In this document: piece after piece, positions 1 through 64,000 of the stretch
Position numbering within the stretch: position 1 is the first letter of the stretch
How the letters are laid out: each line of letters opens with the position of its first letter
Source: Pseudarthrobacter equi
GTDB lineage: Bacteria; Actinomycetota; Actinomycetes; Actinomycetales; Micrococcaceae
Direction of reading: 5' to 3'
Length of the DNA stretch: 64,000 nucleotides
Assembly: GCF_900105535.1 (NCBI RefSeq)
Contig: NZ_LT629779.1
Coordinates: forward strand, 1,922,001-1,986,000
Notes under the pieces: model-generated
Database searches by the model: none
Told to the model about the DNA's origin: nothing
Seen by the model: the letters and a program-made list of their open reading frames with translations, nothing else
Made by a program: the position numbers and the translations under genes

Positions 1-1
1 G

Positions 2-277
2 AAACTTACGGCGTTCGCCGTCGACATCTTCGAGGCCCTGCTGGCGCCGCTCGGTGCCGAGCTGGCGTCGCCGCGTGATCCGGCGGAGCGCGGCAGCCAC
101 ATCACTGTGGACCACGCTGACTTCACCAAGGCCACGGTCGAGGCCCTGTGGGACGGGGACGTGATCCCGGACTTCCGGGCGCCCTGCGGGCTCCGGGTGG
201 GGCTGTCCCCGCTCAGCACCAGTTTCGCGGAAGTCCTGCACGGCATGGCCGCCATCAGGGAGAGGCTCGCCGCCTGA
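2..277 (+). CDS. Kynureninase-like PLP enzyme, C-terminal fragment
   Basis: The frame is open from the window edge and ends at TGA 275-277, so only the last 91 residues are present. They contain RGSHITVDHADF and then VIPDFRAPCGLRVGLSPL. This matches the end of kynureninase, a PLP enzyme of tryptophan catabolism that cleaves kynurenine to anthranilate and alanine, where an RGxxI stretch precedes DFRxPxxLRxGxxPL. Other class V aminotransferase-fold enzymes share this fold end, so the precise substrate is inferred. No further gene of the kynurenine pathway is visible downstream. The gene ends 216 bp before rpsO. Confidence 0.65.
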   Translation, partial: KLTAFAVDIFEALLAPLGAELASPRDPAERGSHITVDHADFTKATVEALWDGDVIPDFRAPCGLRVGLSPLSTSFAEVLHGMAAIRERLAA

Positions 278-322
278 CCCATTCCGGCGCTGACCGGGCG
301 CCGGGCCGCCGCCGGCCCTGTT

Positions 323-352
323 TCGACAACATTGGGCCGCGGCCGGTAAACT
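323..352 (+). promoter_or_regulatory. Candidate rpsO promoter
   Basis: A TCGACA hexamer (323-328) and TAAACT (347-352) are separated by 18 bp, a plausible vegetative sigma pair. It would give a 5' leader of about 135 nt before the GTG of rpsO. The rest of the 278-493 gap shows nothing recognisable. Confidence 0.45.
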
Positions 353-493
353 GGACGATGGATCCGGCTGCAGTCCGTGGCGGCTGGGTCCTGCTGCGTA
401 CGGCCGCACCCGGTTTGACCGGTTGGCCGCAGCGGCAGACCCGGCAGTGAATTACTGATCCGGGCCCTCACGGCACATTTCCAAGGAGTTATT

Positions 494-763
494 GTGGCAC
501 TTGACGCCGCTGTAAAGCAGTCCATCATCAAGGAATACGCAACCGGCGAAGGCGACACCGGTTCGCCCGAGGTCCAGGTTGCAGTCCTGACCCAGCGGAT
601 CAAGGATCTGACTGAGCACATGAAGGAGCACAAGCACGATTACCACACCCAGCGCGGTCTGCTGGGCATGGTCGGTCGTCGCAAGCGCATGCTTGGCTAC
701 CTGAAGAAGACTGACATCAACCGCTACCGTGCGCTCATCGAGCGCCTCGGCCTGCGCCGCTAG
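494..763 (+). CDS. rpsO: 30S ribosomal protein S15
   Basis: This 89-residue protein is the full normal length of S15, the primary-binding protein of the 16S rRNA central domain. It begins with MALDAAVKQ and carries the family hallmarks [29 protein letters not shown] and the ending IERLGLRR. The start is GTG at 494, with AAGGAG at 483-488 in good spacing. It lies directly upstream of pnp, the conserved bacterial order. A strong hairpin follows the stop, so most transcripts probably end before pnp. Confidence 0.98.
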
Positions 764-773
764 TCGGACTTTC

Positions 774-807
774 GGGCGGCCCTGTCCCATTCGGGATTGG
801 GCCGCCC
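774..807 (+). terminator. rpsO-pnp intergenic hairpin
   Basis: A 9-bp perfect stem, GGGCGGCCC (774-782) with GGGCCGCCC (799-807), encloses a loop that itself holds a TCCC/GGGA inner stem. There is no U-run, which is usual in high-GC actinobacteria. It may act as a terminator or as an RNase processing site between rpsO and pnp. Confidence 0.6.
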
Positions 808-1010
808 CGCTCCACCTAAAAAACTAAACAGGAGGATCAACCGCATCACGCATTCGCGGTCCTCGGTAGTGATCCCCGGGAACGGCAGCATCGAATGGCT
901 GCCCCGGCCCGTGGGTCTCGATCGACGACCGGGTGCAGGGCCAGTCGACATATGCTGGCCTGGGTTGATGTGGCTGGACTTCCGTAAAACAGAAACGGAG
1001 GTGACTCTCT

Positions 1011-3269
1011 ATGGAGGGTCCCGAAATCCAGTTCTCAGAAGCCGTCATTGACAATGGCCGCTTCGGCAAGCGTGTAATCCGCTTCGAAACCGGCCGCCTC
1101 GCCAAGCAGGCAGCCGGCGCAGCCATGGTGTACATCGACGAAGACACCGCACTGCTCTCCGCCACCACCGCAGGCAAGCACCCGCGCGAAGGCTTCGACT
1201 TCTTCCCCCTGACGGTTGACGTCGAAGAGCGCATGTACGCTGCCGGCCGCATCCCGGGCTCGTTCTTCCGCCGCGAAGGCCGCCCCTCCACCGAAGCCAT
1301 CCTGGCCTGCCGCCTCATGGACCGTCCGCTGCGCCCCGCCTTCATCAAGGGCCTGCGCAACGAAGTCCAGATCGTGGTGACCGTCCTGGCCATCAACCCC
1401 GACGAGCTCTACGACGTGGTGGCCATCAACGCCTCCTCCATGTCCACGCAGCTTTCGGGCCTGCCGTTCTCCGGCCCCATCGGCGGCGTCCGCGTTGCCC
1501 TGGTCGCCGACGAGCACGGTTCACAGTGGGTTGCTTTCCCCAAGCACTCCCAGCTGGAAAACTCCGTCTTCAACATGGTTGTTGCCGGCCGTGTCGCCGG
1601 TGACGACGTCGCCATCATGATGGTGGAAGCCGAAGCAACCGACAACTCCTGGAACCTCATCAAGGAACAGGGCGCCACCGCCCCCACCGAAGAGGTTGTC
1701 TCCGAGGGCCTCGAGGCTGCCAAGCCGTTCATCAAGGCACTCTGCGACGCGCAGGCGGACCTCGCCGGCCGCGCCGCGAAGCCCACGGTCGAGTTCCCGG
1801 TCTTCCTGGACTACCAGGACGACGTGTACTCCGCTGTTGAAGCAGCTGCTGCCGACAAGCTGGCCGCTGTCTTCCAGATCGCCGACAAGCAGGAGCGCGA
1901 CGTTGCTTCTGACGCCTTGAAGGACGAGACCGTTGCCTCCCTGGCCGGCCAGTTCGAAGGCCGCGAAAAGGAACTCTCCGCAGCGTTCCGCTCGGTCACC
2001 AAGCAGGTTGTGCGCCAGCGCATCCTCAAGGACCAGATCCGCATCGACGGCCGCGGCCTGACGGACATCCGCCAGCTCACCGCCGAGGTTGAGGTCCTGC
2101 CCCGCGTGCACGGTTCCGCAATCTTCGAACGCGGCGAAACCCAGATCATGGGTGTCACCACGCTGAACATGCTCAAGATGGAACAGCAGATCGACTCGCT
2201 GTCACCCGTCACGCGCAAGCGCTACATGCACAACTACAACTTCCCGCCGTACTCCACCGGAGAAACCGGCCGCGTGGGTTCGCCCAAGCGCCGCGAAATC
2301 GGCCACGGTGCCCTGGCAGAACGCGCCCTGGTGCCCGTACTGCCGTCCCGCGAGGAATTCCCCTACGCCATCCGCCAGGTGTCTGAAGCCCTCAGCTCCA
2401 ACGGTTCGACGTCGATGGGTTCCGTCTGCGCCTCCACCCTGTCCATGCTGAACGCCGGTGTGCCCCTGAAGGCAGCCGTCGCCGGTATCGCCATGGGCCT
2501 GGTGTCCGACCAGGTTGACGGCCAGACGCGCTACGCCGCGCTGACCGACATCCTCGGCGCCGAAGACGCCTTCGGCGACATGGACTTCAAGGTTGCAGGT
2601 ACCTCCGAGTTCGTCACGGCCATCCAGCTGGACACCAAGCTCGACGGCATCCCCGCCTCCGTCCTGGCAGCGGCACTGAAGCAGGCCCGCGAAGCCCGCC
2701 TCCACATCCTCGAGGTCCTCAACTCGGCCATCGACACCCCGGACGAGCTCTCCGAGTTCGCGCCGCGCGTCATCGCCGTGAAGATCCCCGTGGACAAGAT
2801 CGGCGAGGTCATCGGCCCCAAGGGCAAGATGATCAACCAGATCCAGGAAGACACCGGCGCCGACATCTCCATCGAGGACGACGGCACCGTCTACATTGGC
2901 GCCACCAACGGTCCGTCTGCTGACGCAGCACGCTCCGCCATCAACGCCATCGCGAACCCGCAGGTTCCGGAAATCGGCGAGCGTTACCTGGGTACGGTCG
3001 TCAAGACCACCACCTTCGGTGCCTTCGTATCGCTGACCCCGGGCAAGGACGGCCTCCTGCACATCTCCGAGCTCCGCAAGCTGGCCAACGGCAAGCGCGT
3101 GGACAACGTTGATGACGTCGTTTCCGTGGGCCAGAAGGTCCAGGTGGAAATCACCAAGATCGACGACCGTGGAAAGCTTTCGCTCTCCCCGGTAGTGGCC
3201 GAGGAAGAAGGCGCGGAAGGTACCGAACGCGCCCACGCCACGGAGCCTGCTGAAGGCGTCGAGATCTAA
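1011..3269 (+). CDS. pnp: Polyribonucleotide nucleotidyltransferase (PNPase)
   Basis: PNPase, 752 residues, degrades RNA 3'->5' phosphorolytically and in actinobacteria also adds 3' tails. Two RNase PH domains (about 15-150 and 345-560) flank a helical region. The second holds the catalytic acidic motif [11 protein letters not shown] near residue 520. A KH domain with [13 protein letters not shown] (near 600) and an S1 domain with [13 protein letters not shown] (about 660-730) form the RNA-binding end. The ATG at 1011 follows GGAGGTGA at 997-1004. A TATGCT hexamer at 951-956 is a possible -10, giving pnp its own promoter apart from rpsO read-through. The length is typical for actinobacteria. 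Confidence 0.98.
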
Positions 3270-3300
3270 CCGTTCCCTGACAGGAACACCAGTATGAAAC

Positions 3301-3334
3301 GGCGGGGCCGGTGGGATGATCCACCGGCCCCGCC
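3301..3334 (+). terminator. Terminator after pnp
   Basis: A perfect 14-bp stem, GGCGGGGCCGGTGG (3301-3314) with CCACCGGCCCCGCC (3321-3334), has a 6-nt loop and is followed by GCTGTT. A TACGAT hexamer directly after it (3340-3345) could be the -10 of the next gene. Confidence 0.85.
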
Positions 3335-3382
3335 GCTGTTACGATGACAGCCAGATCCGGCTGCACCACCTGAAAGGCCTCA

Positions 3383-4726
3383 ATGACTGTTGTACCCCTG
3401 CCCCTTGAGCAGAACCACCTCGGCGACACCCTGGTCCACGGCTCCGACGGCGGCTCCGAAGTCCGCCGGTCAGTGCTGCCCGGCGGCGTGCGGGTTCTGA
3501 CCGAAGCGATGCCCGGCCAAAGGTCGGCCACCATCGGTTTCTGGGTAGGCGTGGGGTCCCGCGACGAGGCCCACGGACAACACGGCTCCACCCACTTCCT
3601 GGAGCACCTGCTCTTCAAGGGCACCAAACGGCGCACCGCCCTGGAGATCGCCTCGGCCTTTGACGAGGTGGGCGGCGAATCAAACGCCGCGACGGCAAAG
3701 GAAAGCACCTGCTACTTCGCCCGCGTCCTGGACACGGACCTGCCCATGGCCATCGATGTCATTGCCGACATGATCACGGGCGCCGTCCTCGATCCGGACG
3801 AGATGGAGCAGGAACGGGACGTCATCCTTGAGGAAATCGCCATGGACAGCGACGACCCCACGGATGTTGCCCACGAGCACTTCGTTGCTTCCGTTCTGGG
3901 CAGCCACCCCCTGGGCCGCCCCATCGGCGGAACCCCGGACGCCATCCGCGCCGTTGCCCGCGATTCCGTCTGGGAGCACTACCGGCGCTACTACCGTCCC
4001 GACGAACTGGTCATCACAGCTGCCGGCGGGCTGGACCACGACGTCGTCTGCGGCCTCGTGGTGGATGCCCTTGAGTCTGCAGGCTGGTCGCTTGAGACGA
4101 ACGCGTCGCCGGTCGATCGCCGGTCCACCGAGCGGGCCCTGATCACCGGAACCGCCGGACTCCAGGTGGTGAAGCGTGCCGTTGAGCAGGCCAACATCAT
4201 CATGGGCTGCCCCACCATTGTTGCCACGGACGAGCGCCGCTACGTCATGAGTGTCCTCAACGCCGTCCTCGGCGGCGGCATGTCCTCCCGGCTGTTCCAG
4301 GAGATCCGGGAAAAGCGCGGCCTGGTGTATTCGACCTACTCCTTTGCGTCGTCCTACGCAGACGCCGGCTACTTTGGCATGTATGCCGGCTGCACGCCCT
4401 CCAAGGTGCGGCAAGTCCTTGAACTGCTGGGTATCGAGCTGGACAAACTCGCCGAGCACGGCATCTCCGAGGACGAACTGCGCAAGGCAGTGGGGCAGCT
4501 GTGCGGCGGGATCGTGCTTGCCCTGGAAGATACCGGCTCCCGGATGTCACGCCTGGGCCGGGCCGAACTGGTGTCCGGCGAATACCAGGACATCGACGAG
4601 ACCCTGCGGCTTATCAAGTCCGTCACCGCCGAACAGGTGCAGGAACTGGCCGCCGAACTGGCCGCCGCGCCCCGCACCGTCACAGTGGTGGGACCGTTCG
4701 ACGAAACCGAGACCTTCGGGCTCTGA
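3383..4726 (+). CDS. M16 family zinc peptidase (processing-peptidase type)
   Basis: This 447-residue insulinase-family protein has the inverted zinc motif HFLEH (about residues 71-75, HxxEH) in THFLEHLLFKGT. The third ligand glutamate lies in the following segment GGESNAATAKEST. The C-terminal half has the R/Y substrate motif region, GLVYSTYSF. Actinobacterial members next to pnp are single-domain cytosolic proteases similar to mitochondrial processing peptidase beta. Their substrates are mostly unknown. The ATG follows GAAAGG (3372-3377). The pnp-M16 order is conserved in Gram-positive bacteria, and in actinobacteria dapB usually follows at some distance; here dapB is about 8.6 kb downstream, past an inserted Moco island. 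Confidence 0.93.
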   Translation: MTVVPLPLEQNHLGDTLVHGSDGGSEVRRSVLPGGVRVLTEAMPGQRSATIGFWVGVGSRDEAHGQHGSTHFLEHLLFKGTKRRTALEIASAFDEVGGESNAATAKESTCYFARVLDTDLPMAIDVIADMITGAVLDPDEMEQERDVILEEIAMDSDDPTDVAHEHFVASVLGSHPLGRPIGGTPDAIRAVARDSVWEHYRRYYRPDELVITAAGGLDHDVVCGLVVDALESAGWSLETNASPVDRRSTERALITGTAGLQVVKRAVEQANIIMGCPTIVATDERRYVMSVLNAVLGGGMSSRLFQEIREKRGLVYSTYSFASSYADAGYFGMYAGCTPSKVRQVLELLGIELDKLAEHGISEDELRKAVGQLCGGIVLALEDTGSRMSRLGRAELVSGEYQDIDETLRLIKSVTAEQVQELAAELAAAPRTVTVVGPFDETETFGL

Positions 4727-4825
4727 GCCATGGACGTGGGCGGCGGTTGCTGACCCTCGCCGGGTGAACGCTGCCGGACTACGATGATGCCATCTGAATC
4801 CGCCATGTGGTGAAGGGTGGAAGGC

Positions 4826-5419
4826 ATGGACGTACGCCCGCCTGGCCATGATGGCGCCCACGATCTGCCGCGCCCTGGGCTGCCGGGAGGCATTCATCCT
4901 GCACTGGCCGGCCTTCTCGGGTCCTGGCGGGGGACCACTGAATTCGCCTCGGGTCCCTGGGGGCCGGCGCGGACTGTTGATGCAGAAGTGACTTACCGCA
5001 GGGCGGCAGGGGGATTCGCCGTGGTGCAGAGCTATCGGCACGTGGAAGCCGACGGGTCCCATTTCGAGGGCCATGGGATGTTCACACTGGATCCGGACCA
5101 CAGTGACGTGTTCTGGTATTACGTGGACAGCACCGGGGCATCACCGGGAACCCCGACGCGGTGCACCTGGCACGACGGTGTCCTGCGGGTGGAGCGCCGC
5201 GCCGGTGCCGGCTGGACGCGTCACAGCATCAGCCTGAGGCACGCCACACCGCCCACCGCCGGTTCCCCGGACGTGCCGGTCTCCGGCGAGGCGCTACTTC
5301 ATGTCACCGAACTCCGGATAGCTTCACTGTCCGACGCCAGCGACGCATCCACTGCCGGCGCTAACGGTAAACGTCCGGCCTACGCGCTGGTCATGACCTC
5401 CACCTTCCGGCGGTCGTGA
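4826..5419 (+). CDS. DUF1579-like hypothetical protein
   Basis: The protein has 197 residues and is probably cytosolic, with no signal peptide or membrane segment. It begins with HPALAGLLGSWRGTTEF and continues with repeated beta-strand-like stretches such as FEGHGMFTLDPDHSDVFWYYVDS. This resembles the DUF1579 / lipocalin-like fold, where an early W-x-G motif is typical; no function can be assigned. I chose the ATG at 4826 preceded by GAAGGGTGGAAGG; an in-frame GTG lies at 4817. The 3' end overlaps the convergent HNH pseudogene by 29 bp. Confidence 0.7.
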   Translation: MDVRPPGHDGAHDLPRPGLPGGIHPALAGLLGSWRGTTEFASGPWGPARTVDAEVTYRRAAGGFAVVQSYRHVEADGSHFEGHGMFTLDPDHSDVFWYYVDSTGASPGTPTRCTWHDGVLRVERRAGAGWTRHSISLRHATPPTAGSPDVPVSGEALLHVTELRIASLSDASDASTAGANGKRPAYALVMTSTFRRS

Positions 5420-7153
5420 CGACGGGACTGTCCGATAAGCCGTGTGTTGCGCAGAAGTCGTCCCAGGCAGGATCGTCGGGATACTGATCCGCTATGTCAA
5501 AGGCCTCCTCCGCAGGTGGTTCGTCATCGCCCGGCAAGCCGTCCATGAGGAATTCCGGGAACACGACATTGCCGGAGAGGATCTGATCCTCGAGCGACAT
5601 CGGGGGTTGGTCCCGGCAGGCAGTTGGGATGGGCGGGTTGGTTGGTACCGACCGGCTTACAGACGGCAAGTCTGCCCGGGGGGTGACTGGTGGCGGCGCG
5701 TCGGATTTCCCTCCAAAGTCTCCTTCGAAGTCGCCTTCCAAGATTCCGGGTGGCCAGTGGGGTGGTTGGGGGTCGGGGTGTTGTGCTGGGTAGTGCCGGC
5801 CGGTGGGTGAGGTCCAGCCGGGTGGTTCATTCCTGGTGGCTGGTGTGGGGGTCCAGCCGCTGCTGTGTTTGAGCCGGTGATGTTTGGGGCAGAGCTGGGC
5901 CAGGTTGCTGACTCCTGTTGTGCCGTGGTGCTGCCAGGCGGTGAGGTGGTCGGTGTCGTTGTCCGTGCTGGGGTTGGTGCAGCCGGGGAATGTGCAGTGG
6001 CCGTCGCGCATCCTGATCCAGCGTTTCATCGCCTCCGACAGCCGGTAACTGGTCCGGCCGATCTCGAGAGGCGCACCGTCACGCGGGTCGACGAGGACCC
6101 GGTAGAACGAGGTGGCCCCGTCAGCAACGAGTTTGCGGGCCATCGCGGCGGGGATGGGCCCGTATCCGTCGAGGTCTGCCGGTTCGTCAGTGCTGCCCAC
6201 CATTGTGAATATCGGGATGGTGACCAGCACGTCGGCTTTCGGGGCGGGGATCGTGCTGAGGTCAACGAAGTATGGGTGGGTCCCGGTGCCGGTTTCCTGG
6301 CCATCGATGGACCGGCCTGTGGCAGCGGCCCCGGTGTGGGCGCTCAAGAGGAGCGCGGCGGCGACGTCCGGCCGCAACTGGGTGAGGGTGCGGGTTTCGC
6401 CGGGGCCCTGCAGGCCGCGGGCGATTGCTGTGGTTTTGTTCCAGATGGCGCAGGCGGTGTCCCCGGGCAGGATCAGGGTGATCGAGGCCATCCCGTCGGC
6501 GCCGGGGCGGTATTCCATCCGCCGCTCCGCCACACACTTCGCATGCCGGATTGCAACGGAGGCGGGGTAGCTGCGTTCGCGCCAAGTTTTGACTTTCCGT
6601 CGGAACAGGTGCGGCACCAGGTCACCGGGCGCGGATCCCCGGGCCGGGTTCGGGGCGTCCGGGTCGAAGAAATGCGCCACCAGCGCCTCGGCACCCTCGG
6701 GGGCGAGGCAGTCGGTTTCGTCGGCGACGATCACCGCGTGCCGCCACGACATTGATCCAGCAGCCAGCGCACCCGCCACCGCCGGCATCGCACTGACCTT
6801 GCGGGACTGGCTGATGAATGCTGCCGCGGCGCCCGGGCTGAGCGTCAGGACCCGGCGACCTCCGCGGTCGTGGACATCTCAACAAACGCCCGCTCCGACC
6901 CTGTGGCGTCCGGGGGAGTCATCGCCTCCTGAAGTTCCGCGAACTCTGCAGCGTCCAGGGCTTTGCCGCCCGCGATCTGGGCTTCCAAACGCTTCCAAAC
7001 CGCTAGACGGTGCAGCAGAAGCTCGGACTTCCGCTGCAGGACATCCATGCCGGCATCGCCGGAGCCAGCCACATCCGAGCCAGCCCGGTCCAGCTCCGCG
7101 TCCTTCAGGAACAGCGCGTCAAGGCTGGCGGCGGAGGCCATAAGACCCTCCAT
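5391..7153 (-). pseudogene. DUF222/HNH endonuclease-domain protein, frameshifted
   Basis: Two leftward frames together make one 13E12/DUF222-type protein with an HNH nuclease end. The N-terminal frame runs from ATG 7153 (or ATG 7141, which has GGAGGG before it) to a stop near 6845. The C-terminal frame holds LVAHFFDPDAPNP, TFPGCTNPSTDNDTDHLTAW and LCPKHHRLKH, that is, the CxxC, DH and HH elements of an HNH fold. The reading passes between frames at CCC 6851-6853. Adding one base there gives exactly 588 codons, and the joined reading AEVAGVLTLSPGAAAAFI is what the family shows. It could be a true mutation or a G-run assembly error. Proteins of this family are common multicopy genes in actinobacteria with an uncertain role. 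Confidence 0.8.
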
Positions 7154-7311
7154 CACCGTTGTCCCTCGACCGAAGCAGCCGCCGCGATTCCCATAGACCC
7201 ATGATCCAGCGAGGGTCTGACATTGAGTGCGTCGGGCCAAACCGGCACTGGTGCACAAGCCCACTACGGCACTACGGCAGAACTCCTCAGTGGCGCTGCC
7301 TCGGGGCCGGC

Positions 7312-7578
7312 TTACCCTCCGGCGAACGGCGGCAGGACGTCCACGACGTCATCGGCTCCCACAACAGTGGCACGGTCCCGCACCGCCACCTCGTTCAACA
7401 GGAAGCTGCTGCGCGAAAGGATGCGGGCCAGCGGCGGCGTCCCGGCCGGGGGCTCCTCCCGCGGCACGGCGAGGACGGCGTCCAGCAGGTCCGCCACGGT
7501 TGCCCCGGCAGGGAGGTCGAACTTCTCCTCCTCGAACCCGGCAGCGGCGCGTGCGGCAGCGAAGTAACGTACATGCAT
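7312..7578 (-). CDS. moaD: Molybdopterin synthase small subunit MoaD
   Basis: This 88-residue ubiquitin-like protein is the sulfur carrier of molybdopterin synthase. Its C-terminus is DVLPPFAGG, ending in the Gly-Gly that becomes a thiocarboxylate and delivers sulfur into MoaE. The start MHVRYFAAARAAAG is typical of MoaD. It follows moaA by only 5 nt on the same strand, so the two are co-transcribed. Its partner moaE is encoded 5.2 kb away on the other strand (12785-13255). The adenylyltransferase needed to activate the C-terminus (MoeB type) is not in the window. Confidence 0.94.
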   Translation of the reverse strand: MHVRYFAAARAAAGFEEEKFDLPAGATVADLLDAVLAVPREEPPAGTPPLARILSRSSFLLNEVAVRDRATVVGADDVVDVLPPFAGG

Positions 7579-7583
7579 TCCGG

Positions 7584-8726
7584 TCAGCCCCCGATGGCGC
7601 TCATGCTGCGGTCCGGCTGGACGAAGTCCGGAGCGTCGAGTCCCACGTGGTCCATGCCGTGGGCTTTTGGCTTAATCCACATTGCGTCCTGCCACCGGCG
7701 CGCCAGGGCGTCGTCGTCAGCGCCGGAGCGCAGCAGGCCCAAGAGATCGTACTCTTCACGCGAGAAGAGGCAGCTCATGATCTTGCCCTCGGCGGTGATC
7801 CTCGTCCGGCGGCAATCCGAGCAGAACGGCTCGGTGACTGAGGCGATGATTCCCACCGTTCCCAGGACGGGCCCGTGCGCGGTAGGGTCACCGGCGGCAT
7901 CCAACCCGGCCACCCGGCGTCGTACTTCGAACCTCTCGGCGGGCGCCCCGTCGCGTTCCCGCGGATCGGCGCTCAGGACGTACTCGGCGGACAGGATGTC
8001 GCGGATCTCGGCGGCGGTGATCATGTTCCGGCGCGTCCAGCCGTGGTCGGCGTCGAGCGGCATCTGTTCGATGAAGCGCAGCTCATAGCCCCGGTCCAAG
8101 GCCCAACCCAGCAGGGCCGGCGACTCGGCGTCGTTGATCCCGCGCATCAGGACGGCGTTCAGCTTGACCGGACCGAGTCCGGCCGCCCACGCGGCGTCCA
8201 CGCCCGCCAGCACCTGGTCAAGGAACGGGCGGCGGGTGAGCTTGGTGAAGGTCTCTTCGTGCAGGGAATCGAGCGAGACATTGATCCGCGTCAGGCCCGC
8301 GGCCTTGAGCGGGGCGGCCTTCTTCGCCAGCCCCACGGCGTTGGTGGTCATCGAGATGGGGAGGTCCGGATGGTTGCTGCGCAGCGCGGAAATGATGTCC
8401 ACCAGGTCGTGCCGCACCAGCGGTTCTCCGCCGGTGAGCCGCAGCTCGCGGACGCCGAGCTGCTCCACGCCGATCCGGACAATCCGGACGATCTCCTCCG
8501 CCGTCATGACGGCCTGCTTCGCCAGCCATTCCAGGCCTTCGGCGGGCATGCAGTAGGTGCAGCGGAGGTTGCATTTATCGGTCAGGGACAGCCTCATGTC
8601 GCTAGCCCGGCGCCCGTACCTGTCAGCCAGGCCCGCAGGCGCGTCAGCCGGACGCGCAGCCGGGACGGACGGCAGCGCCGGGCCCGCTTCTTCGCGGGGC
8701 TGGGGCATGCCTAGCTGGACACTCAT
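7584..8726 (-). CDS. moaA: GTP 3',8-cyclase MoaA (radical SAM)
   Basis: MoaA, 380 residues, makes the first Moco intermediate from GTP together with MoaC. The N-terminal radical-SAM cluster site is CNLRCTYC (CxxxCxxC) after LSLTDK. The C-terminal second cluster shows FCSDCRRTRIT with a third cysteine in IMSCLF. The chain ends in Gly-Gly (MSAIGG), needed as a catalytic tail in MoaA. About 40 Ala/Pro-rich residues precede the conserved LADRYGRRASDMRLS. The minus-strand TAGCCT (8733-8738) is 6 nt before the ATG, so the mRNA is probably leaderless. It is divergent from the Mo-oxidoreductase operon. Confidence 0.97.
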   Translation of the reverse strand: MSVQLGMPQPREEAGPALPSVPAARPADAPAGLADRYGRRASDMRLSLTDKCNLRCTYCMPAEGLEWLAKQAVMTAEEIVRIVRIGVEQLGVRELRLTGGEPLVRHDLVDIISALRSNHPDLPISMTTNAVGLAKKAAPLKAAGLTRINVSLDSLHEETFTKLTRRPFLDQVLAGVDAAWAAGLGPVKLNAVLMRGINDAESPALLGWALDRGYELRFIEQMPLDADHGWTRRNMITAAEIRDILSAEYVLSADPRERDGAPAERFEVRRRVAGLDAAGDPTAHGPVLGTVGIIASVTEPFCSDCRRTRITAEGKIMSCLFSREEYDLLGLLRSGADDDALARRWQDAMWIKPKAHGMDHVGLDAPDFVQPDRSMSAIGG

Positions 8727-8844
8727 GAATTCAGGCTACGCCACGATGGGCTCCACATCACACCCGTGACGGGTGCTGCCCGGGAGCGTCATGAATCCGC
8801 GCCGGGCAACCGCCGGAATGGGCGCGCGAACCTATGCTTGAAGG

Positions 8845-10461
8845 GTGAACAGCGCCCGGCAGCAGGCCACGCACGACGACGGTACCCGCCACGGCGGTTC
8901 GGCCGAACCCAGCGAGCGGGAACAGCGGGAACGGCGCCGCCTTGGCGGGCACGCTGCGGCCGCCGGCGTGGTGTCCGTGGCTGGCGGGGTGGTCCTCGGA
9001 GAGTTGCTGGCCGGCGTGTGGAGCCCGTCGGTGTCGCCGCTGACGGCGGTGGGTGGGGCCGTCATTGATGCCGTCCCGCCGGGAGCAAAGGACTGGGCGG
9101 TTTCGCTCTTCGGCACCGCGGACAAGGCGGCCCTCCTGGTCAGCATGGCCCTGGTTATCGTGGTCCTCGCGGCCCTCGCCGGAGTAGTGGAACGGCGGCG
9201 GCGTTTTGCGGGGCTGGCCGTGATTGCCGTGTTTGGACTCGCGGGAGTGGCCGCAGTTGCCGGCCGGGCCCAGGCCACGCCGGTGGCCCTGGCCCTTCCC
9301 GTGGCTTCGGCGGCCGCCGCTGCCCTGATCCTCCGGCTGCTGATGCGCAAGCTGAAGGCCTGGGAGGCGGCCCCTGCCGGCGGGCAGGCCACGGCCCGCC
9401 GCACGTTCCTCCGGAACCTCGCCGCAGGTGCCGTCCTGACAGCCGTTGGCGGAGTCCTGGCGGGAGCCTGGCGCGGGACCGTACTGAAGGTCAACGATGC
9501 CAGGGCCCGGGTGGCGATACCCCGGGCAGCGGTACCGGCACCGCCCATCCCTGCGGGAGCGGAGGCAGGCGCGGAGGGCATGCACCCGCTCGTCACCCCC
9601 GTCAACGACTTTTACCGGATCGACACGGCCCTGGTGGTGCCCGCCGTCGACCCCGATACCTGGGTCCTCAAGGTCACGGGCATGGTGCAGCGCGAGGTGG
9701 AACTGACCCTCGCCGAACTCCTTGCCAAGCCGCTGACCGAACGCCACATCACCATCGCCTGCGTGTCCAATCCGGTAGGCGGGGACCTCATCGGCAACGC
9801 GCGGTGGCTCGGCTGGCCGGTCCGCGAACTCCTGGCGATGGCCGGGCCGGCCAGTGGTGCGGACATGGTGCTGTCCCGGAGTGCTGACGGGTGGACTGCC
9901 GGCACCCCGCTGGAAGTGCTCACGGACAGCCGGGACGCCCTCCTGGCCGTGGGAATGAATGACGGCCCGCTGCCGCTCGAACACGGATTCCCCGTCCGGC
10001 TAGTGGTGCCGGGCCTGTACGGCTACGTTTCCGCCACCAAATGGGTTACCGAGCTGAAAGTCACCACCTACGCGGCGGACACCGCCTACTGGACCACCAG
10101 GGGCTGGTCCGACCATGGACCCATCAAGCTGTCCTCCCGCATCGACGTCCCCCGCAGCGGCAGGCCCGTCAATGCCGGAACGGTCACCTTTGGCGGCATC
10201 GCCTGGGCCCAGCACACCGGCATCAGCGCCGTTGAACTCAGGGTCAACCGCGGTTCCTGGCAGCCCGCAGAGCTGTCTTCCGGGATCTCCACGGACACCT
10301 GGTACCAATGGAAGCTCAGCATGGACCTCACACCCGGCCAGTACGAGGTCCAGGTCCGGGCCACAGACCTTGCCGGCACCGTCCAGGACGAGGCATCCCG
10401 GCCAGTGGTCCCGGACGGCGCCACCGGATTCCACACGGTTAGAGTGGACGTGAAATCCTGA
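8845..10461 (+). CDS. Membrane-anchored molybdopterin oxidoreductase, sulfite-oxidase type
   Basis: The 538-residue protein has four hydrophobic segments (about 36-58, 93-115, 121-140, 146-167) and then a fifth (188-208) preceded by a twin-arginine motif, ARRTFLRNL, with RR at 185-186. The exported part is a sulfite-oxidase-fold Moco domain with the molybdenum-ligand cysteine C306 in ITIACVSNPVGGD, followed by a C-terminal dimerisation domain. This architecture matches the actinobacterial Mo enzymes described as dual Sec/Tat membrane proteins (S. coelicolor Sco3746 type), from memory. The substrate is unknown. The GTG start lies 6 nt after TATGCT (8833-8838), suggesting a leaderless mRNA. It heads an operon with the Moco genes. 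Confidence 0.9.
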   Translation: MNSARQQATHDDGTRHGGSAEPSEREQRERRRLGGHAAAAGVVSVAGGVVLGELLAGVWSPSVSPLTAVGGAVIDAVPPGAKDWAVSLFGTADKAALLVSMALVIVVLAALAGVVERRRRFAGLAVIAVFGLAGVAAVAGRAQATPVALALPVASAAAAALILRLLMRKLKAWEAAPAGGQATARRTFLRNLAAGAVLTAVGGVLAGAWRGTVLKVNDARARVAIPRAAVPAPPIPAGAEAGAEGMHPLVTPVNDFYRIDTALVVPAVDPDTWVLKVTGMVQREVELTLAELLAKPLTERHITIACVSNPVGGDLIGNARWLGWPVRELLAMAGPASGADMVLSRSADGWTAGTPLEVLTDSRDALLAVGMNDGPLPLEHGFPVRLVVPGLYGYVSATKWVTELKVTTYAADTAYWTTRGWSDHGPIKLSSRIDVPRSGRPVNAGTVTFGGIAWAQHTGISAVELRVNRGSWQPAELSSGISTDTWYQWKLSMDLTPGQYEVQVRATDLAGTVQDEASRPVVPDGATGFHTVRVDVKS

Positions 10462-10484
10462 CCGCCCACACTGAAGGCGCATCC

Positions 10485-11732
10485 ATGACCAGCCCGCACC
10501 GCCACGCCCACGCGGGCACGCCCCACCAGGCCCGCTCCGTTGCCGACCATGTCGCCGCTGTTGCCCACCTGCTGGCCCCTTTGCGGTCAGAATCCCGCAC
10601 CGAAACTGTTCCTCTGTCGCAGGCCCTCGGCAGGGCACTGGTGCACGGATTCCTGGCACCCGTCAGCCTGCCGCCCTTCGCCAACTCCCAGATGGACGGG
10701 TACGCCGTCAACTCCGCGGACATGCACGACGACGGAACGGAGTTCGCCGTCGCGGCACCGGTTCCGGCGGGGATGCGTCCGCCCGCGCTGGCCCGAGGGA
10801 CAGCAGCACCCATCATGACGGGCGCCATGCTCCCGGACGGTGCTGACGCCGTCGTACCTATTGAACGTGCGGTGCCGGACAGCTTTCCTGCCCCCGGCAC
10901 GGACGCGCGGGTCACGCTGCCGGCGACGGCGGCGGGGACCTACGTCCGCCCGGTGGGCAGCGACGTTGCCGCCGGGGAGCGGGCCCTGGCCGGCGGAACC
11001 TGCCTTGGTCCCGCCCAGCTGGGGCTGCTTGCGGCGCTGGGCATCCCGGCTGTGGAGGTCTACCGCGCCGTCCGGGTCCTGCTCGTCACCACCGGCGACG
11101 AAGTGGTGGAACCGGGGCAGGACCTGCCCGCCGGCAAGATCTACGACGCCAATGGCACCCTCCTCGAAGCCGCCATGGCGCAGGCCGGCCTGGATGTGCG
11201 GCGGGCGGGTATCTCCACCGACGACCCCGCCGAACTGCAGAAGCTGCTCCGGAGCCAGGGCGCGGACGCCGATGTCATTGTCACCACCGGCGGCGTCAGC
11301 AAAGGCGCGTACGAGGTTGTCCGGCAGGCCATGGAAGGCCAGCCGGTGGAGTTCCTCCACGTGGCCATGCAGCCAGGCGGGCCGCAGGGAATCGGAATGT
11401 TCGATGGCGTCCCCTTCCTGGGACTCCCCGGGAACCCCGTCAGCTGCCTGGTGTCCTTCGAAATGTTCCTGCGGCCGGCCCTCGCAGCGGTCCTTGGGGC
11501 TCCGGCCCTCCGCCTGCCTGTCCGCGCCAGGCTCAGCCACCCGCTGACGTCCCCGCAGCACAAACACCAGGTCCGGCGCGGCAACCTGCAGCCCGACGGC
11601 ACTGTCCGGCTGGAGGGCGGCGAGAGCTCCCACCTGGTCCGTGCGCTGGCCGGTTCCAACGCCCTGGTCCACGTCCCTGCCGGCGTAACGGAACTCGCGG
11701 CCGGGGACGAGGTGGAAGTATGGATGCTGTGA
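10485..11732 (+). CDS. moeA: Molybdopterin molybdenumtransferase MoeA
   Basis: This 415-residue enzyme inserts molybdate into adenylated molybdopterin. It contains the MoeA N-terminal block [11 protein letters not shown], the segment [20 protein letters not shown], the MPT-binding motif [11 protein letters not shown] and [15 protein letters not shown] in domain III. It lies 23 nt after the oxidoreductase with GAAGG before the ATG, and its 3' end overlaps moaC by 13 nt, so translation is probably coupled. The short His-rich start (HRHAHAG) is unusual but outside the conserved fold. Confidence 0.96.
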
Positions 11733-12214
11733 ATGCAGAACAGACCCCCGCTGCCCTGACGCACCTGCGCCGGGACGGCAGCGCACAGATGGTGGACGTG
11801 TCCGCCAAGGCCGAAACCACCCGCGAAGCCACAGCAACAGCCACGGTCCGCACCACGGCGGAGGTGATGGGCCTGCTCGGTTCCGGCGGCCTTCCCAAGG
11901 GAGACGCGCTGGCAGTCGCCCGGGTGGCGGGCATCATGGCCGCCAAGAAAACGCCCGAACTGATTCCGCTGTGCCACCCCCTGCCGCTGTCCAAGGTCAC
12001 TGTCGACTTCGGGCTCGAAGCGGAGTCCGTTGAGGTGGTGGCTACGGTCAAGACCCGAGGCGTGACCGGCGTGGAAATGGAAGCCCTGACGGCGGCATCC
12101 GTGGCCGCGTTGAGCGTTTACGACATGATCAAGGCGGTGGACAAGCACGCCGTCCTGACCGATATCAAGGTGCTGGCCAAGAGCGGCGGCAAGAGCGGGG
12201 ACTGGACCCTATGA
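11720..12214 (+). CDS. moaC: Cyclic pyranopterin monophosphate synthase MoaC
   Basis: MoaC, 164 residues, converts the MoaA product to cPMP. Family motifs are [16 protein letters not shown], the active-site stretch [13 protein letters not shown] and the segment [21 protein letters not shown]. Length is normal. The ATG at 11720 lies inside the end of moeA; a GTG at 11729 is a possible alternative. The stop overlaps the ATG of the next gene (ATGA), typical of tight operons. Confidence 0.97.
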
Positions 12215-12795
12215 CCCACGATGACAGCTTCGGCGGATCCGGCGCAGCACCGTCCCACGCCGCACCGTCACATGCCGCCCCGTCCCACGCCGCCGAGCCG
12301 CACCGGCACGGCGACGTCCAGGGCCGGAAAGCCGGCGTGGTGATCGCGTCCACGCGGGCAGCGGCAGGTATTTACGACGACGAAACCGGTCCGGTGATCA
12401 CGGACTGGCTCACCGAACACGGCTTCGAGGTCTTCCCGGCGATGGTGGTCCCCGACGGCGAGCCGGTCGGCGCAGCGATCAGGGCCCTCCTGACCCAGCG
12501 TCCCGCCGTCGTGATCACCAGCGGCGGCACCGGGCTGAACTCGGACGACCGGACCCCCGACGTCACCCGGCCCCTGCTGGACCGCGAAATCCCCGGCATC
12601 ATGGAGGCGATCCGGCGTGCCGGCGCCGCCAAAACGCCGCTGGCGGCGCTCAGCCGCGGCTACGCGGGCGCGGCCGGCAAGTCCTTCATTGTTAATCTGC
12701 CCGGCTCACCAAAGGGCGTCATGGACGGACTCACCGTCCTGGACCCGCTGATCGGGCACCTCTGCGACCAGTTGGAAGGCAACCATGGGCACTGA
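12211..12795 (+). CDS. MogA/MoaB-type molybdopterin adenylyltransferase
   Basis: The 194-residue protein has the MoCF-biosynthesis fold: [19 protein letters not shown], the MPT-binding [17 protein letters not shown] and GSPKGVMDG. MogA-type proteins adenylylate molybdopterin before MoeA inserts molybdenum. The N-terminus carries a low-complexity insert, three copies of AAPSH encoded by 15-nt repeats (12244-12288), before the conserved core starts at about residue 38. It overlaps moaC by 4 nt and moaE by 11 nt. The choice between MogA and MoaB names cannot be made from sequence alone. Confidence 0.93.
12244..12288 (+). repeat. Three 15-nt tandem repeats coding AAPSH
   Basis: Three adjacent 15-nt units at 12244-12258, 12259-12273 and 12274-12288 each encode Ala-Ala-Pro-Ser-His. 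They differ at a few third positions, so copy number could vary between strains without a frameshift. Confidence 0.85.
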
Positions 12796-13255
12796 AGCAT
12801 TCGAGGTGGTATCCGCGGTCCTCAGCGCGGAGCCAATCTCCGTAGACCAGGCCATCGCGGCCGTGGAAGGGGATACCGCAGGTGCGGTGGTCAGCTTCAG
12901 CGGCGTGGTGCGCAACCACGACGGCGGCAAGGCAGTTGACCGCCTCAGCTACAGCGCGCACCCCACGGCGCACCAGGTGATGGCCGACGTCGTCGCCCAA
13001 CTGGTTGCCGAACAAAACGCCGGCGGGGGTGCGGGGGAGGACGGCGGAAAGCCGGTCCGCATCTGGGCGGCCCACCGGATCGGCATGCTGCAGATCGGCG
13101 ACCCCGCACTGGTCTGCGCTGTGTCCGCAGCCCACCGGGGGCAGGCCTTCGCCGTGTGCTCCGAACTGGTGGACCGGATCAAGGAGCAGGTGCCCATCTG
13201 GAAGGAACAGTTCTTCTCCGACGGCACTGTTGAATGGGTGGGCGCCGGCGGCTGA
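12785..13255 (+). CDS. moaE: Molybdopterin synthase catalytic subunit MoaE
   Basis: MoaE, 156 residues, receives sulfur from MoaD to make molybdopterin from cPMP. Recognisable parts are DTAGAVVSFSGVVRNHDGG, the helix RIWAAHRIGMLQIGD and the catalytic lysine segment VDRIKEQVPIWKEQF. It ends the rightward Moco operon with an 11-nt overlap with the preceding gene. A small Gly-rich loop (GGGAGEDGGK) is inserted before the histidine motif. Confidence 0.97.
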   Translation: MGTEAFEVVSAVLSAEPISVDQAIAAVEGDTAGAVVSFSGVVRNHDGGKAVDRLSYSAHPTAHQVMADVVAQLVAEQNAGGGAGEDGGKPVRIWAAHRIGMLQIGDPALVCAVSAAHRGQAFAVCSELVDRIKEQVPIWKEQFFSDGTVEWVGAGG

Positions 13256-13370
13256 CCGCCGGCCGTTTCCGGCTGTTTCCTGCCGTTTCGGGCGGTGCCG
13301 CGGCGTCCTGCGAGGTAACGCACACCGTCCGGTTCCGGGGCGCCCCGGGCCCGACGGTAGGGTTAACGGC

Positions 13371-14141
13371 ATGACCGAACAACACTCCGAAGCCAAGCGC
13401 GTCGCCATCTTGGGCGCCAACGGACGCATGGGCGCCGAAGCCGTCACAGCCGTTGAAGCCGCACCCGACATGGAACTCGTCGCTGCGCTGGGACGGGGCG
13501 ACTCCCTGGACCAGGTCACCGCCGCCGGAGCGCAGTACCTTTTGGACCTGACAGTTCCCGAAAGCACCGAAGCCAACGTCCGCTTCGCCGTCGAAAACAA
13601 CATCCACGCCGTTGTGGGGACCACCGGCTGGGATGCCGGCCGCCTGTCCGCGCTCGAAGCCCTGTTGGCAGCGCACCCGGAAACCGGCGTGCTGATCGCA
13701 CCCAACTTTGCCGTGGGATCGGTATTGGCTTCGGCCTTCGCCGCCAAGGCTTCAAAGTACTTCGAGTCGGTGGAGATCATTGAGCTGCACCACCCGGACA
13801 AGGTGGACGCCCCTTCGGGAACCGCTGTCCGCACCGCCCAGCTCATTGCCGCGGAACGCGAGGCCGCCCAGGTGCCGGCAAGCCCGGACGCCACCACCAG
13901 TGAACTGGCCGGCGCCCGCGGCTGCGACGTTGAGGGCGTCCGCGTCCACAGCGTGAGGCTCCGCGGGCTGGTGGCCCACCAGGAAGTCCTCCTCGGCAGC
14001 GCCGGTGAGCAGCTGACGCTGCGCCACGACTCGTTCGACCGCGGGTCCTTCATGCCCGGCGTCCTCCTCGGCGTCCGCAATGTGGCCGCCCACCCCGGGC
14101 TTACCGTGGGGCTGGATGGCTACCTGGACCTGGGTTTCTAG
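13371..14141 (+). CDS. dapB: 4-hydroxy-tetrahydrodipicolinate reductase
   Basis: DapB, 256 residues, reduces the DapA product in lysine and diaminopimelate synthesis. It has the dinucleotide motif GANGRMG (residues 15-21), the cofactor segment VVGTTGW and the substrate motif ELHHPDKVDAPSGTA. A longer frame open from 13005 overlaps moaE and has no homology upstream, so I start at ATG 13371. TAGGGT at 13358-13363 is 7 nt before this ATG, indicating a leaderless mRNA separate from the Moco operon. Confidence 0.97.
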   Translation: MTEQHSEAKRVAILGANGRMGAEAVTAVEAAPDMELVAALGRGDSLDQVTAAGAQYLLDLTVPESTEANVRFAVENNIHAVVGTTGWDAGRLSALEALLAAHPETGVLIAPNFAVGSVLASAFAAKASKYFESVEIIELHHPDKVDAPSGTAVRTAQLIAAEREAAQVPASPDATTSELAGARGCDVEGVRVHSVRLRGLVAHQEVLLGSAGEQLTLRHDSFDRGSFMPGVLLGVRNVAAHPGLTVGLDGYLDLGF

Positions 14142-14144
14142 GCG

Positions 14145-14624
14145 ATGGACGGCTTCCTGGCAGGGTTCCGCAAGAACCGCACCAAGATCTGGGTTGGGCT
14201 TGTCACGCTGCTCCTGGTGTTCTACCTGGTGGTGTCCCTCCAGCGCTCCATCCTGCTCCTGACGGACAGCAACCTCACGGCGCAGGCCATCGGGGCCGCC
14301 TACCTGGTTCTGCCGATCGTTGGCGCATGGGCGCTGATCCGCGAGCTGATGTTCGGTGCCCGGACGGAGCAGATGGCCAAGGTCCTTGAAGCCGAGGGCG
14401 GCCTCCCCGTGGACGAACTGCCCCGGACACCGGCCGGGCGGATCATCCGGGAAGCGGCCGACGCAGAGTTCGAAAAGTACAAGGCCGAAGCGGAAGCCGC
14501 ACCCGACGACTGGCGGTCCTGGTTCCGGCTCAGCTGCGCCTACGATGCCGCCGGCGACAGGAAGCGGGCCCGCGCGTCCATGCGCGACGCCGGCAGGCTC
14601 TTCCGCGGCAAGGTCTCTGCCTAG
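14145..14624 (+). CDS. Small membrane protein with TPR-like tail
   Basis: The 159-residue protein begins 3 nt after dapB and is surely co-transcribed. Two hydrophobic helices (about 15-34 and 46-65) are followed by a charged cytosolic tail with a helical region EAAPDDWRSWFRLSCAYDAAGDRKRARASM that reads like a single tetratricopeptide-type helix pair. No catalytic motif is visible. Similar dapB-linked proteins are, as far as I recall, conserved in Arthrobacter relatives; the function is unknown. Confidence 0.8.
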   Translation: MDGFLAGFRKNRTKIWVGLVTLLLVFYLVVSLQRSILLLTDSNLTAQAIGAAYLVLPIVGAWALIRELMFGARTEQMAKVLEAEGGLPVDELPRTPAGRIIREAADAEFEKYKAEAEAAPDDWRSWFRLSCAYDAAGDRKRARASMRDAGRLFRGKVSA

Positions 14625-14627
14625 CTC

Positions 14628-15863
14628 CTACCGCGGGAGTTTCAGCTGCCCGCGGCCCAGCTGGCTGGCCGCATGGCCCACCCACTCGAGCGGACCCCGC
14701 CACTTCAGCAGTACGAAGACCATGCCCACCACCACAGCTGTGGCTGCCTGGGCGAAGTACATGCCGTCCTCGGTCCAGCCGGCGGGCAGCGGCTTGAGAT
14801 AGAAGCCTGACACCACCCACACATGGACCGTGTACAGGGTGAGTGTCATGGCGCCGGCACCGCGCAGCGGAAGCAGCAGGTCCAGGTCCACCCACTCCGC
14901 CAACCGGCCCAGGAGCAGGCAGGCTCCGATGACCGCCGCTGCTACGCCGGAAGTGTGCAGCAGGTCCAGGGAGGTGCCGGAATGCGGGGCGGCGGACGCC
15001 AGCCACCACCATGACCCCTCCTGCCTGATACCGGTCAGGTTCACCTGCAGGACGCTGTCCAGCGGATATCCCGGCGCATTGAGGACCTTCTCCAGTGCGG
15101 CACGCCCGCCCCAGTCCTCCATTGCCGTCACGCCCAGCACCTTCGCGGCGACCGCAACAACTGTCCCGCCGGCCAGCAGCGCCACCGGGACCAGGGCCTT
15201 GCTGAGCACCAGCCGGCCGATGGCGAGCCCCACGAGGAGGTATGACATCCACTGGAACACCGGGTAGTAGCCGGTGAGGAACACGTCGGCGACCAGCCGG
15301 GCGGGTGTTGCCAGGTCCTCCCAGCCGGGATTGTGGCCAAGCTGCAGGGGCGGCTCCGCGGTGAGCAGCCAGGGGCGGAGCAGGTACGCCAGGACGGGGG
15401 AGCCGACGATCCATCCGGCTGCCCAGGCGCAGAGCTGCTTCAGGCCCATGCCCAGGAACGGCAGGATGCACAGGAACAGGACTGCGTAGTGGACCAGAAT
15501 GACGGCCAGGTTGACTTCGAGGCCGCCCAGGCTGAGTCCGACGGCGGCGATCACCAGGGCCCGGAGCGCCACTCCGCGGCGTGCGGCTGAGAGTTCACCA
15601 GCTGCGAGTGGCCTGTTCTTACCGGTTGACAGGGCCAGCCCGACGCCGGCCAGCACGGCGAACAGGGCAGCCGCCCGCCCGGAGAAGGCCAGTCCGATCC
15701 AGGTGGGGGTAAGGCTGGCGTTCGATTCAAAGGTGGGGAGCAGATGGGTGGCCATCATGCCCAGCAGGGCAATCCCGCGCGCGGCATCGATGCCGTAGAG
15801 CCGTCCCGGTGCCTGGCCGGCTGCCGTTTTCCGGGGTGCCCTGGCCGGGTTGCGGGAAGTCAT
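14628..15863 (-). CDS. Multi-span membrane acyltransferase-like protein (HGSNAT/DUF1624 type)
   Basis: The 411-residue polytopic protein has about ten hydrophobic segments. The N-terminal block YGIDAARGIALLGMMATHLLP is the D-xx-RG-...-H signature shared by heparan-glucosaminide acetyltransferase-like and OafA-like membrane acyltransferases. The C-terminal part includes GAMTLTLYTVHVWVV. Such proteins transfer acyl groups across the membrane to sugars; the acceptor is unknown here. I start at ATG 15863 because the upstream extension (to 16070) is Arg-rich and overlaps the divergent SOS-box promoter. It converges with the dapB-linked gene, 3 bp apart. Confidence 0.85.
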   Translation of the reverse strand: MTSRNPARAPRKTAAGQAPGRLYGIDAARGIALLGMMATHLLPTFESNASLTPTWIGLAFSGRAAALFAVLAGVGLALSTGKNRPLAAGELSAARRGVALRALVIAAVGLSLGGLEVNLAVILVHYAVLFLCILPFLGMGLKQLCAWAAGWIVGSPVLAYLLRPWLLTAEPPLQLGHNPGWEDLATPARLVADVFLTGYYPVFQWMSYLLVGLAIGRLVLSKALVPVALLAGGTVVAVAAKVLGVTAMEDWGGRAALEKVLNAPGYPLDSVLQVNLTGIRQEGSWWWLASAAPHSGTSLDLLHTSGVAAAVIGACLLLGRLAEWVDLDLLLPLRGAGAMTLTLYTVHVWVVSGFYLKPLPAGWTEDGMYFAQAATAVVVGMVFVLLKWRGPLEWVGHAASQLGRGQLKLPR

Positions 15864-15955
15864 GAACCGAATCGTCTCACACGGGCGGCGCGGCCTGCTG
15901 TCACGCCGGGGAGTCCTCCCTGGCAGCCGCGCGGACGGAGCGGCAACCCTTGTGT

Positions 15956-15971
15956 TCGAATATATGTTCGA
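15956..15971 (+). promoter_or_regulatory. LexA/SOS box
   Basis: The 16-bp site is TCGAAT-ATAT-GTTCGA, one change from the actinobacterial SOS consensus TCGAAC-N4-GTTCGA. It abuts a TACGAT -10 hexamer (15973-15978), so bound LexA would block the promoter of the gene at 15986. Confidence 0.85.
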
Positions 15972-15985
15972 ATACGATGGTGCGC

Positions 15986-16363
15986 ATGCAGACGCCAACG
16001 CCGGAGATTCCCGCCTACGGGTCAGGCCGCCACGAGTCCACCGGCCGTACCGCCAGCCGCGTGCCGGCAAGCCCCGAGCCGGGAACGGGACTCCTGAAGG
16101 CCATGAGCCCTGGGGTAGTCGATTTCCTCTTCCGCCAACTCGTGGCCGGAAAGCCCGCGGAGGATGTCCAGTGGGAGCGGGAAGGCGTCAGCCTCGCCGC
16201 ACAGCCCGAAGGTGCCGAGCTTGCCCGCCGCCTGGCCGAAACGGACCTGGACGCCCTGACGCCGCTGGAACTGTTCCACTACGTCCGGGCCGCGCAGCGC
16301 CTTTCGGACTGGGCCGAGGAACTCCGCCGGGCAGCCGTCGGCCGGTACTGCGGCAGCCCATGA
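15986..16363 (+). CDS. Small SOS-box protein resembling a DUF222/13E12 N-terminus
   Basis: The 125-residue protein has a Pro/Ser-rich lead and then an alpha-helical part: MSPGVVDFLFRQLVAG, followed by LDALTPLELFHYVRAAQRL and SDWAEELRRAAVGRY. The second part resembles the N-terminal helices of DUF222/13E12 proteins, but no further DUF222 or HNH domain follows. Start chosen at ATG 15986 because TACGAT (15973-15978) is 7 nt upstream, the leaderless pattern seen across this window. A LexA box directly precedes the -10. Mycobacterial 13E12 genes are also LexA targets, as I recall. It could be a truncated relic or a functional small SOS protein. Confidence 0.7.
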   Translation: MQTPTPEIPAYGSGRHESTGRTASRVPASPEPGTGLLKAMSPGVVDFLFRQLVAGKPAEDVQWEREGVSLAAQPEGAELARRLAETDLDALTPLELFHYVRAAQRLSDWAEELRRAAVGRYCGSP

Positions 16364-16441
16364 CCCCGGGAACCCCCAATTTGACGTTCATCACGCCCGC
16401 GGCATTGTCCTAACCAGCGGGGACAGGGTAACGTTTTTCCC

Positions 16442-17350
16442 ATGGCTGACTCTTCCGCGCACATCCCTGCCCTCGGTACGCTCCTGACCGCTATGGTCAC
16501 GCCGTTCACCAAGGACGGCGCCGTGGATTACGACCAGGCAGCGGCCCTGGCCAGCAAGCTCGTGGACGACGGCTGCGACGGCCTGGTAGTCACCGGCACC
16601 ACCGGCGAGACGTCCACCCTGACGGACGAAGAGAACCTCGGCATGTTCCGGGCGGTCAAGGACGCCGTGGGCGGCCGCGCCGCCATCATCGCCGGCACCG
16701 GAACCAACGACACCGCGCACTCGGTCCACCTTTCCCAGCAGGCTGCAGCCCTCGGCGTCGACGGCCTCCTGCTGGTGACGCCCTACTACAACAAGCCCAG
16801 CCAGGCAGGCGTCCAGGCCCACTTCGAAACCGTCGCCTCGGCAGTGGATGTCCCCGTCATGCTCTACGACATTCCCGGCCGGTCCTCCATCGCCATCGAA
16901 CCGGACACCATGATCCGGCTGGCGGAGCACCCCAACATCGTTGCCGTCAAGGACGCCAAGGCGGACATGGTTGCCGCCGCCCGCGTCATGGCCGAGACGG
17001 ACCTCCTCTTCTACTCGGGCGACGACGGACTGACCCTGCCCTGGATGGCACTGGGTGCCGTAGGCCTCGTGGGCGTCACCACCCATGTGGCCACCCGCCG
17101 GTTCCGTGAGCTCATTGACGCCGTCAACGCCAACGACCTCGGCACCGCCCGGAAGATCAACTTCGAACTCCTGCCCGTGGTGCGCGCCACCATGAGCAGG
17201 GTCCAGGGCGCCGTGGCCGCCAAGCAGATTCTTAAATGGCAGGGAGTCCTGCCCAACTCGATCGTCCGTTTGCCCCTCGTGGAGCCGGACGAAGCCGAGA
17301 TCGAAACCATCCGCGGGGATTTGGCGGAAGCGGGGCTGGTCTACTCCTGA
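16442..17350 (+). CDS. dapA: 4-hydroxy-tetrahydrodipicolinate synthase
   Basis: DapA, 302 residues, condenses pyruvate and aspartate semialdehyde, the first committed step to DAP and lysine. It shows the TIM-barrel motifs GTTGETSTLTDEE and YYNKPSQAGVQAHF, and the Schiff-base lysine K170 in NIVAVKDAKAD. Full normal length. TAACGT (16429-16434) is 7 nt before the ATG, so the transcript is probably leaderless. It is followed after 41 nt by the RNase J gene, a common actinobacterial order. Confidence 0.98.
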   Translation: MADSSAHIPALGTLLTAMVTPFTKDGAVDYDQAAALASKLVDDGCDGLVVTGTTGETSTLTDEENLGMFRAVKDAVGGRAAIIAGTGTNDTAHSVHLSQQAAALGVDGLLLVTPYYNKPSQAGVQAHFETVASAVDVPVMLYDIPGRSSIAIEPDTMIRLAEHPNIVAVKDAKADMVAAARVMAETDLLFYSGDDGLTLPWMALGAVGLVGVTTHVATRRFRELIDAVNANDLGTARKINFELLPVVRATMSRVQGAVAAKQILKWQGVLPNSIVRLPLVEPDEAEIETIRGDLAEAGLVYS

Positions 17351-17391
17351 GGACGACGACCGGCACCCTTCCGCCTGGAAAGTAGTGCAAT

Positions 17392-19083
17392 ATGACCCAA
17401 ACTGCCCTTACCGGCCTTGTCACACCTCCGCGCCTGCCGCAGGACACGCTCCGCATCGTCCCGCTCGGCGGGCTTGGGGAGATCGGCCGGAACATGACCG
17501 TGTTCGAAATCGGCGGCAAGCTGCTGATTGTCGACTGCGGCGTCCTCTTCCCGGAGGAAACACAGCCCGGCGTTGACCTGATCCTGCCTGATTTCTCGTA
17601 CATCGAGGACCGGATGGCAGACATCGTGGCCGTTGTCCTCACCCACGGCCACGAGGACCACATCGGCGCTGTCCCGTACCTGCTGCGGCTCCGCAACGAC
17701 ATTCCGCTGGTGGGCTCACAGCTGACCCTCGCGCTGATCGAAGCCAAGCTGCAGGAACACCGCATCCGGCCGTACACGCTCACGGTCGAAGAGGGCCAGG
17801 TGGAGAAGTTCGGCCCGTTCGAGTGCGAATTCGTTGCCGTGAACCACTCCATCCCGGATGCCCTGGCCGTGTTCCTGCGTACCGCCGGCGGAACCGTGCT
17901 GCACACGGGCGACTTCAAGATGGACCAGCTGCCCCTGGACGGACGCATCACGGACCTGCGGCACTTCGCCAAGCTCGGCGAAGAAGGCGTGGACCTGTTC
18001 ATGTCCGACTCCACCAACGCTGACGTGCCCGGCTTCACCACCGCCGAAAAAGAGATTGGCCCCACGCTGGAACGCCTGTTCGGCCAGGCCAGCAAGCGCA
18101 TCATCGTGGCCTCCTTCTCCTCACACGTCCACCGCGTGCAGCAGGTCCTGGACGCCGCAGCCAAGCACAACCGCAAGGTGGCGTTCGTTGGCCGCTCCAT
18201 GGTCCGCAACATGGCCATCGCCGAAAAGCTGGGCTACCTCGACGTGCCGGCCGGGCTCATCGTGGACATCAAGAACATCGACAACCTTCCGGATAACCGC
18301 GTGGTCCTGATGTCCACCGGTTCCCAGGGTGAACCCATGGCAGCGCTCTCGCGCATGGCCAACGGTGACCACCGTGTGGTGGTGGGTGACGGCGATACTG
18401 TCATCCTGGCCTCGAGCCTCATCCCCGGCAACGAGAACGCCGTGTTCCGGATCATCAACGGCCTGCTCAAGCTCGGCGCCGACGTGATCCACAAGGGCAA
18501 CGCCAAGGTCCACGTCTCCGGCCACGCCGCCGCCGGTGAACTGCTGTACTGCTACAACATCCTCGAGCCGCTCAACGCCATGCCCGTGCACGGCGAGACC
18601 CGCCACCTGCTGGCCAACGGCAAGATCGCCATCGAGTCCGGCGTCCCGGAGGCAAGCGTGATCCTCTCGGACAACGGAACCGTCATTGACCTGCATGATC
18701 ACCGCGCGGACGTGGTGGGCCAGGTGGAAGTTGGCTTCGTCTACGTGGACGGCTCCAGCGTTGGCGAGATCACCGACGCCGACCTCAAGGACCGGCGCAT
18801 CCTGGGTGACGAAGGCTTCATCTCGATCATCACCGTCATCCACCGCGCCACCGGCAAGGTGGTATCCGGACCGGAGATCCATGCCCGCGGCGTAGCCGAG
18901 GACGATTCCGTCTTTGACGACATCATCCCCAAGATCAACGCTGCGCTGGAGGAAGCGGTCCTCAACAACAAGGACCACACCAGCCACCAGCTCCAGCAGG
19001 TGGTCCGCCGGGTAGTGGGCACCTGGGTCAACCGCAAGTTGCGCCGCAAGCCCATGATCATCCCCGTGGTGCTCGAGGCCTGA
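17392..19083 (+). CDS. rnj: Ribonuclease J
   Basis: The 563-residue metallo-beta-lactamase/beta-CASP ribonuclease has the zinc motif THGHEDHIG (H85, H87, D89, H90), the later histidine and aspartate ligands in AVNHSIPDA and HTGDFKMDQ, and the beta-CASP domain with SFSSHVHRVQQ. RNase J combines endo- and 5'->3' exonucleolytic activity in mRNA decay and rRNA maturation. In the window it is the counterpart of PNPase in RNA turnover. The start GTG/ATG region is unambiguous at ATG 17392. A strong terminator follows. Confidence 0.97.
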   Translation: MTQTALTGLVTPPRLPQDTLRIVPLGGLGEIGRNMTVFEIGGKLLIVDCGVLFPEETQPGVDLILPDFSYIEDRMADIVAVVLTHGHEDHIGAVPYLLRLRNDIPLVGSQLTLALIEAKLQEHRIRPYTLTVEEGQVEKFGPFECEFVAVNHSIPDALAVFLRTAGGTVLHTGDFKMDQLPLDGRITDLRHFAKLGEEGVDLFMSDSTNADVPGFTTAEKEIGPTLERLFGQASKRIIVASFSSHVHRVQQVLDAAAKHNRKVAFVGRSMVRNMAIAEKLGYLDVPAGLIVDIKNIDNLPDNRVVLMSTGSQGEPMAALSRMANGDHRVVVGDGDTVILASSLIPGNENAVFRIINGLLKLGADVIHKGNAKVHVSGHAAAGELLYCYNILEPLNAMPVHGETRHLLANGKIAIESGVPEASVILSDNGTVIDLHDHRADVVGQVEVGFVYVDGSSVGEITDADLKDRRILGDEGFISIITVIHRATGKVVSGPEIHARGVAEDDSVFDDIIPKINAALEEAVLNNKDHTSHQLQQVVRRVVGTWVNRKLRRKPMIIPVVLEA

Positions 19084-19118
19084 CCGCCGCAGCAGTTCCA
19101 ACCCCAGCGCGTGGGAGG

Positions 19119-19153
19119 CAAAGGGCCCGGTTCCACTGGAACCGGGCCCTTTG
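19119..19153 (+). terminator. Terminator after rnj
   Basis: A 17-bp perfect inverted repeat (19119-19135 with 19137-19153; arms CAAAGGGCCCGGTTCCA and complement) ends the dapA-rnj unit. The outer A/T pairs supply a short U-tract on the RNA. Confidence 0.9.
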
Positions 19154-19237
19154 TCCATCCGGCGCCCAGCTGGATTGCGGGGGCCGGGCGGCCCGATATC
19201 CCCGGAATCACAGCATGCTTCCGGTACCGTGGCTACT

Positions 19238-22129
19238 ATGGCCACACGTACTACTTCCGCGCCCAAAGGTACCGGCAGGGGCGGTTCCGGCAGCAAAGCC
19301 GGCAGCTCCACAGGCCGCGGAACCGGCTCGTCAGCAGGCAAGGCCCCCCGCGGCGGCTCGTCCAGCACCGCGCGCACCCGCCAACTCCCCGCCGTCGAAC
19401 ACCACCAGCCCTGGCTGGCGAGGGTGGTAGGCGGCGCCTGGCTGGGGCTGGGGCACATGGTGGGCGGCGGAGTCCGGCGCATCGGCCACGACGTCAGCGA
19501 CATCCCCGCCGAGGAACGCCGCGACGGCGCCGCACTGTTCAACCTCGCCCTGGGCGTCTTCATCGCCACATTTGCCTGGTGGGGCCTGACCGGGTGGCTC
19601 CCTGACGCCGTCTACGCGGTAGTGAACGGCACCTTCGGCTGGATCTCCCTGCTGCTGCCCCTCATGCTCTTTGTGTGTGCCTTCCGGCTTTTCCGGGTGC
19701 CATCGGACGGCCGCGGCAACAACCGGGTAGGCATCGGGTTCCTGGTGATGACGTTCGCCGGCTCCGGCCTGGCGCATATCCTGGGTGGCCAGCCCACTGT
19801 CGCCGACGGTTTCGACGGCCTCCGGCAGGCAGGCGGCATGCTGGGCTTCCTCGTCGCAACCCCCCTGGCAGCCATCCATCCTGCCGTGCCGACGGTCCTC
19901 TACGGCGTCCTGGCGTTCATCTCCCTGCTCATCATCACCGCCACGCCGTTCACGGCCATCCCGCGACGCCTGCGCGGAGCCTACGAACACCTCATGGGCA
20001 TCGACCTGATGGAGCAGGAACAGGCTGGCGATGCCCACGACCGCAGCTACCTGGACCGGCCCGAGCCGGCCGCGCCCAAGAAGAAAAAGCGGCGCCTCTT
20101 CGGCAAGGACGAAGAAGCCGACGCCGGCCTCGAGGGTTACGTGGGCGACGAAGCCTTTGAGCACGCGGTTATTGACGACGACGAGCCACAGCCGTCGCGG
20201 CCCGCTCCCGGCGTCCGCCGGCCCACCCAGGCGGAGATCGCCGTCGAGAAGATCAAGGCGGCCCAGGGCCTGGGTGCCGGTTCGCAGGCGGCTCCGCCGG
20301 AGAACGCCACCGAGGCCATTCCGCTGGTTATCCCCGGCGCCGCCGCTCCCGGGAAACCGGCCGCCGCACCCACGGTGCCCGCCAACCCGGTGGCGCCCGC
20401 GCCGCCGCCCGTGCCTATCCCGCAGCGGACCGAGCAGCTCTCCCTCGCCGGGGACGTGACCTACACGCTCCCTGCCTCGGACTTCCTTACCCCGGGGTCC
20501 ATCCCTAAGGAGCGCACCGAGGCCAACGACGCCGTCGTCGCCGCCCTGACCGACACCTTGACGCAGTTCAACGTCGATGCCACCGTGACGGGCTTCAGCC
20601 GCGGCCCCACTGTGACCCGCTACGAGATCGAACTCTCGCCGGGCACCAAGGTGGAACGCGTTACGGCGCTGTCCAAGAACATCTCCTACGCCGTGGCCTC
20701 CAGCGACGTCCGCATCCTCAGCCCCATCCCGGGCAAATCGGCCATCGGCATCGAGATCCCCAACACTGACCGTGAAACCGTCTCCCTGGGCGACGTGCTG
20801 CGCAGCCAGAACGCCCGCAGGACGGACCACCCCATGGTCATGGGCGTGGGCAAGGACGTCGAGGGCGGCTACGTGGTGGCCAACCTCGCCAAGATGCCAC
20901 ACCTCCTGGTGGCCGGTGCCACCGGTGCCGGTAAGTCGTCGTTCGTGAACTCGATGATCACCTCCATCCTGATGCGCTCCACTCCTGACGAGGTGCGCAT
21001 GGTGATGGTTGACCCCAAGCGCGTGGAACTGACCGCCTACGAAGGCGTTCCGCACCTGATCACGCCCATCATCACCAACCCGAAGAAGGCCGCCGAGGCC
21101 CTCCAGTGGGTGGTCCGCGAGATGGACGCCCGCTACGACGACCTCGCCAATTACGGCTTCAAGCACATCGACGACTTCAACAAGGCCGTCCGTGCCGGCA
21201 AGGTCCAGCCGCCGCCCGACTCCAAGCGGGTGATCCGTCCCTACCCGTACCTGCTGGTGATTGTGGACGAGCTCGCCGACCTCATGATGGTGGCCCCGCG
21301 TGACGTCGAAGACTCGATCGTCCGCATCACCCAGCTGGCCCGTGCGGCCGGCATCCACCTGGTGCTGGCCACCCAGCGGCCCTCCGTGGACGTGGTCACC
21401 GGCCTGATCAAGGCCAACGTGCCCTCGCGCATGGCCTTTGCCACGTCCTCCGTCACGGACTCCCGCGTTGTCCTGGACCAGCCCGGCGCCGAGAAGCTGA
21501 TCGGCCAGGGCGACGCGCTTTTCCTGCCAATGGGCGCCTCGAAAGCCATGCGCGTCCAGGGCGCCTGGGTCACCGAATCCGAAATCCACAAGGTGGTGGA
21601 ACACGTCAAGGGACAGCTGCAGGCCGTCTACCGCGACGACGTCGCCCCCGAAGCGGAAAAGAAGCAGATCGACGACGACATCGGGGACGACCTCGAGGTG
21701 CTGCTGCAGGCCACCGAGCTGGTGGTCACCACCCAGTTCGGCTCCACGTCAATGCTGCAGCGCAAGCTGCGGGTGGGCTTCGCCAAGGCCGGCCGCCTGA
21801 TGGACCTCCTCGAGTCCAGGGGCGTGGTGGGACCGTCCGAAGGCTCAAAGGCCCGTGACGTCCTGGTCAAGCCGGACGACCTCGCGCCCGTCCTGGCAGC
21901 CATGAAGGGCCAGCAATCACCCGCGGCGCCGGATGCGCAGACTGCTGCCCTGAGCGATAACGCCAACGCCAACATCGCCCAAGGAGGATACGCCGAAGAC
22001 CTGGTGGCGGCCGACCTGGACCAGCGGAAGCAAAACGTCGAATATTACGACGGCTCCGATTCCGCGCCAGGCGGCTACGGGGACGACGACGAGGGGTCCG
22101 AGGACGCCTGGTCACTGACCGGTCGCTAG
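19238..22129 (+). CDS. ftsK: DNA translocase FtsK
   Basis: FtsK, 963 residues from ATG 19238, anchors at the septum and pumps DNA during chromosome segregation. After a Gly/Ser/Arg-rich start, four or so membrane helices occupy about residues 110-260. A Pro/Ala linker leads to the RecA-like motor with Walker A GATGAGKS (560-567) and Walker B LLVIVDELADLMM. The C-terminal winged-helix gamma domain begins at TTQFGSTSMLQRKLRVGF and reads KOPS DNA. The frame is open from 19151, but TACCGT (19225-19230) is 7 nt before ATG 19238, so I take the leaderless start. The linker is short compared with E. coli, as is normal in actinobacteria. Confidence 0.97.
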   Translation: MATRTTSAPKGTGRGGSGSKAGSSTGRGTGSSAGKAPRGGSSSTARTRQLPAVEHHQPWLARVVGGAWLGLGHMVGGGVRRIGHDVSDIPAEERRDGAALFNLALGVFIATFAWWGLTGWLPDAVYAVVNGTFGWISLLLPLMLFVCAFRLFRVPSDGRGNNRVGIGFLVMTFAGSGLAHILGGQPTVADGFDGLRQAGGMLGFLVATPLAAIHPAVPTVLYGVLAFISLLIITATPFTAIPRRLRGAYEHLMGIDLMEQEQAGDAHDRSYLDRPEPAAPKKKKRRLFGKDEEADAGLEGYVGDEAFEHAVIDDDEPQPSRPAPGVRRPTQAEIAVEKIKAAQGLGAGSQAAPPENATEAIPLVIPGAAAPGKPAAAPTVPANPVAPAPPPVPIPQRTEQLSLAGDVTYTLPASDFLTPGSIPKERTEANDAVVAALTDTLTQFNVDATVTGFSRGPTVTRYEIELSPGTKVERVTALSKNISYAVASSDVRILSPIPGKSAIGIEIPNTDRETVSLGDVLRSQNARRTDHPMVMGVGKDVEGGYVVANLAKMPHLLVAGATGAGKSSFVNSMITSILMRSTPDEVRMVMVDPKRVELTAYEGVPHLITPIITNPKKAAEALQWVVREMDARYDDLANYGFKHIDDFNKAVRAGKVQPPPDSKRVIRPYPYLLVIVDELADLMMVAPRDVEDSIVRITQLARAAGIHLVLATQRPSVDVVTGLIKANVPSRMAFATSSVTDSRVVLDQPGAEKLIGQGDALFLPMGASKAMRVQGAWVTESEIHKVVEHVKGQLQAVYRDDVAPEAEKKQIDDDIGDDLEVLLQATELVVTTQFGSTSMLQRKLRVGFAKAGRLMDLLESRGVVGPSEGSKARDVLVKPDDLAPVLAAMKGQQSPAAPDAQTAALSDNANANIAQGGYAEDLVAADLDQRKQNVEYYDGSDSAPGGYGDDDEGSEDAWSLTGR

Positions 22130-22152
22130 CCCGGGGACTGTAGCCTAGAAAC

Positions 22153-22797
22153 GTGACTAGCACTGATGCAACCGCCGCCGGCAAGGGCCGTGCCGGGGTC
22201 TGGAACCTACCCAACGTCCTGACCATGATCCGCATCGCGCTGGTGCCCTTCTTCGTCTGGTTCCTGATCGCCGACGCCCCCGGGCTGCACAGCGAATCCG
22301 GGATCTGGCGCTGGGCCGCCGTGGTGGCCTTCGCCGTCGCGATCTACACGGACAAGCTCGACGGCGACATCGCCAGGAGCCGGAACCTCGTCACGGACTT
22401 CGGCAAGATCGCCGATCCCATTGCCGACAAGCTGCTCATCGGCTCCGCACTGGTGATGCTGTCCGTGCTGGGCGAACTGCCTTGGTGGATGACGCTGGTG
22501 ATCCTGGTCCGTGAATGGGGAATTACCGGCCTGCGGTTCTTCGTCATCCGCTACGGCGTGATCCCGGCCTCCCGGGGCGGCAAGCTCAAGACCGTGGTCC
22601 AGACCGCCGCGATTTTCCTCTATCTCCTGCCGCTGGGGGCAGTGGCGCCCTGGCTGACGTGGGTGGCGTTCGCGGTGATGCTCGCCGCGGTGCTGATCAC
22701 GGTCTGGACCGGCGTCGAGTATGTCGTAGAGGCTCTGCGGCTCCGGGCCAAGGGCAAGCTGCAGGCACGCGCGGACCGGGGCCAGGAACAGCCATGA
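22153..22797 (+). CDS. pgsA: CDP-diacylglycerol-glycerol-3-phosphate 3-phosphatidyltransferase
   Basis: PgsA, 214 residues, makes phosphatidylglycerol phosphate at the membrane. The CDP-alcohol phosphotransferase signature is present in full: DGDIAR, then G in DFGKIAD and the final D in PIADK (D-G-x2-A-R-x8-G-x3-D-x3-D). Several hydrophobic segments cover the rest. GTG start; TAGCCT (22141-22146) lies 6 nt before, the leaderless pattern. It overlaps cinA by 4 nt (ATGA). Confidence 0.96.
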   Translation: MTSTDATAAGKGRAGVWNLPNVLTMIRIALVPFFVWFLIADAPGLHSESGIWRWAAVVAFAVAIYTDKLDGDIARSRNLVTDFGKIADPIADKLLIGSALVMLSVLGELPWWMTLVILVREWGITGLRFFVIRYGVIPASRGGKLKTVVQTAAIFLYLLPLGAVAPWLTWVAFAVMLAAVLITVWTGVEYVVEALRLRAKGKLQARADRGQEQP

Positions 22798-23354
22798 CCA
22801 ACCTCCACCATTTGGCCGGCGAGGCGGTCCGGCAGGCGCTGGAGGCCGGACGGACGGTGGCCACTGCGGAGTCGCTGACCGCGGGGATGGTTTCAGCCGT
22901 CCTGGCCGATACCCCGGGAGCCTCGGGCATGCTTCAGGGCGGGGTGGTGGCCTACCAGAACTCGGTTAAGGAAGCCGTGTTGAACGTCGCCGGCGATCTC
23001 CTCGACAAGGTGGGATCCGTGGACGGCGGTGTGGCCAGTGCCATGGCCGCCGGCGCCAGGGCTGCCCTGGGCGCTGACATCGGCGTCAGCACTACCGGCG
23101 TCGCCGGCCCCGAGCCGCATGACGGCAAACCCGTTGGCACTGTCTTTGTAGGCATTGCCACAGCTGGGGGAGCGGCAGCCTATGAGTACCACTTCGAGGG
23201 GACCCGTCCCGAAATCCGGGGACAGGCCTGCGGAGCGGCGCTGGAACGGCTCCTCGAAGCACTTTCTCCTGATCAGGCCCGGCAGGAGCCGAGCCAGCGG
23301 CGCCCCTTGTTACCGGGAGTAAAGTTGCCGGGAACAAAAGCCGGTACCGATTAG
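22794..23354 (+). CDS. cinA: CinA-type nicotinamide-nucleotide amidohydrolase
   Basis: The 186-residue protein corresponds to the C-terminal CinA amidase domain alone (PncC type): VATAESLTAGMVSAVLADTPGAS, GGVVAYQNSVKEAVLNV and STTGVAGPEPHDGKPVGTVF. It deamidates NMN and may link to competence or damage responses in other bacteria. The N-terminal MoCF-like domain of full CinA is absent, as usual in actinobacteria. The start is ATG 22794 overlapping the pgsA stop; a longer open frame from 22515 lies out of phase in pgsA and is not used. Confidence 0.94.
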   Translation: MTNLHHLAGEAVRQALEAGRTVATAESLTAGMVSAVLADTPGASGMLQGGVVAYQNSVKEAVLNVAGDLLDKVGSVDGGVASAMAAGARAALGADIGVSTTGVAGPEPHDGKPVGTVFVGIATAGGAAAYEYHFEGTRPEIRGQACGAALERLLEALSPDQARQEPSQRRPLLPGVKLPGTKAGTD

Positions 23355-23412
23355 TTATTACATTGTGTCGCTTCCGAAGAGCGGAGGCGCCTAGGATGAA
23401 ATGACCACGACG

Positions 23413-23427
23413 GTTCGCTTGACGGCG
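23413..23427 (+). promoter_or_regulatory. ClgR operator (exact consensus match)
   Basis: The 15-bp site GTTCGCT-TGACG-GCG fits the ClgR motif GTTCGCY-N5-GCG, recalled from Streptomyces work, at every fixed position. It lies 140 bp before the chosen clgR start, consistent with autoregulation. Confidence 0.8.
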
Positions 23428-23552
23428 GACCTGACTTATGAGGGAGCAAGGCGATACAGATGGTAAAGCAGCCCGTATCCGTAAACGGCGTTGTCCGCTG
23501 GAAGGATGTGGGCCTCGCCGATCAGGCTAAGAGCGAACAAAAGGAGCGCAAG

Positions 23553-23912
23553 ATGGTTGTACTTCGTCACGAAATTGGTGATGTCCTGCGCGATGTCCGC
23601 CAGCGTCAGGGGCGCACGCTCCGTGAAGTCTCGCACAGCGCCCGGGTCTCCCTTGGTTACCTCAGCGAAGTTGAGCGCGGACAGAAGGAAGCATCGTCCG
23701 AGCTACTGTCCTCGATTTGCTCGGCCCTGGATGTTCCGTTGTCAAGCATGCTCCGCGAGGTCAGCGACCGGGTGGCAGTCGCAGAAGGCGTCGCCGTACC
23801 GGACACCGTTCCGCAGGAATTCTCCCAGCGTTACGGCCGCGACCTTGAGCGCGACCTGAATACCGAACTCAACGACGAACTGTCTACCGGCCTCCTCTCC
23901 GGCGCCCGCTAA
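23553..23912 (+). CDS. clgR: ClgR-type transcriptional regulator
   Basis: The 119-residue protein has a Cro/XRE helix-turn-helix (about 8-62): [35 protein letters not shown] and [13 protein letters not shown]. This last part is nearly invariant in ClgR, the activator of clp protease and other proteostasis genes in actinobacteria. The acidic C-terminus ends in hydrophobic [10 protein letters not shown], the kind of tail degraded by ClpP. I start at ATG 23553, after AAAGGAG at ideal spacing and where the family homology begins; an ATG at 23460 would add 31 residues. An exact ClgR operator lies upstream. The pgsA-cinA-clgR order is standard. Confidence 0.93.
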
Positions 23913-23946
23913 GGGTTGCCCGCCCGGTAACGGGCCCTGGAGCACA

Positions 23947-23977
23947 CGAAACCCCCGGCCACAGGCCGGGGGTTTCG
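23947..23977 (+). terminator. Terminator after clgR
   Basis: A 14-bp perfect stem (CGAAACCCCCGGCC, 23947-23960, with its complement at 23964-23977) and a 3-nt loop. The A/T outer pairs allow it to work on either strand, serving clgR and the convergent marR-type gene. Confidence 0.9.
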
Positions 23978-24001
23978 TCGTTTCGGTCCTGAACCGGTCC
24001 C

Positions 24002-24526
24002 TTAGGCCCGGGGGTCTTCGGAATCGCTGTCCTGGGGAAAACCGTCGCGTTCGTAGGTGGCATTGAGCTTCGCCATATACCGCGCCAGTTCCTGGAGGTC
24101 GCCAAGCGGCCATTCGCCGAGCCGTTCCCGGAATACCTGCCGGCGGGCGTCCTGTACTTCGTGCATCTTCTCCTCGCCCTTCGGCGTCAGCCTGATGGAC
24201 TGCGCCCGGCCGTCCAGGGGATCGGCCTCCTTCGAGACCAGGCCGAGGCTTTCCAGGAAGGCGATCTGGCGGCTGACCGACGGCTTGCCCACGCCGATGT
24301 TAATGGCGAGATCCGTGAGCCGGATAGTGCCCTCTTTCCGGATGACAGAAAGCAGCCCGTAGGCGGCCGGTTCCATGTCCGGGTGTACCTCACGGGACAA
24401 CTGGTTGGAGATTGCCCGGGCCCGCCGCCAGAACAGGCTGATCTGGTGTTCCACGTTCTGCAGCGCGGAGTCCACGGTGTCCTCGGTCGGAGTGCTGCCC
24501 GGCAGGGCGTCGGGGGAGTTGCTCAT
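24002..24526 (-). CDS. MarR family transcriptional regulator
   Basis: The 174-residue protein carries a winged helix-turn-helix: IRLTDLAINIGVGKPSVS, RQIAFLESLGLVSKE and the wing DPLDGRAQSIRLTPKGE. Flanking helices form the dimer interface. MarR proteins usually repress a nearby gene and respond to small ligands, but the divergent neighbour is the small DUF3046 gene and recA, so the target is unclear. On its strand TAGAAT (24534-24539) sits 7 nt before the ATG, so the message is likely leaderless and the two divergent promoters nearly touch. Confidence 0.93.
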   Translation of the reverse strand: MSNSPDALPGSTPTEDTVDSALQNVEHQISLFWRRARAISNQLSREVHPDMEPAAYGLLSVIRKEGTIRLTDLAINIGVGKPSVSRQIAFLESLGLVSKEADPLDGRAQSIRLTPKGEEKMHEVQDARRQVFRERLGEWPLGDLQELARYMAKLNATYERDGFPQDSDSEDPRA

Positions 24527-24566
24527 GGCAACAATTCTAGGGTCCGGCGCATGAGAGAATCTTCCG

Positions 24567-24791
24567 ATGCGATTGAGCGACTACTGGCGGCTGATGGATG
24601 ACGAGTTCGGTGCGGGCTATTCCCGCGTCCTGAGCAGCACGCTGGTCCTGTCCGGCGTTGGCGGCAGGACCGCAGACCAGGCCCTGGCTGCCGGCGTGGA
24701 GCCCCGCAGGGTGTGGCTCGCCCTGTGCGACGTCCAGGATGTGCCCGCGGAGCGGCGGCTCGGCAGGGACGTCAAACCGCGCCGCGACTAG
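24567..24791 (+). CDS. DUF3046 family protein
   Basis: This 74-residue soluble protein, MRLSDYWRLMDDEFG then YSRVLSSTLVLSGVGG and EPRRVWLALCDVQDVP, is the DUF3046 family found just before recA across actinobacteria. Its function is unknown. GAGAAT at 24555-24560 lies 6 nt before the ATG, a leaderless arrangement. It is 197 bp from recA, which has its own SOS-controlled promoter. Confidence 0.92.
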   Translation: MRLSDYWRLMDDEFGAGYSRVLSSTLVLSGVGGRTADQALAAGVEPRRVWLALCDVQDVPAERRLGRDVKPRRD

Positions 24792-24832
24792 CAGCCATGC
24801 CCGGTTTTTCGGCTGACACGCCGGGAAGCTGT

Positions 24833-24848
24833 TCGAATACCTGTTCGG
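24833..24848 (+). promoter_or_regulatory. LexA/SOS box of recA
   Basis: The site is TCGAAT-ACCT-GTTCGG, two changes from the actinobacterial consensus. A TATGAT hexamer (24856-24861) just downstream is a likely -10, placing the box within the recA promoter about 140 bp before the start codon. Confidence 0.9.
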
Positions 24849-24988
24849 ATATGGATATGATTTTTACAGCGGGTTATCCACATAGCCGTTGTCATCCGGC
24901 CGGAATGTCAGTGGGTCCCCTTAGCGTCAGAGATGACCAATAAACGGCCGCGAAGGCCACCATCGAGAAAGCATTAGAGGTGTCAACC

Positions 24989-26047
24989 ATGGCGGCAGCC
25001 CCGGATCGTGCAAAAGCGCTGGAAGCAGCACTGGCCCAGATTGACAAGCAGTTCGGCAAGGGCTCTGTCATGCGCCTGGGCGACGAAGTCCGTGCCCCTA
25101 TCGAAGTCATTCCCACCGGCTCCATCGCCCTGGACGTCGCCCTGGGAATTGGCGGCCTTCCCCGCGGCCGTGTCATCGAAATCTACGGTCCGGAATCGTC
25201 CGGTAAGACCACCGTCGCCCTGCACGCCGTGGCCAGCGCCCAGCGTGCCGGCGGCATCGCTGCCTTCATCGACGCTGAGCACGCCCTGGACCCGGACTAC
25301 GCAGCCAAGCTGGGCGTGGACACGGACGCCCTCCTCGTATCGCAGCCGGACACCGGCGAGCAGGCCTTGGAGATCATGGACATGCTGGTCGGCTCAGGCT
25401 CACTGGACATCGTGGTCATCGACTCCGTGGCAGCCCTGGTACCCCGCGCCGAAATCGAAGGCGACATGGGAGACAGCCACGTCGGCCTGCAGGCCCGCCT
25501 GATGAGCCAGGCACTGCGTAAGATCACCGGCCGCCTGAGCCAGACCAAAACCACCGCCATCTTCATTAACCAGCTGCGTGAAAAGATCGGTGTCTTCTTC
25601 GGTTCTCCCGAAACCACCACCGGTGGTAAGGCCTTGAAGTTCTACGCGTCGGTCCGCATCGACGTCCGCCGGATCCAGACCCTCAAGGAGGGTGCCGATT
25701 CCGTGGGTAACCGGACCAAGGCGAAGATCGTCAAGAACAAGATGGCTCCGCCCTTCAAGATTGCCGAGTTCGACATCATCTACGGCCAGGGCATCTCCCG
25801 CGAAGGCGGAATCATTGACATGGGCGTGGAACACGGCATCATCAAGAAGTCCGGCTCCTGGTTCACCTATGACGGTGACCAGCTGGGCCAGGGCATGGAA
25901 AACTCCCGCCGGTTCCTGCGCGACAACCCCGAACTTGCGGCCGAGCTGGAACGGCTGATCAAGGAAAAGCTGGGCGTCGGAGTCAAGCCGGCTGACGCGG
26001 AATCCAAAGAGGATTCCCCGAAGCTGAAGGCCGTCGACGGGTTCTAG
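24989..26047 (+). CDS. recA: Recombinase RecA
   Basis: RecA, 352 residues from ATG 24989, forms filaments on single-stranded DNA, drives strand exchange and triggers LexA self-cleavage. Walker A is GPESSGKT (67-74). Other hallmarks are [22 protein letters not shown] and the DNA-binding loop [18 protein letters not shown]. There is no intein. An in-frame GTG lies at 24980, but AGAGGTG is better placed for ATG 24989. The SOS box upstream shows LexA control, and recX follows after 3 nt. Confidence 0.99.
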
Positions 26048-26050
26048 CAG

Positions 26051-26680
26051 TTGACTGGCTTTGAAAAACGCCGGGGCGGGTCCGCAGGGGCCCGCCGCCG
26101 GCGAACCGGCGCCTCCTCGGCCGGCCCGCAGGAAACGGAACTCTCGGCCGATCCTGGTTCACCGGGATTCGGCGACCGCGAGCCTGACCCGGTTACCGTA
26201 GCGCAGACCATCGTCTACCGGCAGCTCACAGTGTCGGCCAAGAGCCGGCTCCAGCTGGCCAAAAAGCTCGCCGAACGGAATATTCCGGAGGACGTTGCCG
26301 AAGCGGTGCTGGACAAATTCGAGGATGCCCGGCTGATCGATGACGCCGAGTTCGCCAACATGTGGGTCCGCAGCCGCTCGCAATCACGCAAGCTGGCGAA
26401 GGGTGCACTGCGCCGGGAACTGGCAGAGAAGGGCATCGACGAGGAATCCGCGGCCGCGGCACTGGAACAGCTCTCTGACCAGGATGAGGAGGAGGCCGCC
26501 CGGGCTCTCGTCGAACGCAAGCTTCGCCCCGGCACGGACCTCGAAGACCGTGCAGAGCGGGACAAGGCCACCCGGCGGCTGGCGTCGATGCTGGCCCGCA
26601 AGGGCTACCAGCCGTCCCAGGCATTCCGCATTGTCGGCGAGGTCCTCGGCTCCCGGTCCGGCCATCCCGGCGAAGACTGA
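26051..26680 (+). CDS. recX: RecX recombination regulator
   Basis: The 209-residue RecX binds RecA filaments and modulates recombination. It has the repeated three-helix units, for example YRQLTVSAKSRLQLAKKL, PEDVAEAVLDKFEDARLIDD and ARALVERKLRP. About 60 Arg/Gly-rich residues precede the conserved part. The start is TTG 26051, 3 nt after recA, so translation is probably coupled to recA; the true start could be further downstream. It inherits SOS control from the recA promoter. Confidence 0.93.
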   Translation: MTGFEKRRGGSAGARRRRTGASSAGPQETELSADPGSPGFGDREPDPVTVAQTIVYRQLTVSAKSRLQLAKKLAERNIPEDVAEAVLDKFEDARLIDDAEFANMWVRSRSQSRKLAKGALRRELAEKGIDEESAAAALEQLSDQDEEEAARALVERKLRPGTDLEDRAERDKATRRLASMLARKGYQPSQAFRIVGEVLGSRSGHPGED

Positions 26681-26785
26681 CGGGCCACACAACAAACCAG
26701 TTGCCCAGGCCCGGGTAGCGGGCCCCTGCATGGCCCGGGACTCCGGGAGCCAGCCCCAACCTTGCACAGCCGGTACCCTTAACAG

Positions 26786-28339
26786 GTGAGTTTGACCATT
26801 CCCTCCCCCTTTTCCGGCGCCCCCACCGAAGAACCGGTGTCAGGCCTGCCACGCGAAGCCACGCCCCGTACCTACCAGGTGCGGACCTTCGGCTGCCAGA
26901 TGAACGTCCACGACTCCGAGCGGATGGCCGGGATGCTCGAGGACGCCGGTTACGTCCCCGCGGACGGTGACCGAGCCGACGTCGTTGTCTTCAACACGTG
27001 CGCCGTGCGTGAGAACGCGGACAACAAACTCTACGGAAACCTTGGAATCCTGGCGCCCGTCAAGGCCGCGAACCCGGGGATGCAGATCGCAGTGGGCGGC
27101 TGCCTGGCGCAGAAGGACCGCGAAACCATCCTGAAGAAGGCCCCGTGGGTGGACGCCGTTTTTGGTACCCACAACGTCGGCGCACTCCCTGCGCTGCTGG
27201 AACGGGCCCGGCACAACAACGAAGCCCAGCTGGAAATCCTGGAATCCCTGGATGTCTTCCCCTCCACACTTCCCACCAAGCGTGACTCCGTCTACGCCGG
27301 CTGGGTCTCCATCTCCGTTGGCTGCAACAACACCTGCACGTTCTGCATCGTGCCGGCGCTGCGTGGCAAGGAAAAGGACCGCAGGCCCGGGGACATCCTC
27401 GCTGAAATCCAGGCACTCGTGGACGACGGCGCCATTGAGGTCACCCTCCTGGGCCAGAACGTGAACTCATACGGCGTGGAATTCGGGGACCGCCAGGCGT
27501 TCTCCAAGCTCCTGCGGGCCTGTGGCGACATCGAGGGCCTGGAACGTGTCCGCTTCACCAGCCCGCATCCCGCAGCCTTCACGGACGACGTCATCGACGC
27601 CATGGCGGAAACTCCCAACGTCATGCCGCAGCTGCACATGCCGCTGCAGTCCGGATCCGACAGCATCCTGAAGGCCATGAAGCGGTCGTACCGGTCCACG
27701 AAGTTCCTGGGCATCCTGGACAAGGTCCGGGAGAAGATCCCGCACGCAGCCATCTCCACCGACATCATCGTCGGGTTCCCCGGCGAAACCGAAGAGGACT
27801 TCCAGGCCACGCTGGACGTCGTGGAAAAGTCCCGCTTCGCCACCGCCTTCACCTTCCAGTACTCCAAGCGTCCCGGCACTCCGGCCGCGGACCTGCCGGA
27901 CCAGCTGCCCAAGGCAGTGGTCCAGGAACGCTTCGAGCGTCTGACGGCCCTGCAGGACAGGATCGCCGCGGAAGAGAACAAAAAGCAGCTGGGCCGCCGC
28001 GTGGAGGTTATGGTCACCGCGCAGTCCGGGCGGAAGGCAGAAGAAACCCACCGCCTGTCCGGACGTTCACGGGACCAGCGGCTGGTTCATTTCTCGGTTC
28101 CGGAGGGGTCGCCCGCCCCCAGGCCCGGCGACCTCGTCACCGTCACCATTACGGAGGCCGGCGCCTTCCACCTCCTTGCGGATCCCGCGCCGGGGGATTA
28201 CAGCCTTCGGCGTTCTCGCGCGGGTGACGCCTGGGACAGGTCCCAGGCTGATTCCTGCGGTGTCCCCGCACCCGGCACCGGCGACGCGCGCAAGGGCGTT
28301 TCGCTCGGCATGCCCTCGCTGCCCGTGCGCACTTCCTGA
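26786..28339 (+). CDS. miaB: tRNA-2-methylthio-N6-dimethylallyladenosine synthase MiaB
   Basis: MiaB, 517 residues, methylthiolates i6A37 in tRNA. The N-terminal UPF0004 domain has cysteines in [24 protein letters not shown] and GGCLAQ, binding the auxiliary cluster. The radical-SAM motif CNNTCTFC gives C180, C184 and C187. A TRAM domain follows at about 395-460. A tail of about 50 residues, Arg/Asp/Pro-rich, extends beyond TRAM as in other actinobacteria. GTG start 6 nt after TACCCT (26774-26779), a leaderless pattern. It works with miaA, 3 nt downstream. Confidence 0.97.
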
Positions 28340-28342
28340 TCC

Positions 28343-29242
28343 GTGGGCACCCTGCCCGTCATCGCCGTCGTCGGTCCCACCGGGTCCGGAAAATCCGATC
28401 TTGCCGTCAACCTGGCACTTGAGCTGGACGGTGAGGTCATTAATGCCGATGCCATGCAGTTCTACCGCGGCATGGACATCGGAACCGCCAAGATCACCCC
28501 GGCCGAGCGGCGGGGCATACCGCACCATCTCCTGGACATCCTCGATGTCACGCAGGAGGCCAGCGTCTCGGACTTCCAGCAGCAGGCACGGCAGTTGATC
28601 GGGAACATCCACGCCCGCGGGAAACGGGCCATCCTGGTGGGCGGCTCCGGCCTTTACGTCCGCGCCGCCCTCGACGTCCTCGAATTTCCCGGGACCGACC
28701 CGGAGCTGCGCCGCACCCTGGAAGCAGACCTGGCCGCGCACGGCACAGCAGCCCTGCGGGCCCGCCTCCAGGACGTGGACCCGGCCTCGGCCGAACGTTT
28801 GAACGATGACCGGCGCATCATCCGCGCACTGGAAGTCCATCAGCTCACCGGCCGGCCCTTCAGTTCCTTCATGCCCCGGCGGGAGTACTTCCAGCCTGCC
28901 GTCCAGATCGGCTTGTCTGTTGACCGCGCGGCACTGCATGAACGGCTGGCCGCCCGGGTGCACGCCATGGTGGACACCGGCTTGCTGGCTGAAGTCCGCC
29001 TACTTGATGGACTGGGCTTGCGGACCGGGAAGACCGCGTGCCGTGCCTTGGGCTACTCGCAGTTCCTGCAGGTCCTCGACGGCGCCGCCACGGTGGCCGA
29101 GGCTGTTGAAAGCACCATCGTCGCCACCAGGCAGTTCGCACGCCGCCAGCTGACCTGGTTCCGCGCCGACCCGAGGATCACGTGGATCGACTGGCAGGAC
29201 CCGGAATTGCTGGCTCGGGCGGCAGGCCTTTGTGGCCGGTAG
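28343..29242 (+). CDS. miaA: tRNA dimethylallyltransferase MiaA
   Basis: MiaA, 299 residues, prenylates A37 of tRNAs reading UNN codons and so supplies MiaB with its substrate. Motifs are the P-loop GPTGSGKS (11-18), [18 protein letters not shown] and the tRNA-contact segment [13 protein letters not shown]. The start is GTG 28343, 3 nt after the miaB stop. The active-site DAMQF deviates by one residue from the common DSMQ(V/I)Y, within family range. Confidence 0.97.
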
Positions 29243-29313
29243 CCTCAACCCAACCAGTAGCCCTGACGCGTCCGGTTTCCAGGGCCGCTGGGCCTGCCGG
29301 TAGGCTTGACGGC

Positions 29314-30258
29314 ATGGATGCAACCCTGACAGAGACTCCCGGAACCGCCTTTCAAACGCTGGCAGGGCTGCGCTTCTCCAAGGGGCACGGAACCGGTAAC
29401 GACTTCGTCCTGGTGGCCGATCCGGAGGGTGCACACACCATCGACGCCGGCCACGTGGCCGCCCTGTGCAACCGGCACCTTGGCATCGGCGGAGATGGCC
29501 TGATCCGGGCCGTGCCGTCACGCTTCCTTCCCGAGGGCCGCGAGATCCTCGCCGCCAACCCCGACGCCGAGTGGTTCATGGACTACCGCAACGGCGACGG
29601 GTCGCTGTCCGAAATGTGCGGCAACGGCGTCCGGGTCTTTGTCCACTTCCTCCGTGCTGAAGGGCTGATCGATCTCCCGGTGGGCGGCGCCCTTGCCATT
29701 GGCACCCGCGGCGGCCTGAAGACAGTGGTGCGCACCGCCGACGGCTATGCAGTGGACATGGGACCGTGGGAGTTCATTTTCCCTGGTGAGGCCACGGCCA
29801 AAGCCATGGACTCGCTGGTGACCGCCGAAGGCCTTGAGGTCCCGCGCCCGGCCCTCTCAGTCAGCATGGGCAACCCGCATACCGTGGTTGCCCTCGCCGA
29901 ACTGGCCGAGCTTGAATCAACCCGCCTCTACACCGCCCCTGCTGTGGAACCGGTCCCGGCCAACGGAACCAACGTGGAATTCGTGGTTCCGTCCGAGCCG
30001 CTGGTCCTCGATGGCATCGGCTCCGTCACCATGCGGGTCCACGAACGCGGCGTGGGGGAGACGCAGTCCTGCGGCACGGGAGCCTGCGCCGCAGCCGTCG
30101 CGATCCGCCACTGGGCCGGGGCCGGAGCCCCCGACGCCTGGCGCGTGAACGTTCCGGGCGGAGTGGTGGGCGTTAAGTTCTTCGCAGGCCCCGGCGGCCA
30201 CGAGCATGTTGAGCTCAGCGGCCCGGCCGTCATTGTGGCGTCTGGGACGCTTTCCTGA
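29314..30258 (+). CDS. dapF: Diaminopimelate epimerase
   Basis: DapF, 314 residues, epimerises LL-DAP to meso-DAP. The two catalytic cysteines are C102 in EMCGNGVRVF and C253 in SCGTGACAAAVA; GTGNDFV near the N-terminus binds substrate. A frame open from 29182 overlaps miaA, so I use ATG 29314. TAGGCT at 29301-29306 is 7 nt before, a leaderless pattern. The 3' end overlaps the convergent methyltransferase gene by 29 bp. Confidence 0.97.
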   Translation: MDATLTETPGTAFQTLAGLRFSKGHGTGNDFVLVADPEGAHTIDAGHVAALCNRHLGIGGDGLIRAVPSRFLPEGREILAANPDAEWFMDYRNGDGSLSEMCGNGVRVFVHFLRAEGLIDLPVGGALAIGTRGGLKTVVRTADGYAVDMGPWEFIFPGEATAKAMDSLVTAEGLEVPRPALSVSMGNPHTVVALAELAELESTRLYTAPAVEPVPANGTNVEFVVPSEPLVLDGIGSVTMRVHERGVGETQSCGTGACAAAVAIRHWAGAGAPDAWRVNVPGGVVGVKFFAGPGGHEHVELSGPAVIVASGTLS

Positions 30259-30853
30259 CTTTCAGTACGCGGAACGATTTCGACGTTGACTCCCGCGTCA
30301 CCGTGAAGGACGCGTCGAGTTCTGCCGCCAGCCAGCGCTGCAGCGAATCCGAGCCCAGGTTCTTCTGGACCACGAGGTAGGCAGTTCCTCCCGGCGCCAG
30401 CCGCGGCAGCCAAAGTTTCAGCAGGGAGTGCAGCTCATCCTTGCCGATCCGGATTGGCGGGTTCGACCAGATGGTGTCGAACCGCACCCCGGGATCCACG
30501 TCCTCCGGCGTGCTCGCTGCAACATTCGACAGGCCCAGCGCGGCGGCGTTCCCATTGGTCAGGGCAATGCAGCGTTCGTTCACGTCCACGGCGTAGACCT
30601 GCGCGTGGGGTGCCTTCAGCGCCATCGTCAGGGCGATGGGGCCCCAGCCGCAGCCGATATCCAGGAGGTTGCCGGTGGCTGCAGGTGCGGGAACCTCCGC
30701 CAGCAGCACGGCGGTTCCCTTATCGATTCCGTCCGGGCTGAAGATGCCGTTCGAGGTCTGCAGCGTCCGCGTTTCTCCGGCGAGTTCCACCGTCAGCGGT
30801 TTCCGTGTGAAGGGGCCGGCGGGCGATGCGCTGAAATAGTGTGCGGACTCCAT
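30230..30853 (-). CDS. Class I SAM-dependent methyltransferase, RsmC/RlmG-like
   Basis: The 207-residue protein begins with HYFSASPAGPFTRKPLTV and has the SAM motif LLDIGCGWGPIALTMAL, the acidic YAVDVNE after motif II, and the NPP motif in TIWSNPPIRIGK, which marks N-methyltransferases acting on bases. It resembles the catalytic half of 16S/23S guanine-N2 methyltransferases (MTS family). The exact target is not determinable. A longer frame to 31216 has no homology; I use ATG 30853, 8 nt after minus-strand TACTCT (30862-30867). Confidence 0.9.
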   Translation of the reverse strand: MESAHYFSASPAGPFTRKPLTVELAGETRTLQTSNGIFSPDGIDKGTAVLLAEVPAPAATGNLLDIGCGWGPIALTMALKAPHAQVYAVDVNERCIALTNGNAAALGLSNVAASTPEDVDPGVRFDTIWSNPPIRIGKDELHSLLKLWLPRLAPGGTAYLVVQKNLGSDSLQRWLAAELDASFTVTRESTSKSFRVLKVRKASQTPQ

Positions 30854-30912
30854 AACTGGCCAGAGTAGTTCCCCCCGCAGCGTAATGGGAAACCGCGCCG
30901 CGGCGCCTCTGT

Positions 30913-30918
30913 TAGTCT
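30913..30918 (+). promoter_or_regulatory. -10 hexamer of the hflX transcript
   Basis: TAGTCT lies 7 nt before the ATG of a six-codon ORF, the same geometry as the leaderless genes in this window. Transcription would start at or next to that ATG, about 380 nt before hflX. Confidence 0.6.
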
Positions 30919-30925
30919 TGACAGC

Positions 30926-30946
30926 ATGTTCTTGATCTTCGAGTAG
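30926..30946 (+). CDS. Candidate leaderless short ORF (MFLIFE) before hflX
   Basis: Six sense codons, Met-Phe-Leu-Ile-Phe-Glu, end in TAG. The ATG is 7 nt after TAGTCT, so the predicted mRNA would begin with this codon. It lies about 360 nt upstream of hflX, a ribosome-rescue GTPase gene that in some Gram-positives is controlled by antibiotic-responsive leader attenuation. It may be a sensing leader peptide, or chance. Confidence 0.45.
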   Translation: MFLIFE

Positions 30947-31304
30947 CCGGCATGGGCACTTGCCCGTCCCGCTCCCTTGTCCGCGGTGTCCACTCCCGCC
31001 AGCGATTCTGCCCACAGCGACGCAGGTTTTCCGCCTTCCGCTTGTGCACCGGACCAAACTCCAACGTTTGCTCCGCACGCCGGACAACACTCGAAGCTTG
31101 ATCCGCTCTTGCTTCCTGCCGTGATGCCGGTCCCAAACCGTTCCGCCGGCTTTCCTACGCGGCGCCCACGCTGCCGCGGCATTGTTGCCCGGCTGCCAGT
31201 ACAGGAGACTCTGCATGACCGCAGCCCCTCAGCCCAGCGCGAATACTTCACCAGATTCCACCGAACGGCACTATTCTGGAAATGCCGAAACTTCAAAGGA
31301 GACC

Positions 31305-32876
31305 ATGACCAGCCAGCCCAACACCGGATCCGATCCAGCGTCCCAGGATATGAGTCCTGCGGAGATCCAAGCTGTTATCGACAGGATCCTCGCCAAGGAC
31401 GTACCGGCCAGCTCCAGGACGTCCGGCGGTGCCGGCGACGCGAAGGCGGTCCTCGGCAAGGCCCAGGCCATCTCCCACCTGGACGACGAGCACTCTGAAT
31501 ACGACGGCGACCAGCAGGACCTCGAAGAGCGGCGCGCCCTGCGCCGCACGGCAGGCCTTTCCACCGAGCTCGAAGACGTTACCGAGGTCGAATACCGCCA
31601 GCTGCGGCTGGAGCGCGTGGTCCTTGCCGGACTGTGGTCCGAAGGCACCCTGGCCGACGCCGAGAACTCCCTGCGGGAACTCGCAGCCCTGGCCGAGACC
31701 GCCGGTTCGGAAGTGCTGGACGGCCTCGTGCAGCGCCGTGCCAAGCCGGACCCCGGCACGTTCCTGGGCTCGGGCAAGGCGCAGGAGCTCAAGGACATTG
31801 TCATGTCCACGGGAGCGGACACGGTGGTGGTCGATGCCGAGCTGGCACCGTCCCAGCGGCGCGGGCTGGAAGACATCGTCAAGGTCAAGGTCATCGACCG
31901 CACCGGGCTCATCCTGGACATCTTCGCGCAGCATGCGAAGAGCCGCGAAGGCAAGGCCCAGGTTGAGCTGGCGCAGCTCGAGTACCTGCTTCCGCGCCTG
32001 CGCGGCTGGGGCGACTCGATGTCCCGCCAGGCCGGCGGCCAGGTGGGCGGTGCCGCCGCCGGCATGGGTTCGCGCGGTCCCGGTGAGACGAAGATCGAAC
32101 TGGACCGCCGCCGGATCCGTACCCGGATGGCCAAGCTGCGGCGCGAAATCGCGGCGATGAAGCCTGCCCGGGAAACCAAGCGCGCCAACCGTCGTCGTAA
32201 TGAAGTGCCGTCCGTAGCAATTGCGGGCTACACGAACGCTGGAAAGTCGTCCCTTCTCAACAGGTTGACCGATGCCGGGGTGCTGGTAGAGAACGCCCTG
32301 TTCGCCACGCTGGACCCCACCATCCGCAAAGCCGAGACATCTGACGGCCTGGGTTACACGCTGGCCGACACCGTGGGCTTCGTCCGGTCCCTCCCCACCC
32401 AGCTGGTGGAGGCCTTCCGGTCCACCTTGGAGGAAGTGGCCGATTCCGACCTCATCCTGCATGTGGTGGATGCGTCCCACCCGGATCCTGAAGGCCAGAT
32501 CGCCGCTGTGAGGAAGGTCTTCGGCGAGGTTGACGCCCGCAAGATCCCGGAGATCATCGTCCTGAACAAGGCCGACGCCGCAGATCCCTTCGTGGTGGAA
32601 CGGCTGAAGCAGCGTGAACCGCGCCATGTGGTGGTTTCGGCGCGCACCGGCGAGGGAATCGCGGAACTGCTGAAGACCATCAGCGAATCGATTCCGCGTC
32701 CCGGCGTCCAGCTGGAGCTCCTTATCCCGTACAACCGCGGCGACCTGATCAGCAAGCTGCACGACTCCGACGCGGAGATCATCAGCATGGACCATGTCGA
32801 GGCCGGAACCCGGGCGGTGGTGAAGGTCCGCGAGGGCCTGGCCGCCGAACTGGAATCCTTTGCCGTCAATGCCTGA
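31305..32876 (+). CDS. hflX: GTPase HflX
   Basis: HflX, 523 residues, is a GTPase that splits stalled ribosomes under stress. After an acidic start, the N-terminal domain has KPDPGTFLGSGKAQELKD and MGSRGPGETKIELDRRR. The G domain has G1 GYTNAGKS (308-315), G3 in LADTVGFVRSLP and G4 NKAD. The C-terminal domain ends in VKVREGLAAELESF. I chose ATG 31305 after AAAGGAG at ideal spacing; the frame extends back to 31182 without a good site. The long leader is described separately. It overlaps the helicase gene by 8 nt. Confidence 0.97.
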   Translation: MTSQPNTGSDPASQDMSPAEIQAVIDRILAKDVPASSRTSGGAGDAKAVLGKAQAISHLDDEHSEYDGDQQDLEERRALRRTAGLSTELEDVTEVEYRQLRLERVVLAGLWSEGTLADAENSLRELAALAETAGSEVLDGLVQRRAKPDPGTFLGSGKAQELKDIVMSTGADTVVVDAELAPSQRRGLEDIVKVKVIDRTGLILDIFAQHAKSREGKAQVELAQLEYLLPRLRGWGDSMSRQAGGQVGGAAAGMGSRGPGETKIELDRRRIRTRMAKLRREIAAMKPARETKRANRRRNEVPSVAIAGYTNAGKSSLLNRLTDAGVLVENALFATLDPTIRKAETSDGLGYTLADTVGFVRSLPTQLVEAFRSTLEEVADSDLILHVVDASHPDPEGQIAAVRKVFGEVDARKIPEIIVLNKADAADPFVVERLKQREPRHVVVSARTGEGIAELLKTISESIPRPGVQLELLIPYNRGDLISKLHDSDAEIISMDHVEAGTRAVVKVREGLAAELESFAVNA

Positions 32877-34926
32877 GGCTGTGGCAACTGAATCCAAGGA
32901 AACGGCCGGCGGGCAGCTCGTCATCGAGCTGCTCGACCGGGCCGTTTCCGCCATGGGCGGCCAAAGCCGCTCCGGGCAGCATGAAATGGCGCGGCAAGTG
33001 GCGCAGGCCATCGAAACGGGAAACCACCTGCTGGTGCAGGCCGGGACCGGTACCGGAAAGTCACTGGCATACCTGATCCCGCTGATCGCCCATGCTCTTG
33101 AAAGCAACAAGCCCGCCCTGGTGTCCACGGCCACCCTTGCCCTGCAGACGCAGATTGTGGGCAGGGACCTGCCGCGGCTCCTCAAAGCCATCACCCCGGC
33201 CCTCGACCGTCCGGTCAAGGTGGCGCTGGTCAAGGGCCGGTCCAATTACGTGTGCCGGCACAAGCTGGAAGGCGGGTTTCCCTCCGAGGAACCCTCCGAG
33301 GGGCAGCTCTTCTCCCTCGGTGAGGACACCAGCGTGCCGCACTTCGCCGCAGCCGCCGGCGGGCCGCAGTCCCAGCTCGGAAAGGAAGTGGTCCGGCTCC
33401 GGGAATGGGCGGAAAAGACGTCCACAGGAGACCGGGACGAACTCCTGCCCGGCGTGACGGACCGCGCCTGGAAGCAGGTGTCCGTGACGTCCATGGAGTG
33501 CCTGGGCTCCCAGAAATGCCCCCTGGCCGAGGAATGCTTCAGCGAGCTGGCCCGCCAGGACGCTGCCGATGCCGACGTCGTGGTGACCAACCATGCCATG
33601 CTCGCGGTCAGTGCGTTCGAGGGACTCGCGGTGCTGCCCGAGTACGACGTTGTGGTGGTGGATGAGGCCCACGAGCTGCAGGACCGGGTTACCGGTGCAG
33701 TGTCCGGCCAGCTCTCCGTCGCCATGGTCCACGCCGCTGCCTCAGGCGCCCGCAAACACACGGCGATCACCGTGGACGCGCTCAACGCCGCCGCAGCGAA
33801 CCTGGAGCTGGCCCTTGCCGGCGTCCCAAGCGGGCTGCTCCCCAACGGACTGAACGACGAACAGCTCGACTGCGTGGACCAGCTGCGCGAGGCCTGCAGG
33901 GCGGCGCTGTCCGACTCCAAGGGGGACAGCAGCAACACGGCCGACGGCGGCAGGCAGCTTGCGCGTTCACGCCTGATGCTCATCCTCGAACTGTCCGAAC
34001 GGCTATTGGCGGCAAAGGAGAACCGCGAGGTCGTGTGGATCTCGCGCGCCGGAACCTTCGATCCCGGCCAGGGCTATACCCAACCTGACGACAGTGCTCC
34101 TGCGCTGGTCAATATCGCGCCGTTGTCCGTGGCCGGGAGGCTGCGTGAGGGGCTCTTCGCCGGGCATACAGTGGTCCTGACGTCCGCAACCCTGGCCATC
34201 GGTTCTGCCTTCGAGCCCGCCGCCGGGGGATTGGGCCTCGTGGGCGAAGGGGCGCCGGCCTGGACCGGGATCGACGTCGGCTCGCCGTTCGACTATCCCA
34301 AGCAGGGGATCCTGTACGTGGCCGGGCACCTGCCCAAGCCGGGCCGTGGTGCGTCACCCGAATCGCTTGCAGAGCTGGAGGCACTCATCCGCGCCTCGAA
34401 CGGCGGGGCGCTGTGCCTGTTCTCCTCACGGCGGGCAGCCGAAGAGGCGGCCGAAGCACTCCGGCCCAAGCTGGGCATGACGGTCCTGTGCCAGGGCGAC
34501 TCCACCATGACGGCCCTCGTCAAGCAGTTCGCAGACGAACCGGATACGTGCCTGTTCGGCACCATGTCGCTCTGGCAGGGCGTTGACGTCCCAGGGGTTT
34601 CCTGCCGCCTGGTGGTCATCGACCGGATCCCCTTCCCCCGCCCGGACGACCCCCTCATGACCGCCCGCTCCCGGGCCGTGGCGCAGGCAGGCGGCAACGG
34701 CTTCATGTCCGTCTCGGCCACCCATGCCGCCATCCGGCTGGCCCAGGGCGCCGGCAGGCTGATCCGCTCCACCGGCGACAAGGGCGTAGTGGCGGTCCTC
34801 GATTCCCGCCTGGCCACGGAACGCTACGCCGGGTTCCTGCGCGGCGCCCTGCCGCCCTTCTGGGCCACGACGGACCGCACGACGGCGATCGCGGCCTTGG
34901 AGAGGCTGGCCGGGGAAACGCCGTAG
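32869..34926 (+). CDS. dinG: DinG/XPD-type ATP-dependent DNA helicase
   Basis: The 685-residue superfamily 2 helicase has Walker A AGTGTGK (58-64), the DEAH box VVVDEAHELQDR, and four cysteines placed as an XPD-type Fe-S cluster: YVCRHKL, MECLGSQ, KCPL and ECFSE. The C-terminal helicase half has LTSATLAIGS, FGTMSLWQGVDVPG and QGAGRLIRS. DinG-like enzymes unwind forked DNA and R-loops 5'->3'. No SOS box is visible near it despite the name. ATG 32869 overlaps the end of hflX; TTG 32860 is a possible alternative. Confidence 0.93.
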   Translation: MPEAVATESKETAGGQLVIELLDRAVSAMGGQSRSGQHEMARQVAQAIETGNHLLVQAGTGTGKSLAYLIPLIAHALESNKPALVSTATLALQTQIVGRDLPRLLKAITPALDRPVKVALVKGRSNYVCRHKLEGGFPSEEPSEGQLFSLGEDTSVPHFAAAAGGPQSQLGKEVVRLREWAEKTSTGDRDELLPGVTDRAWKQVSVTSMECLGSQKCPLAEECFSELARQDAADADVVVTNHAMLAVSAFEGLAVLPEYDVVVVDEAHELQDRVTGAVSGQLSVAMVHAAASGARKHTAITVDALNAAAANLELALAGVPSGLLPNGLNDEQLDCVDQLREACRAALSDSKGDSSNTADGGRQLARSRLMLILELSERLLAAKENREVVWISRAGTFDPGQGYTQPDDSAPALVNIAPLSVAGRLREGLFAGHTVVLTSATLAIGSAFEPAAGGLGLVGEGAPAWTGIDVGSPFDYPKQGILYVAGHLPKPGRGASPESLAELEALIRASNGGALCLFSSRRAAEEAAEALRPKLGMTVLCQGDSTMTALVKQFADEPDTCLFGTMSLWQGVDVPGVSCRLVVIDRIPFPRPDDPLMTARSRAVAQAGGNGFMSVSATHAAIRLAQGAGRLIRSTGDKGVVAVLDSRLATERYAGFLRGALPPFWATTDRTTAIAALERLAGETP

Positions 34927-34942
34927 GCACCATTTGAAAACC

Positions 34943-34988
34943 CCAATAAGGAAGGCGCCGTTCCCCGGAACGGCGCCTCCCTTATTGG
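34943..34988. terminator. Bidirectional terminator between dinG and lexA
   Basis: A 22-bp stem with one mismatch (34943-34964 with 34967-34988) has a 2-nt tip. Its outer part is A/T rich (CCAATAAGGAAGG), giving U-tracts on both strands, so it can end both the rightward helicase and the leftward lexA transcripts. Confidence 0.9.
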
Positions 34989-35024
34989 CTGGACTGCTGT
35001 GGCCTGTTGTTGACGGCGGCCACG

Positions 35025-35774
35025 CTACAGCGAGCGGAGGACCGAAACCACCTTGCCCATGATGGTGGCATGGTCGCCAAGGATCGGTTCGTACTGCGTG
35101 TTCTGGGGCAGCAGCCACGTGTGGCCGTCCCGCTGGCGGAACGTCTTGACCGTGGCTTCGTCGTCCAGGAGCGCGGCAACAATGTCGCCGTTCGCGGCAT
35201 CCGCCTGGCGCCGGACCACCACCCAGTCGCCGTCGCAGATAGCGGCGTCCACCATGGAATCACCGGCCACCTTCAGCATAAACAGTTCGCCCTGGCCCAC
35301 CAGCTGGCGGGGGAGCGGCATAACGTCTTCCACCACCTGGTCCGCGAGGATGGGGCCGCCGGCGGCGATGCGGCCGACGAGGGGCACCATGGCCGTGTCC
35401 AGCGCGGTGGGCAACTCCGTGACGGACGCTGTGATGCCCGTGGAGGCCGCAGCCGCGGGTTCCGCTGCCTGCCTGGCCGCCCTGCCGGTGGTCCCGCCGT
35501 CGAGGGTCAGCGGCATCAGGACTTCCATGGCCCGGGGCCGCTTCGGATCACGCCGCAGGTAGCCCAGCTTTTCCAGCTGCGAGAGCTGGTGGGTGACGCT
35601 CGAGAGGCTGGCCAGCCCCACGGTGTCCCCAATCTCGCGCATGGACGGCGGGTAGCCGTTGACGTTGACCGAACGCTGGATGGTCTCGAGGATTTTCTTC
35701 TGCCGCGGCGTCAAGCCCTTGGCTGTCCTTTTCGGCTGCGAGGTCGCCCTGCCCCCGGTGGCTGCTGCTGCCAT
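35025..35774 (-). CDS. lexA: SOS repressor LexA
   Basis: LexA, 249 residues, represses SOS genes until RecA filaments trigger its self-cleavage. The N-terminal winged helix is [32 protein letters not shown] and [15 protein letters not shown]. The cleavage pair is Ala138-Gly139 in VGRIAAGGP; the catalytic dyad is Ser173 (VAGDSMVDA) and Lys210 (EATVKTF). The linker (about 95-120) is Ala/Thr-rich. An SOS box at 35914-35929 lies upstream and another at 35982-35997 nearer the divergent LysM gene, consistent with autoregulation and joint control. Confidence 0.98.
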
Positions 35775-35913
35775 GTTCGCCGTTGCCTTTCGGTTGCCAC
35801 CGGGCTTTCAACTGCACCGGACTAAGTGTTCCCGCCGTCAATGTCAGACCCTGCTGATCAACTTCAGGAGTGGATGTTCCTGCCTCCAAACGTAGGTCAG
35901 CCACATGGCTTTT

Positions 35914-35929
35914 TCAAACATTTGTTCTA
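35914..35929 (-). promoter_or_regulatory. LexA/SOS box, lexA-proximal
   Basis: The site is TCAAAC-ATTT-GTTCTA, two changes from TCGAAC-N4-GTTCGA, 140 bp before the lexA start. It fits autoregulation of lexA. Confidence 0.75.
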
Positions 35930-35981
35930 GCGAGTCTCGACATTGTTCGTCCATAGGTGCTAAAACTGAATCAAGCAGTAT

Positions 35982-35997
35982 TCGAATATGTGTTCTA
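35982..35997 (+). promoter_or_regulatory. LexA/SOS box, LysM-gene side
   Basis: The site is TCGAAT-ATGT-GTTCTA, two changes from consensus, 106 bp before the LysM-protein start. It probably controls the rightward gene and may also affect lexA. Confidence 0.8.
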
Positions 35998-36102
35998 ACA
36001 AGGCGAGCAGCCGTTCGAACACGGAGCCGGTCAGGCAGCACCATGGGGCGGCACCAGCAGGCAACACCAACAGACGCAGTACGGTCCAGGAGGGCTAAGG
36101 TC

Positions 36103-36492
36103 ATGTCAGCTACATCCGCTTTCAGGTCACACGGTTTCGACGTTCACGGCAACGGTGCACGGGCCCAGCAGGCGCCGCTGCCACCACTGCGCCTCACGCG
36201 GCGGGGCAAGATTGTCCTGATCGGGATTCCCCTGGTGCTGCTGGCAGCGCTCCTGCTGTCACTGGCCGGCTTCTTCAACTCACCGGCCAAGGCCTCCGAC
36301 TCCGCAGCGGACCTGACCGTGACCCCCACCGTCACGGTCACCGTGCAGCCGGGTGAGTCGCTGTGGGGGATCGCTTCCGACCTCGCGCCCGAGCGGGACG
36401 CCAGGGACGTCGTGGCAGATATCGTGCAGCTCAACAACCTGTCCGCCGGGAAGATTCTCCCGGGACAGCAGCTGTACATCCCCACACGCTAG
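36103..36492 (+). CDS. LysM membrane protein, DivS/ChiZ-like SOS division inhibitor candidate
   Basis: The 129-residue protein has a Pro/Gln-rich cytosolic start, one membrane helix (about 36-58, IVLIGIPLVLLAALLLSLAG) and an external LysM domain (about 78-127) with VQPGESLWGIASDL, DIVQLNNL and GQQLYIP. The gene is divergent from lexA with an SOS box between, exactly the position of mycobacterial Rv2719c/ChiZ and corynebacterial divS, SOS-induced proteins that delay division. I infer the same role; sequence similarity to divS itself is low. ATG 36103 follows AGGAGGG (36088-36094); ATG 36040 is an alternative. Confidence 0.85.
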   Translation: MSATSAFRSHGFDVHGNGARAQQAPLPPLRLTRRGKIVLIGIPLVLLAALLLSLAGFFNSPAKASDSAADLTVTPTVTVTVQPGESLWGIASDLAPERDARDVVADIVQLNNLSAGKILPGQQLYIPTR

Positions 36493-36627
36493 GAATGGTT
36501 CGCGGCACGTCTCCCTGGCTGTATCGAAGTCCCGGAACAGCAGGTGTGCTGCCCAGAGCCGACGTTGCATGGGTAGGCGCGGACCGTCACATTTTCGGGC
36601 GACCGCACCTCCCACTAAACTGTTCAG

Positions 36628-37746
36628 GTGAATGACCAGCTTGAACGCCTGAACCGGCTTCCTCTCCGCAGCAACCTCCGGGGCATCACGCCCTACGGTG
36701 CCCCGCAGCTGGATGTGCCCATCCTCCTCAACGTCAACGAGAACACCCATGGTGTCCCGGCCGACGTCACAGCCGCCATCACGGCGGCGGTCGCGGAGGC
36801 TGCCATCGGCCTGAACCGCTACCCGGACCGGGAGTTCACCGAGCTCCGCAAGGCCCTTGCCGAGTATCTGGGACACGGCCTCGACGAGGCCAACGTATGG
36901 GCCGCCAACGGCTCCAACGAAGTGCTCCAGCAGATCCTTCAGGCATTCGGCGGTCCGGGGCGCACGGCCCTCGGCTTCCCGCCCACGTACTCCATGTACC
37001 CCCTGCTTGCCAGCGGCACGGACACCGGCTACATCAAGGGCGAGCGTGAGGACGGGTACGGCCTCAGCGCCGAATCGGCCGCCCGCCAGGTCCGGGAACT
37101 GAAGCCCAACATCGTTTTCCTGTGCTCACCGAACAACCCCACCGGCACCGGCCTCGGGCTGGACGTGGTGGAAGCGGTTTACAAAGCCGGCGCCGAAAGC
37201 CAGGCCATCGTGATCGTGGATGAGGCCTACCACGAGTTTGCCCACGACGGCACGCTCAGCGCCCTGACGCTGCTGCCCGGGCGGGAGCGGCTGATCGTTT
37301 CCCGCACCATGAGCAAGGCATTCGCGCTGGCCGGCGCCCGGCTCGGATACATGGCAGCCGCCCCGGAAGTAACCGACGCGCTGCGCCTGGTCCGGCTCCC
37401 GTACCACCTGTCGGCCATCACCCAGGCAACCGCCCTGGCGGCCCTGCAGCACCGCGAAGCCCTCATGGCTGACGTCGAGGACATCAAGAAGCAGCGCGAC
37501 CGCATCGTGTCCGAGCTGACCCGCATGGGCCTCAAGCCGGCGGCATCCGACTCCAACTACGTGTTCTTCGGCGGACTGGAGAATCCGCACCAGGTCTGGC
37601 AGGAACTGCTGGACGCGGGTGTGCTGATCCGCGACGTCGGTATCCCGGGGCACCTGCGGGTTACTGCCGGCACTGAGACGGAAACCACAGCCTTCCTCAC
37701 CTCCCTGGAAAGCATCCTTGCCGGCCAGCCGGCCCTTCCCGCCTAG
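36628..37746 (+). CDS. hisC: Histidinol-phosphate aminotransferase
   Basis: HisC, 372 residues, is a PLP aminotransferase of histidine synthesis. It shows LNVNENTHG at the start of the fold, [27 protein letters not shown], the VDEAYHEF segment and the PLP lysine K230 in [20 protein letters not shown] start, 6 nt after TAAACT (36616-36621), a leaderless pattern. It heads hisC-hisB-hisH-priA. hisD, which often precedes hisC in actinobacteria, is not present here; the upstream gene is the LysM protein. Confidence 0.96.
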
Positions 37747-37807
37747 ACTTGAAGAACCGGCGCTGGACGCCCTGACCACCCCTTACTGCCACAAAGGACA
37801 CCTGACC

Positions 37808-38434
37808 ATGACTTCCACCGGACCGAACGCGGACGCAGCCCGGACCGCACGCATGGAGCGTGCCACCAGCGAGTCGTCCGTGCTCGTGGAAATCAACCTG
37901 GACGGTACGGGCGTCTCGGACATCGACACTTCCGTGCCGTTCTACGACCACATGCTCACGGCACTGTGCAAGCACTCGCTGATCGACATGACGGTCAAAG
38001 CCACGGGAGACACCCACATCGACGTCCACCACACCGTGGAGGACGTTGCCATCACCTTCGGCGAGGTGCTGCGGACCGCCCTGGGCAACAAGGCCGGCAT
38101 CCGCCGGTTCGGCGAAGCCACCGTCCCGCTGGACGAGGCCCTGGCCAACGCCGTGGTGGACGTCTCCGGGCGCCCTTACCTGGTGCACGCCGGCGAGCCC
38201 GCCGGCCAGGAATACCACCTGATCGGCGGCCACTTCACTGGCTCCCTCACCCGCCACGTCTTTGAGGCCATCACCCTGCACGCAGGCATCTGCCTGCACA
38301 TGAACGTCATCGCCGGACGGGACCCCCACCACATTGTGGAAGCCCAGTTCAAGGCGTTCGCCCGTGCCCTGCGTGCAGCCGTCGAACCCGATCCCCGGGT
38401 TGAGGGCATTCCGTCCACCAAGGGTGCCCTGTGA
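37808..38434 (+). CDS. hisB: Imidazoleglycerol-phosphate dehydratase
   Basis: HisB, 208 residues, is the monofunctional dehydratase without a phosphatase domain. The metal-binding repeats are [13 protein letters not shown] and [11 protein letters not shown] in the first half and [11 protein letters not shown] and [17 protein letters not shown] in the second. The start at ATG 37808 follows AAAGGACA; the frame is open from 37718 inside hisC. Its TGA overlaps the GTG of hisH. Confidence 0.98.
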
Positions 38435-39180
38435 GCGGCCAGATCCTGAAGGACGGTGCCATCATCGACCCGTCCGCATCACGCAAGCCCGCTTCCCCGG
38501 AGGGCAAGCCCACCGTGACGGTGCTGGATTACGGTTCCGGCAACGTCCGGTCGGCCGTGCGCGCCCTCGAGCGGGCCGGTGCAGAGGTCATCCTCAGCGC
38601 CAAGCCCGAGGATGTCCTGAACGCGGACGGCCTGGTGGTTCCCGGCGTCGGCGCCTTCGAGACGGTCATGCGCGAGCTCAAAGCCGTGGATGGCATCAGG
38701 CTCATCGGCCGCCGGGTGGCCGGCGGCCGCCCCGTCCTGGGGATCTGCGTGGGCCTCCAGGTACTTTTCGAGGCCGGCGTCGAGCATGGCACCGAGGCTG
38801 AGGGCATCGGCGAATGGCCCGGGAAAGTCGAGATGCTGCCGGCCGACGTCGTTCCGCACATGGGCTGGAACACCGTCAAGGTGCCGGAGGGTTCAAAGCT
38901 CTTCGCCGGAGTGGAAGGCGAGCGGTTCTACTTCGTCCATTCCTACGGCGTGCAGGAATGGAACTTCGACGTCATTCAGCCGCTGATGGCCCCTCCGCTG
39001 GTGACGTGGTCCGAACACGGCGCACCCTTTATCGCTGCCGTCGAAAACGGGCCGCTGTGCGCCACGCAGTTCCACCCTGAGAAGTCAGGCGATGCCGGCG
39101 CGCGGCTGCTGCGCAACTGGGTGGACGCGCTGCGCCGGCCCACGGAAACCGGCAGCGGCGACGCTAGTGGCGGCGCCTGA
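38431..39180 (+). CDS. hisH: Imidazole glycerol phosphate synthase glutaminase subunit
   Basis: HisH, 249 residues, releases ammonia from glutamine for HisF. It has the class I amidotransferase nucleophile cysteine in [12 protein letters not shown] and the His-Glu of the triad in [10 protein letters not shown]. About 28 residues precede the conserved [13 protein letters not shown], and a Thr/Gly tail follows; both are longer than usual. GTG 38431 overlaps the hisB stop, so translation is coupled. The partner hisF is not in the window. Confidence 0.97.
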
Positions 39181-39339
39181 ATGTGGTCCATCGTCCTGAT
39201 GGGACTGGCCGGCCTGCTGGTGGGCGGTGCCCTGTCCTTCCGGCAGCAGCACAAGCCCCTGTGGACCCAGGTTTCGTTCTACGTCCTGGCAGGCATGTCC
39301 CTGCTCGCCGCCTACCTGCTGACCCTCCCGGCCGGTTGA
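39181..39339 (+). CDS. 52-residue two-helix membrane protein
   Basis: An ATG directly after the hisH stop opens a 52-codon frame with codon bias like its neighbours. The product has two hydrophobic helices, MWSIVLMGLAGLLVGGALSF (1-20) and VSFYVLAGMSLLAAYLLTL (about 32-50), joined by the basic loop RQQHKPLWTQ. It ends at TGA 39337-39339, 89 bp before priA. It has no known function and could be missed by gene finders; the position within the histidine operon suggests co-expression. Confidence 0.75.
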   Translation: MWSIVLMGLAGLLVGGALSFRQQHKPLWTQVSFYVLAGMSLLAAYLLTLPAG

Positions 39340-39428
39340 CAGGCATCCTGGCCAACGAGTCCGGCCACTGACGCGCGCCGGCACTGTGCCGGCAGCCCGA
39401 CACCCCACCCACAACATCAAGGATGAAG

Positions 39429-40175
39429 ATGACCACCGCAAACGATCTGCCGGTACTTGAACTGCTGCCCGCCGTCGACGTCGTCAACGGCCAGGCCGTG
39501 CGGCTGGTCCAGGGTGAGGCCGGCAGTGAAACCAGCTACGGAACCCCGCTGGAGGCTGCGCTGAACTGGCAGCAGCAGGGCGCCGAATGGGTGCACCTCG
39601 TGGACCTGGACGCCGCCTTCGGCCGCGGCTCCAACGCCGAACTGCTCCGCGAGGTGGTGGGGCAGCTGGACATCAAGGTGGAGCTCTCCGGCGGACTCCG
39701 GGACGATGAAACCCTCGAAGCCGCACTTGGCCTCGGCGTCGCACGGGTTAACCTCGGCACCGCCGCGCTGGAGAACCCGGAGTGGACGCGCCGCGCCATC
39801 GAGCGCTTCGGTGACAGGATCGCCGTCGGACTCGACGTCCGCGGAACCACCCTGGCCGGCCGGGGCTGGACCAAGGAAGGCGGGGACCTCTGGGACGTCC
39901 TGGCCCGCCTCGAGGATGCAGGCTGCTCGCGCTACGTGGTCACCGACGTGACCAAGGACGGCACCCTGCAGGGGCCCAACGTTGAACTGCTGCGCCAGAT
40001 GGTGGAGAAGACCGGCAAACCCGTCATCGCGTCCGGCGGCATCTCCAGCCTCGATGACCTCAAGGTCCTGCGCTCCCTGGTCCCGCTGGGCGTCGAAGGT
40101 GCCATCGTGGGCAAGGCCCTCTATGCCGGCGCCTTCACCCTGCCCGAAGCCCTCGACGTGGCCGGCCGCCGCTAG
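39429..40175 (+). CDS. priA: Bifunctional HisA/TrpF isomerase PriA
   Basis: The 248-residue TIM barrel isomerises ProFAR in histidine synthesis. In actinobacteria the enzyme (PriA) also does the TrpF step of tryptophan synthesis because trpF is missing. Catalytic aspartates are D17 in LPAVDVVNG and D173 in [13 protein letters not shown]; the TrpF-type arginine loop GRGW is also present. I use ATG 39429, with AAGG 6 nt upstream; ATG 39423 is only 6 nt earlier but too close to AAGG. The bifunctional reading is inferred from the taxon. Confidence 0.93.
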
Positions 40176-40194
40176 GCTGCCGGAACCCGACGCG

Positions 40195-41076
40195 ATGGCC
40201 AGCAAAGATTCAGGCGCCCCCGCTCCCCGCCACCTTCCCGGCCATATCGCCGCGGCGCTGGCAGGAGCCGGCGGCGCGACCGACTCCGCGGGCCAGCCCT
40301 GGGCGGGCCGCAGCCTCGCCGGCGACGACGCGAAGATCCACAATTTCGAGGACGACGACGGTACGGCCAACGCAGGCTACCGCGCCGCCGTCGCGGGCTT
40401 GCGTGGGGGAACCGGCGACGAAGCTGCCGTCGTGGCGTCCCTGGCGACGGCGCGGGTCTTCATCCCCATCGTGGCCCAGCTGGCGGAAGAAGCGGAGTCT
40501 GACCACGGCCTGCATGCCGACAAGCAGGCAGACATGGCGCTGGTAACGCTCAAAGCCGCCGACGGCAGGACCGCGCTGCCGGCCTTCACGTCAACGGAGG
40601 CCCTGAGCGCCTGGCACCCCGATGCCCGCCCGGTGGCTGTCTACGCGGCACGCGCTGCGCTGTCCGCCGTGGCGGAGGGTGCCGAACTTGTGGTCCTGGA
40701 CCCGGGCGCAGATGTCACTTTCGTGGTTCGCCGGCCGGCCGTGTGGGCGCTGGCCCAGCAGCAGCCCTGGCTGCCCTCCTACGCCGACGAGGAACTGGCG
40801 GCCGAGATGGGTGCTGCCGCCGCTGCGTTCCCAACTGTCCGCCGGATCGAGCTCCTGCCGGGCAGGGGAGTGGCTGCCCGGGCAGCCGACGGGACCGTGT
40901 TGCCGGGTGGCGGCGCGGGGCCGGAACTGCAAGTGGTGCTCTACCTTGAGGACGGGTTGGACGCCTCAGGCGTGCAGCGCCTGGTGGCTGCGCTGCAGGC
41001 CGAGTGGTCCCGGAATGTATTGTTTGGGGAGCGGGTCGATTCGCTCGAGGTCAAGCTGCGGCGCGCCACAGGCTAG
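40195..41076 (+). CDS. SseB family protein
   Basis: The 293-residue soluble protein has two SseB-like domains. The first (about 55-165) includes RVFIPIVAQ, DMALVTLKAADGRTALPAFTSTEAL and ELVVLDPGADVTFVVRRPAVW; the second is a C-terminal domain ending VLFGERVDSLEVKLRRATG. SseB proteins were linked to serine-hydroxamate sensitivity in E. coli, but no mechanism is established. It follows priA by 19 nt and is co-transcribed, the usual order in Arthrobacter-type genomes. ATG 40195 is chosen over an upstream frame overlapping priA. Confidence 0.9.
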   Translation: MASKDSGAPAPRHLPGHIAAALAGAGGATDSAGQPWAGRSLAGDDAKIHNFEDDDGTANAGYRAAVAGLRGGTGDEAAVVASLATARVFIPIVAQLAEEAESDHGLHADKQADMALVTLKAADGRTALPAFTSTEALSAWHPDARPVAVYAARAALSAVAEGAELVVLDPGADVTFVVRRPAVWALAQQQPWLPSYADEELAAEMGAAAAAFPTVRRIELLPGRGVAARAADGTVLPGGGAGPELQVVLYLEDGLDASGVQRLVAALQAEWSRNVLFGERVDSLEVKLRRATG

Positions 41077-41131
41077 TTGTCAGGAGCGGGGCTGCCCCGG
41101 GTTCCTGAGGCATACGTAAGGAACCTTTTTC

Positions 41132-42424
41132 GTGAACTTCGCGCTGTACCGGGAGCTGCTGGCCGTCCGGCCTATCCGGAGGCTTTTGCTGGTGGGCATG
41201 GTTGCCCGCATTCCACATTCTGCGGCGGGCGTGCTGCTGACCCTGCACATCGTCCTCACCCTGGGCCAGGGATACGCCGCTGCCGGTGCCGCAGCCGCCG
41301 TGATGACGATCGGTATAGCTGTCGGGGCACCGTGGCGCGGGCGCCGGGTGGACACCGTCGGCCTCCGGCGTGCACTGGTCCCGTCCGTCATCTCCGAAGC
41401 GGTCATCTGGTCCATCGTTCCGCACGTGTCCTACCAGTGGCTCCTGCCGCTGGTGTTCGTCGGCGGCCTGTTGACCCTGCCCATCTTCAGCGTGGTGCGC
41501 CAGTCCCTGGGTGTCCTGGCCGACGGCAAGCAGAGGCGCACCGCTTTTGCCCTGGATGCCATCAGCACCGAGATGGTGTTCATGATCGGGCCCGCGGCCG
41601 GCGCCGTGGTGGCAACGAGCGGGCACACGACGGCGGGTCTCACGGTCGTGGGCCTGTCCACGTCCCTGGCCGGGCTGTTCCTGATCTGGTTCAACCCGCC
41701 CACCCGCAGCCCGGAACAAACCGCTGAATGCGTTGAGGACGAGCAGCACGCAGCAGAAATCGCCGTGGTCTCGGCTGCACCCGCCCACCTGCAGGAAGCC
41801 GCCGCGGACCTGCTGCCAGCCGGGGCGGAGCGTGCTCCCGGTGTCAGGGGCAGGGTGGCGCACAGCTTCGCCTGGTTTACACCTGCGGTGGGGGCGGTCT
41901 TTGCCGTCGCCGCGGGTGCCGGCATGGTTCTCAGCGGCAGTGACGTGGGCATCGTGGCGGCCCTGGAGATCGGCGGGCATCAAGGCGAGATCGGAATCGT
42001 GTTCCTGTTCTGGTGTGCGGCATCCGTGGTGGGCGGCCTGGTCTACGGCGCCATGCACCGGCCTGTCCCGCCCATCCTGCTGCTGCTGGGCATGGCCGCG
42101 TTCACCATTCCCATGGGTTTCGCGTCCGGAACCTGGACACTCGCCCTGCTGTCCATCCTGCCCGGGCTCCTGTGCGCGCCGGTGCTGTCCGCTGCCTCGG
42201 AGAAGGTGGCCGATCTTGTGTCCGAAGAGCGCCGGGGCGAAGCGATGGGTTGGTACGGGTCTGCGCTGACCGCAGGGGTGGCCTTTGGTTCACCCTTGGC
42301 GGGCGTCTTCATTGACAGCACAGGCCCCTCCGGCGGCTTCGTGTCCGTAGGGGTGGCCGGTGTCATCCTGTGCCTTGCGGGACTGCTCCTGCAGCAGCGC
42401 CGGCGCCGCCAGGTCAAGGCCTGA
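41132..42424 (+). CDS. Major facilitator superfamily transporter
   Basis: The 430-residue membrane protein has about twelve hydrophobic segments in two halves joined by an acidic cytosolic loop (about 190-240, ECVEDEQHAAE). The MFS loop 2-3 motif is seen as GAPWRGRRVDTVGLRRAL. The C-terminal half includes ERRGEAMGWYGSALTAGVAFGSPLAGVF. The substrate cannot be inferred. GTG start with AAGGAA (41118-41123) upstream. It lies 55 nt after the SseB gene and is ended by a strong hairpin. Confidence 0.9.
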   Translation: MNFALYRELLAVRPIRRLLLVGMVARIPHSAAGVLLTLHIVLTLGQGYAAAGAAAAVMTIGIAVGAPWRGRRVDTVGLRRALVPSVISEAVIWSIVPHVSYQWLLPLVFVGGLLTLPIFSVVRQSLGVLADGKQRRTAFALDAISTEMVFMIGPAAGAVVATSGHTTAGLTVVGLSTSLAGLFLIWFNPPTRSPEQTAECVEDEQHAAEIAVVSAAPAHLQEAAADLLPAGAERAPGVRGRVAHSFAWFTPAVGAVFAVAAGAGMVLSGSDVGIVAALEIGGHQGEIGIVFLFWCAASVVGGLVYGAMHRPVPPILLLLGMAAFTIPMGFASGTWTLALLSILPGLLCAPVLSAASEKVADLVSEERRGEAMGWYGSALTAGVAFGSPLAGVFIDSTGPSGGFVSVGVAGVILCLAGLLLQQRRRRQVKA

Positions 42425-42521
42425 CCGGACAACCCGTCTGGAGCTTTGGGGCCGGCGGGCGCAGGCCCACTCGAAGGCCCGCCCACCTGCCCAACGTCCT
42501 GCGGCGCGGGTTCTTAAAGCA

Positions 42522-42559
42522 CGACGGCGGGACGACCCCCTAAGGTCGCCCCGCCGTCG
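42522..42559. terminator. Terminator between MFS gene and DUF1844 gene
   Basis: A 16-bp stem with one G-U/A-C position (42522-42537 with 42544-42559; CGACGGCGGGACGACC and near-complement) and a 6-nt loop. It lies between convergent genes and can serve both. Confidence 0.8.
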
Positions 42560-42583
42560 CGCGCTGTGTGGGGGAGTTCTGGG

Positions 42584-42982
42584 CTAGTTGACTGCGCCCG
42601 TGAACTTTTCGCCCGGACCCTTGCCCGGAGCGTCCGGGATCAGCGACTCTTCACGGAACGCCAGCTGCAGGGAGCGGAGGCCGTCGCGCAAGGGACCTGC
42701 GTGCTGCGATCCGATTTCCGGAGCGGCGGCCGTCACCAGCCCGGCAAGGGCGGTGATGAGTTTGCGGGCCTCGTCCAGGTCCTTCAGGTCGGCGGCGTTC
42801 TCTTCTGCGGCCAGGCCGAGCTTGACGGCGGCGGCGGACATCAGGTGGACGGCAGCGGTGGTGATGACCTCGATGGCCGGAACTTCGGAGATGTCCCGGA
42901 CCTGCTGGGACACGTCGGCGGAGTTGCCGGCGCTGCCCTGGGCAGGCTCGAAAACGTATGAATTACTGTCTGGGGTGCTCAT
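42584..42982 (-). CDS. DUF1844 family protein
   Basis: The 132-residue soluble, helical protein contains [40 protein letters not shown] and [18 protein letters not shown], the DUF1844 signature. The gene is found beside infC in many actinobacteria, divergent from it as here. The function is unknown. The gene starts at ATG 42982 and shares an intergenic region of 361 bp with infC. Confidence 0.92.
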
Positions 42983-43343
42983 ACTGGTAAGCTTGACACA
43001 GACCGACTGGATGTCGTTATTTCAGAGATTGCCCTCACAGGCCAGGTTCCCAGCAGTGCTGTTCGGCGCTGACGGGAATTTTCTCTGTAGAATGGCATGC
43101 AGTTTGCAAGCGGAGTTCTCTCCCACCCGCGTCAGCCGTTGTTCCGAGGTTCCGCCAGGACCCTGTGGAACGCAAGGTTGCCGGGTACACGGTTGGGCAT
43201 TGGTCCGGCAGTTCGCCGAATCAGTGCATGCAGGCCCGTCCCGGGCCCGGCAGCACCAACCTGACATGAGGCCTTCGATTGCTCCGGCAATTGGGGGCCT
43301 TCTCTATTTGCCGGGATACAACGACAAAAACAGGAGCTTTAAC
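42983..43343 (+). promoter_or_regulatory. 361-bp infC leader with attenuator-like hairpin
   Basis: A TAGAAT hexamer at 43088-43093 is a likely -10, giving a leader of about 245 nt. Just before infC a bulged hairpin (43269-43300) pairs AGGCC with GGCCT outside and ATTGC with GCAAT around a TCCG loop, followed by TCTCTATTT. This looks like an intrinsic terminator inside the leader. IF3-L35-L20 operons are commonly controlled by leader attenuation with L20; that this one is so is inferred. Confidence 0.55.
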
Positions 43344-44414
43344 ATTAGCGAGCCAAGAATCAATGAGCGTATCCGCGTCCCCGAGGTGCGGCTGGTCGGC
43401 CCTGCAGGTGAACAGGTAGGAATCGTCCGTATTGAGGATGCCCTCCGTCTGGCTGCCGAGTCTGACCTTGATCTCGTTGAAGTTGCACCTCAGGCGAAGC
43501 CTCCGGTGTGCAAGCTGATGGACTTCGGCAAGTACAAGTACGAAGCCGCCGTCAAGGCACGTGAAGCCCGGAAGAACCAGACGAACACCGTTCTGAAGGA
43601 AATCCGCTTCCGCCTGAAGATCGACACCCACGACTACGAGACCAAGCGCGGGCACGCACTGCGCTTCCTCGGCGCCGGGGACAAGGTCAAGGCCATGATC
43701 CAGTTCCGCGGCCGTGAGCAGCAGCGTCCGGAGATGGGCATCCGCCTGCTCCAGCGCTTCGCCGATGACGTCGCTGAAGTCGGCGTGGTTGAGTCCAGCC
43801 CCCGCATCGACGGCCGCAACATGGTCATGGTGGTTGGTCCGCTGAAGAACAAGGCAGAAGCGAAGGCGGAGGCCCGCCGGGCCACCCAGCGCGCCGATGC
43901 CAAGGCCGAGAATGAAGCCAAGGCTGCGGGACGGGTGGACACGTCCGGCAAGGACGATGCTCCCATGACCCAGTCGCTGGCGGATCTGCTGCCCGAGGGC
44001 TTCACTATTTCCACCGAGGCGGAAGCGCCGGCCGAAGCTGAGCAGGCAACTGCGGAAGCACCCGAAGAGGCCGTTGCCGAGGCTCCGGCCAAGGCTGCCG
44101 AAGAAGCTCCCAAGCAGGAGGCCCCGAAGCAGGAAGCTCCCAAGCGGGAGGCTCCGAAGGCTGCGGCCCCGGCGCCCAAGCAGGAGGCTCCCAAGCGGGA
44201 AGCCCCCAAGGCTGCGGCCCCGGCGCCCAAGCAGGAGGCTCCCGCGCAGGAAGCCCCCAAGGCTGCGGCCCCGGCGCCCAAGCCGGTGGCGGCTCCGAAG
44301 CCTGCAGCTGTTCCGGCTCCGCCGAAGCCCGTGGCCAGGCCTGCTGCACCGAAGCCGGCCGCACGTCCTGCCCCGAAGGCAGCACCTAAGCCGTCGGGTA
44401 AGAAGACCACTTAG
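43344..44414 (+). CDS. infC: Translation initiation factor IF-3 with long C-terminal extension
   Basis: IF-3 is 356 residues here, about twice the normal length. The conserved part (1-175) has [35 protein letters not shown] and [12 protein letters not shown]. After it, about 180 residues are Ala/Pro/Lys/Glu-rich with 17-residue repeats. I propose the start at ATT 43344: AGGAG (43332-43336) is correctly spaced, homology begins there, and no ATG or GTG fits. AUU is the autoregulated infC start in E. coli. The frame stays open far upstream (from 42588) through non-homologous sequence. It heads infC-rpmI-rplT. Confidence 0.93.
44160..44282 (+). repeat. 51-nt tandem repeats in infC tail
   Basis: Two 51-nt units (44160-44210 and 44211-44261) and a 21-nt partial third encode a 17-residue Ala/Pro/Lys/Glu module. 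The second differs mainly at two codons. Related shorter units ([10 protein letters not shown]) precede it from about 44106. Confidence 0.85.
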
Positions 44415-44531
44415 TCCACAGCTGCCGACGGCCCCGGCCATCGGCAGACAGCAACCAGCAGGCCGCCCCCCGGGCGGCTGCGCGATAGAGCTGCAGGCAT
44501 AGCCTGCGGATACGTAAGGAGATCGGTTTCC

Positions 44532-44726
44532 ATGCCGAAGATGAAGACCCACAGCGGTGCTAAGAAGCGCTTCAAGCTGACCGGCAGTGGCAAGCTGCGC
44601 CGCCAGCAGGCCAACCGCCGCCACTACCTCGAGCACAAGTCCTCCAGGCTGACCCGCCGCCTCGCCGGCGACAAGATCGTCTTCAAGGGCGACGCCAAGG
44701 TCATCCGGAAGATGCTCGGCATCTAA
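44532..44726 (+). CDS. rpmI: 50S ribosomal protein L35
   Basis: The 64-residue basic protein [20 protein letters not shown], with [14 protein letters not shown] and the ending KVIRKMLGI, is L35 at normal length. TAAGGAG (44515-44521) precedes the ATG. It lies between infC and rplT in the standard operon. A hairpin CTGCCGA/TCGGCAG (44422-44447) sits between infC and rpmI. Confidence 0.98.
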
Positions 44727-44845
44727 TTTCCAAGTTTCCTGGCTGACTGCCGTCCGGTAGCCGGTCAATTGCCAAAAAGCCTTCTCAGGCCACCGGAACA
44801 TCCGGTGACAGATGCTTGGGATCAGATTTTCGAAGGAGTACGCAC

Positions 44846-45304
44846 GTGGCACGTGTGAAGAGGGCGGTCAACGCCCACAAGAAGCGCCGGGTTATCCTTG
44901 AACGCGCAAAGGGCTACCGTGGACAGCGTTCACGCCTGTACCGCAAGGCCAAAGAGCAGCTGCTGCACTCGTTTGTGTACAGCTACGGCGACCGCAAGAA
45001 GAAGAAGGGCGACTTCCGCCGCCTGTGGATCCAGCGCATCAACGCGGCTTCCCGCGCCAACGGCCTGACCTACAACCGCCTGATCCAGGGCCTGAAGGCC
45101 GCTGAGGTCGAGGTTGACCGCCGCATGCTGGCTGAACTGGCCGTCTCCGACGCCAACGCCTTCGCTGCGCTGGTCAAGGTTGCCAAGGACTCCCTGCCTG
45201 CTGACACCTCCGCTCCCGCTGTCCAGGCTGCCGCTGCCCCCAAGGCTGCGAAGAAGCCGGCCACGCGCAAGAAGGCTGTCGCCGCCGAGGCTGCTGCCGA
45301 GTAA
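44846..45304 (+). CDS. rplT: 50S ribosomal protein L20, extended
   Basis: L20 is a primary 23S rRNA-binding protein needed for early 50S assembly. The first 118 residues are canonical: [32 protein letters not shown] and [19 protein letters not shown]. The protein then continues for about 30 residues as an Ala/Lys-rich tail ([20 protein letters not shown]), giving 152 in all instead of about 120. The start is GTG 44846 after GAAGGAG; an upstream in-frame ATG at 44816 would add ten unrelated residues. Confidence 0.97.
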
Positions 45305-45365
45305 GCAACCCGCTGCCCCCCAGGGCGGTTCAGGAGCCGGTGGCACCAGCCACTAGAGTTCTTGT

Positions 45366-46259
45366 ATGAACAAAACCGGGCGCCCGCAAGATTCCCCACT
45401 GTCCAATCCCCGAGCCGATCGGGTGCGTGACGTGGCGAAACTTGCAGGGCGCCCGGCCCGTTTAAAGCGCGGTCACTTCCTGGCCGAAGGCCCGCAGTCG
45501 GTGCGCGAAGCCCTGAGGCTCCACCAGGAGCGGCTTGCAGCGGGTTCCCCGGGCGTGGTCACCGATGTGTATGCCAGCGAGACATGCCTGGACCGCTTTC
45601 CGGAGTTCGAGGAACTTGCTGAGGGAACAAACGCCTGGCTGGCCACGGATGAAGTCCTGGCAGCCATGGCAGACACTGTCAATCCGCAGGGCATCATCGC
45701 CGTCTGCAGGTTCGTTGATGTGTCGCTGGAGTCGGTGCTCGACGCCGGTCCCCGCCTGATTGCCGTCTTGTGCCAGGTGCGTGACCCCGGAAACGCCGGG
45801 ACGGTGCTCCGCGCCGCTGATTCCGCGGGTGCTGACGCAGTGGTGCTGACCGGGTCCAGCGTTGACATCTACAACCCCAAGGCGGTCCGCTCCACGGCGG
45901 GTTCGCTGTTCCACTTGCCCGTGGTCCTGGGCGCTGAAGTTGCCGACCTCGTGGAGGCGTGCAAGGCGCGCGGGATAGGCATCCTGGCTGCTGACGGGTA
46001 CGGGTCGTTGAACCTGGATGCCCTCCAGGACGAAAACGCCAGGCGCCGGCTGACGGGCTCCGGCCCCGATTCGGTGTACGACCTCGGAGGGCCTACTGCC
46101 TGGCTGTTCGGCAACGAAGCGCAGGGGCTTTCCGCGGCCGAGCTTGAATTGGCTGACCACCGGGTGGCCGTGCCCGTCTACGGAGCCGCCGAAAGCCTGA
46201 ACCTGGGAACGGCTGCCACCGTCTGCCTGTATGCGAGTGCCAGGTCCCAGCGCAACTGA
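45366..46259 (+). CDS. TrmH/SpoU family RNA 2'-O-methyltransferase
   Basis: The 297-residue enzyme has an N-terminal substrate-binding domain (RFLAEGPQSV equivalent HFLAEGPQSVREAL) and the SPOUT knot: motif 1 VRDPGNAGTVLRAADSAGA, motif 2 AWLFGNEAQGLS and motif 3 VPVYGAAESLNLGTAATVCLY. It methylates a ribose in rRNA or tRNA; the RlmB-like and TrmH-like members cannot be separated here. Next to rplT this is the usual actinobacterial position, just before pheST in many genomes. TAGAGT (45354-45359) lies 6 nt before the ATG, a leaderless pattern. Confidence 0.94.
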   Translation: MNKTGRPQDSPLSNPRADRVRDVAKLAGRPARLKRGHFLAEGPQSVREALRLHQERLAAGSPGVVTDVYASETCLDRFPEFEELAEGTNAWLATDEVLAAMADTVNPQGIIAVCRFVDVSLESVLDAGPRLIAVLCQVRDPGNAGTVLRAADSAGADAVVLTGSSVDIYNPKAVRSTAGSLFHLPVVLGAEVADLVEACKARGIGILAADGYGSLNLDALQDENARRRLTGSGPDSVYDLGGPTAWLFGNEAQGLSAAELELADHRVAVPVYGAAESLNLGTAATVCLYASARSQRN

Positions 46260-46266
46260 CGCCTGT

Positions 46267-46301
46267 TGCCTCGGAACAAAGTCATGGTGCCTCGGAACAA
46301 A
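46267..46301 (+). repeat. 14-nt direct repeat
   Basis: TGCCTCGGAACAAA occurs twice, at 46267-46280 and 46288-46301, exactly 21 nt apart, that is two helical turns. It lies between the methyltransferase stop and the glsB terminator. No known operator matches. Confidence 0.7.
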
Positions 46302-46307
46302 AGTAAA

Positions 46308-46328
46308 GGCCCCGGAAGATCCGGGGCC
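46308..46328 (-). terminator. Terminator of the glsB-like gene
   Basis: On the minus strand the stem GGCCCCGG with CCGGGGCC and a 5-nt loop is followed by TTTACTTTTG, an intrinsic terminator in the direction of the GlsB gene. Confidence 0.75.
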
Positions 46329-46361
46329 CTGGATAGCGGCAGATTCCGCTAACGGTGCCTT

Positions 46362-46637
46362 CTAGGGCGCGCGGGTTGCCTTGCCGCGGCCCGTGATTGC
46401 TCCGTAGATGCCGGCGACCACCAAGCCGCCAACAATAGCGAGAATCCAGGTTCCGAGGTCGAAGAAGCCAAGATCGCCCCGGTTGAACAGGAGGCTGCCA
46501 ATCCAGCCACCTACGATGGCGCCCACCACACCCAGAACCAGGCTGGTGACCCAACCGCCGCCGACCCGGCCGGGCATGACGGCTTTAACAATGGCCCCAA
46601 CGATCAGGCCGAGAATAATCCAAGCAAGAAAACCCAT
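46362..46637 (-). CDS. GlsB/YeaQ/YmgE family stress membrane protein
   Basis: The 91-residue protein has three hydrophobic helices and the family's glycine-zipper pattern: GFLAWIILGLIVGAIVKAVMPG, GWVTSLVLGVVGAIVGGWIGS and ILAIVGGLVVAGIYGAITGR. The transglycosylase-associated YeaQ/GlsB proteins are induced by acid and general stress; their biochemical role is unknown. The ATG is preceded by AGGAGGAAAC, a strong ribosome site. It is convergent with the rRNA methyltransferase gene. Confidence 0.94.
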   Translation of the reverse strand: MGFLAWIILGLIVGAIVKAVMPGRVGGGWVTSLVLGVVGAIVGGWIGSLLFNRGDLGFFDLGTWILAIVGGLVVAGIYGAITGRGKATRAP

Positions 46638-46830
46638 GTTTCCTCCTCATATATTCACGGGAACGTGATGGTCCCGATGAGGCTCAAGCTAACATAACGG
46701 GCCCGCAAAGTCAGCAGGTCCGGCTCTTGTGCCTGCCGCATGCGGGGGCGCACCTCGGGTACGGTATGCATGGCCGGAAAACGAAGCCGGACCTGTGATG
46801 CGACTATCCCGAACCCTGGAGGGCGCCACC

Positions 46831-47760
46831 GTGGCTGCACATGGCGGAAACAAAGCGATCATTGCGGCGCTGGCCGCCAACCTGTCCATCGCGGCATTGA
46901 AGTTCGTTGCCTACTTCCTCACCAGGTCGTCGTCGATGCTCGCCGAGGCAATCCACTCGGTGGCCGATTCCGGAAACCAGCTCCTGCTGCTGGTGGGCGG
47001 CAAGAAGTCGCAGCGGGCGGCCAGCCCCCAGCACCCTTTCGGGTACGGACGTGAGCGGTACATCTATGCCTTCATCGTCTCCATCGTGCTGTTCAGTGTC
47101 GGTGGCCTCTTTGCGCTGTTCGAAGCCTGGGAAAAGTTCCGCGATCCGCACGCGATCGAAGGGGGTTTCTGGTGGGTTCCGCTGGCTGTCCTGGTGGGGG
47201 CCATCCTGGCCGAGGGCTTCTCCTTCCGGACGGCGATCCGTGAATCGAACCACTCCCGCGGCTCCCAGTCCTGGGTGAAGTTCGTCCGCAGCGCCAAGGA
47301 GCCGGAGCTCCCGGTGATCCTGCTCGAGGATTTCGGCGCCCTGCTGGGCCTGGCGTTCGCCCTGATCGGCGTAGGCATGACGCTCCTGACCGGCAACGGC
47401 CTGTGGGATGCCGCGGGAACGGCCATGATCGGCCTGCTGCTGGTTGCCATCGCTGTGGTGCTGGCGCTGGAAACGAAGTCGCTGCTCGTGGGGGAGTCCG
47501 CCACACGGCAGGACGTCGAAAAGATCACGGCCGCCATTGAGTCCGACGGCGGCCGGCTGATCCACCTCAAGACGCTGCACCTGGGGCCGGAAGAACTCCT
47601 GGTGGCGGCCAAGATCGCCGTCAGCAGGTCCTCCACGGGGGAGCAGATTGCCACGGAGATCGACGCCACGGAGGCACGGATCCGCGCGGCTGTCCCCATA
47701 GCGCGCGTGATCTACCTGGAGCCTGACCTGCAGCGTACTTCCGCGCTGGAAGACCGTTAG
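46831..47760 (+). CDS. Cation diffusion facilitator family transporter
   Basis: The 309-residue CDF protein exports divalent metal by proton antiport. It shows LAANLSIAALKFVAYFLTRSS, the metal-site motif AIHSVADSGNQ in helix 2 (H and D ligands), HPFGYGRERYIYAFI, and the helix-5 region VILLEDFGALLGL, with a cytosolic C-terminal domain. The Q in SVADSGNQ suggests the zinc/iron-type branch, but the ion is not certain. I choose GTG 46831 after GGAGGG, where homology begins; the frame is open from 46729. Confidence 0.92.
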   Translation: MAAHGGNKAIIAALAANLSIAALKFVAYFLTRSSSMLAEAIHSVADSGNQLLLLVGGKKSQRAASPQHPFGYGRERYIYAFIVSIVLFSVGGLFALFEAWEKFRDPHAIEGGFWWVPLAVLVGAILAEGFSFRTAIRESNHSRGSQSWVKFVRSAKEPELPVILLEDFGALLGLAFALIGVGMTLLTGNGLWDAAGTAMIGLLLVAIAVVLALETKSLLVGESATRQDVEKITAAIESDGGRLIHLKTLHLGPEELLVAAKIAVSRSSTGEQIATEIDATEARIRAAVPIARVIYLEPDLQRTSALEDR

Positions 47761-47803
47761 GTCAGCGAACCCCACCCTTTGCCGCGCACGCCGGAACAGG
47801 GAC

Positions 47804-49012
47804 TCAAGCCTTCAGCAGCTGCCGGCGTTCCAACACGCCACTGAGGACGGCGACGCCGAAGCCCAGGACCGCCAGGACGGCACCTACCAGCGCGGGAGCC
47901 ACGTAGCCCCACCCGAGGGCGATGACGAGGCCGCCGAGGAAAGCGCCCAGGGCATTGGCGACATTCAGCGCCGCGTGGTTCAGTGAGGATGCCAGCGACG
48001 GGGCATCGGGGGAGGCATCCAGCAGCCGGGTCTGCAGTGCCGGGATCAGCATGGACCCGGAGGCGCCCACCACGAACACCATGACCAGTGCCGACCACGG
48101 CCAGTGCACCGCCACGGCATAGACCACCAGGGCAACCGCAATGGCGGGCAGAACCCTGTACAGGGTTCCCATGACCGACTTGTCGGCGAGCCTTCCGCCC
48201 ACGATGTTGCCGGCCACCATGCCCAGGCCGTACAGGGCCACCACCAGGGGAATCAGCGATGACGGGATCCCGGCCACCGTGGTCATGGTGTGGGCGATGT
48301 AGGTGTAGGTGGCAAAGAAGCCGCCAAAGCCCACCACGCCGATGAGGATGGCCAGCCACACCTGCAGCCGCTTCAAAGCGCCGAGCTCACGCCTGATGCT
48401 CGCATCGGGGTGGGCAGCCTGGAAGGGCACAAAGCGCCAGACCATCGCCAGGGTCAGCAGTCCGATAAAACCGACCAGGACGAACAGCAGCCGCCAGCCA
48501 TAGGTCTGCCCGAGCCAGGTGGCGAAGGGTACGCCCACCACGTTGGAGATGCTCAGTCCGGCCATCACCATCGAAATCGCCCAGCCGCGGCGGGTGGGCG
48601 GAACGAGGGACGCAGCGATGACCGCCGCAACACCGAAGAACGCGCCGTGCGGAAGGCCGGCGGCGAAGCGCGACACCAGCATGGTGCCGTAGTCGGGAGC
48701 CACGAACGACGTCAGGTTTGCCACCGTGAAGAAAAGCAACAGGCCCAGGGCGAGCTGTTTGCGCGGCAGCCGCGCACCAACAGCAGCCAGCAGCGGCGCG
48801 CCCACCACCACGCCCAGGGCGTAGGCGGAAATCAGATGGCCGGCCTCCGGCGTGCTGATGCCCAGCCCCTGTTCCACCTCTTTCAGCAGGCCCATCATGG
48901 TGAACTCGGTAACACCGATGCCGACGCCGCCCATGGCCAGCGAGATAATCGCGAGCGCCAGGTTGCGGGAGGTCAGGGGGCCTGCCGTGGACGTTTGGGT
49001 GGCGCTGCTCAT
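47804..49012 (-). CDS. MFS efflux transporter, AraJ/YdhP-like
   Basis: The 402-residue protein has twelve predicted helices. The first is GVGIGVTEFTMMGLLKEVEQG, the signature of drug:H+ antiporter-1 members such as AraJ and YdhP. The loop motif GARLPRKQLALGLLLFF and the antiporter segment AAGLPHGAFFGVAAVIAASL are clear. Such pumps export sugars, purines or drugs; the substrate here is unknown. I choose ATG 49012 because the extension up to 49441 overlaps the divergent Nudix gene. It converges on the CDF gene 43 bp away without a clear terminator. Confidence 0.92.
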   Translation of the reverse strand: MSSATQTSTAGPLTSRNLALAIISLAMGGVGIGVTEFTMMGLLKEVEQGLGISTPEAGHLISAYALGVVVGAPLLAAVGARLPRKQLALGLLLFFTVANLTSFVAPDYGTMLVSRFAAGLPHGAFFGVAAVIAASLVPPTRRGWAISMVMAGLSISNVVGVPFATWLGQTYGWRLLFVLVGFIGLLTLAMVWRFVPFQAAHPDASIRRELGALKRLQVWLAILIGVVGFGGFFATYTYIAHTMTTVAGIPSSLIPLVVALYGLGMVAGNIVGGRLADKSVMGTLYRVLPAIAVALVVYAVAVHWPWSALVMVFVVGASGSMLIPALQTRLLDASPDAPSLASSLNHAALNVANALGAFLGGLVIALGWGYVAPALVGAVLAVLGFGVAVLSGVLERRQLLKA

Positions 49013-49178
49013 AAGCCTGCTTTCCGAAGTGGATTGCTGATGGAAGAAACAATGCCACGACGGTGGGGCTGCACGGCCCGGATGACCACGGGCCCGGACT
49101 TGGTCAACTGCCTCCGGGGGACGGATATTCCCCGGGAAGCCCGGCCGGTGTTCCCATTGTCCCCCATAGACTGGACCG

Positions 49179-49622
49179 GTGACTGAACTGATACAGGTGG
49201 TGGGCGGTGCAGTGGTGGACCGGCTGGACCAGCCGTCCATGCTGCTGGTGGCGCGGCGCAATGCCCCGGAAAAGTTGGCGGGCCTGTGGGAGTTCCCCGG
49301 TGGCAAGGTGGAGCCCGGAGAGGAACCCGAGAGCGCTCTCCGGCGGGAGCTGCTGGAGGAGCTCGGCGTCGTTGTCCGCCTCGGGACGGAGCTTCCTGCT
49401 GACGGGCCCGGCGGCTGGCCGCTGAACGACCGTGCCGCCATGCGCGTCTGGACTGCAGAGATTACCTCCGGGGAGCCCCGTCCGCTGGAGGACCATGACC
49501 AGTTGCGCTGGCTGCCCCTGGACGGCCCGGATGCCGTCCTGGCGCTGCCGTGGATACCGGCGGATTTCCCGATTGTCCGCGCATTGCTCGCATCCCTGGC
49601 CGTTCCGGCCGAAGGACGCTGA
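49179..49622 (+). CDS. Nudix hydrolase, MutT-like
   Basis: The 147-residue protein carries a complete Nudix box, GKVEPGEEPESALRRELLEELGVV (written G-x5-E-x7-REL-x-EELGV), in a MutT-like context WEFPGGKVEPGE. MutT enzymes remove 8-oxo-dGTP; related members hydrolyse other nucleotides, so specificity is inferred. GTG start, 6 nt after TAGACT (49167-49172), a leaderless pattern. The stop lies 1 nt from the stop of the convergent radical-SAM gene, a tail-to-tail pair of probable DNA-protection genes. Confidence 0.92.
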   Translation: MTELIQVVGGAVVDRLDQPSMLLVARRNAPEKLAGLWEFPGGKVEPGEEPESALRRELLEELGVVVRLGTELPADGPGGWPLNDRAAMRVWTAEITSGEPRPLEDHDQLRWLPLDGPDAVLALPWIPADFPIVRALLASLAVPAEGR

Positions 49623-49623
49623 A

Positions 49624-50730
49624 CTAGAAGAGGGCCTGCTGAGCGCCCGCAGCACCACCGTGCGGGGCGGAATTGCCTTCACCGTGCCCCTGCCGTGCTT
49701 CGGGGATGATGCCTGCGGGGTACCCGGCTTCCTCCTCGCGGGGATCAAGGTCCCGGTGGCTGAACCCGGACGAGAAGGCGAAGCCGTGCCGCGCCTTGAA
49801 GTAGCGCACCTTGCCCGCCAGCCAGGTTCTGTACTCCTTGGACGCGTAGGAGCCTGACCCGTAGAGGCGGCGGTAGCGGCCAGCCAGCCCGGGATGGTTT
49901 GCGGCAATCCACTTCATGAACCATTCCCGGGTGCCGGGTTTGAGGTACAGGGCGCCCGCGCTGACGCCGGTGGCGCCGGCTGCGGCCAGCGACGCGAAAA
50001 GTGCGTCAAGGGCTTCGTCGCTGTCCGAGAGCCACGGCAGGATGGGCATCGCCATGACGCCGCACGGAAGACCCGCCTCCCGGAGCCTGGACACGAGCTT
50101 GAGCCGGGCCCGCGGACCCGGCGTGCCCGGTTCTATGGCCTCGGAAAGGGCCTCGTCCGTCATCGCCAGTGAAATGCCAAGGCCCACAGGGACCTGTGCT
50201 GCCGCGCTCTTCAGCAAAGGTATGTCCCGCGCCAGCAGCGTACCCTTGGTCAGGATGGAGAGGGGAGTGCCGGAGTCAGCCAGCGCAGCAATGATGCCGG
50301 GCATCAGCCGGTACCTTCCCTCCGCACGCTGGTAGGGGTCGGTGTTGGTTCCCAGCGCCACCTGCGGCCGCGTCCAGGAGGGCTTGGCCAACTCTTTGCG
50401 CAGGACTTCGGCCGCGTTGACCTTGACCACCACCTGGCTGTCGAAGTCCAGGCCGGCGTCAAAATCGAGGTAGGTGTGGCTCTTGCGCGCAAAGCAGTAA
50501 ACGCAGGCGTGGCTGCAGCCGCGGTAGGGATTCACGGTCCACTCAAACGGCATCTTCGAACCGGCCGGCACCCTGTTCAGCACAGATTTAGCGGTGACTT
50601 CGTGAAAGGTGATGCCCGCAAACTCCGGTGTGGTGACGGAACGGACCAGGCCGGCAAGCGGAAGTAGTGCGGGGGTGGCAGCAGAGCCGTCCCCGGGTGG
50701 CTGCAGCAGTGCCTGCGCGTCCCATCTCAT
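49624..50730 (-). CDS. SOS-box radical-SAM protein, Rv2578c/SplB-like
   Basis: The 368-residue protein has the radical-SAM triad in NPYRGCSHACVYCFAR (C72, C76, C79) and the segment GTNTDPYQRAEGRY, as in COG1533 proteins related to spore photoproduct lyase. It matches what I remember of M. tuberculosis Rv2578c. The last five residues are QQALF, fitting the beta-clamp-binding pattern Q-x-x-L-F. A perfect -35 TTGACA (50760-50765) and a LexA box (50739-50754) lie just upstream. Together these suggest an SOS-induced DNA-repair role. ATG 50730 (MRWDAQ) is where homology begins; ATG 50748 would add six residues. The leader region is extremely short. Confidence 0.9.
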   Translation of the reverse strand: MRWDAQALLQPPGDGSAATPALLPLAGLVRSVTTPEFAGITFHEVTAKSVLNRVPAGSKMPFEWTVNPYRGCSHACVYCFARKSHTYLDFDAGLDFDSQVVVKVNAAEVLRKELAKPSWTRPQVALGTNTDPYQRAEGRYRLMPGIIAALADSGTPLSILTKGTLLARDIPLLKSAAAQVPVGLGISLAMTDEALSEAIEPGTPGPRARLKLVSRLREAGLPCGVMAMPILPWLSDSDEALDALFASLAAAGATGVSAGALYLKPGTREWFMKWIAANHPGLAGRYRRLYGSGSYASKEYRTWLAGKVRYFKARHGFAFSSGFSHRDLDPREEEAGYPAGIIPEARQGHGEGNSAPHGGAAGAQQALF

Positions 50731-50738
50731 GCATTCAT

Positions 50739-50754
50739 TCGAAAACATGTTCGA
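50739..50754 (-). promoter_or_regulatory. LexA/SOS box of the radical-SAM gene
   Basis: The site is TCGAAA-ACAT-GTTCGA on the plus strand, one change from consensus. It fills the spacer and -10 region of the promoter with -35 TTGACA at 50760-50765 (minus strand). Confidence 0.9.
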
Positions 50755-50779
50755 ATGAATGTCAAGGTGGCCCGGCCCG

Positions 50780-51445
50780 CTACTGCCCGGCTATGAGCTC
50801 CCACACCACAGTGACGGCTGCGTCCACACGGCTTTCCCCCGGCTCCACGGACACGCTTTCCGCCGCGGCCAGGCGCTGGATCCCGGCCACGGGGACGGTG
50901 CCCTGCCCCGTCGGCAGCTCGGACACGGACAGGACACTGCCCAGCGTGGCGGAGGCAAGGGCGGCGTACTGTGCGGCAGCGGCCCTGGCGTCCTCCCACG
51001 CGGCTGCGCGGGCACGCTCTTTCACCGCGGACGGATCCGAAATTGAGAAGGTCAGGCCGTTGAGCCGGACGTCATTGCCACCGGCAGCAGTGGCATCGGA
51101 AATCATCCGCGAAGCCGCCGATACATCCCGCAGCTGCACAGCAAGGGTGCTGGCAGCGACATACCCTGCGACCCGCTGGCCTTCGCCCTCCCGCCACACC
51201 AGGTCTGCCCTGACGTTCAGCCCGGCCGTCCGCAGGTCCGCAGGGGCAACGCCTTGCCCGCGGAGTGCTGCTGTGACGGCAGCCAGGGCGCTCCCCGCCG
51301 CAGAGTAGGCAGCCTCGACGGAATCGCGGCGGCATTCCACGCCGATGGAAACAACCGCCACATCCGGAGCGGCATCCGCCCAGCCGGACCCTGTGACGGT
51401 CACGCTGCCATCACGCAGGGGTGAGGGGGTGTCGGCCGGCGTCAT
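50780..51445 (-). CDS. SIMPL domain (DUF541) protein
   Basis: The 221-residue protein begins with SVTVTGSGWADAAPDVAVVSIGVE, continues with LRTAGLNVRADLVW and VAGYVAASTLAVQLRDV, and ends with VDAAVTVVWELI, the SIMPL/DUF541 (Oxa/BP26-like) pattern. No signal peptide is visible, so it is probably cytosolic, unlike many Gram-negative homologues. The function is not established. The start overlaps the stop of the upstream HEEKH protein gene by 4 nt. Confidence 0.88.
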   Translation of the reverse strand: MTPADTPSPLRDGSVTVTGSGWADAAPDVAVVSIGVECRRDSVEAAYSAAGSALAAVTAALRGQGVAPADLRTAGLNVRADLVWREGEGQRVAGYVAASTLAVQLRDVSAASRMISDATAAGGNDVRLNGLTFSISDPSAVKERARAAAWEDARAAAAQYAALASATLGSVLSVSELPTGQGTVPVAGIQRLAAAESVSVEPGESRVDAAVTVVWELIAGQ

Positions 51446-51957
51446 GACCAGGCCCGCTGTCCGTGTAACGGATAGCCGCCCGCTTGCAGGCCCGCCCGCC
51501 GCTCAAAGAAGTTGCCCGTCCCCGGATTACCTGTCCGCAGCACCGACCACCCCGCGGCCAGCAGGTATAGGGGGATGAAGGGAAGGCCCAGGCACCAGGC
51601 GTATTGGGAGCAGTGCTTCTCCTCGTGCCCCAGCAGCTCCGGCCGGTCCTGCAAGGCCTCCGTGGAACAGCGGCACAGCACCACGTTGCCCAGGGTGAAT
51701 GCTCCGGCTACCGGTAACCGCCACCCATAACCGGCGGCCAGGAGCAGGCCGCGCGGACCACGCTGCAGGCGGGTACGGGCAGCGCCGGCAACAGCCAGGC
51801 CCAGCAGCGTGCTGCCGTTGGCCAGGTTGGCCGCCTGCCTGGCCCGCTGGCCGGCTGTCAGGGAGTGCCGGCGCAGGTGGTGGGCGCGCAGGAGCCGACG
51901 CCGTAAGTGTTGCAGGCGCAGGTGCTGCACGCGTCCGGGGCGCTGCCGCAATGTCAT
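51442..51957 (-). CDS. Actinobacterial HEEKH-motif protein of unknown function
   Basis: The 171-residue protein has an Arg/His-rich start (about 40 residues with many RR and HLR units), a hydrophobic stretch LLAAGYGWRLPVAGAFTLGNVVL, then LLGHEEKHCSQYAWCLG and a second hydrophobic stretch LPFIPLYLLAAGWSVL, ending NFFERRAGLQAGGYPLHG. The HExxH-like H-E-E-K-H looks like a metallopeptidase or metal site between membrane-touching segments. Similar proteins are, as I recall, frequent in actinobacteria. TACCAT (51964-51969, minus) is 6 nt before the ATG, a leaderless pattern. Confidence 0.75.
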   Translation of the reverse strand: MTLRQRPGRVQHLRLQHLRRRLLRAHHLRRHSLTAGQRARQAANLANGSTLLGLAVAGAARTRLQRGPRGLLLAAGYGWRLPVAGAFTLGNVVLCRCSTEALQDRPELLGHEEKHCSQYAWCLGLPFIPLYLLAAGWSVLRTGNPGTGNFFERRAGLQAGGYPLHGQRAWS

Positions 51958-51984
51958 GAGGCCATGGTAACCGGAGCGTTCTAC

Positions 51985-52169
51985 TAGACTGGAGGGCAGT
52001 GGCTGCCGGTTTTCCGGCTGGCCCTGCCCTGGTCATTGAGTGCACGGGATTACTGAACGGAATCCACGGGCATTCATCCATGACCTGCCAGTGACGGACG
52101 CGCCGCCGGGAAACCGTGCAGGCTGCCCTGTTCGCCGGCAGCCAACGAACTCGTAGCTAAGAACAGTAG
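51985..52169 (+). promoter_or_regulatory. pheS promoter and leader
   Basis: TAGACT (51985-51990) is a candidate -10 giving a leader of about 170 nt. A hairpin GGCTGCC/GGCAGCC (52121-52127 with 52137-52143) precedes the start. There is no U-run and no Phe-rich leader peptide, so attenuation is not evident. Confidence 0.4.
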
Positions 52170-53231
52170 ATGACTGAAACTTTGCCGGGCGATGCCATCC
52201 CGAACCCCACGGATGAAGCCGCCATCAACGCCGCTGTAGACCAGGCCGTCACCGCCATCGCCGGTGCTGCCACCCTTGACGAGCTGAAGGCGGTGAGGCT
52301 GGCGCACACGGGGGAGAAGTCACCCCTCAGCCTGGCCAACCGTGAAATCGGCAGGCTCCCCAAGGACCAGAAGGCGCTCGCCGGGAAGCTGATGGGCGCG
52401 TCCCGCGGCCGGGTCAACAAGGCGCTCGCCGACCGTACCGCGGTGCTGGAAGCCGAGAACGACGCACGGATCCTCCTCGAAGAGACTGTGGACGTCACTG
52501 CGGCACCCCGCCGTCGTCGTGCCGGTGCCCGGCACCCGCTGTCCACCCTGCAGGACCGCGTCTCGGACATTTTCGTGGGCATGGGCTGGGAAATCGCCGA
52601 AGGCCCGGAGGTGGAATCGGAGTGGTTCAACTTCGACGCCCTCAACTTCAAGCCGGACCACCCGGCACGGGAAATGCAGGACACGTTCTTCGTGGAGCCG
52701 CCCGAGGCACACCTCCTCATGCGCACGCACACGTCCCCGGTCCAGGTCCGCTCCATGCTGGAACGCGATCTGCCCATCTACGTCCTGTGCCCGGGCAAGG
52801 TGTTCCGCACCGATGAACTCGACGCCACGCACACCCCGGTGTTCCACCAGTTCGAGGGCCTGGCCATCGACAAGGGCCTGTCCATGGCAGACCTGCTCGG
52901 CACCCTGGAGCACTTCACCCGGCAGATGTTCGGCGACGAAGCGAAGGTCAGGCTGCGGCCCAACTACTTCCCGTTCACCGAGCCGTCCGCGGAACTGGAC
53001 ATCTTCCACCCGGGCGCCAAGGGCGGTCCGCGCTGGATCGAGTGGGGCGGCTGCGGCATGGTCAACCCCAACGTCCTCCGCGCTGCCGGCATCGACCCCG
53101 ATGTCTATTCAGGTTTTGCCTTCGGCATGGGCATCGAGCGTGCCCTCATGTTCCGCAACGAGGTCAGCGACATGCGCGACATGATCGAAGGCGATGTACG
53201 TTTCAGCGAGCACTTCGGGATGGAGATCTAA
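52170..53231 (+). CDS. pheS: Phenylalanine-tRNA ligase alpha subunit
   Basis: PheS, 353 residues, is the catalytic class II subunit. An N-terminal coiled-coil (about 20-100) is followed by motif 1 region [19 protein letters not shown], motif 2 [27 protein letters not shown] and motif 3 [14 protein letters not shown]. Full length. It forms an alpha2-beta2 enzyme with PheT, encoded 2 nt downstream. Confidence 0.98.
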
Positions 53232-53233
53232 CA

Positions 53234-55777
53234 GTGCGTATCCCCCTTTCCTGGCTGCGTGAATTCGCAGAGGTACCGGCCGGAGCCACGGCCGAAGACG
53301 TCATGGAAGAACTGGTCAAGGTCGGCTTCGAGGAAGAGGACGTCCACCGTCCCACCGATACCCTGCAGGGGCCGGTCGTGGTGGGCCAGGTCCTGAGCAT
53401 CGTCAAGGAACCGCAGACCAACGGCAAGACCATCAACTGGTGCCAGGTCCGCGTGGTTCCCGAGGGCGCGGAGCAGACCCTGACCGGAGAGGGCATCGAC
53501 CCTTCCGGAGTCCAGGGCATCATCTGCGGCGCCCACAACTTCGTGGAAGGCGACAAGGTAGTGGTCACGCTCCCGGGCGCCGTCCTGCCGGGTGACTTCC
53601 GCATCTCTGCCCGCAAGACGTATGGACACCTTTCCGCCGGCATGATCGCCTCCGTCCGTGAGCTGGGCATCGGCGATGACCACGACGGCATCCTGGTTCT
53701 CTCCCGCATCGGCCTTGATCCGGAAATCGGCACGGACGCGATGGAACTGCTGGGCCTCTACGACCAGGCAGCCGAAATCAACGTCACGCCGGACCGCGGC
53801 TACGCCTTCTCCATCCGCGGCGCGGCGCGCGAGTACGCGCATGCCACAGGAACCACCTTCACGGACCCCGCCAGCAAGGTGCAGGCGCCTGACGTGCTGT
53901 CCGGCGGCTACGGCGTCAAGCTCAACGACGACGCCCCCATCTACGGCAAGCCCGGCTGCGACCGCTTCGTGGCGCGCACCGTCCGCGGCGTGGACCCCAG
54001 CCGGCCCACCCCGCCATGGATGGCGTCACGCCTGCGCCTGGCCGGCATCCGCTCCATCTCCCTGCCGGTGGATATTTCCAACTACGTCATGCTCGAACTG
54101 GGCCAGCCCACGCACTGCTACGACCTGGACAAGCTGTCCGGGGACATCGTGGTGCGCCGCGCAACCGCGGGCGAGAAGATCACCACCCTCGATGACAAGG
54201 AACGCACCCTCGATCCTGAGGACCTGCTCATCACCGACGACTCCGGTGCCATCGGCATCGCCGGCGTCATGGGCGGCGCGGCAACCGAGGTGGGCGATAC
54301 GACGTCGAACATCCTGGTTGAGGCGGCCCACTTCGATGAGGTGTCCATCAGCCGTTCCCGCCGCCGGCACAAGCTGCCGTCCGAAGCGTCCAAGCGCTTC
54401 GAGCGCGGCGTCGACTGGCACGTGGCCGGCATCGCCGCCCAGCGCGTCGTGGACCTCCTGGTGGAACTGGCCGGCGGCACAGCCGACGACGCCGGAACCG
54501 ACGTCGGGACCGCACCGGAAACCGTCACCATTGATCTTCCCGCAGCGTTCGCGGCCGCCCGGATCGGCATCGACTTCACGGAAGAGCAGATCGTGACCGC
54601 CCTGGAGGACCTCGGCGCCGCGGTGGAAAAGCACGGCGACGGCTGGACGGTCACAGCGCCGAGCTGGCGGCACGACCTCGAGACCAAGGAAGACCTGTCC
54701 GAGGAAATCGCGCGGCTGGTGGGCTACGACAAGATTCCCGCCACGCTGCCGGTCGCTCCTCCGGGGCGTGGCCTGACGCGCCTGCAGCAGCAGCGCCGCC
54801 GGCTCATCCAGGCACTGGCCGACGCCGGTCTCACCGAAGTCCTGTCGTACCCGTTTGTCTCCAAGGCCGCCAACGATACGTTCGGCGTGGCGGAACAGGG
54901 TGCCGCCCGGCCCGCGCTTAAGCTGGCCAACCCCATCAGCGAAGAGCAGGGCTTCCTGCGCACCTCCGTCCTGCCGGGCCTGATCGAGGTGGCCAAGCGG
55001 AACCACTCCCGTGGCTTCCGCGACCTCGCCATCTTCGAGTCCGGGCTTGTGTTCCTGCCCGGCAGCACCATGGGCACCGCCTCCATTCCGCCGCTCGGCG
55101 CAAAGCCCGCCGACGAGGTGCTGGATGCACTGTACGACGGCGTCCCGGACCAGCCGTTCCACGTCGCCGCCGTCCTGACGGGGCATGATTCCCCGGCTGC
55201 CGCTGGGCACGAACCCCGGCTGTGGGACTGGGCGGACGCCCTGGACATCGCCCGCCTCGCCGGGGACGTCCTTGGGGTGGACCTCGTGGTCAGCCAGGGG
55301 AGCCACCAGGCGTTCCACCCGGGCCGCGCCGCACGCTTGTCGCTGCGGACGGGCGAGACCGTGGGTTACGGCGGTGAGCTGCACCCCAAGCTGCTGGCAG
55401 CCTCTGACATGCCCGCCCGCTCGGTGGCGCTGGAGATCAACGCCGACGCCCTGTTCGACGCGGCCCCGGACGTAATCGTGGCCCGCCACATTTCCACGTT
55501 CCCGGTGGCCACCCAGGACGTAGCGCTGGTGGTTCCCGCTGATGTGCCCGCGGACGACGTCCTCGCCGTACTCCGGGAAGGCGCCGGCGAACTGCTGGAG
55601 GACGTCGCCCTGTTCGACGTGTATGCCGGCAAGGGCATCGAAGACGGCAAGAAGTCACTGGCGTTCGGCCTGCGGTTCCGCGCCGCGGACCGCACCCTGA
55701 CGGCTGACGAAGCGTCCGCCGCACGCGAGGGCGCCGTGGCACTGGCCGCCGAGCGCTTCGGGGCAGTCCAGCGCTAG
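53234..55777 (+). CDS. pheT: Phenylalanine-tRNA ligase beta subunit
   Basis: PheT, 847 residues, starts at GTG 53234 with MRIPLSWLREFAEVPAGATA; the frame is open from 53042 inside pheS. Domains in order: the EMAP-like tRNA-binding domain (about 40-155, GVQGIICGAHNFVEGDKVVV), the B3/B4 editing domain (about 220-400), B5 (about 410-490, with LGAAVEKHGDGWTV and LVGYDKIPATLP), a catalytic-like core and the C-terminal ferredoxin-fold anticodon-binding domain (about 750-847, STFPVATQDVALVV). It ends just before a strong terminator. Confidence 0.98.
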   Translation: MRIPLSWLREFAEVPAGATAEDVMEELVKVGFEEEDVHRPTDTLQGPVVVGQVLSIVKEPQTNGKTINWCQVRVVPEGAEQTLTGEGIDPSGVQGIICGAHNFVEGDKVVVTLPGAVLPGDFRISARKTYGHLSAGMIASVRELGIGDDHDGILVLSRIGLDPEIGTDAMELLGLYDQAAEINVTPDRGYAFSIRGAAREYAHATGTTFTDPASKVQAPDVLSGGYGVKLNDDAPIYGKPGCDRFVARTVRGVDPSRPTPPWMASRLRLAGIRSISLPVDISNYVMLELGQPTHCYDLDKLSGDIVVRRATAGEKITTLDDKERTLDPEDLLITDDSGAIGIAGVMGGAATEVGDTTSNILVEAAHFDEVSISRSRRRHKLPSEASKRFERGVDWHVAGIAAQRVVDLLVELAGGTADDAGTDVGTAPETVTIDLPAAFAAARIGIDFTEEQIVTALEDLGAAVEKHGDGWTVTAPSWRHDLETKEDLSEEIARLVGYDKIPATLPVAPPGRGLTRLQQQRRRLIQALADAGLTEVLSYPFVSKAANDTFGVAEQGAARPALKLANPISEEQGFLRTSVLPGLIEVAKRNHSRGFRDLAIFESGLVFLPGSTMGTASIPPLGAKPADEVLDALYDGVPDQPFHVAAVLTGHDSPAAAGHEPRLWDWADALDIARLAGDVLGVDLVVSQGSHQAFHPGRAARLSLRTGETVGYGGELHPKLLAASDMPARSVALEINADALFDAAPDVIVARHISTFPVATQDVALVVPADVPADDVLAVLREGAGELLEDVALFDVYAGKGIEDGKKSLAFGLRFRAADRTLTADEASAAREGAVALAAERFGAVQR

Positions 55778-55799
55778 TCGCTTGGCCGGCTGGCGATAC

Positions 55800-55853
55800 A
55801 AAGGGCGGGACGGCATGACTCCACAGCTTGTGGTTCGCGCCGTCCCGCCCTTT
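55800..55853 (+). terminator. pheST terminator enclosing the PPTase start codon
   Basis: A perfect 15-bp stem, AAAGGGCGGGACGGC (55800-55814) with its complement at 55839-55853, ends in TTTT. The 24-nt loop begins exactly with ATG 55815 and holds an inner CCACA/TGTGG hairpin. It should end pheST transcripts while also covering the start of the next gene. Confidence 0.9.
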
Positions 55854-56612
55854 TCGCTTGCCGGTGACGCCGCCGGGCTGATGCAGGACTCGGAAGGGCT
55901 CCTGGACGGCGCCGAGCTGCACCGCGCCCGCGCCATGGAGCCCGCGGCGGGCCACCGGTTCCTGGCCTCCCGCCTGGCCCAGCGCCGGTTCGCCGCTGAC
56001 CTGCTGGGCGTGGCCGAAACCAGCCTGGACGCCTGCTACAGCTGCCCGCAGTGCGGCGCCGGCGCGGACCTCAGCCACGGCAGGCCCGGCTACTCCTACC
56101 GGGGCACCCGGCTGCCGCTGGCCCTGAGTCTCTCCCGGGCCGCCGGCTGGACCCTGTTGGCGGCCGTCCCGGACGCAGGGCCGGACGTGCGTCTCGGCGT
56201 GGACATTGAGGACCCGGCCCATACCGGCTTCAGTGGATTTGCCGTGCTGGCGCTGACCACCGCCGAACACCGGGACATTCGGAGCGTGCAGCCGGAAGGG
56301 CGGCTGGCCGCCCAGGCGAAACTGTGGGCCCGGAAGGAAGCATGGCTGAAGATGACCGGCGAGGGGCTCCGTACAGCGCCCTCGTCCCTGGACGTGCGCG
56401 GACTGCCGGGCCTGAGGGACCTTACCCCCGCGGAAACCGGGCTGCCCGCGCAGCTGGCGGCCGCCGTCGCGCTTTCCGTTACGCCCGGACGCATCCAGGC
56501 AGCACCGGAACGGGGCATCAGCCTGCCGGAAGCGGCGGCAGAAGCTCCTCATACAGCCACGGGTGCAGCAACGCTTCGGTGTCGATGGCGGTGGCACGGT
56601 CCACGGCCATGA
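55815..56612 (+). CDS. 4'-phosphopantetheinyl transferase (Sfp type)
   Basis: The 265-residue protein attaches phosphopantetheine to carrier domains. The magnesium motif is LGVDIED (D130, E132) and the second motif WARKEAWLKMTGEG (W171, K174, E175, K179). A CxxCG-HGRP-like segment, CPQCGAGADLSHGRPGY, precedes them. It is convergent with an M1 peptidase, overlapping it by 95 bp, and next to a synthetase with a carrier domain, its likely substrate. The start is uncertain because a terminator stem surrounds ATG 55815; TTG 55782 is upstream in frame. About 20 C-terminal residues (RCRWRWHGPRP) lie in the overlap. Confidence 0.88.
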   Translation: MTPQLVVRAVPPFSLAGDAAGLMQDSEGLLDGAELHRARAMEPAAGHRFLASRLAQRRFAADLLGVAETSLDACYSCPQCGAGADLSHGRPGYSYRGTRLPLALSLSRAAGWTLLAAVPDAGPDVRLGVDIEDPAHTGFSGFAVLALTTAEHRDIRSVQPEGRLAAQAKLWARKEAWLKMTGEGLRTAPSSLDVRGLPGLRDLTPAETGLPAQLAAAVALSVTPGRIQAAPERGISLPEAAAEAPHTATGAATLRCRWRWHGPRP

Positions 56613-57876
56613 TGAAGTCATGGGTGCTGACCGAGCCGTGCCGGTGGGTGGCGGTCCACTCCTGCAGCAGCGCAAAGAACGCCAGGTCACCCACTGCCAT
56701 GCGGACGGCGTGCACCGCCAGGGCGCCCCTCTTGTAAACCCGGTCATCGAACATGTGCTGCGGCCCCGGGTCGCCCACCAGGAGGTCCTGCGCATCGGCC
56801 TTCAGTCCCCGCCACGCGGCGCCCGCCCGGGCAGCGACTGGCATCACGCCGGCTTCCTCGGACCAGATCCATTCGGCATAGCAGGCGAAGCCCTCGTGCA
56901 GCCAGATGTCCTGCCAGCCGGCGGCGGTCAGGGAGTTTCCGAACCACTGGTGCGAGAGCTCGTGGGCGATCAGCCGCTGCGACTCCCAGTCCGCGGCCAG
57001 GTGGTTGGGGCCCAGGATGGACAGCCCCTGGGCTTCAAGCGGGATCTCGAGCTCGTCCTCCGTGACCACCACTGTGTGGCCGGCGAACGGATAGGGCCCA
57101 AAGCAGCTGCTGAACGTCCGCATCATGGCCGGCTGCAGCGCCAGCCCGGCGCGTGCCTGGTCGGCGAGGGCGGGGGAGACTGCGACGTGCTGCGGCACCT
57201 GCGGTGCTGAACGCCCGGCATCCAGTTCCAGCAGGGCGTAGCGGCCGATCTGCACGGTGGCAAGGTACGCGGGCATCGACTCAGCCTGCTCGTACACCCA
57301 GGTTTCCCGGCTGGACCGGATGGTGCGGGCCTGCAGCACCCCGTTGCAGACGGCACGGTAGTTCGCGTCCGTGGTCACCGTGAACCTGTAGCTGGCCTTG
57401 TCGCGGGGATGGTCGTTGCACGGAAACCAGGATGGCGCGCCGTTGGGCTGCCCGGCCACCAGCACGCCGTCGGTCAGTTCTTCCCAGCCCACTTCGCCCC
57501 ACAGGCCGCGCCGGGGCGAGGGGCTGCCCCCGTACCGGACATCGAGGGTGAAGGGCACGTCCGCCTGGAGGGGAGCCGGGGTTGAGACCACCAGCTGCTC
57601 GGCGCGCTGGCTGAACCGCACTGCCCTGCCATTGAGCTGGACCTTGGAGGCGCGGAGCCCCACCAGGTCAAGGACAATGGCCGACGTCGGCACGCAGGCG
57701 ACGCCGTGCAGCACCGCCCTGCCGTTCAGGCGGTTGCTGGCCACGCGGTAGTCCAGGTCCAGTTCGTAGCGTTCCACCCGGTAGGCGTTGGTGCCGGCGC
57801 CGGGCATATAGGGATCGGGGGCAGCACCGCTGGACGCGGCCACGCTGCCGCGGGCGGCTGATGCTGGAGAACTCAT
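56518..57876 (-). CDS. M1 family zinc metallopeptidase
   Basis: The 452-residue gluzincin has HELSH (H305, E306, H309) and the third ligand E328 in WLHEGFACYAEW. The N-terminal beta domain runs from YRVERYELDLDY. There is no signal peptide. At the exopeptidase site the usual G-x-M-E-N is replaced by IPLEAQG (E281 kept), so its aminopeptidase specificity may differ. It follows the Pls-type synthetase by 15 nt, after GAAGGT, as the second gene of an operon. Epsilon-poly-lysine producers are reported to carry an M1-like polymer-degrading aminopeptidase near pls; a similar role is possible here but inferred. Confidence 0.92.
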   Translation of the reverse strand: MSSPASAARGSVAASSGAAPDPYMPGAGTNAYRVERYELDLDYRVASNRLNGRAVLHGVACVPTSAIVLDLVGLRASKVQLNGRAVRFSQRAEQLVVSTPAPLQADVPFTLDVRYGGSPSPRRGLWGEVGWEELTDGVLVAGQPNGAPSWFPCNDHPRDKASYRFTVTTDANYRAVCNGVLQARTIRSSRETWVYEQAESMPAYLATVQIGRYALLELDAGRSAPQVPQHVAVSPALADQARAGLALQPAMMRTFSSCFGPYPFAGHTVVVTEDELEIPLEAQGLSILGPNHLAADWESQRLIAHELSHQWFGNSLTAAGWQDIWLHEGFACYAEWIWSEEAGVMPVAARAGAAWRGLKADAQDLLVGDPGPQHMFDDRVYKRGALAVHAVRMAVGDLAFFALLQEWTATHRHGSVSTHDFIMAVDRATAIDTEALLHPWLYEELLPPLPAG

Positions 57877-57891
57877 GGCGACCTTCGGTTG

Positions 57892-60800
57892 CTAGGCAGA
57901 CGGTGTTGGAGGGCCGTTCCACGGACTGACAGGGTTGCCCATCCAATACGTGGCGGCCGGGACGGACTCGCCGCGCATCACCAGGGACGCAGGGCCCACC
58001 GTTCCGCCGGCACCCACGCTGGCCTGGGGCAGGATAACCCCGTGCGGGCCCATGGTGGCCCCGTCTTCGAGGGTAACAGCGTCAATGCTCATCACCCTGT
58101 CGTGGAACAGGTGCGTCTGCACCACGCAGCCCCGGTTGACGGTGGCGTTACGGCCGAGGGTCACCAGGTCCGCTTCGGGCAGCCAGTAGCTTTCACACCA
58201 GGTGCCCGTCCCGATCTTGGCCCCGAGGGCACGAAGCCACCAGACCAGCGCCGGGGTGCCGGACGCGGCCCGGGCGAACCACGGTGCACTGACAAGCTCG
58301 ATGAAGCTGTCCACCACTTCGTTGCGCCAGATGAACGAGCTCCAAAGGGGGTGCTCGCCGGCCCGGATCCGTCCCACCAGGATCCACTTGGCAGCGACGG
58401 CGGAGAACGCCGCCACGAAACCGGCCAGCAGCATGACCACGCCGCTGAGCAGGGCTGCCACCCCGTAGTTGAAGGTGGCGGCCAACCAGTCGAAGACCAG
58501 CATGGCGGCGCCGGCAATAGCCACCGTGAGCATAACGGGCAGGAACCTGCAGAGCTCCCACAGCGTCCTGGCCACCTTAAGCTTCAGCGGGGGCTGGAAG
58601 GTGCGGGTGTCGTCGGAGGCGATGGCTGTGCGGCGGAGGCGGACCGGCGGACTGCCCAGCCAGGACGTGCCGGACTTGGCCTTGGCCGGCGTTGCGGAGA
58701 GGACAGCGACCAGCGAGTTCTTGGGAACGTTCCGGCCCGCTGCTGTCATGCCGGAGTTGCCCAGGAAGGACCGTTTGCCGATCTTGGCCGGGGCCACGCG
58801 AAGCCACCCGCCGTCCAGCTCGTAGGAGGCCACCATGGTGTCGTCCGCCAGGAAGGCACCTTCCCCCACGGTGGTCATCTTGGGGATCAGCAGCACCGTG
58901 GAGGCTTCCACGTTCTTGCCGATTTTTGCTCCCAGGAGGCGCAGCCACACAGGCGTGAAGAGGCTGGCGTAGATGGGGAACAGCAGGTCCCGGGCAAGGT
59001 CGAGGACGCGTTCGGTGGCCCAGATCTGCCAGCCCACCCGGCTGCGTACCCGGTGGTAGCCCTCGGTGATGCCGACGCTGAGGAGCCGGGTTGCGGCCAG
59101 GATGAGGAGGGTGTTGGCGGCGAACCAGGTGAGCGCGGCGGGCGCGAGGGCCAGCAGGAGCCGGGGCAGTGCGCCGCTCAGGGAGGTGCCGCCCTGGATG
59201 AACAGGTAGGCCACCCAGGCGGCCGCCGCTGCGGACACGAAGGGGATCAGGGTCAGTACTGCCGAGGCCAGCGCGAATCCGCCGAACCAGGCCTTGGCAG
59301 CCACGGGGCCCAGGACGGGTGCTTCAGGAGCGGAATGCCTGGCTTTGCCCTGCCGGCGGGCAGGTGACCCGGCCACCAGCTGCCCGGCCTTGACCTTCCC
59401 GGAGACCGCCGAGCCCGCGTCAACCTGCGCTCCTGCGCCGATGGACGTTCCGGGCATCAGCGTGCTGCGGGCGCCTACCGAGGCGCCGGCGCCGATGCGG
59501 ACGGCGCCAATGTGGACATGGTCACCGTCGATCCACCACCCGGACAGATCCACCTCCGGCTCCACATTGGCGCCACGGCCCAGCGTCAGCAGCCCGGTCA
59601 CCGGCGGCAGCGAGTGCAGCTGGACGTCCCGGCCAATCTTCGCGCCGAGGGCCCGGGCGTAGTAGGGCACCCACGGTGCGCTGGCCAGGCTGATGGCGCC
59701 TGCCAGGTCCTGGATCTGCTCTGCCAGCCAGAGCCGGAGGTGCACCCGGCCGGAGCGTGGATATGTGCCGGGCCGCACGCCGCGCAGGAGGATCCGTGCG
59801 GCGGCCACCGCCAGCAGCATCCGACCCGCCGGGCTGACGAACACCAGCCACGAAGCTGCCACCCACCACCATGAAACGGTGGGAGCTGCGGCGAACCCGG
59901 CAGCGCCCGCCAGCAGGTTGTTGGCTGCCATCAGGTAGGTCAGCCAGCGCATGCCCACCAGGATGTGCAGGGGAACTCCCATCAGCGTCTGGAACACCTG
60001 GGATTTGAGTGCGGTGGGCTGCACGGTGCGGATCGGTGCCGGGCCGAAGGACCCATCGGGCTGTGATTGCCGTGCCAGCTCCACCAGCGCTCCCACCCGG
60101 GGTGTGGCGTAGATGTCGGCAACGGTGATGGTGGGGTAGCGGGCCCGGAGGGCGGACACCAGTTGCGCCGCGGACAGGGATCCGCCGCCGTACGCGAAGA
60201 AGTCCGCGTCGAGCGATGTCACCGGACTGCCCAGGATGCTGCTCCATTGCTCCACGATCCAGGTGGCGTCCTCGGGGAGGTTTAGGGGAGCAGCATCCGC
60301 CTCTGCCGCACCTGCACCGGCGAGCGGCCAGGGCAGCGCGTGCCTGTCCACCTTGCCGCTGGTCTTGGTGGGCAGCGAATCCACCACCGTCAGGAGGGGC
60401 ACCAGCGCAGCCGGCAGGCTTCCTGCCAGGTGCCTGCGTGCCTCAGCCAGGTCCAGGCCTTCCCCGGCAACAGGTGCCAGGTAGCCCACCAGGATCTGGT
60501 TGCCGGCCGCCGTCGTCTGCACCGCGGCGGCCGCGCCGGCAACGCCGGGCAGCGACTGCATGGCGGAGTCGATTTCGCCCAGTTCAATCCGGCGGCCGCC
60601 CAGTTTGACCTGCTCGTCGGCGCGGCCCTGGAATATGAGGCCTGCCTGCTCGAAGCGGACAAGGTCGCCGGAGCGGTAGGCGCGGTCCCAGCCCAGGATG
60701 GCCATGGGAGCGTACTTTTCGGCGTCTTTGGCAGGGTCAAGGTACCGGGCCAGCCCGACGCCGCCGATGATCAGCTCACCCGTCCCGCCTTCGGCCACAG

Positions 60801-61944
60801 GAATGCCGTGGTCGTCCACGACAGCGAGGTCCCAGCCATCCAGGGGCAGGCCAATCCGTACCGGGCCGGAACCGTTGAGGGGGGCCGCGCAGGCCACCAC
60901 TGTCGCTTCGGTGGGACCGTAGGTATTCCAGACCTCGCGGCCTTCCACGGCCAGTCGCTCCGCCAGTTCGGGCGGGCAGGCCTCACCGCCGAAGATGAGC
61001 AGGCGGACGTTTTCCAGGGATTCGGCCGGCCAGAGTGCCGCGAGGGTGGGCACGGTGGACACGGCGGTGATGCCGTGGTTGATCAGCCAGGGGCCAAGGT
61101 CCATGCCCGTACGGACCAAGGCACGCGGTGCGGGGACAAGGCAGGCACCGTGCCGCCAGGCGAGCCACATTTCTTCGCACGAAGCGTCGAAGGCCACGGA
61201 GAGCCCGGCCAACACCCGGTCCTGGGGTCCCAAGGGATCGCCGTGCAGGAAAATCCTCGCCTCCGCGTCCACGAACGCGGCGGCCGAGCGGTGCTGGACC
61301 GCCACGCCCTTGGGTGTCCCTGTGGAGCCGGACGTGAAGATGATCCAGGCATCGTCATCCGGCACAGGTGGGCGGGCGCCCGCAAAGGGCCCTGTGCGGC
61401 GGCCTCCCGCCGTGCCGGGCCTGATCACCTGCCCGCCTTCCATGACGGCGGCGACCTTGGCCTCGTCAAAAACCAGCCGGGCCCGTTCGTCGGGATCGTC
61501 CGCGTCAACGGGGACGTAGGCCGCGCCCACCAGCAGGACGGCCAGGATCGCCACATACAACTCGTTGGTGCCTGAAGGAATCCGCACGCCGATCCGGTCG
61601 CCGGCACCGAGGCCAGCCTGGTGGAGGCGGCGGCCGGCAGACCGTACTTCGTCCATGAGCTGGGCGTAACTGAGGGACACACGGCCGTCGTCGAGCGCCG
61701 AGGCGTCGGGGAAACGGGCGGCGGAGTCCTGGAGGATATCAATCAGCGTCCGGACGGGCGGGGCGGCCGGAGACCCTTGGAACTGCGGTGCGTGCGCGCC
61801 CGCAGGTTGCGCCGAACCCGGAGTTGAAGCCCCTGCAGGCAGCGGTCCGGGTGAGTCATCGGCCTGCAAACCGCCGGATGCATGGGGAGCGGCCGGCGTG
61901 GCGCCGGAATGGATATCCCCAAGGGGGACCTGCTGCTGAGTCAC
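57892..61944 (-). CDS. Pls/PosA-type homopoly(amino acid) synthetase
   Basis: The 1350-residue single-module synthetase has an adenylation domain (about 65-540: FTSGSTGTPKG 203-213, TYGPTEATVV 341-350, RSGDLVR, TSGKVDR with K531) and a carrier domain with S589 in YGGGSLSA. It then has six membrane helices in three pairs (about 655-717, 886-953, 1130-1195), each followed by a soluble left-handed-beta-helix-like domain starting LGAKIG (768, 1004, 1240). This is the layout of epsilon-poly-lysine synthetase. Pocket residues D253, A254, E257, S296, I317, G319, T341, V349, V350 and K531 resemble the lysine code. GTG 61944 is chosen after CAAAAT; the frame is open to 62217. Confidence 0.93.
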   Translation of the reverse strand: MTQQQVPLGDIHSGATPAAPHASGGLQADDSPGPLPAGASTPGSAQPAGAHAPQFQGSPAAPPVRTLIDILQDSAARFPDASALDDGRVSLSYAQLMDEVRSAGRRLHQAGLGAGDRIGVRIPSGTNELYVAILAVLLVGAAYVPVDADDPDERARLVFDEAKVAAVMEGGQVIRPGTAGGRRTGPFAGARPPVPDDDAWIIFTSGSTGTPKGVAVQHRSAAAFVDAEARIFLHGDPLGPQDRVLAGLSVAFDASCEEMWLAWRHGACLVPAPRALVRTGMDLGPWLINHGITAVSTVPTLAALWPAESLENVRLLIFGGEACPPELAERLAVEGREVWNTYGPTEATVVACAAPLNGSGPVRIGLPLDGWDLAVVDDHGIPVAEGGTGELIIGGVGLARYLDPAKDAEKYAPMAILGWDRAYRSGDLVRFEQAGLIFQGRADEQVKLGGRRIELGEIDSAMQSLPGVAGAAAAVQTTAAGNQILVGYLAPVAGEGLDLAEARRHLAGSLPAALVPLLTVVDSLPTKTSGKVDRHALPWPLAGAGAAEADAAPLNLPEDATWIVEQWSSILGSPVTSLDADFFAYGGGSLSAAQLVSALRARYPTITVADIYATPRVGALVELARQSQPDGSFGPAPIRTVQPTALKSQVFQTLMGVPLHILVGMRWLTYLMAANNLLAGAAGFAAAPTVSWWWVAASWLVFVSPAGRMLLAVAAARILLRGVRPGTYPRSGRVHLRLWLAEQIQDLAGAISLASAPWVPYYARALGAKIGRDVQLHSLPPVTGLLTLGRGANVEPEVDLSGWWIDGDHVHIGAVRIGAGASVGARSTLMPGTSIGAGAQVDAGSAVSGKVKAGQLVAGSPARRQGKARHSAPEAPVLGPVAAKAWFGGFALASAVLTLIPFVSAAAAAWVAYLFIQGGTSLSGALPRLLLALAPAALTWFAANTLLILAATRLLSVGITEGYHRVRSRVGWQIWATERVLDLARDLLFPIYASLFTPVWLRLLGAKIGKNVEASTVLLIPKMTTVGEGAFLADDTMVASYELDGGWLRVAPAKIGKRSFLGNSGMTAAGRNVPKNSLVAVLSATPAKAKSGTSWLGSPPVRLRRTAIASDDTRTFQPPLKLKVARTLWELCRFLPVMLTVAIAGAAMLVFDWLAATFNYGVAALLSGVVMLLAGFVAAFSAVAAKWILVGRIRAGEHPLWSSFIWRNEVVDSFIELVSAPWFARAASGTPALVWWLRALGAKIGTGTWCESYWLPEADLVTLGRNATVNRGCVVQTHLFHDRVMSIDAVTLEDGATMGPHGVILPQASVGAGGTVGPASLVMRGESVPAATYWMGNPVSPWNGPPTPSA

Positions 61945-62053
61945 CCGGGCATTTTGCCCCGGCAAGGTGAACAACAGGTGTCCGGCGCGCCGGGTTCGGC
62001 CAGCCTGGGAGGACTGGCAGTTCACCGCACGTTCAGCCGGGGTGGCCCGGGCC

Positions 62054-63019
62054 TCAGGGAACCAGCACCACCTTGCCAGTGGTGCGGCGGCCTTCGAGGT
62101 CCCGGTGCGCCTGCTCTGCCTGGGACAGCGGATAGCGCCCGCCGACGCGGACCTTGAGGGCGCCATCAGCCGCGGCTGCGAAAATTTCGCCCGAGCGCCA
62201 CCGCCGCTCGGCGGCATCCTGGAGGTAGTGCCCCATGGTGGGCCGGGTCAGGAACAGCGAGCCGCCGGCATTGAGGCGCTGCGGATCCACCGGCGGCACA
62301 GGGCCGGACGCGGCGCCGAAGAGCACCAGGGTTCCGCGGATCCGAAGGGCCTCCAGTGAGCCGTCGAACGTATCCTTGCCAACGCCGTCGTACACCACGT
62401 CCGCGCCGGTGCCGCCGGTAATCTCCCGGACCCGCGCCGCAAAGCCCTCGTACCGCAGCACGTGGTCAGCGCCTGCCTCACGGGCCAGCTCTTCCTTTTC
62501 GTCGGTGGACACGGTGGTGATGACCTGGGCGCCGCGGGCCTTCAGCAGCTGGATGAGGAGCAGCCCCACACCGCCGGCCCCGGCGTGCAGCAGGACGGTG
62601 TGGCCCGGTTCCACCTTGAAGGTGGAGTTCATCAGGTAATGCGCCGTCATGCCCTGCAGGGGGAGGGCTGCTGCGGTGAAGTCATCCAGACCGGCCGGTA
62701 CCGGGAGTGCGGCGTCCTCGTCCACCAGCGCATAGTCCGCGTAACAGTTAATGCCCTCCGCCGTGGCCACGCGGTCACCGGCGGTGAACGCGGTCACCCC
62801 GTCGCCCACCGCCTCCACTGTGCCGGCAGCTTCGGAGCCGGGGATGAAGGGGTACTGGACCTTGTAGACACCGCCGCGCTTGTAGGTATCAATGAAGTTG
62901 ACCCCGGCCGCTCCGACCTTGACCAGCAACTGTCCGGGGCCGGGGACCGGCCGGTCAACCTCCGTGTACTCCAGTACTTCCGGTCCGCCTGCCTGGCGTG
63001 CGACGATTGCGTGCGTCAT
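62054..63019 (-). CDS. NADPH:quinone oxidoreductase (zinc-independent MDR family)
   Basis: The 321-residue medium-chain reductase starts AIVARQAGGPEVLEYTEVDRP and has GVNFIDTYKRGGVYK, the nucleotide fold HAGAGGVGLLLIQLLKARGA and the loop YEGFAARVREITGGTGADVVYDGVG. This is the zeta-crystallin/QOR branch, which lacks the zinc cysteines of alcohol dehydrogenases. It reduces quinones or related acceptors. ATG 63019 follows GGAAGGGGAAGC. It lies 109 nt upstream of the synthetase gene on the same strand; whether they share a transcript is open. Confidence 0.95.
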   Translation of the reverse strand: MTHAIVARQAGGPEVLEYTEVDRPVPGPGQLLVKVGAAGVNFIDTYKRGGVYKVQYPFIPGSEAAGTVEAVGDGVTAFTAGDRVATAEGINCYADYALVDEDAALPVPAGLDDFTAAALPLQGMTAHYLMNSTFKVEPGHTVLLHAGAGGVGLLLIQLLKARGAQVITTVSTDEKEELAREAGADHVLRYEGFAARVREITGGTGADVVYDGVGKDTFDGSLEALRIRGTLVLFGAASGPVPPVDPQRLNAGGSLFLTRPTMGHYLQDAAERRWRSGEIFAAAADGALKVRVGGRYPLSQAEQAHRDLEGRRTTGKVVLVP

Positions 63020-63118
63020 TGCTTCCCCTTCCCGGGCCGGCGTCTCCGGCCTCCGGCTGCTCCAACCATCCTAGGGATTCCCTTTGTTCCCAGGCCTTCG
63101 AATACTCCCTGCCTGCCG

Positions 63119-64000
<882 letters not shown>

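Follow-up and report, generated by a model that had tools for sequence, protein, structure and literature searches.

A three-gene locus in Pseudarthrobacter equi very probably forms an epsilon-poly-L-lysine (epsilon-PL) module, with genes for synthesis, turnover, and activation. The locus lies in what we call the window, the whole stretch of 64,000 nucleotides that we analyzed. It comprises a synthetase gene (pls), a gene for an M1 zinc metallopeptidase, and a gene for a 4'-phosphopantetheinyl transferase (PPTase). Together, pls and the M1 gene make up the known pls-pldII operon, and the less known part of the locus is the companion PPTase. In our sample, only Micrococcaceae and Microbacteriaceae have it next to pls, and it is probably dedicated to the pls operon.

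The pls gene (57892..61944, minus strand) encodes a protein of 1350 amino acids, assuming that translation begins with the GTG at 61944. The frame opens with an ATG (at 62217) that falls within the preceding gene, which makes the GTG the likely start. (No clear ribosome site was seen before the GTG.) The preceding gene encodes a quinone oxidoreductase-like protein (62054..63019, minus strand). It adjoins pls in many Micrococcaceae loci, and it is probably context that lies outside the module.

In profile searches, the synthetase matched TIGR02353 at 711.8 bits (the cut-off is 423.1) across the full model (positions 1-695 of 695). It also matched TIGR01733 at 322.8 bits (cut-off 317.4). It has one adenylation (A) domain (PF00501) and one carrier domain (PF00550; 42.7 bits in Pfam, cut-off 20.8) that bears the serine, S589, and no condensation or thioesterase families were among its 5 Pfam matches at E 0.1. 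A generic AMP-binding enzyme was considered and rejected because the TIGR02353 score is far above the cut-off. In the AlphaFold model of residues 545-1350 (46 sequences, mean pLDDT 88.7, pTM 0.89), the carrier domain is followed by long helices and three strand-rich regions, with long helices preceding each region. According to Foldseek, the strand-rich regions resemble hexapeptide-repeat acyltransferases. (The whole-query TM-scores are low, 0.08-0.14, because every match spans just one part of Pls, and the beta-helix likeness rests on Foldseek because the VIA-align rows mostly hit the carrier domain.) Hydropathy gave the second and third pairs of helices and part of the first pair. The model thus predicts the arrangement expected of a Pls, in which three pairs of membrane helices, six in all, surround three soluble domains in tandem. 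We describe the layout of the protein as an A domain, a carrier, and the TIGR02353 polymerase part with its membrane helices and putative beta-helix domains C1-C3. The closest named genome is that of Pseudarthrobacter chlorophenolicus, at 95% across the synthetase.

Downstream of pls, on the same strand, is the gene for the M1 peptidase (56518..57876, minus strand; 452 amino acids), and the spacer from the pls stop to the M1 start is 15 nt (57877..57891). The PPTase gene (55815..56612, plus strand; 265 amino acids) is convergent with the M1 gene. An earlier, sequence-only reading had proposed this arrangement: a 1350-residue synthetase of the Pls/PosA type with six helices and three C-terminal domains, a peptidase 15 nt further on, and an adjacent, convergent PPTase that could act on S589. 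It had itself named the TIGR02353 search, and its description held up, including the position of the serine. It had also listed three outcomes that would count against it (nothing beyond a generic AMP-binding match, no C-terminal domains in the predicted structure, and no linkage of the genes in relatives). None of these occurred, and relatives do show the genes linked.

The PPTase is of the Sfp type. It matches PF01648 at 42.6 bits (cut-off 25), and it has D130 and E132 (D-x-E, for metal binding) and W171-A176 (W-x-x-K-E-A). In an alignment of 20 sequences, D130, W171, E175, A176, and K179 are invariant, G128 is kept, K174 is present in 90% or more, and E132 is absent from several. We take G128, D130, W171, E175, and K179 to fit the Sfp-type motifs. 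At its 3' end, the PPTase frame overlaps the M1 gene in antisense by 95 nt (56518-56612). This tail of the protein is not conserved, as the PPTase of the nearest relative (L091) ends ahead of the M1 gene. Sfp-type PPTases of nonribosomal peptide synthetase (NRPS) clusters have PF01648 in common with this one, which instead adjoins an epsilon-PL operon.

The main alternative for the PPTase is that it is a bystander, with the NRPS or fatty-acid carriers as its substrates and a chance location next to pheST. We consider this unlikely. In its favor, the PPTase gene is co-directional with, and 37 nt behind, the gene that we take to be pheT (53234..55777, plus strand), which is preceded by what is presumably pheS (52170-53231). 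This chromosomal setting was not seen in several other loci that have both pls and the PPTase. Among the loci from named genomes, 22 of 33 from Micrococcaceae and 5 of 8 from Microbacteriaceae have a convergent PPTase gene no more than 800 nt from the M1 gene. Of these 27 linked loci, 11 have no pheT in the available stretch (all 5 from Microbacteriaceae and 6 of the 22 from Micrococcaceae). One of the 11, L095, is flanked by about 1 kb only, too little to judge. The link between the PPTase and pls is therefore not a matter of neighborhood inertia around pheST.

Outside the two families, a profile search within the other actinobacterial loci found a convergent PPTase within 800 nt in 0 of 39 named loci. 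(This search may miss distant PPTases, and the stretch for L131 is too short to judge.) This too fits a bystander, as does the presence of PF01648 matches in all 13 of such genomes that were searched (this concerns presence, not distance to pls). Within the window's family, on the other side, 82 of 149 genomes have TIGR02353 above the cut-off, and a match to the PPTase alignment lies on the same contig within 10 kb in 69 of the 82 and within 3.5 kb in 62. (Some of the 82 also have, or only have, Pls-like proteins of other classes.) Any match to the PPTase alignment (E 0.001) was found in 77 of the 82 genomes with TIGR02353 but in 25 of the 67 without it (Fisher P 4e-14, a value that ignores kinship and also counts other Sfp-like PPTases).

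The place of the PPTase beside pls is not strictly needed, given the exceptions. Among the 11 other Micrococcaceae loci, 5 have the PPTase 2.5-6.4 kb away, no PPTase was seen in 4, and the stretch for L092 does not reach far enough to judge. In L104, the PPTase gene is in tandem, directly behind. Also, a match within 10 kb is missing from 2 of the 8 genomes of the window's genus (G009 and G106). G009 has a full-length pls without an adjacent PPTase. It also has fragmentary TIGR02353 matches (G009:C1:867334-874288 and G009:C14:1819-7714), and one set is about 3 kb from a PPTase match.

The other PPTases of the window's own genome also argue against a bystander. The genome encodes three PPTases, and its five carrier domains are spread over three proteins. 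Three of the carriers are in one NRPS frame of 3559 residues, which has adenylation, condensation, and thioesterase domains, and this NRPS has a nearby PPTase of its own (an Sfp-like protein encoded 3.3 kb from the nearest NRPS carrier). The fourth is in the acyl carrier protein AcpP (134.6 bits, cut-off 84), and a holo-ACP synthase, AcpS, is encoded elsewhere in the genome (182.5 bits, cut-off 107). The fifth carrier is that of Pls. The simplest pairing is the NRPS with its neighboring PPTase, AcpP with AcpS, and Pls with the window's PPTase. We found no description of a PPTase beside pls in the literature that we searched, which is a weak negative since most subscription journals fall outside its coverage.

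We now turn to the peptidase, which matches PF01433 (89.5 bits, cut-off 27.7) and PF17900 (58.6 bits, cut-off 25.8). It has HEXXH at residues 305-309, and H305, E306, H309, E328, and Y381 are conserved in all 116 aligned proteins. It reads IPLEAQ (with E281), with the P and the E in 116 of 116, at the segment where aminopeptidases carry the GxMEN motif. Across many actinobacterial genera, 76 of 80 named loci have an M1 open frame that overlaps the pls stop or begins no more than 100 nt from it (these gaps were taken between stop-to-stop frames, not true starts), so we rejected chance adjacency. In the other 4 (L138, L150, L151, and L157), the M1 frame is 433-2071 nt further on, on the same strand. 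Similarly, the M1 gene is beside pls and on the same strand in 38 of 40 stretches around a TIGR02353 match in genomes of the family (3 of the 38 repeat named loci). The two exceptions are L044, which has a different class of Pls-like protein, and L082, which was chosen as a representative of the short-frame class.

Could the M1 enzyme be a housekeeping aminopeptidase that is in the operon by happenstance? The best 120 of its 7306 relatives from a protein search have generic names such as M1 family metallopeptidase, aminopeptidase N, or peptidase (a named PldII is absent from these 120), and the genome encodes a 37% identical paralog elsewhere (a second M1 protein, G000:C1:528902-530281, in L172). 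Against this stand the proximity of M1 frames to pls across so many genera and the activity of PldII from Streptomyces albulus, whose gene is in the same place and which is reported to degrade epsilon-PL (PMC9223678, PMC8117764). We therefore regard a housekeeping role as improbable, and we continue to view the protein as PldII-like. S. albulus is described as having two degrading enzymes, Pld and PldII, and repression of pldII lowers tolerance (PMC9223678). In S. albulus, too, a metallopeptidase gene lies directly after pls. We liken the two peptidases by description and gene place, and their lengths are similar (452 amino acids versus a reading frame given as 1404 for pldII; PMC9223678). The junctions differ, with a 15-nt spacer in the window and a 4-bp overlap reported for S. 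albulus (PMC4361855).

The identity of the monomer is suggested by the A domain. The best PDB match of Pls is the adenylation domain of the S. albulus epsilon-PL synthase (7wew; 637.4 bits), with 317 of 481 aligned residues identical (66%). The ten-residue pocket code, DAESIGTVVK, is identical in the two proteins (we mapped the pocket positions by GrsA numbering). Both this code and S589 are kept in all 116 aligned Pls, that is, the window's protein and 115 distinct relatives from the 118 loci that have both Pls and M1 matches. A caveat is that this constancy is partly due to selection, because the relatives were picked by likeness to the query or the family and by their M1 neighbor. PosA, the delta-poly-L-ornithine synthetase of Acinetobacter baumannii, belongs to the same family and has the same layout, and three beta-helices are predicted there too (PMC10522769). 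In PosA the code is DMEHNGTVSK, with Met218 at the second position, whereas the window's Pls has Ala there, as reported for lysine enzymes (PMC10522769). Given these codes, we rejected poly-ornithine as the product. More generally, a different cationic homopolymer (of ornithine, diaminobutyrate, diaminopropionate, or beta-lysine), with a peptidase tuned to that polymer, is very unlikely: the TIGR02353 name covers Pls and PosA jointly, and the relative in L044 has another code, but the window shares the S. albulus code and lacks PosA's Met, and a peptidase neighbor is reported for pls while the other three synthetases are in a different gene context (PMC8117764). Thus, what the sequence-only reading had called a poly-amino-acid system would, judging from the specificity code, be a poly-lysine system.

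Other Pls-like proteins turned up among the relatives. The one in L044 (L044:8365-12666, from G122) has an A domain but has no M1 gene within the stretch examined, and it probably uses another monomer because its pocket code is DFECLSVVTK. Sister genomes also contain a split Pls-like cluster (L083:8416-11694, minus strand; L084:8472-11627, minus strand; L085:264-6058, plus strand; L086:7552-10722, plus strand; and L088:6278-16613, plus strand), and L087, L089, and L090 contain similar clusters. (L084 and L085 are both from G086, which belongs to the window's genus.) Each of the four proteins that we scanned (from L083 to L086) combines three tandem carriers and a full TIGR02353 polymerase in one chain, with no A domain. 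Behind the gene for this fusion, L085 and L088 encode a separate A-carrier protein, as do L087, L089, and L090 according to an alignment. The cluster in L088 also includes PALP, ornithine-cyclodeaminase-like, TauD, and LuxE-like genes, and L085 has cyclodeaminase- and LuxE-like genes. In S. albulus PD-1, a pair of cysteine-synthase-like and cyclodeaminase-like proteins is reported to produce diaminopropionate (PMC4668381). The split cluster may be a new architecture, with a diaminopropionate-type product. This relative without an A domain is more unusual than the module in the window.

How might the three proteins of the window work together? The PPTase would use CoA as the donor of phosphopantetheine and attach this group to the carrier of Pls at S589. 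The A domain, with the same code as the proven enzyme, would adenylate L-lysine and load the carrier. By analogy with PldII, the M1 metallopeptidase, which is probably co-transcribed with pls, would cut the polymer and limit self-harm. We scanned for promoters and saw no sigma-70-like site, and there was 1 terminator-like site versus a mean of 2.6 in shuffled sequences, so we make no claim about transcription.

The sequence-only reading had also placed the module outside the classical Streptomyces producers. It is indeed in Pseudarthrobacter, but such a location is not new. Jiang et al. (2021) proved that Pls from Corynebacterium variabile synthesizes epsilon-PL in S. coelicolor, showed a pls-peptidase operon in C. 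variabile, and listed pls homologs for Arthrobacter, Microbacterium, Glutamicibacter, and others (PMC8117764). Such clusters are also reported in Agrococcus and Microbacterium (PMC12067966), and there is a NAPAA cluster call for a Pseudarthrobacter genome (PMC12025171). In addition, TIGR02353 was above the cut-off in all 8 genomes of the window's genus that we examined, including its own. Given these published operons and calls and our own counts, the pls-pldII pair is not new and its presence in this genus is unsurprising. The window's Pls is like those of S. albulus and C. variabile in the order of A domain, carrier, and polymerase, in the specificity code, in the full-length family match, and in the downstream peptidase gene. 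It differs from S. albulus Pls in that the A domains are 66% identical, the host is Pseudarthrobacter-like, and a PPTase gene is beside the operon.

The operon in the window may be silent. In the C. variabile study, the product was obtained only with the S. albulus promoter in S. coelicolor, with none from C. variabile culture, and C. glutamicum carrying the C. variabile pls made the protein but no product (PMC8117764).

Overall, we lean towards the view that the poly-lysine operon of Micrococcaceae and Microbacteriaceae is a self-contained cassette, in which a dedicated PPTase accompanies pls and pldII from one chromosomal site to another and frees the cassette from dependence on the other PPTases of the host. 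The linked PPTase is a candidate for co-expression when poly-lysine synthetases are transferred to new hosts. Missing carrier loading is one candidate reason for the lack of product from C. variabile pls in C. glutamicum. Polylysine is a natural preservative. The wide spread of the operon makes its ecological role in soil testable, and if the operon is expressed, then common soil arthrobacters would be producers of this antimicrobial food preservative.
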